From Alphaproteobacteria bacterium (GTDB taxonomy: Bacteria; Pseudomonadota; Alphaproteobacteria; RF32; CAG-239): DNA of 39,146 nt. The notes under the pieces were generated by a model. That model did no database searches. It was not told where the DNA came from and was given only the letters and a program-made list of their open reading frames with translations. Both the position numbers and the translations under genes were made by a program. This document shows, one piece after another, positions 1 to 39,146 of the stretch. Numbering within the stretch: the first letter of the stretch is position 1; every line of letters begins with the position of its first letter. The DNA is taken from NCBI GenBank assembly GCA_017543835.1, contig JAFYFJ010000087.1:1-39146 (forward strand), given 5' to 3'.

Positions 1-1315
1 ATTGTTGTTGCGGCGGAATTTGTGCGCCGCCGTTGTCGTTACCGCCGTTGCCGCCGACCATAACGGTTTGCAACTCCGGCTTTTGACCTTTGCCACCTTT
101 GCCACCGTTGTCATTTCCGCCGTTGCCGCCGATGACGATGGTTTGCAACTCCGGTTTTTGACCTTTACCGCCGTTATCCTTACCGCCTTTTCCGCCTTTG
201 CCGGTATTCGCCGCGGCATAATCGGCCGATACTTTTTTGTATATCTCGCGGAACTCATCACTCGGCGCGTAGGTCCAGCCGTATCCCTCGGCCACCACAT
301 AATCTTGTTTTAAGAAATCGTCAATCTGACCGTTGATTTCATCTCTTTCTGCCGCATGTGTCTCAAAATAGCCCTCTTTGCGCGCCACAAAATCGTGAAT
401 ATCCGACACCTTAACCTGTTGCTTTGCCGTGCCGATACCGCTGACCTCGATTTCCGCACCAAGCTTATGGAACGCGTCAAACAGTTCTTCTCTGCTTCTG
501 AATGCCACAATAACTTGCGCGCTTCCGGCTTCAACCGCTTCCTGCGTTGCTACTTTTGTTTCTTTGTTTTTTTGTTCTTTTTCCGACTTCTTTTCCGGAT
601 GGAAGCGCTCCATATAATACTTTTTGAACTCATCTTGAATCCGATACGGCTCGCCTTTCCACATAATCTCGTTGCCCTCGGTCTTTACAAAATCATCAAG
701 CTGATTGTTGACTTCTGTTTCCATTTCCGGATGAGATTTGATAAAGGAATCCTTTTTAGCGACAAACGCATCCATATCTTCACGACGCGCGCGGGTTGCA
801 TCTTCTTCCAAATATTTGATGGCACTCAAATCCAAAAAATCTCTATACAACAAGTCGCGATGATATTCCGTATCGTCATTTTGTTGCGTTACTTGCGGCT
901 CGTCTTGCTTTGTCTTTGCCTTGCGTTTTTTCTTTTCTTCGGCTTCTTTTTGAGCCGGTTTCTTAGCCAATTCGGTAACCATTTCATCAACCGAAACACC
1001 TTTATCGGCAGCTTCATATGCCTTGACGGATACAAAAATTTTCTCATCCGCAGTCAATCCCGAGAGACTTTTATCATACTGAGCTTTAGCCAAAGCTTCC
1101 ATATCTTCCGGCTTATTAGCGTTGTCGATTTCCTTTAAAAATGCAATATCCGCATCACTCAAATCGCCTTCATGACTCTTAAACTTGTAGAACATCGCTT
1201 GTTGTTCAATCGGCGAAATTTTCGCAACATCGTCAATTCCGAACTCTGTTTTGATAAATTCCAGAAATTCCGCCTTATCCGCAACATCGGAAAAATTATT
1301 GTAAGTAGCCATCAT
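1..1315 (-). CDS. Large repeat-containing protein of unknown function, C-terminus cut by window edge
   Basis: The reading frame is open from the ATG at 1315 to the window edge, at least 438 residues, with no stop. A site aaggag lies just upstream, so either of two adjacent ATGs (1315 or 1312) could start it. No signal peptide is visible. The N-terminal part is acidic and helical. Two related segments of about 60 residues follow: the first has DMDAFVAKK and NNQLDDFVKT, the second DIHDFVARK and NGQIDDFLKQ, and both end in a DEF-x-x-Y motif. A low-complexity tail rich in Gly, Asn and Lys contains a 25-residue tandem repeat with core KGQKPELQT. I do not recognise the family. A structural or scaffold role is only a guess, and the missing C-terminus could hold a recognisable domain. 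Confidence 0.8.
   Translation of the reverse strand, partial: MMATYNNFSDVADKAEFLEFIKTEFGIDDVAKISPIEQQAMFYKFKSHEGDLSDADIAFLKEIDNANKPEDMEALAKAQYDKSLSGLTADEKIFVSVKAYEAADKGVSVDEMVTELAKKPAQKEAEEKKKRKAKTKQDEPQVTQQNDDTEYHRDLLYRDFLDLSAIKYLEEDATRARREDMDAFVAKKDSFIKSHPEMETEVNNQLDDFVKTEGNEIMWKGEPYRIQDEFKKYYMERFHPEKKSEKEQKNKETKVATQEAVEAGSAQVIVAFRSREELFDAFHKLGAEIEVSGIGTAKQQVKVSDIHDFVARKEGYFETHAAERDEINGQIDDFLKQDYVVAEGYGWTYAPSDEFREIYKKVSADYAAANTGKGGKGGKDNGGKGQKPELQTIVIGGNGGNDNGGKGGKGQKPELQTVMVGGNGGNDNGGAQIPPQQQ
31..180. repeat. 75-bp tandem repeat, two copies, inside the Gly-rich tail
   Basis: Copies at about 31-105 and 106-180 match at an exact 75-base offset (for example ggtttgcaactccgg at 65 and again at 140). 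They encode two 25-residue units on the minus strand with core KGQKPELQT followed by a Gly/Asn stretch. The array may continue beyond the left edge. Confidence 0.85.
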
Positions 1316-1345
1316 CGTTCTCCTTGAATATACTCATATATTTTT

Positions 1346-1373
1346 AGTCTAGCACTTTTTTCTATTTTGTCAA
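1346..1373 (-). promoter_or_regulatory. Promoter of the left-edge repeat protein
   Basis: Read on the minus strand, TTGACA (1373-1368) is followed by a 16-base spacer and TAGACT (1351-1346). The start codon lies about 30 bases further on. Confidence 0.6.
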
Positions 1374-1405
1374 ATATTTTTTACAGAAAACCGTGCGTTT
1401 CTATT

Positions 1406-1990
1406 TTATTCGACGGTATGATGCGGCAATTGCGCGCTTACTGATGTATCAATCTCCGGCAACACCACACCGGCACGCATAATTGCATAAATATGCCATA
1501 CCACTAATCCAAAGAAAATTACGACAAAAATATTTGAAACTCTTTTTTCCAAAACAGTTTCTTCCGGCTTTGCGCCGTATTCGTTTTTTTCGTCACTCGG
1601 GCAAGCCGTCAGCACCAAAACATAAATTAACGCCACAAAACACAGCAAATTCAAAATACCCGAAATGAGTAACGGCAACGGCACAAACGGCTGCACCAAC
1701 GGATATATCACTCCCGCGCCGGCCGCGGCTGCCCACCATGCCGAATGTCCCGTATCATGCACGCGCCGCGTAAACATCGCCGCCAACGGCACCAACACCG
1801 CAAACCCATACACAATGGCCAACAGCAACAAAACTATGCCGAATTTGCCGACATAGCCGATAATATGCGTCACCAATGTATTCATCAACGTAAAACTCCA
1901 AAACTCGAACTTGCCGCTTCGCCCCTTAAAGTCCAAAAACTTGCGGAATCCGCCGACATACATTGCGATAATTTTCTCCAACATTTCCAT
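1406..1990 (-). CDS. DUF805 family inner membrane protein
   Basis: This 194-residue membrane protein carries both hallmark motifs of DUF805 (the E. coli YhaH family): GRSGKFEFW at residues 23-31 and RRVHDTGHSAWW at 75-86. Around them are about four or five hydrophobic segments. The family has no settled biochemical role. The gene starts 6 bases after the comEC stop, and its ribosome binding site (ggag) lies inside the end of comEC, so it is probably the last gene of the lpxI-lpxB-comEC transcript. The C-terminal tail after the usual DUF805 end adds a further membrane segment (about 155-175). Confidence 0.85.
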   Translation of the reverse strand: MEMLEKIIAMYVGGFRKFLDFKGRSGKFEFWSFTLMNTLVTHIIGYVGKFGIVLLLLAIVYGFAVLVPLAAMFTRRVHDTGHSAWWAAAAGAGVIYPLVQPFVPLPLLISGILNLLCFVALIYVLVLTACPSDEKNEYGAKPEETVLEKRVSNIFVVIFFGLVVWHIYAIMRAGVVLPEIDTSVSAQLPHHTVE

Positions 1991-1996
1991 AATTTT

Positions 1997-3991
1997 TTAC
2001 TCCCTGTTTGCGCATTGTTGCCACAAACGACAATGCTTATTGTTCCACAGCGGCCGCCAATACGGCTCTTTGCTCAAAAAGATGTAGCCGCCCGCCGCGC
2101 TGTCGATTTGCTCTTGCCCGAGCATAACCTTACCCGTCGCGTCAAAAGTTACCGCGTTTTTATAAACGCAAACCTCATCATCGCACTTCAAATCGCTGAT
2201 TTGCAAACTCTCCCGCTCTGTGCGAGAAAGCGGCTTAAGGTGCAAATTCTCAGTCCACAAGCTTTCCACCCACGCATCATTTTGCCGCGGCAACATTACC
2301 AAATCACCGTTGTTGTCACGCACAGCGACATCTTCAGCGGACGGCGAAAACACCATATCCGGCACACGCGGCGCAAAAAACAACGGTATCACACCGATAA
2401 TAATCGGCACAACGCCCCACCAACGCCACCGCCGGTGCCACACACAAAGCCAAAAGCCGCCGCACACAATCAAAAGTAGTGCCCACAGCGGCAAAGCGTC
2501 GGTTTGCCATACGCTATGCGGCAAATGCGCCACCGTATCGGTAATGCGGTTCAAAACATCAACACCGGCACCGAGCGCCTTGAGCGGATAAAATGCCTGA
2601 CCAAAAGGTAATGCCGCCAAGCAAACCAGAATCATCGGCATTAAATACAACCCGATGAGCGGACCGGCAAGCAAGTTGCCCAAACTCGTGTAAATCGCCA
2701 AGCGATGAAAATGATACAGCGAAAACGGTGCAGTCGCCAAACTCGCCACAAAATCGCACACCACAATACCGACCAAATAAAGCCAAATCGTGCCGAACAC
2801 ACCGCGTTTGCGATACGGCGCCCGCTTGTAACTCTCATAAAACGCCACCAGCGCATAAACCGCGGCAAACGACATCTGAAAACTAATCGAAATCAGCGCC
2901 TGCGGTGCGATAATCAGCACCACCAGCGCGGCAAAACTGACCATCCTGAGCGAAATCGCCTGCCGATTAAACATTACGCCGACCAGCACCACCGTCGTCA
3001 TAATAAACGCGCGTTGTGCCGGTATGGCCATACCCGAAATCAGCAAATAAAACGCACTGCCGACAATTGCACAAACCGCGGCGATTTTCTTGATGTCAAA
3101 CTTGAGCGCAACCGCCGGAAACAGCGCCAGCAACAACCGCACAACAAAGAAAATCAAGCCGGCAATCGTTCCCAAATGCAAGCCCGAAACCGAGAGAAAA
3201 TGTGCCAAACCGGAATCACGATAATTGCTGATGATTTGCTTCGGCAGCCGCGTTTTTTCGCCAACCACCACCGCCGCCGCAACCCCGCTCTGCGCCGCAT
3301 TCATAACCGAGCCGATGTAACGCACGAGCCCGTTACGCGCCAAATTCAGCCGCTCGATAAAATCGTATGACGGCGCGGCTTGCGGACATTCTATCACAAA
3401 AGCTTCGCTGTCGGCATAACCGATGGCACTCATATTTTCGTAAAAATACTTGCGGTCGAGCCGATACCCGTTCAGCACCGGCAACGGCGCACGCGGAAAA
3501 ATCGTCGCCACCATCTCAACGCACTGCCCGATTTGCAAGTCCTCCGGCGTCGGCGAAACCGTGATGCGAAATTCGCCTTTGAGCGCCTTGTCAAAATCGG
3601 CCGCATCGGTCAGCAACAACCGTGTTTTGCCTTTTTCCGAATACGAAATATTCTGGATTTTTCCTCTTAAATAAGTTGTTGTTTTTGCAGTTATATTTTC
3701 GATATTTTGCGCTTTGTAAAGTGTTTGCGCCTGCATATTGAGAAAACCGCCCCAAATCAACAACCCGACCACAAAAAAAGTCGTCAGATTTTTATAACGC
3801 AGCAAATAAAACAGCACCAACCACAACTCGAAAATACCGAGCGTGAGCCACAAATTCGGCTCTGTCGGCAAGGCAAAATAGAGCGCTATTCCGACCCCGA
3901 ACCAAAACGGCATCCACGCAATCAAACGTTCTTGCTCGCCGTCAAGATTTTCGGAAATATAAGCCCTCAATTTATACCATAATTTTTTCAT
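1997..3991 (-). CDS. comEC: ComEC/Rec2 family DNA-uptake channel protein
   Basis: The 664-residue polytopic protein resembles ComEC/Rec2, the inner membrane channel that carries single-stranded DNA into the cytoplasm during natural transformation. The N-terminal soluble region lies between two membrane blocks and matches the DUF4131 part. The competence domain contains the signature GLAHFLSVSGLHLG at about 262-275 and a long run of membrane helices. There is no C-terminal metallo-beta-lactamase domain, as in many alphaproteobacterial homologues, which end in a short beta-rich tail like this one. The start ATG overlaps the lpxB stop (ATGA), so the two are translationally coupled. No other competence genes are in the window, so uptake itself is not shown. 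Confidence 0.9.
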   Translation of the reverse strand: MKKLWYKLRAYISENLDGEQERLIAWMPFWFGVGIALYFALPTEPNLWLTLGIFELWLVLFYLLRYKNLTTFFVVGLLIWGGFLNMQAQTLYKAQNIENITAKTTTYLRGKIQNISYSEKGKTRLLLTDAADFDKALKGEFRITVSPTPEDLQIGQCVEMVATIFPRAPLPVLNGYRLDRKYFYENMSAIGYADSEAFVIECPQAAPSYDFIERLNLARNGLVRYIGSVMNAAQSGVAAAVVVGEKTRLPKQIISNYRDSGLAHFLSVSGLHLGTIAGLIFFVVRLLLALFPAVALKFDIKKIAAVCAIVGSAFYLLISGMAIPAQRAFIMTTVVLVGVMFNRQAISLRMVSFAALVVLIIAPQALISISFQMSFAAVYALVAFYESYKRAPYRKRGVFGTIWLYLVGIVVCDFVASLATAPFSLYHFHRLAIYTSLGNLLAGPLIGLYLMPMILVCLAALPFGQAFYPLKALGAGVDVLNRITDTVAHLPHSVWQTDALPLWALLLIVCGGFWLCVWHRRWRWWGVVPIIIGVIPLFFAPRVPDMVFSPSAEDVAVRDNNGDLVMLPRQNDAWVESLWTENLHLKPLSRTERESLQISDLKCDDEVCVYKNAVTFDATGKVMLGQEQIDSAAGGYIFLSKEPYWRPLWNNKHCRLWQQCANRE

Positions 3992-5142
3992 TTGCGCCGA
4001 TGTATAAGTTCCAAAATTGCCGCCGCCGCGTTATCGCTCGGCGTTTGTTCGCCCAACCCGAGATAAGCGCGCAACTTGGCAAAATTGTCGATTTGCCGCT
4101 TATACAGACCCTCTTTGGCCAAAAATTGCTCAACATATTGCATAATCGTCACCGGATTACAGTCTTGTTGCAACAGCTCCGGCACAACTTCGTAACCGAG
4201 CAAAATATTGGTCAGATTCACAAACTGAATATGCAAAAAGCGCCGTGCCAACCACTCGGTCAGCTTCGGCACCTTATATGCCACAATATGCGGCACGCCG
4301 ATAATCGCCAATTCGAGCGCCACCGTGCCGGACGCGGCAATTGCCACATCGGCGTTTTGAAACGCGGCGCGACGTTCGTCTTCGCCTTCCACCACCGTTA
4401 TCGGCAACTGCGACGCCGCAACGGTTTTATGCACGCGCTCGGCCACCGTGCTGACCGTCGGCAAAATATATGCAAACTCCGGATGTTTTTTCTGCATTTT
4501 CTTCGCAACTTCCAAAAAATCGGGCAGCAAACGCTCCACTTCATTATGCCGCGACCCTGGCAAAATCAGCATAATCTTACTGTCGGTCGGCACTTCGTAT
4601 TTTTTGCGAAAATCATCCGCGCTGATTTTTTGAATAACGGCATTTTCGATTACCGGATGCCCGACAAACACCGTTTCCAAATTATACGGCGTAAAATATT
4701 TCGGCTCATACGGAAACAGCGTCAGCAACAAATCAATATATTTATACATCGTGCGGGCGCGTTTTTTCTTCCATGCCCAAACTTGCGGCGCCACATAATG
4801 CACCTGCGGAATCCCCAAATTACGCTCGCGCAGTTTTTTATGAATCCGTGCGCAAAAGCTCCAACTGTCTATCGTAATCACCACATCCGGCTTCAAGCGC
4901 TCGATTTCGGCAACCGTCTGCTTAATGCGCTTCAAAATGCGCGGAATGCTCGGAATAACCTCGGCCAACCCCATCACCGCCAACTCGGATATATTAAACA
5001 GAGTGCTTAACCCTTGCGCCTGCATTGAATCGCCGCCGATACCCATAAAAAACGCGTCTTTATCTTGACGTTTGATGGCTTCCATCAAGTGTGCACCGAG
5101 TGAATCGCCCGACGGCTCGCCGGCAATCAGATAATATTTCAT
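3988..5142 (-). CDS. lpxB: Lipid-A-disaccharide synthase
   Basis: LpxB condenses UDP-2,3-diacylglucosamine with lipid X to give lipid A disaccharide 1-phosphate at the inner face of the inner membrane. The 384-residue protein has the usual family length. It opens with the diagnostic AGEPSGDSLGAHL and carries VHYVAPQVWAWKK, LPGSRHNEV and the glycosyltransferase donor region around AIAASGTVALELA. The start overlaps the stop of lpxI by ATGA with a gaggag site just before it. Its substrates are the substrate and product of the upstream enzyme, so the two genes form a functional pair. Confidence 0.97.
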   Translation of the reverse strand: MKYYLIAGEPSGDSLGAHLMEAIKRQDKDAFFMGIGGDSMQAQGLSTLFNISELAVMGLAEVIPSIPRILKRIKQTVAEIERLKPDVVITIDSWSFCARIHKKLRERNLGIPQVHYVAPQVWAWKKKRARTMYKYIDLLLTLFPYEPKYFTPYNLETVFVGHPVIENAVIQKISADDFRKKYEVPTDSKIMLILPGSRHNEVERLLPDFLEVAKKMQKKHPEFAYILPTVSTVAERVHKTVAASQLPITVVEGEDERRAAFQNADVAIAASGTVALELAIIGVPHIVAYKVPKLTEWLARRFLHIQFVNLTNILLGYEVVPELLQQDCNPVTIMQYVEQFLAKEGLYKRQIDNFAKLRAYLGLGEQTPSDNAAAAILELIHRRK

Positions 5143-5981
5143 TTAATCTCCTCCGTCGGTTCGATTCCGACGATAAACATTTTGTATTTATCAGCCAAAT
5201 CAATAACTTCTTTTTCGTTCACAATCAGCGCGTTTCCGGCGTGAACCGCCACACCGCGTAATCCGGCATTGTGCATATTTTCGATTGTTTTAGTGCCGAT
5301 GGTCGGCAAATCAATCCGCATATCCTGTTGCGGCTTGCGCAACTTTACGAGCACGCCGCCGGTGCCTTTGCGCTGATATGTGCCGCAACGTTCAATCAAT
5401 TTATCCGTGCCTTCAATACCTTCCACGCCCAAAACTAAGCCCTGTTGCACAACTACCGATTGCCCGACATCCAACCGACCGAGCTCAAGCCCGACTTCGA
5501 TGCCGCGTGCAATATCGGCAAGTGCTTGTTTATCCGGCTTTGCTTTGGTCAAAACGCCCTGTTTTACCAGCAAGTCCGGCAAAACTTCGTGAATCCCGAC
5601 CACGCGAAAATTATCCGATTCGATTTCTTTGACCAACGCGCGCAAAATTCCGTCATCGCCGAGGGCTTTTAAGCCAATACGCGCAAAAAACGCGGCGGTG
5701 CGCAAATCCGGCACCAAATCGGCCAAACTCGGACGATGAATCGTGCCTATCATCACGATTTCTTGCGCATTTTGCTCGTGCATCATTTTAAATCCGGTGC
5801 CGGCTTGCCCGATACGTATCCACTGATGCGGAATATCCGGCGTAAAAAGTTCCTTATCCGCGTTGTTTTCGACCGCCAGCACAAAATATTCGCGCCCCGT
5901 GTTCTGACAATGCCGAATCAAAATCTGCGGCAAGATGCCGCCGCCGGCAATAATCCCTAATTTTTTTTGCGTTTTTTCCAT
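5139..5981 (-). CDS. lpxI: UDP-2,3-diacylglucosamine pyrophosphatase LpxI
   Basis: LpxI (DUF1009) hydrolyses UDP-2,3-diacylglucosamine to lipid X and UMP. It replaces LpxH in alphaproteobacteria. The 280-residue protein starts with a nucleotide-binding-like loop, KLGIIAGGGILPQ, and has the C-terminal catalytic block VKLRKPQQDMRIDLPTIGTKT, quoted here in part by its key residues Asp-Leu-Pro-Thr-Ile-Gly. The family's RGIEVGLELGRLDVGQSVVV region is also present. It is the first gene of a minus-strand operon that continues with lpxB. The usual alphaproteobacterial upstream genes (lpxD, fabZ, lpxA) are not next to it; a divergent orphan gene is there instead. Confidence 0.95.
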   Translation of the reverse strand: MEKTQKKLGIIAGGGILPQILIRHCQNTGREYFVLAVENNADKELFTPDIPHQWIRIGQAGTGFKMMHEQNAQEIVMIGTIHRPSLADLVPDLRTAAFFARIGLKALGDDGILRALVKEIESDNFRVVGIHEVLPDLLVKQGVLTKAKPDKQALADIARGIEVGLELGRLDVGQSVVVQQGLVLGVEGIEGTDKLIERCGTYQRKGTGGVLVKLRKPQQDMRIDLPTIGTKTIENMHNAGLRGVAVHAGNALIVNEKEVIDLADKYKMFIVGIEPTEEIK

Positions 5982-6061
5982 TGTTTCGCCACATTTTTAT
6001 TACATCTGCATTGATATTAACAAACCGGCAAATAAAAACAACATTTTTTTGAAAAAATATA

Positions 6062-6090
6062 TTGACAAAATATTTTTTCTGTGTTAGTTT
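6062..6090 (+). promoter_or_regulatory. Promoter of the 6133 orphan gene
   Basis: TTGACA at 6062-6067, a 17-base spacer and a weak TAGTTT box at 6085-6090. The bases TTTAGACAGAAA (6090-6101) directly follow and recur at the same distance from the -35 box upstream of the gene at 13843. Confidence 0.6.
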
Positions 6091-6132
6091 TTAGACAGAA
6101 ACTCAAATTATTCAAAAAAAAATTCTTATATT

Positions 6133-6414
6133 ATGGTTACAACAAAATCAAAAAACAGTGTGAAAATGGTCATGATTTCTGGTATGCTTGTTCCTGAGAG
6201 CAAGGTAGAAGGTCGCCTTCGTGCCCTCGCTCATGGCCGCAACCTCAAAGCACAGCTTGCAGAGGACCAGAAGAAAGCAGACAAACGACTTGCTGACGAC
6301 GGCTTTTCCCCCGAGGATATTGCCTGTCTGCGCCACGCAAATCGTATCAAGACAATGGAAGCCATGGGCTTAGGTAAGAGCACACGCATCAAGCGTATCA
6401 CCTTCCCGGCTTAA
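6133..6414 (+). CDS. Small basic protein of unknown function
   Basis: A 93-residue Lys/Arg-rich protein with no signal peptide or membrane segment and no family I recognise. The first ATG in the frame is at 6133, after AT-rich sequence with no Shine-Dalgarno site, which is also true of several other orphan genes here. A clear promoter lies upstream and a strong terminator downstream, so it is a single-gene unit. The C-terminal half, FSPEDIACLRHANRIKTMEA, looks like a compact helical segment. Basic composition could fit nucleic-acid or ribosome binding, but that is speculation. Confidence 0.75.
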   Translation: MVTTKSKNSVKMVMISGMLVPESKVEGRLRALAHGRNLKAQLAEDQKKADKRLADDGFSPEDIACLRHANRIKTMEAMGLGKSTRIKRITFPA

Positions 6415-6454
6415 CCCGGCGCAGTATGTGCCATTAATGATTATTGCAAAACCA

Positions 6455-6505
6455 GGGACAACTTCATAAGCAGCGGCTTATTAAAGGTTGTCCCGCTTTT
6501 TTTTG
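6455..6505 (+). terminator. Intrinsic terminator
   Basis: Outer stem gggacaac (6455-6462) with gttgtccc (6487-6494), inner stem ataagc/gcttat, then a run of nine T after gc. It ends the 6133 unit. Confidence 0.9.
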
Positions 6506-6598
6506 CTTAAAGTTTATTTTTGATATTATTTAACAAATATCACACTTTTTAATTGACTCCGAATAATTTAAGGCATAAAAACATCATCGGAGCGCAAA

Positions 6599-6766
6599 AT
6601 GAACAATTTCATCAACAAAATCAAACTTTGGCAAAACAAAGGACATAGCGGCTTCAAAGTCCGCTTAACCGGACATTTCGGCATTGTTGTTCAACACGGA
6701 AAAATCTACCTTATTTATAAAATGCACAAAGAATCCGTGGTGCGTATCGGCAACATCAAATTCTAA
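6599..6766 (+). CDS. 55-residue protein of unknown function
   Basis: An ATG at 6599 follows cggag at a good distance and opens a frame of 55 codons. The product is short, basic and likely beta-rich (KVRLTGHFGIVVQHGKIYLI). No family is recognised. The stop overlaps the end of the convergent membrane-protein gene by four bases. A weak TTGACT at 6553 could serve as a -35 box. The good ribosome site and dense packing favour a real gene, but its size keeps confidence moderate. Confidence 0.5.
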   Translation: MNNFINKIKLWQNKGHSGFKVRLTGHFGIVVQHGKIYLIYKMHKESVVRIGNIKF

Positions 6767-7188
6767 AACAGCTCGTGCAAATACATACTGTGCGGAAAAA
6801 TCACGATATGCACAAACAGCCACACAATCGAGAACACGCGCGCAAACCAAACAAGCCGATTTTTCTGCTGATAAATCCACCAGCCGCTCATCACCATCAA
6901 ATTATCGAAAATCAGCCGGTTGCTCCAATGCTCAACTCCCTGCAGCCAGTTCTGCACCGTGTTTCCGGCAAGTCCGACTTCAAGATAATGCTCCAGCGAT
7001 TCCCACATAAACGCCACCAAAAGCGTCACCACAAAGCTGATTTTAAGCCGCAACGCATCCGATATTTTTTCATCACCGATTAACCGGTCCGCTATCCACA
7101 TCGAAAGCCATCCGACCGAAACACCCATCACCAAGTGCTCTATTGACCACACATCAAACGACGCTTCTGTTTTGAGTCCCCACATCAT
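6763..7188 (-). CDS. Membrane protein of unknown function, next to parE
   Basis: The 141-residue protein has about four hydrophobic segments. Conserved-looking acidic, histidine and tryptophan motifs lie near membrane edges: WSIEHLVMG, MWESLEHYLE and EHWSNRLIFDNLMVMSGWW. This pattern (paired E-H and D-N in helices) suggests a metal-binding or small-molecule membrane protein, but I cannot name the family. It begins 3 bases after the parE stop, so it is probably co-transcribed with parE. Its end overlaps a small convergent gene. Confidence 0.75.
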   Translation of the reverse strand: MMWGLKTEASFDVWSIEHLVMGVSVGWLSMWIADRLIGDEKISDALRLKISFVVTLLVAFMWESLEHYLEVGLAGNTVQNWLQGVEHWSNRLIFDNLMVMSGWWIYQQKNRLVWFARVFSIVWLFVHIVIFPHSMYLHELF

Positions 7189-7191
7189 CGG

Positions 7192-9189
7192 CTAAATATC
7201 CAAGTTATCGACAAACTTTGCACGCTCGATAATAAAGCGGAAACGTGGCTCCGGATCTTTACCCATCAGGCGTTCGACCTGCCGCCGAGTTTCAAAATCT
7301 TCGGCACGGCCTTCTTCGGTATCGGTGCTCGGAATCATCACGCGAAGCAAAATGCGGTTATTTTTATCCATCGTCGTTTCTTTGAGTTGCGTCGGGCTCA
7401 TCTCGCCCAAGCCCTTAAAGCGACTGATGTCCGGCTTAGTGTTACCCTTAGCGACTTTGGCCAGAATTTTATCCTTTTCCTCATCGTCAAGCGCATAATA
7501 GTTTTTACCGCCCGCCACAATCTTATACAACGGCGGCGTGGCAATAAACAGATGTCCGTTTTCGATAAGTTTCGGCATATGCTGATAGAAAAAGGTCATC
7601 AACAGCGATGTAATATGCGCTCCGTCAACATCGGCATCGGTCATGATGATGATTTTTTCATAACGCAAATTATCCTCGTTATAATTATCTTTCACACCGC
7701 AACCGAGTGCTTCTATCATATCCTTAATTTCTTGGTTTTGCGCAATTCTTTCAACCGACGCACTTGCCACGTTCAAAATCTTGCCGCGCAACGGCAAAAT
7801 GGCCTGCGTCACACGGTCGCGTCCCTGCTTAGCCGAACCGCCGGCGGAATCACCCTCGACAATGAATATTTCGGTATTCTCGGCCGCCGCTTGCGAGCAA
7901 TCGGCCAATTTCCCCGGAAGACGCAATTTTTTTGTCGGCGATTTACGCGCTTGCGCTTTTTCTTCTTTCTTTTTACGACGCGCCTCGGCACGTTCGAGCA
8001 CATATTCTATCAGCGCTTTGGCATTTTCGACATCGCTCGACAGCCAATGGTCAAACGAATCTTTAACTGCCGTTTCCACCAAATGAATCGCCTTGGTCGA
8101 GGTCAGCTTATCTTTGGTTTGCCCCTGAAATTGCGGGTCGGTAATAAACACCGAAAGCATCAGGCAGGCGTCACTCAATAAATCATCGGCGGTCATCGCG
8201 GATATTTTCTTATAATTTGCCATCTCGCCGTATTCTTTAAGCCCGCGTGTCAGCGCCGAGCGAAAGCCGGTTTCGTGCGTGCCGCCGTCCGGTGTAATCA
8301 CGGTATTGCAATACGAATACGAAAAACCACGCTCGTCCAACGGCCAAGTAATTGCCCATTCGACGCGCCCTTCGTTGTTGGCAAGTTCCGATTCGCCACA
8401 AAACGCCGTGCGGTTAATCGTTGCCCGCTCGCCGATTTGAATATTCAAAAAGTCGGAAAGTCCGTTCGGATAGTGCAATTCCGCTTCCGTCGGCGTGGTA
8501 TCGCCTTCGGTAATCAACTCCGGCGCACATTTCCAGTTAATCAGCACACCCTTGAACAAAAACGCTTTAGAGCGTGCCATCCGATAAACGCGGTTAGCAA
8601 TAAACTGGTTGTTACCCTCAAAAATTTCGGCATCGGGCTTAAACGTAATTGAGGTTCCGCGCCGATTCGGGCAATTTCCGACAAGCGTAAGCGGCGTTAT
8701 CGGCTTGCCGCGCGAATATTCCTGCCGCCACAATTTTTTATCGCGCGCCACTTCGACCACCAAAGTTTCCGACAATGCATTAACCACCGACAAACCGACG
8801 CCGTGCAAACCGCCCGAAACCTTATACGCACCGCCGCCGAATTTACCGCCGGAATGGAGCGTCGTCAAAATCACTTCGAGCGCCGAAACGCCCGGATATT
8901 TCGGGTGTTCGTCCACCGGAATACCGCGTCCGTTATCGGTAATCGTAACGGTGCCGTCGGCGTTCATCGTCACATCGATATGGTTGGCAAATCCGGCCAC
9001 CGCCTCGTCCATCGAGTTATCCAAGATTTCCGCCACCAAGTGATGCATTGCCTGAATATCCGTGCCGCCGATATACATACCCGGCCGATGACGCACCGGC
9101 TCCAAGCCCTCCAAGACTTCGATATCGGTAGCCGTATATTCGGCCTTGCTTTGCGTTGATGATGTATTCGTTTCAAATAAATCGGACAT
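7192..9189 (-). CDS. parE: DNA topoisomerase IV subunit B
   Basis: ParE provides the ATPase part of topoisomerase IV, which separates linked daughter chromosomes with ParC. At 665 residues it has ParE length, shorter than Gram-negative GyrB (about 800). The GHKL ATPase domain shows EILDNSMDEAV, DNGRGIPVD and GGLHGVGLSVVNAL. The transducer domain follows. The TOPRIM domain has EGDSAGGSAKQGRDR and the metal-binding DADVDGAHI. The C-terminal signature RFKGLGEMSP is present. The N-terminus (DIEVLEGLEPVRHRPGMYIG) is of the alphaproteobacterial type. The start has gaggg four bases upstream. A membrane protein gene follows 3 bases downstream. Confidence 0.96.
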   Translation of the reverse strand: MSDLFETNTSSTQSKAEYTATDIEVLEGLEPVRHRPGMYIGGTDIQAMHHLVAEILDNSMDEAVAGFANHIDVTMNADGTVTITDNGRGIPVDEHPKYPGVSALEVILTTLHSGGKFGGGAYKVSGGLHGVGLSVVNALSETLVVEVARDKKLWRQEYSRGKPITPLTLVGNCPNRRGTSITFKPDAEIFEGNNQFIANRVYRMARSKAFLFKGVLINWKCAPELITEGDTTPTEAELHYPNGLSDFLNIQIGERATINRTAFCGESELANNEGRVEWAITWPLDERGFSYSYCNTVITPDGGTHETGFRSALTRGLKEYGEMANYKKISAMTADDLLSDACLMLSVFITDPQFQGQTKDKLTSTKAIHLVETAVKDSFDHWLSSDVENAKALIEYVLERAEARRKKKEEKAQARKSPTKKLRLPGKLADCSQAAAENTEIFIVEGDSAGGSAKQGRDRVTQAILPLRGKILNVASASVERIAQNQEIKDMIEALGCGVKDNYNEDNLRYEKIIIMTDADVDGAHITSLLMTFFYQHMPKLIENGHLFIATPPLYKIVAGGKNYYALDDEEKDKILAKVAKGNTKPDISRFKGLGEMSPTQLKETTMDKNNRILLRVMIPSTDTEEGRAEDFETRRQVERLMGKDPEPRFRFIIERAKFVDNLDI

Positions 9190-9314
9190 TTTACCCTCAA
9201 AAAACTCTCAAATTATCGCCAAAGTAGCCGATAAATGCGGCAAATTCAAGCAAAAACCCCAAGTCATAAACAAAAAAATCAAAATCGGCACTTAAAGAAT
9301 AACCCATAAAACTG

Positions 9315-9342
9315 TTGCGATTTTGCAGAAAAAGAATATACT
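9315..9342 (+). promoter_or_regulatory. Promoter of the 9388 secreted-protein gene
   Basis: TTGCGA (9315-9320), 16-base spacer, TATACT (9337-9342). The start codon is 45 bases downstream. Confidence 0.6.
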
Positions 9343-9387
9343 GTTTTCATTGTGTAAATTATATCATAAACTTTTGGGGTAAAAATT

Positions 9388-11028
9388 ATGAAAAAAACAG
9401 TTTTCGGAATTATTTCGGTTGCCGCGATGTTTTGTTTTGCCGCGCAGGCCGAAGAAAAAACGGATATTGAAGCATTAACCGCCATTTTGAACACATCTTA
9501 CGGTGCCGAAGTTACGGTTGAAGCAGACGAACAAAAATGCACCGTTATTTATCCGGAAGTCACGATAGAATCTGCGGAATCGCAATATACCGAGCCGAAA
9601 AACCCCGATGAAGAGCCGCAACTCGAAACCAAGACGGTAAAAAATGTAATTCCGGCAACAACGGCTCGATGCGCCAAAGTGGAGGATTTTGATTCGCACG
9701 CGCAATATCAAATCAGCCACAACGCGCCGCACAAGTTTATTGCCCAGCTTTATAACCGCTTGGGCCTTTCTTTCCTTAAAGATATCGAAATCAAAAGCTT
9801 TAGCGAAGAGCTGAAAATCGTGCCGCAACTCGGCTTTGTCAGCAAGCAAAAAATCACGCTCAACGATGCCGTATATACGCAAAAAGACGAAACAACCGGC
9901 TTAAAGAGCGAAATCGGCAATTTACAAAAATACGAACTTTTGCAAGAAACTTCTAAACAAGGCGACAAACTGATGTTCCGCGTGAGCACAAATATGGATA
10001 TGTTAAATGCCGTTTTGCCGTTTTTCTCTCTGCATATTAAGTCAGAAAAACATGTTTCCGAAATGGAATATAATCTCCCGAAAAATCAGAGCTTTGACTA
10101 TGCGGATATTGCGCAAAATCTGGCGAATATACTCTCGGCAAAATCGGCGGTTGTCGGGCGCGGTATCAAAGTCGGGGTCGATATGTTCGGTGTTTCCGTC
10201 ACGTTTGATACAGACATCAAAAACAACACCCGACGCGAAAAAGACGAAACAATCAGCACCTCCGGCACTTTTTTGCTTGCCAACATTAACCTGTCCGACG
10301 ATTTAATCAACAAAGAAAAACAGCCGAAATCCATCGAAATTAAATATGCCATCAAAGATTTGCCGCCGGAAACATTAACCGAATTGCATAATCTTCAGCA
10401 AGACAGAGCCGAGCGTATGGAAAAAGCGCAATCTTTTGATGAAATAATGGCGGCCAAAGATGCCAACGATGCGCAATTGGCCGAATTCTTGGATAAAGCG
10501 GTTGATAAGGCCAAACTGACCGCAAACATCGAAACCAAATTCGACAACGCAATTTTGGCGGCGGACTTTGTGTTAGAACGCAAAAACGGTTATTTATACG
10601 GCATCGGCAAAGTCAAAACCACAAATTTATACAACATCTTTCCGGAGCAAAAAAAATGCGCTGACAAGTCTGACGACTCCGACAAGCCGGAATGCGCGCC
10701 GGACTTTATGTTTGAAGGGCTCAAAGATTTTATCGATACTTCTAAGGACAGCTCGGAAACGGTTTATAAATATACCGAAGAAGGCGTCTTCAAAAATGAT
10801 GTCAAAATCGACGAGCCGATAGAGTTGGACTTCAAACAAATGCAACAGGAAAAGCAGCAAGAAGAGAAGGAACAAAGAGAAATACTGCGTAAAATGATGG
10901 AAGAAGATGCCGATGGCAAAGCAACCCCGTCGAGAGATGAAGAGCCGGCGGAAAGCGAAGCAACAGCGACGGAAAGCGAAGAATCGGCAGAAAATGAGGA
11001 GCCGGCACCGACGGAAAATCAAGAATAA
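9388..11028 (+). CDS. Large exported protein of unknown function with acidic C-terminus
   Basis: The 546-residue protein has a clean signal peptide: lysines, a hydrophobic core and cleavage near AAQA/EE at about residue 22. The mature part is predicted soluble, mixed alpha/beta, with two long repeating beta-like stretches (about 70-210 and 215-330), a helical region around 330-390 and a C-terminal tail after about 470 made mostly of Glu, Gln and Ala. Paired cysteines occur near 48, 92 and 420-435. No family is recognised with confidence. A periplasmic or surface role is inferred from the signal peptide. It has its own promoter and is followed by a long palindrome before dnaQ. Confidence 0.85.
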   Translation: MKKTVFGIISVAAMFCFAAQAEEKTDIEALTAILNTSYGAEVTVEADEQKCTVIYPEVTIESAESQYTEPKNPDEEPQLETKTVKNVIPATTARCAKVEDFDSHAQYQISHNAPHKFIAQLYNRLGLSFLKDIEIKSFSEELKIVPQLGFVSKQKITLNDAVYTQKDETTGLKSEIGNLQKYELLQETSKQGDKLMFRVSTNMDMLNAVLPFFSLHIKSEKHVSEMEYNLPKNQSFDYADIAQNLANILSAKSAVVGRGIKVGVDMFGVSVTFDTDIKNNTRREKDETISTSGTFLLANINLSDDLINKEKQPKSIEIKYAIKDLPPETLTELHNLQQDRAERMEKAQSFDEIMAAKDANDAQLAEFLDKAVDKAKLTANIETKFDNAILAADFVLERKNGYLYGIGKVKTTNLYNIFPEQKKCADKSDDSDKPECAPDFMFEGLKDFIDTSKDSSETVYKYTEEGVFKNDVKIDEPIELDFKQMQQEKQQEEKEQREILRKMMEEDADGKATPSRDEEPAESEATATESEESAENEEPAPTENQE

Positions 11029-11072
11029 ATCGCCGTCAGTTCTGGATATTTTTCCCTTTATTCATACACTTA

Positions 11073-11101
11073 ATCAATGCGTCATCTTTTGACGCATTGA
11101 T
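11073..11101. promoter_or_regulatory. 12-bp perfect inverted repeat upstream of dnaQ
   Basis: Arms atcaatgcgtca (11073-11084) and tgacgcattgat (11090-11101) are separated by 5 bases. There is no T-run after the right arm, so it is a poor intrinsic terminator. The right arm contains a TTGACG (11089-11094) that could be a -35 box for dnaQ (TATGTT at 11110, spacer 15). It may be an operator or a terminator without the usual U-tract. Confidence 0.6.
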
Positions 11102-11145
11102 ATGTCATATATGTTCTATCAACAAAATTCAAAAGGATGAAAAAT

Positions 11146-11760
11146 ATGAAACAAATACGAGAAATAGTTATAGATACCGAAACAACCGGCGTAAATGCTT
11201 ACAAAGGCGACAGACTGGTCGAAATCGGCGCGGTCGAGCTCATTAACGGCAAACCGAGCGGCCGTGTTTTTCATCAATACATCAACCCGCACCGTTCGAT
11301 TCCGAAAGATATTCGCGCCATACACGGCTTAGATACAAACTTTTTGCGTCGTTATCCGTGTTTTAAGAATATCGCACCGCAATTTTTGGATTTTATCGGC
11401 AACGATAGCATCCTCGTGGCCCATAATGCGTCGTTTGACCTCGACTTTTTGAACTGCGAACTCAGACGCGCGGGCTATCGGGGCCTGTATAATCATCGAA
11501 TTGTCGATACACTCAAACTTGCGCGACAGGCATTTCCGAATCAGCGAAACACGCTCGACTGCCTGTGCAACCGCTTTAATGTCGATAATTCGATGCGTTC
11601 GCTGCACGGTGCATTGCTTGACGCGCGGTTGCTGGCCGAGGTTTATCAACATCTGCGGCCGCGCAAATTCGCAAAATTACGCAAGTTATGGACAACGCTG
11701 AAGCAAGCGGTTTTCGCCCCGTTTGACCGTAATCGGCAGATTCAGCGGATTATCTATTGA
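11146..11760 (+). CDS. dnaQ: DNA polymerase III epsilon subunit (3'-5' proofreading exonuclease)
   Basis: The DEDDh exonuclease fold is complete. ExoI has Asp10 and Glu12 in IVIDTETTG, ExoII has Asp98 in HNASFDLDF, and ExoIII has His154 and Asp159 in HGALLDA. It removes mispaired bases as part of the replicative core. I chose the ATG at 11146 over the one at 11137 because aaagga sits immediately before 11137 and at proper distance from 11146. Also, epsilon proteins start right at the first strand. With 204 residues it is shorter than E. coli DnaQ (243). The C-terminal tail is basic and I see no clear beta-clamp motif. Confidence 0.92.
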   Translation: MKQIREIVIDTETTGVNAYKGDRLVEIGAVELINGKPSGRVFHQYINPHRSIPKDIRAIHGLDTNFLRRYPCFKNIAPQFLDFIGNDSILVAHNASFDLDFLNCELRRAGYRGLYNHRIVDTLKLARQAFPNQRNTLDCLCNRFNVDNSMRSLHGALLDARLLAEVYQHLRPRKFAKLRKLWTTLKQAVFAPFDRNRQIQRIIY

Positions 11761-11784
11761 CTTTTGTCTATAATATGTTAAACT
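11757..11784 (+). promoter_or_regulatory. Promoter of the 11810 orphan gene
   Basis: TTGACT (11757-11762) overlapping the dnaQ stop, 16-base spacer, TAAACT (11779-11784). The same box pair and spacing occur before the nuclease gene at 16283. Confidence 0.5.
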
Positions 11785-11809
11785 GACGATAAAATCAAAT
11801 CATTGGTAT

Positions 11810-12493
11810 ATGGATTATAAACAATTTATTCAAGATGAGCTGAGCGAGTTCCGGCTTATCTTAATTGACCGCGGTGTTTCAGGTGATGAATGGCGTAAGT
11901 ATATGGCCGTAAAAATGCGCCTGCTGAGAGGACAATTTTGTTTTTTGGGCAATCCGCTGTGGAAAACATTTAAGCTGAAAGTGCACCCTCTTTTGCGCAT
12001 TCGCAACGGCAACATTGTCTGGCACGGCCATCAACCGAGTGACACTTTGACGAAGGTTTCCGTAAATGATTTCAACCGCCTTGCCGGCGCCGGAAAATTT
12101 GACGCAGAGCTTACCCCCGTGACCGCTTCCGTGCTGTCCGGCGGCAAAATCACCGTCTGTTTTCCGAGTGACAATCCCGCGGTTTTTCGCCCGTCGGTCG
12201 AATGCGTGTTTCAACAGCTTCCCGACCGGCTGACTTTGACCGACTTACTGTTCGAGGTTCGTCTGTCTTCCGACGACGCGCAAAGATGCTACGACCATGT
12301 GCTGAAGTGCCATCTGGCAACGGTTGAGCTGTATTATTACAGCTATTCTCCGCACATTTTGGCAACGCGCGAACGAGAACTTCCCTCTCCCGAGCCGGAA
12401 GATTTGAATGTTCGCACGACTCCCGAAGTCAACAAGGTCAGAGAACCGGAAAAACCGAACAAGGTTATTCGCACACCGCAACGTTTGCATTAA
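11810..12493 (+). CDS. Orphan protein, paralogue of the 13095 product
   Basis: The 227-residue soluble protein has no family I know. It aligns along its length with the 208-residue product at 13095. Shared features include F-R-x-x-L near the N-terminus, a Y-x-x-x-x-x-R-L-L motif at about 31-40, SGGK, then PSVxxVxQQxP and a C-terminal L-x-x-H-x-x-T-V-x-L-Y motif. The last 40 residues are polar and Pro/Glu-rich and are not shared. A promoter lies upstream, but there is no Shine-Dalgarno site before the ATG. A bidirectional terminator follows. Confidence 0.8.
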   Translation: MDYKQFIQDELSEFRLILIDRGVSGDEWRKYMAVKMRLLRGQFCFLGNPLWKTFKLKVHPLLRIRNGNIVWHGHQPSDTLTKVSVNDFNRLAGAGKFDAELTPVTASVLSGGKITVCFPSDNPAVFRPSVECVFQQLPDRLTLTDLLFEVRLSSDDAQRCYDHVLKCHLATVELYYYSYSPHILATRERELPSPEPEDLNVRTTPEVNKVREPEKPNKVIRTPQRLH

Positions 12494-12535
12494 AAAAATT
12501 CGCTGACAGTTAAATGCTGTCAGCGAGTTTTTTTA
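12490..12535. terminator. Bidirectional intrinsic terminator
   Basis: Perfect 10-bp stem tcgctgacag (12500-12509) with ctgtcagcga (12517-12526), preceded by seven A and followed by eight T. It serves the convergent genes at 11810 and 12550. Confidence 0.93.
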
Positions 12536-12549
12536 TATTCGGACTTATT

Positions 12550-12948
12550 TTATTTTAAGCCCAGCATTTTTTTGCATTTCGGCGAAAGAATCTGCTTTAA
12601 CTCATCGGCGGTATGTCCTTTAAGATGAATAAAATCAAGCGATTTGCGCCCGTAAATATACCACCAGCAAAAGAAATGCCCGACAACGCACACAAAGCCC
12701 AAGATGCACAAAACCCAATCGCTTACCTCGTCCGTGTGCGCATTTTCGATACCATCCAGCAACACGTTGAGAAACCTACCGTAGACCAGCATAGCAACAA
12801 AAGAGGCAATGCTGACGGTCAAGGCGCTCAAACAAACGGCAACGGTTCGATAGCACTTATTCTTCCAAGCCGCATACTGAGGGATTAAAAAGCCGAGCCA
12901 AATCGTCAGCATCATCACCCCCGTTACAATCATAAAAATTTTTCCCAT
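12550..12948 (-). CDS. Small membrane protein of unknown function
   Basis: The 132-residue protein has three hydrophobic segments at about 3-22, 35-57 and 78-100, followed by a soluble tail of about 35 residues ending in LSPKCKKMLGLK. No family is recognised. It lies inside the orphan block between two paralogous genes on the other strand. No ribosome binding site is visible, and a TATAAT sits only about ten bases upstream of the ATG, so the leader would be very short. Confidence 0.7.
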   Translation of the reverse strand: MGKIFMIVTGVMMLTIWLGFLIPQYAAWKNKCYRTVAVCLSALTVSIASFVAMLVYGRFLNVLLDGIENAHTDEVSDWVLCILGFVCVVGHFFCWWYIYGRKSLDFIHLKGHTADELKQILSPKCKKMLGLK

Positions 12949-13039
12949 AGATTCAGAATTATATTGTCAATCAATAATAGCATTAAGTTCACTTATCTTA
13001 CGCAAAAAGCCGCGTTGTGTCAAGATACATCTTTTAATG

Positions 13040-13068
13040 TTGACAAAAGCTTAAAGAGTTTTTATACT
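13040..13068 (+). promoter_or_regulatory. Promoter of the 13095 orphan gene
   Basis: TTGACA (13040-13045), 17-base spacer, TATACT (13063-13068). This is one of the best matches in the window. The predicted start site leaves a leader of about 20 bases with no clear Shine-Dalgarno site. Confidence 0.8.
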
Positions 13069-13094
13069 GAGTCCGAATTAAAAACTATTGAGAT

Positions 13095-13721
13095 ATGGAT
13101 ATAAAAAGAAAATTAGCAAGTTTTAGGAACACTCTTAATTCCTATGTTATGTCTGAAAGTGAAAAAGAGGCCTACATCGAGCTTGAAACTCGTCTTCTCA
13201 AATCAGAAACAATGCCGCTTAAAGAGTTGCTTGCACGCGCCAAAAAAATTAAGCCGCTTGTTCGGGTTGATGGTGACCACAACAGTGTTTTGGGCTTCCG
13301 TAAAAAATGTCATGACTTTGCGGACACCGATAAGCTTTGCTTTTGCAAACCTTGCGATATCCGCGCCCGCAGCTACCTCTACGACTTCAATGCTTCGCGA
13401 ATCGTAACTTCCGGAGGCAAACCCTGTGTTGTTCCCAAGCATCAGAAGGTCGGAGAGTTTACTTGCTACCACGACACCGGCGCCTTCTACGGCTGTTTGA
13501 TGCCGAGCGTAGATGAGGTTTTGCAGCAATTCCCGACGGAAATTGACTGGCACACCGTTGATGCGTTTGAGCTACTGTTCTCGTCGCTGAACTTCCGCGA
13601 TGTGTATGACAGTTTGCTTGACCGCCACATTTCGACGGTTATTCTCTACCGCTTTGACAACGGTCTTCCTAAGCAAATCAAGGAACAGCCCATTGTTTTT
13701 GAAGGACACCGCTATCGTTGA
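13095..13721 (+). CDS. Orphan protein, paralogue of the 11810 product
   Basis: The 208-residue soluble protein has an N-terminal helical part, a central cysteine-containing segment (CxCxxC-like, CFCKPC at about 79-84), and a C-terminal part homologous to the 11810 product (PSVDEVLQQFP, then LLDRHISTVILYRF). The CFCKPC cysteines are absent from the paralogue, so they may mark a metal site or disulphide specific to this copy. The family is not recognised. It has its own strong promoter and its own terminator. Confidence 0.8.
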   Translation: MDIKRKLASFRNTLNSYVMSESEKEAYIELETRLLKSETMPLKELLARAKKIKPLVRVDGDHNSVLGFRKKCHDFADTDKLCFCKPCDIRARSYLYDFNASRIVTSGGKPCVVPKHQKVGEFTCYHDTGAFYGCLMPSVDEVLQQFPTEIDWHTVDAFELLFSSLNFRDVYDSLLDRHISTVILYRFDNGLPKQIKEQPIVFEGHRYR

Positions 13722-13730
13722 AAAATTAAA

Positions 13731-13759
13731 AGCTCCCGCATTTTGCGGGGCTTTTTTTT
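13731..13759 (+). terminator. Intrinsic terminator
   Basis: Stem agctcccgca (13731-13740) pairs with tgcggggct (13744-13752) allowing one G-U pair, followed by a run of T. Confidence 0.9.
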
Positions 13760-13760
13760 A

Positions 13761-13789
13761 TTGACTTTCGCAAAATAATTCCGTATTCT
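13761..13789 (+). promoter_or_regulatory. Promoter of the 13843 gene pair
   Basis: TTGACT (13761-13766), 17-base spacer, TATTCT (13784-13789), then TTTAGACAGAAA (13789-13800). The same 12 bases occur at the same position in the promoter at 6062. Confidence 0.65.
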
Positions 13790-13842
13790 TTAGACAGAAA
13801 AATATATTATCTACATAGTCATTCACCAAAAATTTTCTGCGT

Positions 13843-14190
13843 ATGAAAAAAGCATTTATCGGCGTCGTTGTCTTTATCGCCGCCTTACTTATGTGCCTTT
13901 CGGCTTCCGCAACTTTTGTGGGAGAGGGCTTGGTCGGCTATCTGCTGATTCATCTTGCCGCTCTGTCCGGTGCGGCTTATGTGTTGCCGTATTGCTTTGC
14001 ATCCGGCCGTTCAAACATTGCCTTTGGGGTTGAAATTGCCGTCAGCGCGATTCTTCTCATCGGCTGTATCGGTTTTCTGATTACCGCCGGCCTCGCGAAT
14101 GTTATGACACAGCGCATTTTCGCGTGGTTGTTACTTTCCGGCTTAGCGGTGCTCGGCATAGCTTGGCATTACAAATATGGCAAACATTAA
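13843..14190 (+). CDS. Small polytopic membrane protein of unknown function
   Basis: The 115-residue protein is almost entirely hydrophobic, with four predicted membrane helices: about 4-24, 29-48, 58-80 and 88-108. It ends with a short basic tail. No family is recognised. No Shine-Dalgarno site precedes the ATG. The gene overlaps the next one by 14 bases in another frame, so they probably form a two-gene unit ended by the terminator at 14455. Confidence 0.75.
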   Translation: MKKAFIGVVVFIAALLMCLSASATFVGEGLVGYLLIHLAALSGAAYVLPYCFASGRSNIAFGVEIAVSAILLIGCIGFLITAGLANVMTQRIFAWLLLSGLAVLGIAWHYKYGKH

Positions 14191-14452
14191 GCAAATCGCA
14201 CAGGCACTGGTGCTTCTGTCGTTCAGGGGTATGCCGGACGTATCCGAAACCCTAAAGCAAGAAGGCGACATTGAACCGGAATCAAAAGAAAAAAAGTTTG
14301 TTTTACGAACCGACACTTTTGATGACATCAGGCAGCAGACCGCCATTATGGTCGCTCGTCTTAAAGAGGAGCAAAAACGCAAGCAAAAACCCTACGCGCC
14401 GCGCAAAATCGGGAAGCCGCGCGGTTTTCCCGAAAATATGCGCCGCAAATAA
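14177..14452 (+). CDS. Small basic protein of unknown function
   Basis: The 91-residue soluble protein is rich in Lys, Arg, Gln and Glu, with a helical middle part and a basic, Pro-containing C-terminus (KQKPYAPRKIGKPRGFP). It starts inside the 3' end of the preceding membrane-protein gene and has no ribosome site of its own, which fits coupled translation. No family is recognised. The basic tail could bind nucleic acid or membrane surface, but nothing shows this directly. Confidence 0.65.
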   Translation: MANIKQIAQALVLLSFRGMPDVSETLKQEGDIEPESKEKKFVLRTDTFDDIRQQTAIMVARLKEEQKRKQKPYAPRKIGKPRGFPENMRRK

Positions 14453-14454
14453 TC

Positions 14455-14497
14455 GATACCGCCCGTGTTCTTTGAACATCGGCGGTGTCTTTTTTTA
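14455..14497 (+). terminator. Intrinsic terminator
   Basis: Stem gataccgcc (14455-14463) with ggcggtgtc (14481-14489), inner stem tgttc/gaaca, then eight T. Confidence 0.9.
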
Positions 14498-14504
14498 AAT
14501 GCTT

Positions 14505-14876
14505 TTAACCGAAAATCAGCGGCCATAAAATAATGGCGGCGGCAACAAAAAAATGCATAAATGCCAGCAATACCAACAAACTGCCGATATCTTTGGCTTT
14601 TTTGGAAAGCGGGTGATATTCTTCGCCGATTCGGTCAACAATCACCTCTATTGCCGTATTAATCAGCTCCATAAATAGAATCAGAAACAGCGCAAAAAAC
14701 AGAAACACGCGCGCCGTATTTGATATTGGCAAAAAGCAAAAAGCAACGCCGAAAACAAGGCAAAACAACAAATCTTGTCGAAATGCCGCCTCGCTTTTAA
14801 AAACCGCCTTAAAGCCGTCAAACGAATACGTAAAAGCTTTTAAGATTCGTTTGATGCCGCCCTCTTGTGCCTTCAT
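14505..14876 (-). CDS. dgkA: Diacylglycerol kinase, membrane-bound
   Basis: DgkA phosphorylates diacylglycerol to phosphatidic acid in the inner membrane, recycling lipid by-products. The length (123 residues) and the core motifs fit: SEAAFRQDL near the N-terminal amphipathic helix, and MELINTAIEVIVDRI with the catalytic Glu-Asn-Glu set, followed by HPLSKKAKDIGS. Three membrane helices are visible. Two ATGs are adjacent (14879 and 14876). The second is better spaced from aaggag, while the first overlaps the stop of the upstream lipoprotein gene (TAATG), so the pair is translationally coupled. Confidence 0.95.
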   Translation of the reverse strand: MKAQEGGIKRILKAFTYSFDGFKAVFKSEAAFRQDLLFCLVFGVAFCFLPISNTARVFLFFALFLILFMELINTAIEVIVDRIGEEYHPLSKKAKDIGSLLVLLAFMHFFVAAAIILWPLIFG

Positions 14877-14878
14877 CA

Positions 14879-15388
14879 TTACTCCTTATTTTCAAGTTGT
14901 TCCAATTCTTCGGGCGTAAAGGTAACTTTTTCGCCATTGACAACCACATATCCGCTGAGCGCCTTGCCTTTATCATAAACAACTTCGACGCTGAGTTCGC
15001 CTTTTTTATCAAATGCTTGTTGCACGCCGTGCAAAACACCTTCGGCATAATTTTGCTCGTTATGCACTTTACCGTTGCGATAATAATGATAAATCGTGCC
15101 AATCGGCTCCCCGTTTTCAAACGTTCCTTCATACAACAGTGTGCCGTCTTCGTTATAGAACTTTCCCTGTCCGTTCGGCAAACCGTTTTTGCTATACACT
15201 TCCATTTTGATGTTGCCGTTGCTGTGATAAGTGCGATACAGGCCGTTAATCGGCTTTTCGTCGATGTTGTAGACCACACCGTCTTTGGCGACGGTATTAT
15301 TTTCGTTATAGATTTCGTTTTTTTCCGCCTTTTTGCAAGCGGAAACCATCAAAAGTGCCGATAAAGCCAAAATTGCGATTCGCATCAT
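14879..15388 (-). CDS. MORN-repeat-variant lipoprotein
   Basis: The 169-residue precursor has a short signal peptide ending in the lipobox VSAC (Cys18), so it should be lipid-anchored. The mature part holds about four units of the type G-x-x-x-x-Y-x-x-x-G-x-x (for example GLYRTYHSNGNIKMEV, GKFYNEDGTLLYEG, GTIYHYYRNGKVHNEQ), the antitoxin-like MORN_2 repeat. Such proteins are common in Gram-negative envelopes with unclear function. The gene is upstream of and coupled to dgkA. Adjacent ATGs at 15388 and 15385 both have gggag in range. Confidence 0.85.
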   Translation of the reverse strand: MMRIAILALSALLMVSACKKAEKNEIYNENNTVAKDGVVYNIDEKPINGLYRTYHSNGNIKMEVYSKNGLPNGQGKFYNEDGTLLYEGTFENGEPIGTIYHYYRNGKVHNEQNYAEGVLHGVQQAFDKKGELSVEVVYDKGKALSGYVVVNGEKVTFTPEELEQLENKE

Positions 15389-15522
15389 TTTCTCCCGTTT
15401 TTTCTTGGCTATACGCTACCGAAAATCCGTAAAATTGTCAAACAACAATGCAAAAAGCGCACAATTTATGCAAAAAATCCGCTCAAAGCGTGGAAAACTG
15501 GGGAAATACGGCATTTTTTTAT

Positions 15523-15552
15523 TTGACAATCGATTCTTTGTGCGACTACTAT
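15523..15552 (+). promoter_or_regulatory. Promoter of the HU gene
   Basis: TTGACA (15523-15528), 18-base spacer, TACTAT (15547-15552). The leader to the start codon is about 50 bases. Confidence 0.65.
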
Positions 15553-15606
15553 AAGCGCTGAGAAGTTTTTCTCGTTTTACAAATTTAATTATAGAGGAAT
15601 AAAAAA

Positions 15607-15891
15607 ATGAATAAAAGTGAATTGATTAAGAGCATTTCTGACAAGTCTGGCTTGACCCAAACAGATAGCGCAAAGGCATTGGATGCTTTCATTACAACCG
15701 TTACCAATTCTTTGAAGAGCGGCAACGATGTTCGTTTGGTTGGTTTCGGCACATTCGGCACATCTAAGAGAGCAGCTACCACGGCTATTAACCCGCGCAC
15801 TCGTCAACCGGTAAAAGTTGCAGCTCGCAAAGTTGCTAAATTCAAAGCCGGCAAAACCTTGCAAGACATTGTGAACAACAACAAGAAATAA
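15607..15891 (+). CDS. HU-family nucleoid DNA-binding protein
   Basis: The 94-residue protein follows the HU/IHF plan: the N-terminal helices MNKSELIKSISDKSGLTQ, the DNA-minor-groove arm around INPRTRQPVKV with the kinking Pro, and the C-terminal KFKAGKTLQDIVN. It bends and packs DNA as a dimer. The sequence is closer to HU than to IHF. A strong ribosome site (agagga) and its own promoter and terminator suggest high expression. Symbol hupB would be plausible, but subtypes cannot be told apart here. Confidence 0.93.
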   Translation: MNKSELIKSISDKSGLTQTDSAKALDAFITTVTNSLKSGNDVRLVGFGTFGTSKRAATTAINPRTRQPVKVAARKVAKFKAGKTLQDIVNNNKK

Positions 15892-15910
15892 TTTTCTTGG
15901 ATTCACTGAT

Positions 15911-15945
15911 AAAAAGGCAGCGGATATCTTCCCTGCCTTTTTTTT
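15911..15945 (+). terminator. Intrinsic terminator after HU
   Basis: Stem aaaaaggcag (15911-15920) with ctgccttttt (15933-15942), followed by T. Confidence 0.9.
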
Positions 15946-15996
15946 GCGACCGAAGCACTGCAAAAATTAAAAAATCCGAAAGCGCATATTTTCTTA

Positions 15997-16025
15997 TTGA
16001 CATTCTATATTTTAAAGGTTAAAAG
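15997..16025 (+). promoter_or_regulatory. Promoter of tRNA-His
   Basis: TTGACA (15997-16002), 17-base spacer and TAAAAG (16020-16025), 12 bases before the tRNA. Confidence 0.6.
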
Positions 16026-16037
16026 TGATTTGCTTAT

Positions 16038-16115
16038 GGCGGATGTAGCTCAGTTGGTTAGAGCGCTGGTTTGTGGTACCAGATGTCGTCAGTTCAAATC
16101 CGATCATCCGCCCCA
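16038..16115 (+). tRNA. tRNA-His (GTG)
   Basis: The cloverleaf folds with the anticodon GTG at 16073-16075 in the loop ttgtggt and the stem ctggt/accag. The extra G at position -1 (16038) faces a C discriminator (16112), the identity mark of histidine tRNA. CCA is encoded (16113-16115). The T stem contains an A-C mismatch (16091 against 16101, positions 52-62) and a G-U pair at 49-65, which is unusual for a housekeeping tRNA. Confidence 0.97.
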
Positions 16116-16121
16116 TTTCTT

Positions 16122-16147
16122 GCCGTGCCTCGTCGCACGGCTTTTTT
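16122..16147 (+). terminator. Intrinsic terminator after tRNA-His
   Basis: Perfect 7-bp stem gccgtgc (16122-16128) with gcacggc (16135-16141), then six T. Confidence 0.92.
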
Positions 16148-16217
16148 GTATCTGCCGAATAAAGAAAATACGCCACATTTTGCCGCATATGAGATTTATA
16201 AACAAACAGAATTCCGA

Positions 16218-16245
16218 TTGACTTTGAGCATCTGTCGGATAAACT
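16218..16245 (+). promoter_or_regulatory. Promoter of the nuclease gene
   Basis: TTGACT (16218-16223), 16-base spacer, TAAACT (16240-16245). Confidence 0.5.
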
Positions 16246-16282
16246 GAATGCAAAATTTAATTAAGCAACAAAGGAGGGGAAA

Positions 16283-17236
16283 ATGAATCAACCGAATATT
16301 TTTGATTATGCCACAAGCGAATTGTCGCAAGATGCAGTTATTTGTTATTTGTTATCTTTTGGCCAAGAACAATATAAGGATGATTTTCCAAAAGAATATT
16401 CTGCGGCTCACAATTTCTTAAGAAAATGCGGACTCATTGATGAGAATATTATAGATATTAAACATCAATACAGTATTAAGGGTGAAAATTCCAAGAGCAA
16501 TAAAATTGATATTTTGGTAATTACCGACAATTATATTTTAATAATTGAAGACAAAACTTACACAAAAGAGCATAGTGACCAAATTATTCGTTACGTTAAG
16601 GCTTTAAAAAAAGATAAGCTCTCACAAAACCGAGAAATTAAGGTATGTTATTACAAAACTGGTGATTATGTTTATGAATATAAAACTTCTAATCCTTCAA
16701 TTCTACCACAAGAAAATTGTTGCTCATTCAAACGTAAACATATAATTGATATTTTGAAAAATAATTGTTCCGATAATTTAATTCTTAAGAGTTATTACTT
16801 AAGATTAAATTCTGTTGAAGAACGTATAAAATCATGCGATGACACTGATATTATGACCTGGAATAGTGAAAAATGGTTTGATTATTTATTTAAAATCATG
16901 GATGGACATCTATTCGATATTGGATGGGTGCATAATCAGAGTGGTGGTTTTTATGGTTGTTGGTTTGATGGGTATAAAGTTCCTAGTGGTGAAGACTATA
17001 AACAAATTGAAATTTCTTTTGCAAATGGCAAAACGTCACGAGTTAAATTGTGTTATAAATTTTCGGGCGAAAATAAAAAAGCAACACTCAATAGCAAGGC
17101 CTTGATAAAAGATTTACAACAAAAAGCTGTTGCAAAGAAATTTATCGCAGCAAATCGTAAGGGCAAGACGACAACTTATGCATATAAATATGCTAAGTGT
17201 AAAAACGATGTTGAAGAATTTATAAAAAATCCGTAA
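16283..17236 (+). CDS. PD-(D/E)XK superfamily nuclease-like protein
   Basis: The 317-residue protein starts with NIFDYATSELSQDAVICYLL, a conserved opening of PD-(D/E)XK nuclease-like proteins (the PDDEXK_4 group). The catalytic set is visible: Asp76 in KIDILV, and Glu89-Asp-Lys91 in LIIEDKTYT, followed by the helix SDQIIRY. The C-terminal half (about 190-317) is a second domain with several aromatic residues and no assignment. The gene is clearly more AT-rich than its neighbours, has a strong aaggagg site, and sits just downstream of tRNA-His. This suggests acquisition by transfer. Such proteins occur in defence and mobile contexts, but no methylase or helicase accompanies it here. Confidence 0.85.
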   Translation: MNQPNIFDYATSELSQDAVICYLLSFGQEQYKDDFPKEYSAAHNFLRKCGLIDENIIDIKHQYSIKGENSKSNKIDILVITDNYILIIEDKTYTKEHSDQIIRYVKALKKDKLSQNREIKVCYYKTGDYVYEYKTSNPSILPQENCCSFKRKHIIDILKNNCSDNLILKSYYLRLNSVEERIKSCDDTDIMTWNSEKWFDYLFKIMDGHLFDIGWVHNQSGGFYGCWFDGYKVPSGEDYKQIEISFANGKTSRVKLCYKFSGENKKATLNSKALIKDLQQKAVAKKFIAANRKGKTTTYAYKYAKCKNDVEEFIKNP

Positions 17237-17274
17237 TAAAAACAATCTTTCCTCCTGCGTCATGATTTGTCGCA

Positions 17275-17321
17275 TCTCCGTGTTTTAGTATTTTTGAATG
17301 CAAGAAATTAAAACACGGAGA
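17275..17321 (+). promoter_or_regulatory. 12-bp inverted repeat covering the ribosome binding site of the 17328 operon
   Basis: tctccgtgtttt (17275-17286) and aaaacacggaga (17310-17321) are perfect reverse complements with 23 bases between. The right arm contains the ggag (17317-17320) that serves the ATG at 17328. Folded in mRNA it would hide the ribosome site; as DNA it could be an operator. Confidence 0.7.
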
Positions 17322-17327
17322 AATTTT

Positions 17328-17600
17328 ATGGATGAAAAAGAAACGCTAAAAACGCAAGCATCGTTGCTGAAGGCAATTCATAATGATTTTGCGCCGATTG
17401 TGCAAAAAATCAGAGATAAAATGTCGGCGTTATGTGTTGACGAGGCGGATAGAGAGATTCTCAAGCGTCTTGATGAACAACTGGCAAGCGCCGAAACCCT
17501 GCTCGAGCATATAGATTCCGCGGCCGAAACCGACAAGGATTTGCTCGATAAAAATATGGTAAAAGTTAAAGAAATCAGCATAGAGGAGTTGGAAGCATGA
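17328..17600 (+). CDS. Small helical protein, first gene of a three-gene unit
   Basis: The ATG at 17328 follows ggag by 7 bases and gives 90 residues; an in-frame ATG at 17298 lies in the hairpin loop and lacks a ribosome site. The product is acidic and almost all helix, with a heptad-like pattern over about 20-60, so a coiled coil is likely. No family is recognised. The stop overlaps the next start (ATGA). The three genes 17328-18549 are therefore one translationally coupled unit. Confidence 0.75.
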   Translation: MDEKETLKTQASLLKAIHNDFAPIVQKIRDKMSALCVDEADREILKRLDEQLASAETLLEHIDSAAETDKDLLDKNMVKVKEISIEELEA

Positions 17601-17848
17601 TAGAATATATCAGGGATATGATAAAGTTTAGCCGACCGATTGATAAGTTTCCGCACACTTTAGAAGGTATGATAGCGATTATTCACGACCAAGGGTGCAT
17701 ACGCTGTCCGGCATGGGGTGTAGATAAAACGATTGTCAAGGTCGATAAAGATTACGTTTACACCGAATCCGATATCGCCGGAAAAATCGATGTGTTCAAC
17801 GCCTGCGGCGACAAGGTTACAACAATTAACAACGAGGAATTAAAATGA
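17597..17848 (+). CDS. Small protein of unknown function, middle gene of the unit
   Basis: The 83-residue protein has an N-terminal helix and then a likely small beta fold with cysteines in GCIRCPAWG (about 33-41) and a further Cys near 70. It overlaps both neighbours by ATGA. No family is recognised. The beta part (KTIVKVDKDYVYTESD) resembles small SH3-like barrels in pattern only. Confidence 0.7.
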   Translation: MIEYIRDMIKFSRPIDKFPHTLEGMIAIIHDQGCIRCPAWGVDKTIVKVDKDYVYTESDIAGKIDVFNACGDKVTTINNEELK

Positions 17849-18549
17849 TAAAAACGGGCTTTTCTTTTATTGATACGGATTTAGGCGGTCTTCACGCCGG
17901 CGATTTAGCAACGGTACAGGGAGAGTGCATACAAGCCGAGCAATTTGTCCTTAGCTTAACGCAAAGCATTACGGAGCATAACGACGGCTTTGTATTGCTG
18001 ATGAACACGCTTGATTTTCCATCGTTTACTTCCACTGTTTTCGACGAGAATCCTGCCGATTATGATTATGCGCTGATTAGCGACAGAATCTCGAAAAACA
18101 AACTTTTAACGCGGCGCGGACTACCTATACAAGACGACCCGACACAAGATGTTGATTTGTTGCTGAGAAGCTATTCCGCTTGGCTAAATCTGAAAAAGTT
18201 TCAACACTTAAAGGATAAAAAACTGTTGGCGATTATTACGCCGATATTCAAATTGAGATTCGGTCTTGATGAAGATAAAGCGACTTTGTTACTCAAAGAC
18301 GCGGCGCAAATTCTTGAGGTGCCGGTGATATGCTGGCAACGAGATTCTTCGGAAGATTTAGTTGCGGCGGATATGACTTTCAAACTGACGGCCGAAAATG
18401 GCTACAAAGAACCGGTGGATATTGAGGTTATAAAGCAACCGAGGAATAAAACTTTCCGCATCCGCGCCAACGAGTCATCTTTTAAATATACCGAGCGCTT
18501 AAAAGACTGCCCGAAACTTTGGTTTTATGAGAAGAAAGACAATGGCTGA
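17845..18549 (+). CDS. DnaB/RecA-fold protein with lost Walker motifs (putative pseudo-ATPase)
   Basis: The 234-residue protein begins TGFSFIDTDLGGLHAGDL, which matches the T-G-F-x-x-L-D-x-x-x-G-G-L-x-x-G-D-L entry to the DnaB-helicase/KaiC-type ATPase core. At the Walker A position, however, the sequence is VQGECIQAEQF with no G-K-T. The Walker B strand LLAIITPIF has Thr in place of Asp. Further on, LLLKDAAQILEVPVICWQR, AADMTFKL and EVIKQPRNKTFRIRAN follow the order of later DnaB elements (K-x-L-A-x-E-L-x-V-P-V-I, A-D-V, A-K-x-R-x-G). The fold assignment is inference from motif order; loss of catalysis is read directly. It is the last gene of the coupled unit. Confidence 0.7.
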   Translation: MIKTGFSFIDTDLGGLHAGDLATVQGECIQAEQFVLSLTQSITEHNDGFVLLMNTLDFPSFTSTVFDENPADYDYALISDRISKNKLLTRRGLPIQDDPTQDVDLLLRSYSAWLNLKKFQHLKDKKLLAIITPIFKLRFGLDEDKATLLLKDAAQILEVPVICWQRDSSEDLVAADMTFKLTAENGYKEPVDIEVIKQPRNKTFRIRANESSFKYTERLKDCPKLWFYEKKDNG

Positions 18550-18609
18550 TATGGTATACTTAATGGTGCGGTTAAAACGGCATTTTAGCAAGTGTGAAGA
18601 AATATAATC

Positions 18610-18641
18610 AAAAAAGCGACCGAAGATTATTCCGCGGCCGC
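18610..18641 (-). terminator. Intrinsic terminator of glgP
   Basis: On the minus strand gcggccg pairs with cggtcgc (one G-U), followed by six T. Plus-strand arms are 18616-18622 and 18635-18641. Confidence 0.8.
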
Positions 18642-18660
18642 ATTTGCTTAAATCAATTCC

Positions 18661-21123
18661 CTATTCCACCGGCTTGACGTGCCAAATATTTTGAGCATAT
18701 TCCATAACCGAGCGGTCGCTTGAAAAATATCCGATTCGCGCCATATTAAGCAGTGCTTTTTTCGCCCAAACGTCTTTATTTTTATAATCCTTTTCCGCCT
18801 GATGAATAGTGTTGTTAAAGTCCTCCAAATCCGCCAAAATAAAGTAATAGTCGTTATTCAAAAGCGCATCAAATATCGGGCTGAACTGTTGCGGATAATT
18901 GGCATCGGCAAACATTGCCGAGTTGACGGCATTCAAAATGCGCTTGATATATTCCGATTTTTCGTAGATTTCGCGCGGATTATAGGTCATGCGCCGTTCT
19001 CTGATTTGTTCTTCCGTCAGACCGAACAAATAGAAGTTTTCGGCGCCCACCGCCTCGCGAATTTCGATGTTTGCGCCGTCGAGCGTGCCGATGGTCAGCG
19101 CGGCGTTTAAAGCAAATTTCATATTACTGGTGCCAGACGCCTCAAAGCCGGCGGTAGAAATCTGACAGCTCAAATCGGCCGCCGGAATCAGATATTCGGC
19201 CACCGAAACCTTATAATCCGGAATAAACACCACTTTGAGCCAGTCATCGACCCGCGGGTCATTGTTGATAACTTGCGCCACATTGTTAATCAGCTTAATC
19301 ACGAGCTTGGCAAAAGTATATGACGGTGCGGCCTTGCCGGCAAAAATGTATGTTTTCGGCACACTCGGACGAACGTGGTCGTTAATCAGCGCCAAATAAT
19401 CGCCGATAACCTGCAAAATCGTCATCAGTTGCCGCTTATATTCGTGAATCCGCTTGGCGTGAACAATATACATACTGTCCGGATTAACCATAATGCGCGT
19501 GGCTTTGTAAACATTTTGCACCAGCCGACGCTTGTTGCCGCGTTTAATTTCGCGAAAACGTTTGATAAATTCGGCATCATCAACATATTTTTCCAAACCG
19601 CGCAACAAATCAAGGTTTGTAATCCAATCGCGCCCGATTTTATCGCAAATCAGCTTTGCGAGCGCATTGTTTGCATGCACCAACCAGCGCCGCGGCGTAA
19701 TACCGTTGGTTACATTGGTGAATTTTTCCGGCCACAGCTCATAAAATTCCGGCACCAGCGAAGTCTTAATCAGCTCGGAGTGCAATTTTGCCACCCCGTT
19801 AATCGAGAACGAGCCGACAATCGAAAGGTTTGCCATCCGAATAACCTGATTATCGCCTTCGCCGTCAACAATTGCCACTTTGCCGAGTTTATAAGCGTCG
19901 TTGCCGAATTTACTGCGCGCAAATTCCATAAAGCGCCGGTTGATTTCGTAAATAATCTGCAAGTGCCGCGGCAAAATACGTCCGATAATATTGCTCGGCC
20001 ATTTTTCGAGTGCTTCCGGCAATAATGTATGGTTGGTGTAGGCAAACACTTTGGTCACGATGTTCCAAGAATCTTCCCACTCCTGATTATAAACATCGAG
20101 AAGTTGGCGCATCATTTCGACAATAGCTAACGCCGGGTGGGTATCGTTAAGCTGAATACACACATATTCCGGTAATTTGCTGAAATCGTTGCTCTTTTCC
20201 ATAAAGCGTCGAATAATATCCTGCACCGCGCACGAAACAAAGAAATACTGTTGCGTTAGGCGCAATTCTTTGCCGGAAATCACATTATCCGACGGATACA
20301 AAACCTTAGAAATGGTTTCGGTGCGGATTTTATCGCGCACGGCCTCCATATAACCGCCGCTGTTGAAAATGTTCAAATCAAGTTCTTCATCGGTTTTGGC
20401 CGAGAACAGACGCAAATAGTTGACCGATTTGCCATCAAAGCCGACAATCGGGAAGTCATACGGCACACCGTAGAGCCGATGCGTATCCGCCCAAATATAA
20501 CCGATTTTTCCGTTCGGTTTGGTATACATTTCAACGTGACCGCCAATCGGAATCGTCACGGTGCGGTCATAGCGTGCAAACTGCCACGGCGAATTTTCTT
20601 CAAGCCAACTGTCCGCCTGTTCGACCTGATAGCCGTTTTCAAATTTTTGCTTAAACAACCCGAACTGATAGTTGATACCGTAACCGAACCCCGGAATACC
20701 GAGCGACGCCATCGAGTCCAAATAATCCGCCGCCAAACGTCCCAAACCGCCGTTTCCGAGCGCCGGGTCATATTCGGCATCAAAAATTTCCTGCAACGAC
20801 AAATCCGGCCAACCGTCGATTTTGATATCTTTCAAAATATCGTAAAGCCCTAAGTTATAGAGATTGTTTTCAAGTGAGCGACCGATAAGATATTCAATGG
20901 AAAGATAATAAATACGCTTGGTTCCGACCTGATTATAGCGCGCAATCGTTTCATACATTTTATCCATCGCAAATTCGCGCACGGCATAAGCGATAACCGT
21001 AAATGCCTCTTCTTTGGTGATTTCGCAAGCGCGTTTGCCGATAAAATACTTAATGTGGTGTTCGATAGAAAATTTTAATCTTGCCGCGTCTATGTCTGTC
21101 AACATACTTTTATTCTCTTTCAC
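18661..21123 (-). CDS. glgP: Glycogen/alpha-glucan phosphorylase
   Basis: The enzyme releases glucose 1-phosphate from alpha-1,4-glucans using pyridoxal phosphate. The 820-residue protein has the family length and its signature EASGTSNMKFALNAALT, with the cofactor lysine at about 669. It also has RIYYLSIEYLIGRSL, GNGGLGRLAADYLDS and VQLNDTHP-type (CIQLNDTHPALA) blocks. The frame extends to an ATG at 21201, but gggag sits 7 bases before a GTG at 21123, which I take as the start. An ATG at 21105 is the alternative. No other glycogen gene is nearby. A terminator follows. Confidence 0.95.
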   Translation of the reverse strand: MKENKSMLTDIDAARLKFSIEHHIKYFIGKRACEITKEEAFTVIAYAVREFAMDKMYETIARYNQVGTKRIYYLSIEYLIGRSLENNLYNLGLYDILKDIKIDGWPDLSLQEIFDAEYDPALGNGGLGRLAADYLDSMASLGIPGFGYGINYQFGLFKQKFENGYQVEQADSWLEENSPWQFARYDRTVTIPIGGHVEMYTKPNGKIGYIWADTHRLYGVPYDFPIVGFDGKSVNYLRLFSAKTDEELDLNIFNSGGYMEAVRDKIRTETISKVLYPSDNVISGKELRLTQQYFFVSCAVQDIIRRFMEKSNDFSKLPEYVCIQLNDTHPALAIVEMMRQLLDVYNQEWEDSWNIVTKVFAYTNHTLLPEALEKWPSNIIGRILPRHLQIIYEINRRFMEFARSKFGNDAYKLGKVAIVDGEGDNQVIRMANLSIVGSFSINGVAKLHSELIKTSLVPEFYELWPEKFTNVTNGITPRRWLVHANNALAKLICDKIGRDWITNLDLLRGLEKYVDDAEFIKRFREIKRGNKRRLVQNVYKATRIMVNPDSMYIVHAKRIHEYKRQLMTILQVIGDYLALINDHVRPSVPKTYIFAGKAAPSYTFAKLVIKLINNVAQVINNDPRVDDWLKVVFIPDYKVSVAEYLIPAADLSCQISTAGFEASGTSNMKFALNAALTIGTLDGANIEIREAVGAENFYLFGLTEEQIRERRMTYNPREIYEKSEYIKRILNAVNSAMFADANYPQQFSPIFDALLNNDYYFILADLEDFNNTIHQAEKDYKNKDVWAKKALLNMARIGYFSSDRSVMEYAQNIWHVKPVE

Positions 21124-21310
21124 AATACATCTCCCATAATCTCTTATACATACCGTTTTATACCAATGTATAAGCAAAATTGATTGAAATTTATTTAACA
21201 ATATAGCACATTAATTTATAAATTGAAGATAACTTTTAACTTATCATTTATTTTTTTTGAAACCGGCTTTATAAGCAAAGAAAGATATGAACGAAAAGAG
21301 AGATAACATA

Positions 21311-22672
21311 ATGAAAAATATATATAAAAATTTATTGATGACAGTTGCGGCAAGTTTGTTGATAAGTCTGCCGGCACACGCTGAAACGATTTTTGAAGCC
21401 ATGAGCACGGCCTATAACACCAATCCGACCTTGCACGGGCAACGCGCCACCAGCGGTGCGACCAACGAAGACGCGGCTTTGGCACGTTCCGGATTCCGTC
21501 CGACCATTGCTGCCGGCGCCAACTATACCGACAGCCACTCACACACCACCGGCACACCGACACACGACGGCTATTCCAAAGGTTACAGCGGCTCGATAAC
21601 GCAGTCGATTTTCAGCGGCGGCCAAACTTATAACGGCGTCAGAGCAGCCGATCAAGCGGCCAAAGCCGGTTTGGATAACTTAGCGGCGGTTGAACAAGCC
21701 GTTTTGTTGGACGCTTCAACCGCTTATTTGGATGTGGTGCGCGATGAAGCCATCGTTAAACTGCAAAAAAACAACGAAAATCTCTTAAAAAAACAACTTG
21801 ATGAAACTTTGGCGCGCTACAATGTGGGCGAAGTTACCCGCACCGATGTAGCTCAATCGCGCGCCAGTTATGCACAGGCACAGTCCGATGTGGTTTCGGC
21901 CGAAGGCAATTTGGCCATCTCACGCGATTATTACCACCGCATTGTCGGTCGTTTGCCGCAAGATGTGCATTTTCCGGATAATTTAGACGTATTTTTCCCG
22001 ACACAAGAAAAAGATGCTATGGATTATGCCATTGAAAACAATTATTCATTGAACGCAGCCAAACGCGCACTTAAAGCAGCCAAATACAATGTTAAAAGCA
22101 AAGAAGGTGCTTTGTTGCCGTCGGTTGACTTTACGGCCAGAACCGGACGCAGCAAAATATCCACATTCAGCGGACGTGACCCATCAACACACAATACCGA
22201 ATACACGCTTAATATGACAATGCCGCTTTATACCGGCGGTGCAACCCGTGCCAACATCCGCAAGAGCAAATATCAACGTCAGGCAGCCCGCGAGGCCTTA
22301 AAAGAAGCTAAACGCGGCGTAGTTTCGGGCGTGACGGCAAATTGGGCTTTGATGCAGGCAAGCAAATCCAATATTGCGTCCATCAGCGAACAGGTTAAAG
22401 CGTCGGCGATTGCTTTGGAAGGCACGCAAAAAGAGGAATCCCTCGGCAACCGCACGGTGTTGGATGTTTTGAACGCTTATCAAACGCTGCTGATGTCACA
22501 AGTAAGTGAAGTTAAAGCGCGTCATGACTACTTTGTTTCGGGTCTGAAGCTGTTGCAATCAATGGGCAAACTGACCGCGCAAAAGCTCGGTTTGGATGTT
22601 GAATATTACGATGCCAGAGCCAATTATGAGCATACGCGCGGCAAATGGTTAAGTTTATCCATAGATGAATAG
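21311..22672 (+). CDS. tolC: TolC-family outer membrane channel protein
   Basis: TolC-type proteins form the outer membrane and periplasmic tunnel of type I secretion and efflux systems. From the ATG at 21311 the 453-residue precursor has a signal peptide cleaved near PAHA/ET. Two tandem halves of the outer-membrane-efflux domain follow. They show long helices (LLKKQLDETLARYNVGEVTR and the matching TQKEESLGNRTVLDVLNAYQ) and the beta segment SITQSIFSGGQTYNGV. An ATG eight codons upstream (21287) would prefix polar residues to the signal peptide. Its position before a popZ-like gene and valS is the conserved alphaproteobacterial order. The pump partner is not in the window. Confidence 0.92.
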   Translation: MKNIYKNLLMTVAASLLISLPAHAETIFEAMSTAYNTNPTLHGQRATSGATNEDAALARSGFRPTIAAGANYTDSHSHTTGTPTHDGYSKGYSGSITQSIFSGGQTYNGVRAADQAAKAGLDNLAAVEQAVLLDASTAYLDVVRDEAIVKLQKNNENLLKKQLDETLARYNVGEVTRTDVAQSRASYAQAQSDVVSAEGNLAISRDYYHRIVGRLPQDVHFPDNLDVFFPTQEKDAMDYAIENNYSLNAAKRALKAAKYNVKSKEGALLPSVDFTARTGRSKISTFSGRDPSTHNTEYTLNMTMPLYTGGATRANIRKSKYQRQAAREALKEAKRGVVSGVTANWALMQASKSNIASISEQVKASAIALEGTQKEESLGNRTVLDVLNAYQTLLMSQVSEVKARHDYFVSGLKLLQSMGKLTAQKLGLDVEYYDARANYEHTRGKWLSLSIDE

Positions 22673-22681
22673 ATAAAATTG

Positions 22682-22710
22682 TTGCGAAACAAAATATTTT
22701 CTGTTATTAT
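22682..22710 (+). promoter_or_regulatory. Promoter of the popZ-like gene
   Basis: TTGCGA (22682-22687), 17-base spacer, TATTAT (22705-22710). Confidence 0.6.
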
Positions 22711-22740
22711 GCCTTAAGTGATGATTTCAACTTGAGGCAT
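22709..22740 (+). promoter_or_regulatory. Inverted repeat at the popZ-like start site, covering the ribosome site
   Basis: atgccttaagt (22709-22719) and acttgaggcat (22730-22740) pair at 10 of 11 positions, the remaining one being G-U. The right arm contains gagg (22734-22737), the Shine-Dalgarno of the ATG at 22747. The left arm overlaps the -10 box. Confidence 0.6.
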
Positions 22741-22746
22741 AATTTA

Positions 22747-23043
22747 ATGGATAACCTTGAAGATGCGTCGATGGATGAGATATTAAACACCATTCGCAAC
22801 GCGCTTATTGAAAAAGAAAGAAAAGCATATTTCCGCTCTTTTTATCCCGAAAAAAGACCGGAGGATGAAGTGTTTGTGCTTTCTAAGGCAATGATTGTTA
22901 AACGCGAAGATATTCCATACAATATGGGCGTATGGAACTTTAACGATGTTGCAAAAAAGATGATGAAAAAATACAGAAATTACTACAACAACCGTTTGGC
23001 AACGGTCGGTCGAGTGCGCGTAAAGGAAGAAAACAACGCCTGA
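22747..23043 (+). CDS. Miniature PopZ-like (DUF2497) protein
   Basis: PopZ builds polar hubs that anchor the chromosome origin in alphaproteobacteria. This 98-residue protein has the N-terminal binding helix motif ASMDEILNTIRNALIEKE, very close to the S-M-E-x-I-L-x-S-I-R-x-I-I-x-E-D-E of PopZ. It also has a short EDEVFVLSKA resembling the D-V-L-E-L-T segment of DUF2497. The long acidic Pro-rich linker is absent, and the usual C-terminal oligomerisation helices are not recognisable; instead there is a basic Tyr-rich end. Position between tolC and valS strongly supports orthology. A TTG at 22732 is a possible but less likely start. Confidence 0.75.
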   Translation: MDNLEDASMDEILNTIRNALIEKERKAYFRSFYPEKRPEDEVFVLSKAMIVKREDIPYNMGVWNFNDVAKKMMKKYRNYYNNRLATVGRVRVKEENNA

Positions 23044-23111
23044 AAAGGTTTCTTCCTCCCTTTTATCTTATGAATATTTACGTGCAACAATTTTAATTTA
23101 TGGAAAGAAAA

Positions 23112-25748
23112 ATGTTAGAAAAAAACTATAATCCGAAGGAATTCGAAGAAAAAATTTATGAAAAATGGGAAAATTCAGGGGCTTTTCAACCGGATATGCG
23201 CTCAGATAAAGAAGCGTTTTCAATTGTGATTCCGCCGCCGAACGTTACCGGCGTTTTGCACATGGGACACGCGCTTGACAATACGTTACAAGATATTCTG
23301 ATTCGTTACAACCGTATGCTCGGTAAAAAAGTTTTATGGCAACCGGGGACAGACCACGCCGGTATTGCCACACAAATGGTGGTAGAACGCAATTTGGCCA
23401 AACAAGGCCTGACCCGTCACGATTTGGGCCGCGAAAAATTTATTCAAACCGTTTGGGAATGGAAAAAGCAGTCGGGCGGCACCATCTGCAAGCAGTTGCG
23501 TCGTTTGGGCGCTTCGTGCGACTGGAGCCGCGAACGCTTCACGATGGATGAGGGCTTATCGCATGCGGTTCGCAAAATTTTTGTTTCACTCTACAAAGAC
23601 GGCCTGATTTATAAGGCAAAAAAGCTTGTGAACTGGGACCCTGCGCTCGAAACAGCCGTTTCCGATTTGGAAGTGGTGCAAAAAGAGACTGTCGGTAAAA
23701 TGTATTACTACAAATATCCGCTTGAGGATAATCCGAATGAGTTTATTCATATTGCCACCACGCGTCCGGAAACAATGTTCGGCGATACGGCAGTTGCTGT
23801 GTCTAAAGATAATCCGAAACTCAAACATCTTATCGGTAAAAACTGCATTTTGCCGATAGCCAACCGCGTGATTCCGATTATTGCCGATGACCACGCCGAC
23901 CCGGAAAAGGGAACGGGTGCTGTGAAAATTACACCGGCACACGACTTTAACGACTTTGAAGTCGGTAAACGCCATAATCTGCCGATGATTAACATCTTAA
24001 ATCCGGATGCGACGCTCAACGAAAACACGCCGTATAACGGTATGACAACACAAGAAGCGCGCGCCAAAACGATTGAAGAACTTGAAAAACTCGGTTTGAT
24101 GGAAAAAATCGAAGAGCACCCGATGGTTATTCCTTACGGTGACCGCAGCGGTGTTGTGATTGAGCCGTATATGACGGACCAATGGTTTGTTGACGCGCCG
24201 AAACTGGCTGTAGAAGCGCGTCGCGTGGTTAATGACGGTGAAATGGAGTTTGTTCCGGCAACCTATAAAAAGACCTATTTTGAGTGGATGAACAACATCC
24301 AGCCGTGGTGCATTTCACGTCAACTCTGGTGGGGACACCAGATGCCGATTTGGTATGGTCCGGACGATACGATTTTCTGTGAAGAAAATGTTGAAGAAGC
24401 ACAAGCGGCAGCCGACAAACATTACGGCAAACACGTCGAATTACGCCGCGAAACAGATGTGTTGGATACTTGGTTTTCATCGGGCTTGTGGGCGTTTTCA
24501 ACACTCGGTTGGCCGGAAAATACCGAATATTTGCAAACATTTTATCCGACATCGGTTTTGGTAACCGGCTTTGACATCATCTTTTTCTGGGTTGCCCGTA
24601 TGATGATGATGAGTATGTATATGATGAAGCGCGTTCCGTTCAAAAAATGCTATATTCACGGCTTGGTTCGCGACGAGCAAGGCCGCAAAATGAGCAAATC
24701 AAAGGGCAACACGGTTGACCCGATGGAAACAATCGACACATACGGTGCGGACGCTCTCCGCTTCTTTATGGCCTCGTCGGAAACGCAAGGTCGCGACATC
24801 AACCTTTCGGATTCGCGCATTCAGGGCTATCGTAATTTTGCCACAAAATTGTGGAACGCCGCCCGTTTTTGTGAGATGAATCAATGCTACTCGGTTAATG
24901 GTTTTGACATCAACAATGCCAAGCTCGCCATCAACAAGTGGATTATCGCCAAAGCCAAAGAAGCAACCAAAGATGTGACCGACAACTTGAACAATTACCG
25001 CTTTTCCGATGCGGCAAACGCTGTATATCAGTTTGTTTGGGGCACTTTCTGCGATTGGTATATCGAATTGACCAAGCCGATTTTCTATGGCGAAAACGTG
25101 GCAGATATTGAAGAAACACGTGCGGTTGCGGCTTGGGTGCTTGACCGTATTCTCGTGATTTTGCACCCGTTTATGCCGTTTGTGACCGCAGAATTGTGGA
25201 ATAATCTGACCGCTCGCAACGTCGATTTAATCTTGGCACAATGGCCGCAAAACGAAACCATCAATGATTCCGACAAGCGCGAGATTGACTGGTCGGTTGA
25301 CTTTATTTCGGCCATCCGTTCGCTCCGCGCCGCCATGAATTTGCCGGCTAGTGCAAAACTGACGGCGTATGTTCAAGCATCTGCCGCTGATTTGACGACG
25401 CTTGCCGCACAAAATACGTTGATTTGCAACTTAGCACGGCTCGAAAAAGCCGAACCTCTCGGTGATATGAGTATCAGCAAAGATATGGTTCAAACCGTAT
25501 GCCGTGATGCCACGATTTTGATTCCGCTCAAGGGCGTGGTTGATTTTGAGGCCGAGCGCGCTCGTTTAAGCAAAGAGCTGGAAACCTTAAATAAAAACTT
25601 GGACGGCTATGCCCGTAAACTCGGCAATCAGGAGTTTGTGGCCAAAGCGCCGGAAAAAGTTGTGGCGGAAGAAAAACGCCGTCAGGCCGAAGCGATGGAA
25701 AATAAAGCCAAAGTCGAAGAGGCCTTGGCGCGTATTGCAAACTTTTAA
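23112..25748 (+). CDS. valS: Valine-tRNA ligase
   Basis: ValS charges tRNA-Val. The 878-residue class I synthetase has the HIGH-type motif HMGH at 50-53 and KMSKS at 526-530. Its CP1 editing domain (TTRPETMFGDTAV, GTGAVKITPAHDFNDFEVG) removes threonine mischarges. The anticodon-binding domain and the C-terminal coiled-coil arm (from about 805), typical of ValS, are present. I prefer the ATG at 23112, which has ggaaag nearby and gives the normal N-terminus MLEKNYNPKEFE, over the one at 23100. It follows the popZ-like gene by 68 bases with no terminator between. Confidence 0.97.
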   Translation: MLEKNYNPKEFEEKIYEKWENSGAFQPDMRSDKEAFSIVIPPPNVTGVLHMGHALDNTLQDILIRYNRMLGKKVLWQPGTDHAGIATQMVVERNLAKQGLTRHDLGREKFIQTVWEWKKQSGGTICKQLRRLGASCDWSRERFTMDEGLSHAVRKIFVSLYKDGLIYKAKKLVNWDPALETAVSDLEVVQKETVGKMYYYKYPLEDNPNEFIHIATTRPETMFGDTAVAVSKDNPKLKHLIGKNCILPIANRVIPIIADDHADPEKGTGAVKITPAHDFNDFEVGKRHNLPMINILNPDATLNENTPYNGMTTQEARAKTIEELEKLGLMEKIEEHPMVIPYGDRSGVVIEPYMTDQWFVDAPKLAVEARRVVNDGEMEFVPATYKKTYFEWMNNIQPWCISRQLWWGHQMPIWYGPDDTIFCEENVEEAQAAADKHYGKHVELRRETDVLDTWFSSGLWAFSTLGWPENTEYLQTFYPTSVLVTGFDIIFFWVARMMMMSMYMMKRVPFKKCYIHGLVRDEQGRKMSKSKGNTVDPMETIDTYGADALRFFMASSETQGRDINLSDSRIQGYRNFATKLWNAARFCEMNQCYSVNGFDINNAKLAINKWIIAKAKEATKDVTDNLNNYRFSDAANAVYQFVWGTFCDWYIELTKPIFYGENVADIEETRAVAAWVLDRILVILHPFMPFVTAELWNNLTARNVDLILAQWPQNETINDSDKREIDWSVDFISAIRSLRAAMNLPASAKLTAYVQASAADLTTLAAQNTLICNLARLEKAEPLGDMSISKDMVQTVCRDATILIPLKGVVDFEAERARLSKELETLNKNLDGYARKLGNQEFVAKAPEKVVAEEKRRQAEAMENKAKVEEALARIANF

Positions 25749-25763
25749 TAAGGAGAAAAACAG

Positions 25764-26402
25764 ATGAAAAAATTAATGTTATGCTTAATGGCTTTAGGTT
25801 TATTAAACGCCTGCGCAACCGATGCTTATACCGGCGAAAGCAAAGTGGCTAAAACCGCTTGGGGAACAGGTATCGGCGCGGCAGTCGGTGCCGGTGTCGG
25901 CGCGCTTATCGGTGGCGAAAAAGGCGCACTTATCGGTGCCGGAATCGGCGGTGCAACCGGCGCGGCAGCCGGCGGCTATATGGATGTTCAAGAAAGCAAG
26001 TTGCGTCAAAAACTCGCCGGAACCGGCGTTCAGGTGGCGCGCGACGGCGACAATATCCGCTTGATTATGCCAAACAGCATAACCTTTGATACCAACAACG
26101 ATGTGATGAAAACTTCGGCAAATGCGGTTTTGGATTCGGTTGCTTTGGTGGCAAACGAATACGACAAGACTAAGTTGCAGATTATCGGACACACCGATAG
26201 CACCGGTAGCGACAAAATCAACAACCCGTTGTCAGAGCGTCGAGCACGCACGGTCGCAAACTATCTCGCAATGCGCGGTGTTGCCGGTGCACGTTTGTAT
26301 GCGGCAGGCGCCGGCTCCAAACAACCGATTGCTTCAAACGCAACGGAAGAAGGCAGAGCGCAAAACCGTCGTGTTGAGATTTATCTCATCAACGCACAAT
26401 AA
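25764..26402 (+). CDS. OmpA-family lipoprotein with glycine zipper
   Basis: The 212-residue precursor has a lipoprotein signal ending in LLNAC (Cys17). It is followed by a glycine-zipper membrane-like stretch (about 34-76, repeated G-x-G-A) and an OmpA C-terminal peptidoglycan-binding domain. The latter shows ITFDTNNDVMK, IIGHTDSTGS, NPLSERRARTVANYL and the end motif EEGRAQNRRVEI. The layout equals that of YiaD-type proteins, which tether the outer membrane to peptidoglycan. A strong aaggag site follows the valS stop by a few bases, so co-transcription with valS is likely. A large hairpin starts at its stop codon. Confidence 0.92.
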   Translation: MKKLMLCLMALGLLNACATDAYTGESKVAKTAWGTGIGAAVGAGVGALIGGEKGALIGAGIGGATGAAAGGYMDVQESKLRQKLAGTGVQVARDGDNIRLIMPNSITFDTNNDVMKTSANAVLDSVALVANEYDKTKLQIIGHTDSTGSDKINNPLSERRARTVANYLAMRGVAGARLYAAGAGSKQPIASNATEEGRAQNRRVEIYLINAQ

Positions 26403-26507
26403 AAACTCGTATAGCTGATGACTGCTTGAAGGATTTTTTCTTGTGTACTATTTGTGTACACAGCGAAAGAATCCTTCTGCATATTTACGCACGCTATTCG
26501 AGTTTTT
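26401..26507. repeat. Long nested inverted repeat after the OmpA-type gene
   Basis: Outer arms aaaaactcgtatagc (26401-26415) and gctattcgagttttt (26493-26507) match at 14 of 15 positions. Inside lies a second hairpin: gaaggattttttc (26428-26440) with gaaagaatccttc (26465-26477), then tgtgtac (26442-26448) with gtacaca (26456-26462). The outer right arm ends in five T and may act as terminator for valS and the lipoprotein gene, but the nested structure is much larger than needed. Confidence 0.75.
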
Positions 26508-26620
26508 AGTGTGGCCGTGCCGTTTTTCTTTGTGCTAGTATACACTGAGCGAGAAACCTTTTTTCTATCCGACTAATTATCCGCAGTTTATCAGGTGTTA
26601 CTGTGCACTACGGAAAATAC
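26508..26620. other. Intergenic region without a gene
   Basis: Between the nested hairpin and the next promoter there is no convincing reading frame. The bases tgtgctagtatacactgagc (26533-26552) are partly palindromic and echo the tgtac/gtaca theme of the hairpin just upstream. Confidence 0.4.
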
Positions 26621-26648
26621 TTGACAAAAAACAAAAAACAAGTAAAAT
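26621..26648 (+). promoter_or_regulatory. Promoter of the 26684 lipoprotein gene
   Basis: TTGACA (26621-26626), 16-base spacer, TAAAAT (26643-26648). Confidence 0.75.
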
Positions 26649-26683
26649 AAGACCATATAATAATTCAAGCAAAGGAGAAAGTA

Positions 26684-27436
26684 ATGAAAAAAATTAAAGA
26701 GATATTGCAGAAAAAAGCTAAAAATACTCTTTTGGGTACTGCATTGGCAGCGGCTTCGTTAGGTTTTAGTGCAACTTCATGCACCAATGTACCCCAAAAT
26801 ACCGATGAAGAAAAAAATACTCAGGAACTCGTCGATAAAAATAAAAATAAAGATAAAGAAAAGGAAATAAAGCAAAAATGGAAAAATGCCGCCAAAGCTG
26901 AGCTCAAGAAAATCGAAGAAGCAGGTATTGCCACATCCAAAAAAGATAAAGATGGCAATATTACGGAGATTTTGGTGTCAATTGACAGAACCAGAAATGA
27001 TGAATTGCAGGGAGATTTAGTTGTAACACACTGTAAATACAGCAATCCGAAATATATACCGGTGCATCAAAAGGCACATACGGAAGATGTCGGAGAGTAT
27101 GTAGTAAAAAATAGCGACGGTAGCGAAGAATACGTTAGAAATGCATTGCATCATCCGGACAGAGAATATGAAACAACTCCTGTTTCAACTTATTTACAAC
27201 CTAAAGAGTCTGATATTGTAAGAGCCAAAAATATTGTTACCGAAGTGATAAAAGGTAATGAGACTGTTGCGGATATCAGTGAAAATGGTGACACATTGGT
27301 GCAAACCAAAATCAAAAAGGTGCAGTTATACAAAAATGTTAATGATCAAATAGTATTCAAATATCCGATGAAACCTCTGACCAAAGTTATGAATAAATCT
27401 CAACAGGCACCGCGCCGCGGAAGTCGCAACATATAA
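26684..27436 (+). CDS. Putative lipoprotein of unknown function, Lys-rich
   Basis: The 250-residue precursor has a basic N-terminus, a hydrophobic core and a possible lipobox SATSC (Cys33), so lipid anchoring is likely though the box is not ideal. A Lys/Asp/Glu-rich linker follows (about 45-75), then a probable globular domain of about 150 residues and a basic C-terminus (PRRGSRNI). No family is recognised. The gene is AT-rich relative to valS, which may indicate later acquisition. It has a strong ribosome site (aaaggag), its own promoter and a perfect terminator. Confidence 0.75.
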   Translation: MKKIKEILQKKAKNTLLGTALAAASLGFSATSCTNVPQNTDEEKNTQELVDKNKNKDKEKEIKQKWKNAAKAELKKIEEAGIATSKKDKDGNITEILVSIDRTRNDELQGDLVVTHCKYSNPKYIPVHQKAHTEDVGEYVVKNSDGSEEYVRNALHHPDREYETTPVSTYLQPKESDIVRAKNIVTEVIKGNETVADISENGDTLVQTKIKKVQLYKNVNDQIVFKYPMKPLTKVMNKSQQAPRRGSRNI

Positions 27437-27457
27437 TAATATCACAAAAAAAATACA

Positions 27458-27498
27458 AAAAAATCCTTTAAGCGTTGTAGCTTAAAGGATTTTTTTTA
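27458..27498. terminator. Intrinsic terminator, probably bidirectional
   Basis: Perfect stem aaaatcctttaagc (27460-27473) with gcttaaaggatttt (27480-27493), flanked by A-rich and T-rich runs. It lies between two convergent genes. Confidence 0.93.
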
Positions 27499-27515
27499 TA
27501 GAACCGAGCCGCCCG

Positions 27516-27971
27516 TTAACGATGCGGCACAAAAATCAACGTATCCGACTTGTGCAAGTTGCCATACATTCGGCGGGGCGGCAAAACAGACATTTGCGGC
27601 TCCCTCGCGGATTTTTCGTAATCCGGCAAAAAGCTTTTCCCCGTATTTTCATTGTGTTGCCAACCTTTTTTATACTGACGCAACATGCGTCCGAACAGCG
27701 AATCAGAGGCATTTGCCGGCAGATAAACCACACGCGCCGGTTGAATATAGACCGTCAGCGGCTGCCAAAAAATAACATTTCTGCCATACGCGCCGCCATA
27801 GTGAATTCGTCCCCAAGTCAACCGCGTCACACTCGGCATTCTGACAATAATGCGCGGCGGTTGCGAAATAACCGTTTCGGATTGCACAACGGGTAAAGGT
27901 TTTTGTTGTTGCGCAAAGACACTCAAGGCCCCAAGGCACAAGAGAATCAACAATAATAGCAATCTTTTCAT
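27516..27971 (-). CDS. Small exported protein of unknown function
   Basis: The 151-residue precursor has a leucine-rich signal peptide cleaved near VFA/QQ (about residue 20). The mature part is basic, rich in Pro, Arg, Tyr and Trp, without cysteines. No family is recognised. It has its own promoter (28064-28036) and a leader of about 60 bases, but no clear ribosome site before the ATG. Confidence 0.75.
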   Translation of the reverse strand: MKRLLLLLILLCLGALSVFAQQQKPLPVVQSETVISQPPRIIVRMPSVTRLTWGRIHYGGAYGRNVIFWQPLTVYIQPARVVYLPANASDSLFGRMLRQYKKGWQHNENTGKSFLPDYEKSAREPQMSVLPPRRMYGNLHKSDTLIFVPHR

Positions 27972-28035
27972 AAGCTTGATGTTTTAGATATTTAACAAAA
28001 AAATTAAAGTCGCAATAATTATAGTATTTGTCGTT

Positions 28036-28064
28036 ATTTTATAAAACACCTCAAACATTGTCAA
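28036..28064 (-). promoter_or_regulatory. Promoter of the 27971 exported-protein gene
   Basis: Minus strand TTGACA (28064-28059), 17-base spacer, TAAAAT (28041-28036). Confidence 0.75.
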
Positions 28065-28071
28065 GCGCAAA

Positions 28072-28112
28072 GAAAAAACCCGCCGAGTGTCATACTCGAC
28101 GGGGTTTTTCTT
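28072..28112 (-). terminator. Intrinsic terminator of the 28489 gene
   Basis: On the minus strand a hairpin of about 13 bp with one bulge (arms around ccccgtcgagt and actcggcggg) is followed by six T. It lies just before the promoter of the next gene. Confidence 0.85.
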
Positions 28113-28120
28113 TCATAGAA

Positions 28121-28489
28121 TCAGCGTTTGTGCGCTTTCTGTTCTTCTTCCAAATCAGTGAGATAGTCGTCAACCGAACGTCCTCTGTCGGGCGAATTCA
28201 CCAACTCGACAACCTGCCACTTTCCGTCACGTTTTTCAACCTTGACACTGACAGCGTCACCGGGGGCAAGGTTAGCCAGCACCACAAGAACGCGGCCGGT
28301 TGAGAGATTGTTATCCACCATAAAGGTGATTTTATCGCCGATGGTAAACAACTCGCCGTTCAAGTTAGTTTCTTTAACGGCCACGGTAAACTCGAATCGA
28401 TGCGGCGGTTCAACAATCTTTCCGACGCGCTTCACGGTTCCGACAAACAGGGCTTGTGAAACCGAATTCTTCAAATTTGAATTCTCCAT
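28121..28489 (-). CDS. Small soluble protein of unknown function
   Basis: The open frame reaches back to 28606, but a near-perfect promoter lies inside that extension (28570-28542), so the ATG at 28489 is the likely start, giving 122 residues. The extension would also add an improbable hydrophobic leader. The product looks like a small beta barrel (GTVKRVGKIVEPPHRFEFTV, FTIGDKITFMV, LAPGDAVSVKVEKRDGKWQV), a pattern common in OB-fold or translation-factor-like domains, with an acidic helical tail. No family is assigned. No Shine-Dalgarno site is seen. Confidence 0.7.
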   Translation of the reverse strand: MENSNLKNSVSQALFVGTVKRVGKIVEPPHRFEFTVAVKETNLNGELFTIGDKITFMVDNNLSTGRVLVVLANLAPGDAVSVKVEKRDGKWQVVELVNSPDRGRSVDDYLTDLEEEQKAHKR

Positions 28490-28541
28490 AATGATAATGA
28501 TAAAGTAAAAAAATATACTAATTGTGATGTAAAACATTGTC

Positions 28542-28570
28542 AGTATAGCCGCGCATTTCCTTTTTGTCAA
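28542..28570 (-). promoter_or_regulatory. Promoter of the 28489 gene
   Basis: Minus strand TTGACA (28570-28565), 17-base spacer, TATACT (28547-28542). It decides the start codon of the gene it drives. Confidence 0.85.
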
Positions 28571-28599
28571 ATTATTTTTTGAAAAATCCATAAAGTTGC

Positions 28600-28628
28600 T
28601 TGACATACAAAGTTTTTTGTCATATTAT
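28600..28628 (+). promoter_or_regulatory. Promoter of the 28744 microprotein gene
   Basis: TTGACA (28600-28605), 17-base spacer, TATTAT (28623-28628), divergent from the promoter at 28570. The leader to the ATG would be about 110 bases. Confidence 0.7.
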
Positions 28629-28743
28629 ACGCCTAATTCATTATATTTTATATATTACTTAAAATATTACTGTGTCCGTTCGGATACTGCCTTGGTTTTG
28701 ACGAGATTTATTCAATATATTATTCACAAAACTCCAAAAAACA

Positions 28744-28884
28744 ATGAAAACAAAAGGTCTTATCTGTTTTTTCCTGGGAATCGCAGCCGGTTTGTTAGGT
28801 CATCTCGCTGCCCGCAAAGTTGATGAAATTCGTCTTTTACCGGAGGACTGGTATAAGGGGGATGATATGGAACATTGGGGCTGA
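28744..28884 (+). CDS. 46-residue membrane microprotein
   Basis: The frame from the ATG at 28744 to the TGA at 28884 encodes a single membrane helix (residues about 5-22, LICFFLGIAAGLLGHLAA), a charged middle and an acidic end DDMEHWG. It sits between a strong promoter and a terminator, which makes it the only candidate product of that transcript. There is no Shine-Dalgarno site. The family is unknown; single-span microproteins often bind larger membrane proteins, but no partner is visible. Confidence 0.5.
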   Translation: MKTKGLICFFLGIAAGLLGHLAARKVDEIRLLPEDWYKGDDMEHWG

Positions 28885-28902
28885 TTCCTGTGTCCGAGCA
28901 CT

Positions 28903-28951
28903 CAAAAAAAAAGACGACACCCTTTTTTAAAGGTTGCCGTCTTTTTTTAAT
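28903..28951. terminator. Bidirectional intrinsic terminator
   Basis: A-rich left arm with gacgacacc pairs with ggttgccgtc and a T-run on the right, with one or two mismatches. It separates the convergent units at 28744 and 28962. Confidence 0.8.
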
Positions 28952-28961
28952 GGTTAATTCT

Positions 28962-29342
28962 CTAAATCGGTGCCAAAAACAGCACTTTGCGCCGTTCATC
29001 AGGTCGATTCTCAAAGCGCGTCCAAAACTGGTTCACAATCGCACCGAGCAACATACAATCGCCGCGTCCGATACTGAGCAGACGATTATTGATTGTTTCC
29101 AAATGTTCTTCAATCAGGTGCATCTGTTTTTTGGTGGGCAGCAACATATTCAAGCTCCGACCGTAAAGCAGTGCTTCTTTCTTAGAAATAGGCGTTTTCA
29201 AAAGCGAGTCGATATCCAAATAATATTCCGGACTGACCAGGATTCCTTTGATACATTCTTCGGTTTTGACCGCCGAACATTGATGGTTGCGCAATACAAA
29301 ATTACCGATTTGCGCGCAAGTTGCAGATTTTAACTTTTCCAT
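28962..29342 (-). CDS. Small protein with an LPTK motif, unknown function
   Basis: The 126-residue soluble protein has YGRSLNMLLPTKKQMHLIEE (about 60-79), a helix and then GRGDCMLLGAIVNQFWTRFE. The order L-P-T-K, helix with I-N, Gly, then a W-containing strand is reminiscent of DUF1566-type domains (L-P-T-K-x-E ... Y-W-S-S), but the match is too weak to assign. Four cysteines occur, at about 9, 22, 30 and 96. No ribosome site is visible. It is driven by a TTGACA promoter at 29428. Confidence 0.65.
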   Translation of the reverse strand: MEKLKSATCAQIGNFVLRNHQCSAVKTEECIKGILVSPEYYLDIDSLLKTPISKKEALLYGRSLNMLLPTKKQMHLIEEHLETINNRLLSIGRGDCMLLGAIVNQFWTRFENRPDERRKVLFLAPI

Positions 29343-29399
29343 TATCGTTCAAAATTATAATATTCAAAATTCGTTAATAATTAAATTTCATAAGGCGCA

Positions 29400-29428
29400 T
29401 TGATATAATGGATTATATATAATGTCAA
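29400..29428 (-). promoter_or_regulatory. Promoter of the 29342 gene
   Basis: Minus strand TTGACA (29428-29423), 17-base spacer, TATCAA (29405-29400). Confidence 0.6.
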
Positions 29429-29429
29429 G

Positions 29430-29790
29430 TCCGATTTGCAGATAAATTACCAATCGCCGCAAACGGTGGATTTTCCTAAGTTACGCAACATTTTTTAAAA
29501 TTTTTTTATTAAATCTTTACAAGTTTTTAAAATTTACGCTGATTTTGCGAATCGGGGAAAATTACAAAATATCGTAATTTCAATATGTTGCAAAATTTTC
29601 TCATTTTTTTCATTTTTTGCAATAAATTTAATATTTTCTAAAATTCTATACAAAAATGCGCAAAAAAGTCCTTTTTCGATGTATTTTTTAAGAAAAAGTA
29701 AAAAAAAGCTTAACATTTAGTTAAAAATCTGTTAATAATGAAATTGAGGTATGAATATTCAAAAGTTTCAGGAAATTAACTGGAGGTATA
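29430..29790. other. AT-rich gene-free region
   Basis: About 360 bases of very AT-rich sequence with long A and T runs and no supported gene. A possible plus-strand promoter for the Cys-rich lipoprotein is TTAACA (29710-29715), 17-base spacer, TAATAA (29733-29738). The homopolymer runs upstream of it could act as UP elements or bent DNA. Confidence 0.5.
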
Positions 29791-29791
29791 T

Positions 29792-30226
29792 ATGAAAAAT
29801 TTATTTTATTTATCAGTGTTGGTGTTGACTGCCGGATTGGCAGCTTGCGCCTACGACGAAACAAGCGAAGTTCGCAATTATCAGTATGCTGGCCAAACCG
29901 GCTCTTGCGGTGCTCAACCGGCACCGAGACCGGCTCCGGTTCAAACCTATGCACCGGTAGCATCTAATTGCGCTTGCAAAGCAGCTCCGGTTTGCAATGC
30001 TCCGGTTTGTCCGCCGGCTCCGGCATGTGGCTGCGCTCCGCAAGAATATACGGTAAGAACACCGGTTCAAGTTGTATATCAAAACACAACATACCGCACC
30101 GTATATGAACCGAAAACGTTCCAGAGCACATCGTATGAAACGCGTCCGTATAACAGAGCAGAAGTTTGCTCCGGTCCGAACTGCGCTCCGGCTCCGATGT
30201 TGATGAACGCACCGCGTCAGTTCTAA
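29792..30226 (+). CDS. Cys/Pro/Ala-rich lipoprotein of unknown function
   Basis: The 144-residue precursor has a lipoprotein signal with the box LAAC (Cys19). The mature chain has nine further cysteines in a low-complexity part built from short Pro-Ala-Pro and Cys-containing units (about 38-90), then a Tyr/Thr-rich part (YRTVYEPKTF, STSYETRPY). This suggests a disulphide-linked surface or cell-wall-like protein, an inference from composition only. The ggagg site, AT-rich leader and downstream terminator fit a well-expressed single gene. Confidence 0.8.
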   Translation: MKNLFYLSVLVLTAGLAACAYDETSEVRNYQYAGQTGSCGAQPAPRPAPVQTYAPVASNCACKAAPVCNAPVCPPAPACGCAPQEYTVRTPVQVVYQNTTYRTVYEPKTFQSTSYETRPYNRAEVCSGPNCAPAPMLMNAPRQF

Positions 30227-30260
30227 TTTACAAAACCTGGTAATTTTCTGAACAAGATTT

Positions 30261-30287
30261 GAGAGGGACCCGAAAGCCCTCTCTTTT
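30261..30287 (+). terminator. Intrinsic terminator
   Basis: Stem gagaggg (30261-30267) with ccctctc (30277-30283), then T. Confidence 0.88.
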
Positions 30288-30316
30288 CTTTTATATATTT
30301 TTATTGACAAAAAAGC

Positions 30317-30345
30317 TTGTAATTCGTTTTTTTTTGTGATATAGT
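30317..30345 (+). promoter_or_regulatory. Promoter of the 30376 gene
   Basis: TTGTAA (30317-30322), 17-base spacer, TATAGT (30340-30345). A TTGACA at 30304 is at the wrong distance. Confidence 0.5.
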
Positions 30346-30375
30346 GATAGAAAATGAACCAAAGGAGATAAAATT

Positions 30376-30597
30376 ATGAAAACAACTGATATTAAACCGC
30401 AAGCAAATACTCCTTCCGTGAAGGAAAGAATTGTCACAAAAGTTAAAAACAGCTTCGATAAGTTCGTTGACAAGCTTTCCGCACCTAAAGACCCGGACAG
30501 AGAAGAAGCCCCAAAAACACCTGACAAAGTCATAGAGTTCAGCACACGGCAACAGATTGAAGCCGCAGACAAAGGTGATAAATATATTGACAGATAA
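30376..30597 (+). CDS. Small charged protein of unknown function
   Basis: The 73-residue protein is hydrophilic, rich in Lys and Asp, with an N-terminal amphipathic helix (VKERIVTKVKNSFDKFVDKL) followed by a Pro-rich disordered stretch. There is no signal peptide. A strong aaaggag site precedes the ATG. No family is recognised. It converges on the ATPase operon, sharing its terminator. Confidence 0.7.
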   Translation: MKTTDIKPQANTPSVKERIVTKVKNSFDKFVDKLSAPKDPDREEAPKTPDKVIEFSTRQQIEAADKGDKYIDR

Positions 30598-30621
30598 TCA
30601 ATTTTAAAAGATTCCTTATAA

Positions 30622-30652
30622 AAAGGCGAAAGCATCAGCTTTCGTCTTTTTT
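30622..30652. terminator. Bidirectional terminator overlapping the end of atpG
   Basis: Stem aaaggcgaaagc (30622-30633) with gctttcgtcttt (30638-30649). The loop holds the atpG stop codon (30635-30637), so the last atpG codons form one arm. T-runs exist on both sides. Confidence 0.9.
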
Positions 30653-31522
30653 AATGGCATTGGCGCCGGAAATCACATCTATCAGCTCGCCGGTAATTTC
30701 TTCTTGGCGCTGTTGCTGATATTCCAAATTCATCTTATCCAGATTTTCATCAATATTTTTTTCGGCATTTTGCATATTGGTCATACGCGTCCAATGTTCC
30801 GCCGCCAGCGATGAATTGATTTGTTTGGAGAGCGTAATCATCATTATTTCGCTCAAAAGCGCCGCAAACATTTGCGCCGGCGGGGTTGACAGCATCGGAA
30901 AATTGTTGGTTTCCCATTTTTTATGTCGCAATTTTTGCATAGCGGCAACATCAACCGGCAGAATCCGTCTGATTTGCGTTTCCACCGCCGCATTTTTGGC
31001 GCGTTGATGGAAGCACGCAAAAATATCGGAAATATGCTTCTGTCGCACGGCTTCTTCCATTCGCACAATTGCCTGTCCGGCAAGCGACGTTACCGTTTTG
31101 ACCGAGTTCGAAGTCGCAAATCCGGCCAAAATCTTAAATCCCGCCTGCTCGGCCAACTGCGACAAACGTTTGCCGATGGTCACAAACATCGTATCCGCAA
31201 GCAAAATATGCTGTTCCTTCATAAAACTGCGGACTTTATCGATAAGCTCTCGATTAAAGCGCCCGACCATACCGTTATCCGAACCCACCAAAATAAACAA
31301 ATAGCGCGGATGTGACGACGGTTGCACCGACAAGCTCGGTATGCCGTTATGAAGCGCCAACGCATGAAACGCGTCACGCAGGTTGCGCTGATACTTGTCG
31401 AGCACCGTATTTGCCTGTTCATACTGCAAAATACTGACCGACGACAATGTCTTCATATTGTTGACAATCTCGCGCAAATCCTTTGTGGTTTTAATTTTGC
31501 GTTGCAAAGCTTCTATCGGCAT
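30635..31522 (-). CDS. atpG: N-ATPase gamma subunit
   Basis: Gamma forms the central shaft of the rotary ATPase and couples the c ring to the catalytic head. The 295-residue protein has the long N-terminal helix (LQRKIKTTKDLREIVNNMKTLS) and the C-terminal helix that form the coiled coil, with a Rossmann-like middle (FILVGSDNGMVGRFNRELI). Overall divergence from usual gamma fits the N-ATPase branch. It starts one base after the atpA stop and is the last gene of the operon. Confidence 0.9.
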   Translation of the reverse strand: MPIEALQRKIKTTKDLREIVNNMKTLSSVSILQYEQANTVLDKYQRNLRDAFHALALHNGIPSLSVQPSSHPRYLFILVGSDNGMVGRFNRELIDKVRSFMKEQHILLADTMFVTIGKRLSQLAEQAGFKILAGFATSNSVKTVTSLAGQAIVRMEEAVRQKHISDIFACFHQRAKNAAVETQIRRILPVDVAAMQKLRHKKWETNNFPMLSTPPAQMFAALLSEIMMITLSKQINSSLAAEHWTRMTNMQNAEKNIDENLDKMNLEYQQQRQEEITGELIDVISGANAIKKDES

Positions 31523-31523
31523 A

Positions 31524-33023
31524 TCATTCTCCGCTGTTGAGCACGTCCTTAAACGCCTTTGTCATTTGCGACAATTCCGCATCGGTCAGCTTACGTCGGT
31601 CAAGCACGGCTTTTTCAAGCTTTCCGAACTGTGCGTGGAAGATTTTGAGCACCGTGTTTTGCGCTTCGGCTATTTGAGCGGCATCCATACCGTCAAACAA
31701 GCCGGCATTTGTTGCTGCAAACACGGCAATTTGTTCAGCTGCCGAAAGCAAACTGAACCGCCGTTGTTGCAAAACCTGCCGCACCGCTTGTCCGCGTGCG
31801 ATTCGCTGTTGTGTTTCCTTATCGAGTTGCGTGCCGAATTTGGTAAACGACTCCAACTCCTCGAACTGCGCATAAAACAGCTTCAGCGGTCCGACTACAG
31901 ATTTATACGCCGGAAGCTGCGCATCGCCACCGACACGCGACACCGATTTACCGGTATCTATCGCCGGCATCAAGCCCTTTTGAAACATTTGCGCCGAAAG
32001 ATAAATCTGTCCGTCGGTAATCGAGATAATATTGGTCGGAATGTAGGCCGAAATATTGCCGGCCTCGGTGCACACAATCGGCAACGCGGTCAACGAACCG
32101 CCGCCCTGTTCAATACTCAATTTGGTTGCACGTTCCAACAACCGCGAGTGAATATAGAAAATATCGCCCGGAAAGGCCTCACGCCCCGGCGGACGACGCA
32201 ATAACAGCGACATTTGCCGATATGCCCGCGCGTGATTGGTTAAATCATCATAGACCACAAGCACATCGCGCCCGCGTTCCATAAAATATTCGCCGATGGA
32301 AGTTGCCGCATACGGCGCAACATACTGCATACCCGCCTCATCATCTGCCGATGCCGATACCACAATGGTTTGCTCGGCAACGCCGTATTTCTGCAAATCG
32401 TCGATGACACCGGCCACCGCCGAATTACGTTGTCCGATGGCGCAATAAATACATATCGTGCCGTTGCCTTTTTGGTTGATGATGGCATCAAGCGCAATCG
32501 CGGTTTTGCCGGTTTGCCGGTCCCCCAAAATCAACTCACGCTGTCCGCGCCCAATCGGCGTAAACGCATCAACGGCCTTAATTCCCGTTTGCAATGGCGT
32601 ATCGACCGGTGCACGGTCCATAATCGGCACAGCTTCAACTTCTACCGGCCGCCGCTCGTCGTAGGCGTATGCGCCCTTGCCGTCAAGCACTTCGCCGAGC
32701 GGATTAATGGCACGCCCGAGCAAATTTTCACTGACCGGCACATCAAGCACGCGTCCGGTGCGCATCACACGGTCACCGGCTTTAATTTTATCGGGATTAC
32801 TCAAAAACACCACCCCGACCGAATTGCGATTCAGCGTTTGCACCATACCTTGCACATTGTGCTCAAACTGTAACAGTTCATCCATTTCGACATTTTCCAA
32901 ACCGCTTACAATCGCCGTTCCGGACGAAATCGACTGCACCACGCTGACTTCTTCTTTTTTGAGTTGCGCTTCGGTATTATCAATGCTTTTTGCCACCGCT
33001 TCAAAAGTCCGTTCCGTTTTCAT
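31524..33023 (-). CDS. atpA: N-ATPase alpha subunit
   Basis: Alpha forms the non-catalytic nucleotide sites of the F1 head. The 499-residue protein has the P-loop GDRQTGKT at 167-174, the motif [12 protein letters not shown] and the alpha-type end. The N-terminus lacks the extended segment that in usual alpha proteins contacts delta, consistent with no separate delta gene. The start shares one base with the atpF stop (TAATG). Confidence 0.95.
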
Positions 33024-33802
33024 TATTTTTCACCCCTGTTTAACAGTTGCGCCACCGATTTATGCATATTTTGCCGAAACTCCTGCATATATTCTTCAAA
33101 GTTCCACGCCACCAATTGCTCGGCGGCCGCAATTTGCGCTCCGCAAATCAAATCCGGCTTAACATCATACGCAAACCCGATATTCTTCGGCAAGTTCCAC
33201 GTTTTGCGCAAAAATTCTTCAAGCTGTGCCTTGAGTTTATCGTCAAGCGGAAATGCCGTCCGAATCTCGATTTGCTGTTTTGCCTGAAAAGCCGCGGCAT
33301 AAGTTGCCTGCTCATCAGCCGGTAATTCTTTGATGCGCCGCATCAGCTGAGTTACCGCCGCCGCGTTCAAATCCGCATCGGCTATCTGCGCCAAGGCCTT
33401 ATGTGCAAACTGTGTCCAATATTCCGCCGCCGCTTTTTTAATCGCCAAATCGAAGCTCTCTTCCTCGGCAATAATTCGCTCGCTGAATTGTTGACGTTTT
33501 TGCCGATATTCTTCTTCTGTTTGCGCCTTCAGATGTGCCGCCAAAACGGCCGCTTCATCGTGTGCTTTTTCCAAAATGGATTGTTTTTCCGCCTCCAATT
33601 TTTTGGCCTCAGCCAAGCTCTTTTTTTCGGCCGCTTCGGCCTTTTTTCGTGCATTTTCAGCGTTTTCGACTTCGTCAGCAATCAACTTTTGCCGCGCCGA
33701 TACCGCTTTAAGCACCGGCAAATACAAAAACTTTCGCAACAAAAACAACAAAATCAGCAGATTAAGAATCTGTGCGACCAATGTGAACAAATCAATTTGC
33801 AT
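33023..33802 (-). CDS. atpF: N-ATPase b subunit with delta-like C-terminal part
   Basis: The protein has 259 residues, about 100 more than a usual b subunit. Residues 1-25 form the membrane anchor and about 35-130 a long charged helix typical of the peripheral stalk. Residues 176-245 ([20 protein letters not shown], then PDLICGAQI and the final helix) follow the pattern of the C-terminal domain of delta/OSCP. No delta gene exists in the operon, so this segment probably connects the stalk to the head. The delta match is by pattern and should be tested. Confidence 0.88.
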
Positions 33803-33819
33803 CGTCCCTCACACATTTT

Positions 33820-34089
33820 TTATTGATTGATGGCGTAATTCCAAAACGGATTCGCATAAAGCGCCAAAAATGAAATAAGCAACGCATACAAGGCCGTTGT
33901 TTCAAGCATGGCCAGCGTCACGAACATTGTTGAGCGAATACGTCCCGCCTCGTCCGGTTGTTGCGCCATCGCCGTCAATGCCGCCGCCGCGGCGCGTCCT
34001 TCACCCAAAGCCGAGCCGATACTGCCGATTCCCATGCAGATGCACGCTCCCAAAATCGAAACTGCTCCGATAATTGCGTATGAATCCAT
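33820..34089 (-). CDS. atpE: N-ATPase c subunit (rotor ring)
   Basis: The 89-residue hairpin has two membrane helices joined by a polar loop with QQP at 43-45. The ion site contains Glu63 in helix 2 (MLETTALY) plus Thr64, Thr65 and Tyr68, and a second Glu30 in helix 1 at the position occupied by Gln in known Na+ rings. The E + ETT..Y set is the one described for N-ATPases and was taken as a sign of Na+ binding, though at least one N-ATPase ring has been reported to prefer protons. Strong aaggag site. Confidence 0.95.
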   Translation of the reverse strand: MDSYAIIGAVSILGACICMGIGSIGSALGEGRAAAAALTAMAQQPDEAGRIRSTMFVTLAMLETTALYALLISFLALYANPFWNYAINQ

Positions 34090-34109
34090 TGTTTTTCTCC
34101 TTTTTTAAG

Positions 34110-34850
34110 TTATGTTAAATTCTCATCGTCTTGCGCCTTGACGCTTGAAGTATAGACAAGCGCCAACAACGCAAAAATATATGCCTGAATCGAGCCGGTC
34201 AACAAGCCCAAAGTTTGCATAGTCAGCGGCGCCACAAACGGAATAAACGCGCTCAAAATGCCCGCAAACATCACACCGCTCAGCATATTGCCGAACAAAC
34301 GCAATCCCATTGCAAACACCGAAAACACTTCGCTGAAAATGTTCATCGGCAACAACAGCGGCACCGGTTCGATAAATTTTTTCAAATATCCCTTAACGCC
34401 GGCGTTCTTAATCGAAAAATACGGAATAGCGACAAACACCGTCAGCGCCAGCGCCATCGTCGTGCTTAAGGACGCGGTCGGCGGCCGAAACCACGGGATA
34501 AAAGTAAGCAGATTGGCCGTAAAAATAAAGCAAAACAGCCCGAGTGCCATCTGAAAATAGCCGTTAGCGCTCGAACCGCTGGTTTCTTTCGATTCTTTTT
34601 GCATCCACAGCACCAATATCTCCAGCACCGTCTGAATTTTCGAAACCTCTTTTCCGTGGCTGATACGGCGCGTCGCAAGCCACGAAACAAGCGTAATCAG
34701 CGCTATCACAATCCACGAATTGAAAATCGTTACGTTTATCCCGAAACTGCCGAAATCAAGCAACTCAATCGTATCAAAACTTTCCAGCCCGATACCCTTA
34801 TTCTGCCACGGCAAATCCAGCCAATGTGAAAAATCCGCCTTAAAGTTCAT
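34110..34850 (-). CDS. atpB: N-ATPase a subunit
   Basis: The a subunit forms the ion half-channels next to the c ring. The 246-residue protein has five or six membrane helices and the essential arginine, Arg184, in MGLRLFGNMLSG. The late helix GLLTGSIQAYIFALLALVYTS is also typical. The start overlaps the end of atpR by 11 bases. Confidence 0.95.
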   Translation of the reverse strand: MNFKADFSHWLDLPWQNKGIGLESFDTIELLDFGSFGINVTIFNSWIVIALITLVSWLATRRISHGKEVSKIQTVLEILVLWMQKESKETSGSSANGYFQMALGLFCFIFTANLLTFIPWFRPPTASLSTTMALALTVFVAIPYFSIKNAGVKGYLKKFIEPVPLLLPMNIFSEVFSVFAMGLRLFGNMLSGVMFAGILSAFIPFVAPLTMQTLGLLTGSIQAYIFALLALVYTSSVKAQDDENLT

Positions 34851-35196
34851 CTTTTACCTTATCCTCCGTTTGCGGTTGCGGTTCGTCTTTGATAAAATTG
34901 TTTTTTTCCTTCCAAATAATTGCCGCTTTGGTAAAGAAAAATGCCACCACATAAAGCAAAATCACCGCCACATTACGATGCCCGATGAGCACCAACACTC
35001 CGAAAAACAAACCGATTCGAAACAGTGCCGTCAAGCCGAATAAGCGGAATTTATGACTGGTCTCGCTCATTTTGTTAACCGTCCAGCGCAAACAATAAAA
35101 ATAAATCACACCGACAATTATGCCGCATATTGCCGCCGCAATTAAGCGCCAATTTTCTGCCTGTTGCCACATCAGTTCCAACGACCCGCTATTCAT
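34840..35196 (-). CDS. atpR: N-ATPase accessory membrane subunit AtpR
   Basis: The 118-residue protein has three membrane segments at about 17-37, 52-70 and 74-92. A conserved-looking arginine in the second (LTALFRIGLFFGV, Arg60) fits AtpR, which is found only in N-ATPase operons and has been proposed to assist assembly by pairing with the extra membrane glutamate of subunit c. It overlaps atpQ by ATGA. Identification rests on position and topology more than on sequence. Confidence 0.85.
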   Translation of the reverse strand: MNSGSLELMWQQAENWRLIAAAICGIIVGVIYFYCLRWTVNKMSETSHKFRLFGLTALFRIGLFFGVLVLIGHRNVAVILLYVVAFFFTKAAIIWKEKNNFIKDEPQPQTEDKVKDEL

Positions 35197-35531
35197 TTTT
35201 CTTCTCCTTGGTTAATAACGTCCGATTTCACCTCAAGTTCATCAATTTTTCTGTTTTCGATACTCACCCACATATACGCGTTAAATGCTCCCCATACAAA
35301 GCCGACAAACAACAGCGACAGCCGCCATGAAAAGCGTTGCGGCAGAGTTTCATCAAGATAACCGCCAAGCCAAATTCCAAGCAAAATCGGCACAATTATC
35401 ACGCCGCCGAGCGAGGCAATCATACCAAAATGTGTGTGCCACCGACGATAAGGACGACGTTTTATCAGTTCTGCTTTACGAATTAGCTCATCACGCACCT
35501 TAGAATCTTGCGCTTTTTCAAATTCCACCAT
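35193..35531 (-). CDS. atpQ: N-ATPase accessory membrane subunit AtpQ
   Basis: The 112-residue protein has a basic N-terminal region and two membrane helices, with the family core GGVIIVPILLGIWLGGYLDE followed by a second helix (LLFVGFVWGAFNAYMWV). This equals the ATPase gene 1/AtpI-like group placed before atpR in N-ATPase operons. The frame extends upstream to 35576 inside atpC, but the ATG at 35531 with aaagggg before it is the likely start, overlapping atpC by 14 bases. Confidence 0.87.
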   Translation of the reverse strand: MVEFEKAQDSKVRDELIRKAELIKRRPYRRWHTHFGMIASLGGVIIVPILLGIWLGGYLDETLPQRFSWRLSLLFVGFVWGAFNAYMWVSIENRKIDELEVKSDVINQGEEK

Positions 35532-35922
35532 CGTTATCCCCTTTGTTAAGTCGGCCGAATCCGCGCATAATCCCAAGTTCGAGCCGTGCCATTGCGCTGT
35601 TTAGTTCTTTGCGTTTTTCATCATTTTGCTTAAAATCGCGCGAAATTACTTCGCTTAGCTCATCAAGCGTATCGCCCGTCACCGCATCTTGCACCGTTAT
35701 GGTCACATACTCGCCTTTTTTAACAACAATTCCGTGATGACACGCCACATATTTTTCGGCGCCGTCTTCGGTGGTATAAACCACGACATTTGCCCGCATT
35801 GCCGCCGCAAAATCAATATGTTTCGGCAACAATGTATGGTAACCGCTTAAGGTTTCGAGCGTTATCTTATTGATTTTGCTTTTGAGTGCCGTCCCGAGCG
35901 GCGTGAACACGGTCAGTTTCAT
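35518..35922 (-). CDS. atpC: N-ATPase epsilon subunit
   Basis: Epsilon sits at the foot of the shaft and often restrains ATP hydrolysis. The 134-residue protein has the N-terminal beta sandwich (HTLLPKHIDFAAAM, HHGIVVKKGEYVTITVQDAV) and the C-terminal helical hairpin (about 90-125). It lies between atpD and atpQ, the N-ATPase order, not at the operon end as in housekeeping operons. Confidence 0.92.
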   Translation of the reverse strand: MKLTVFTPLGTALKSKINKITLETLSGYHTLLPKHIDFAAAMRANVVVYTTEDGAEKYVACHHGIVVKKGEYVTITVQDAVTGDTLDELSEVISRDFKQNDEKRKELNSAMARLELGIMRGFGRLNKGDNDGGI

Positions 35923-35925
35923 CGT

Positions 35926-37362
<1,437 letters not shown>

Positions 37363-37396
37363 TTATAAATAATAGCTTAAACACACATTTCCACTC

Positions 37397-37426
37397 TTAA
37401 CCGAAAGGATATATGTTTTCGGTTAA
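37397..37426. promoter_or_regulatory. 10-bp perfect inverted repeat upstream of the ATPase operon
   Basis: ttaaccgaaa (37397-37406) and tttcggttaa (37417-37426) are perfect reverse complements with 10 bases between. It lies about 55 bases before the atpD start and after the Nudix gene on the same strand. There is no T-run, so an operator is more likely than a terminator. Confidence 0.6.
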
Positions 37427-37459
37427 CTTTATCTTAAAAAAACGGGAAATCCACAACCC

Positions 37460-37882
37460 TTAAAGCTGTGCCAAAATCGCTTCGATAATCGGCTTATCCG
37501 CCGGCGCAAAATCATATTGCGTCAAATCTTGCGGCCGCACCCATTTATACTGTTCGTGTTCCAACACCACCGGCACATCGCGGCTTTTGCAACTGGCCCA
37601 ATAGGCGTGCAACACGATTGTGCCGAAATCATAATCATAACTCGAATCAACAAAATGCTTACCGACCTCGATTTCAAGCTGCATTTCTTCCATCATTTCG
37701 CGCTTAAGACATTCTTCAAGCGTTTCGCCCTGCTCTAATTTTCCGCCCGGAAACTCCCACTTATATTCCAAGCTTTTGCCGTGTTTGCGTTGCCCGATTA
37801 AGAGCAAACCGTCACACATAATCAAACCGGCGGCAACATCGCGCTTTGATTTTTGTTCGGATAATTTTTCAGCCGTATTCAT
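37460..37882 (-). CDS. mutT: MutT-type Nudix hydrolase
   Basis: MutT-type enzymes cleave nucleoside diphosphate compounds such as 8-oxo-dGTP and so prevent mutations. The 140-residue protein has the Nudix box beginning GGKLEQGETLEECLKREMME at about 46-65. The catalytic R-E-x-x-E-E set is intact, but the usual Gly near the end is Gln (EEMQL in place of EEVGI). WEFPGGK before it is typical of MutT. The substrate is inferred from overall similarity. Confidence 0.85.
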   Translation of the reverse strand: MNTAEKLSEQKSKRDVAAGLIMCDGLLLIGQRKHGKSLEYKWEFPGGKLEQGETLEECLKREMMEEMQLEIEVGKHFVDSSYDYDFGTIVLHAYWASCKSRDVPVVLEHEQYKWVRPQDLTQYDFAPADKPIIEAILAQL

Positions 37883-37977
37883 TTATTTTCTCCCCATTTA
37901 TAGACCTTATTAGCATATTGCCGACAGGTTTTCAATGCTTATATCGGGCTTGGTAACAACAAAAAAAGGAGTTTGAA

Positions 37978-38211
37978 ATGAAAAAAATTTTAACAGCCGC
38001 CGCTATTTGCTTTTTTGCGCTCTGCGGTAATGCGTTTGCCGGCGATTCGCATACGATGGAAACACCGGAATATAAGCAACTTGACGCACAAATGCGCGCT
38101 CATTTGCAAGAATGCCTGAAAAACACACAAATGACCACCAAACAATGCATTAAAGACACGAAAAAAACTTTTAAGGAACAAAAAAAGGCACTCAAAAAGT
38201 CAATGCACTGA
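37978..38211 (+). CDS. Small exported protein of unknown function
   Basis: The 77-residue precursor has a signal peptide cleaved near AFA/GD (about residue 21). The mature part is short, helical and Lys-rich, with two cysteines (CLKNTQMTTKQC, spaced by ten residues) that may form a disulphide. No family is recognised. A strong aaaggag site precedes the start. It ends one base from the end of truA on the other strand. Confidence 0.75.
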   Translation: MKKILTAAAICFFALCGNAFAGDSHTMETPEYKQLDAQMRAHLQECLKNTQMTTKQCIKDTKKTFKEQKKALKKSMH

Positions 38212-38212
38212 T

Positions 38213-38953
38213 TTAATACATCACTTTGCTCAAATACAAACCGCACGCCGGCGCGCTGATGCCGGCTTTGGTGCGGTCGCACGCTTCCAAAATGCACTTA
38301 ACATCTTCCGGGTTCAACTTACCACAACCGACCTGCATTAAGGTCCCAACCATATTACGCACCTGATGATAAATAAACGAACGCGCTTCAACCGTGAATA
38401 CGATTTCGTCACCGATTCGCTCAATATCGAGCTTATCCAACGTTTTGAGCGGCGATTTGGCCTGACACCCCGAACCGCGAAACGAACTGAAATCATGATG
38501 TCCGAGCAAATATTGCGCTCCCTGCCGCATTTTTTCAACATCTAAAGGATAAGTAACGTGCCACACGCGATTGACTAAGAGCGGACTGTTACCGCGCCGG
38601 TTGAGGATTCGATAAATATAGCCGCGCCCTTTGGCCGAAAACCGTGCGTGAAAATCATCTCCGACTTTTTCTGTTTTAATCACGCAAACCGGTGCTTGCA
38701 ACTCACGCAACAGAGCGTTTAAACTCTCTTGCATTTTGTATTCGCTCAAATCCAAATCCGCGTCAAAATGCGCCACTTGCGCCAATGCATGCACACCGGC
38801 ATCTGTTCTGCCGGCGGCAAATACTTCGGTTGTTTGGTGCGAAAAGCCCTCAATCGCGCGCTCTAAAAATTCCTGAACGCTCGCGCCGTCTTTTTGCTTT
38901 TGCCACCCGACGAGATTTGTTCCGTCGTATTCTACCGTAATTTTATAGCGCAT
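38213..38953 (-). CDS. truA: tRNA pseudouridine synthase A
   Basis: TruA converts uridines 38-40 of the anticodon stem-loop to pseudouridine. The 246-residue protein has the catalytic GRTDAGVHA with its Asp, the N-terminal YDGTNLVGWQKQ and the late FIYHQVRNMVGTL and DRTKAGISAPACGLYL blocks. I prefer the ATG at 38953, which follows aggg at a good distance and gives the family N-terminus MRYKITVEYDG. The frame extends to 38986 with a basic prefix. Confidence 0.96.
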   Translation of the reverse strand: MRYKITVEYDGTNLVGWQKQKDGASVQEFLERAIEGFSHQTTEVFAAGRTDAGVHALAQVAHFDADLDLSEYKMQESLNALLRELQAPVCVIKTEKVGDDFHARFSAKGRGYIYRILNRRGNSPLLVNRVWHVTYPLDVEKMRQGAQYLLGHHDFSSFRGSGCQAKSPLKTLDKLDIERIGDEIVFTVEARSFIYHQVRNMVGTLMQVGCGKLNPEDVKCILEACDRTKAGISAPACGLYLSKVMY

Positions 38954-39014
38954 TTTTATCCCTTTTCTGCGGCGATTATAGCGCAAGAGTTTTCCGCGTC
39001 AACAAAATAAAACA

Positions 39015-39043
39015 TTTACTTTTGCACACATCGTCGCTATATT
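39015..39043 (+). promoter_or_regulatory. Possible promoter of the flavodiiron gene
   Basis: TTTACT (39015-39020), 17-base spacer, TATATT (39038-39043). Confidence 0.5.
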
Positions 39044-39072
39044 TAAGGCAACATCACAAAAGGAGAAAGAAA

Positions 39073-39146
39073 ATGCACAATACCCGCAACGTAACCGAAG
39101 ATATTATCTGGCTCGGCGCCAACGATCGCCGTCTGGCTTTGTTTGA
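39073..39146 (+). CDS. Flavodiiron (FprA-type) protein, N-terminus only
   Basis: The 24 codons before the right edge read HNTRNVTEDIIWLGANDRRL and then ALF. This matches the N-terminus of A-type flavodiiron proteins (H-x-x-R-x-V-x-x-D-x-x-W-V-G-x-x-D-R-R-L-x-L-F). These reduce oxygen or nitric oxide and protect anaerobes. A strong aggag site precedes the ATG. The rest lies outside the window, so the call rests on a short but distinctive stretch. Confidence 0.8.
   Translation, partial: MHNTRNVTEDIIWLGANDRRLALF

Follow-up and report, generated by a model that had tools for sequence, protein, structure and literature searches.

P0001, a 234-aa protein encoded at 17845..18549 (+ strand), appears to be a pseudo-DnaB C-terminal (RecA-like) domain that lacks both the Walker A and the Walker B motif. 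The gene lies in a 39,146-nucleotide stretch of DNA, hereafter the window (positions 1 to 39,146 of the forward strand of contig JAFYFJ010000087.1, assembly GCA_017543835.1), from an Alphaproteobacteria bacterium (RF32; CAG-239). We propose with moderate confidence that P0001 serves a mobile, defence-like cassette as a noncatalytic, DnaB-shaped module for protein binding. Protein binding rather than DNA unwinding is suggested because the ATP-binding parts have been lost, selection on the gene has been kept, and its neighbours include gutted copies of core-machinery proteins.

P0001 keeps the motif order of DnaB and has lost both Walker motifs

The open reading frame runs from an ATG at 17845 to a stop at 18549, in agreement with the coordinates of an earlier sequence-only reading of the window, and has a good ribosome-binding site upstream, within the preceding gene. 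That reading had described a DnaB-type order of motifs with a lost P-loop and with Thr in place of the Walker B Asp. Alignment of P0001 to intact short DnaB paralogues and to the DnaB of its own genome confirmed this description. Beyond that reading, the analysis brought to light the operon, the tRNA-linked island, the mobile-element setting, and a second degenerate enzyme, DnaQ. The order TGxxxxD-L-GGLxxGDL, P-loop, Walker B strand, LKxxAxxLxVPVIxxxQ, and ADxxFxL is kept. In the joint alignment, the Walker A segment GARP-AMGKTSF of DnaB becomes GE--CIQAEQF in P0001, and its Lys and Thr are gone. The degenerate P-loop (GECIQAEQ, residues 26-33, 17920..17943, + strand, placed opposite GARPAMGKT of DnaB by alignment and hhalign) is two residues shorter than that of DnaB, with no Lys nearby. 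At Walker B, VVDYLQL of DnaB becomes IITPIFKL, which contains no acidic residue. This degenerate strand, in which Asp has been replaced by Thr, covers residues ~124-137 around LLAIITPIFKL (18214..18255, + strand), and a strand is predicted at residues 126-133.

Losses were also found outside the Walker motifs. P0001 begins at the TGF motif, and the N-terminal domain and linker helix of DnaB are missing. In DnaB, DNA-binding loop 2 lies between the conserved Gln that follows the fourth core strand and the strand after it; this stretch, ~33 residues long in DnaB, is reduced to 11 in P0001. Together, the loss of both Walker motifs, the loop-2 stretch, the N-terminal domain, and the linker helix makes ATP use by P0001 very unlikely. 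The suggestion that P0001 binds single-stranded DNA was not supported; since the second DNA-binding loop of DnaB is deleted, the sequence makes DNA binding in the DnaB manner unlikely.

P0001 is predicted to retain a RecA-like fold

Searches with P0001 of Pfam, including PF03796 for the DnaB C-terminal domain, and of NCBIfam, PHROGs, PADLOC, and PDB sequences returned no meaningful match. An AlphaFold2 model was built from an alignment of P0001 relatives only, with no intact DnaB included. The strands and helices of this model follow one another as in a RecA domain (pTM, 0.74), at a moderate pLDDT of 67, with three of the five models below 42. The top Foldseek matches of the model in the PDB were DnaB helicases (E, 1.9e-7), and VIA-align against 4esv gave a Z score of 14.2 over 188 residues at 3.5 Å; identity to solved DnaB is about 17%. 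Because RadA, RAD51, and KaiC structures scored just slightly below DnaB, assignment of P0001 to DnaB leans also on the order of its motifs and on the cassette. The RecA-like fold itself is a firm prediction of the model. A retained DnaB/RecA fold with lost catalysis, as first read from the sequence, is thus borne out: the model is RecA-like rather than unrelated in fold, and its best solved matches are DnaB.

Profile comparisons gave a similar picture. The P0001 profile scored 46.3 against DnaB-like sequences, compared to a maximum of 24.0 among 150 column-shuffled controls and 11.9 for a reversed control, which places the similarity beyond chance. After removal of distant degenerate relatives from both sides, the score was 31.6 and still exceeded all 150 shuffles. 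Residues 2-43 of P0001 paired with the P-loop region of DnaB-like proteins at a probability of 85 for a mixed short-DnaB set, 29 for a set with canonical DnaB, and 2 for RadA.

The replacement motif is conserved under purifying selection

Relatives of P0001 were found in 9 of the 152 genomes of its own gut Alphaproteobacteria family, in two genera; these are metagenome-assembled genomes, fragmented, from rumen, horse faeces, and similar sources. An order-wide search, which enlarged the searched set by only one genome, found no relatives outside the family, and none were found in viral contigs, phages, or plasmids. In one genome (G025), two contigs overlap by exactly 141 bases within the P0001-like gene and were treated as one locus.

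Every relative that covers the P-loop has xEQ[FI] in place of GKT, and the Gly, Glu, and Gln of the loop are conserved. Since the loss of the catalytic motif is identical in all covering relatives, which come from independent assemblies, it is not a sequencing error. The reading frame is open in all relatives, and pairwise dN/dS ranges from 0.08 to 0.27, with several dS values near saturation and pairs with dS below 1 giving 0.13 to 0.27. These ratios, together with the replacement motif in every covering relative, indicate a functional gene rather than a dying one. The structural or regulatory role that had been suggested for P0001 is supported here, as its Walker residues were lost under purifying selection. 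The genome of the window also encodes a canonical DnaB and RadA; P0001 is therefore not the replicative helicase.

P0001 is the last gene of a compact operon

Two short genes precede P0001. P0003 (S; 17298..17600, + strand; probable start ATG at ~17330) encodes a small, probably helical protein and overlaps, through an ATGA at 17597, P0002 (M; 17597..17848, + strand), whose 83-aa product is predicted to be all beta. The stop of P0002 in turn overlaps the start of P0001 in an ATGA at 17845. On the evidence of these overlaps, S, M, and P0001 form one tightly packed operon with P0001 last. In another locus (L015), the S region and a DnaB-like domain form a fusion. The predicted fold of the M protein had no significant match in the PDB (best E, 0.17), and no PADLOC model matched P0001, S, or M. 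An inverted repeat, whose 20-nt arms are 85% complementary and stand 7 nt apart, lies at 17275-17321, just 5′ of the probable P0003 start.

Upstream of the operon, P0004 (16283..17236, + strand) encodes a predicted PD-(D/E)XK nuclease (PDDEXK_4; E, 3e-9) with a D...EDK motif, for which the PADLOC call was weak. P0004 is 57% identical over its full length to the PDDEXK_4 copy on an element with an integrase (L103; see below). A tRNA-His gene (16039..16115, + strand) lies upstream of P0004.

A palindromic box, CGTCATGATTTGTCG (17258..17272, + strand), is found upstream of the operon and is common to other cassette loci. Sites with the consensus CGTCA-N5-TG[AGT]CG also occur at 11080-11094 of the window and in L014, L017, L021, L096, and L098-L106, roughly 20 to 90 bases 5′ of most S, M, PDDEXK_4, and short-DnaB genes (~280 bases in one case). 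The box at 11080-11094 precedes a 207-aa DnaQ gene, and exact copies also stand 5′ of clpP, dnaQ, and other genes. A cassette-specific box was rejected on the basis of the copies before clpP and dnaQ, and because of this lack of specificity we do not name a regulator for it. The 207-aa DnaQ/epsilon-like protein of the window (11137-11760, + strand) has its D and H residues intact and lacks the C-terminal extension found in most other host DnaQ copies.

The cassette adjoins tRNA genes and resembles the cargo of integrative elements

Across loci, S (often fused to M) usually comes first, then P0001, a DnaQ-like gene, and often an ankyrin gene. The cassette adjoins tRNA-His in the window and in G025 and tRNA-Trp in G001. 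Homology between the window and its nearest relative, G021, ends ~30 bases beyond tRNA-His and picks up again at glgP (18663); a different gene, of 476 aa, lies between tRNA-His and glgP, and a contig break falls inside the tRNA. At the tRNA-Trp site of G012 and G029, we found an element that encodes a tyrosine integrase and a Prim-Pol/DUF3987 protein. The protein families were called for L103, and L102 was judged by sequence to have the same genes. L102 and L103 carry PDDEXK_4 (as two separate frames in L102), M, S, and, in the place equivalent to that of P0001, an intact short DnaB.

P0001 itself was on none of the complete elements seen; the integrase elements carry the intact short DnaB instead. 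The window copy does not lie within a complete mobile element, and no direct repeats marking an integration site were found in the window. We read these gene arrangements as those of a cassette probably carried by integrative elements, the window copy of which is now without an integrase. WYL regulators and GmrSD genes lie near several P0001 copies. Elsewhere, WYL regulators control genes for DNA damage and phage defence (PMC10693628). Their presence near several copies fits a defence reading of the cassette without proving it.

Cassette partners include other degenerate core-machinery proteins

A DnaQ-like (epsilon) gene follows P0001 in seven genomes; none lies beside the window copy. The encoded proteins match Escherichia coli epsilon (1j53; E, 6e-28). 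All seven have Asn or Ser in place of the His of the HGALLDA motif (DEDDh), and five of the seven have Thr or Asn in place of the first catalytic Asp; host DnaQ copies retain both Asp and His. The dN/dS of the cassette DnaQ-like genes is 0.06 to 0.16.

In G019 (L019:1-1339), ankyrin repeats, an RpoD-like sigma-70 region 4, and a P0001-like domain share one frame, which is cut by the contig end. The sigma-70 region 4 shares 81% identity with the RpoD-like protein of the same genome. In G025, the ankyrin/sigma-70 region 4 parts and the P0001-like domain are encoded by adjacent genes, of which the P0001-like gene comes second. P-loop losses were also observed in other DnaB-like paralogues: P0005, with S fused in front, has Met in place of the P-loop Lys, and a protein of L060 joins a DnaB-like N-terminal domain with P-loop loss to an AAA+ domain (IetA-like by PADLOC). 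At L108:8852-10576 (G025), the encoded protein combines a DnaB-like N-terminal domain that has no P-loop with an IetA-like AAA+ domain.

Possible roles of P0001

In the mechanism that we propose, P0001 would be made from the overlapping S, M, and P0001 operon within a mobile, tRNA-linked, defence-like cassette, as a DnaB-type C-terminal domain with a RecA-like fold that probably no longer binds or hydrolyses ATP. We infer that it may present a DnaB-like surface to protein partners. P0001 could keep S and M together with a DnaB-type partner as a regulated complex, or a protein that normally recognises replicative helicases could bind to it. Either arrangement would give control over the nuclease or other effectors of the cassette.

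One alternative is that P0001 is a regulatory subunit that assembles into a ring or filament alongside an active DnaB-type ATPase, either the short or the host DnaB, and modulates it like the RAD51 paralogues do. P0001 and DnaB belong to the same fold family; the genes for P0001, the DnaQ-like protein, and an intact short DnaB stand in a row in G025, and G186 and G064 each have P0001 and an intact short DnaB on a single contig. We nevertheless consider this role unlikely: the genome of the window and G001, G003, and G007 (~90 to 96% complete) encode only canonical DnaB and RadA and no short DnaB, and half of the family does not conserve the Lys of the trans-acting finger region.

P0001 could also be a decoy or sensor that imitates host DnaB, so that phage proteins seizing DnaB are soaked up or the neighbouring nuclease is triggered. 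Three proteins of the cassette each copy one domain of the core machinery (the gutted DnaB C-domain, the gutted DnaQ exonuclease domain, and RpoD region 4), WYL and GmrSD genes occur at some loci, and decoy sensing has a precedent in PARIS and Panoptes (PMC12409349). However, an identity of ~17% to solved DnaB is far diverged for a mimic, and there is no known phage partner for these bacteria and no demonstrated toxic effector. The decoy reading is attractive but unproven, and we rate it as doubtful. Similarly, a broader family of mobile conflict cassettes, in which dead or single-domain host copies (DnaB C-domain, DnaQ exonuclease domain, RpoD region 4) bait phage takeover proteins, is an idea to which we give little weight.

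The conserved Gly, Glu, and Gln of the loop might be taken as signs of an active ATPase with an unusual P-loop, but this is highly improbable given a shortened loop with no Lys near it and a Walker B strand with no acidic residue. A decaying pseudogene or an assembly error posing as a gene would fit the loss of all catalytic motifs but is already contradicted by the open frames, the dN/dS values, and the invariant xEQ, and is hardly credible.

We therefore return to the noncatalytic protein-binding module as our preferred reading. The pairing of P0001 with a degenerate proofreading subunit of DNA polymerase III suggests that core-machinery domains can be reused together as noncatalytic parts of mobile cassettes, and a decoy or regulatory use of replisome mimics thereby becomes directly testable.

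Comparison with known systems

We found no family model for a conserved pseudo-ATPase of DnaB fold in bacteria and, in the part of the literature that was searched, no paper on one. P0001 resembles the DnaB C-terminal domain (PF03796) in its RecA-like fold, motif order, and best structure matches, and differs from it in lacking the Walker A Lys/Thr, the Walker B Asp, the N-terminal domain, and the linker helix and in its short loop-2 stretch. The short DnaB_C-only proteins of the same family (~322 to 364 aa) are, like P0001, single DnaB_C domains that occupy the same slot in the S/M/PDDEXK_4 cassette. Unlike P0001, they have an N-terminal helical stretch, and those listed retain PAMGKT, with one damaged exception.

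The RAD51 paralogues, such as those of the BCDX2 complex, are RecA-fold partners of another RecA-fold protein, although they are not bacterial. RAD51C, RAD51D, and XRCC2 retain the Walker A Lys/Thr and bind nucleotide (PMC7614784), whereas P0001 has not kept these residues. PARIS, Panoptes, and Ronin are sensor-type anti-phage systems that follow a decoy or lost-component logic (PMC12409349). The P0001 cassette, which showed no sequence relation to them, would share that logic and has a defence-like neighbourhood, with defence as a putative function.
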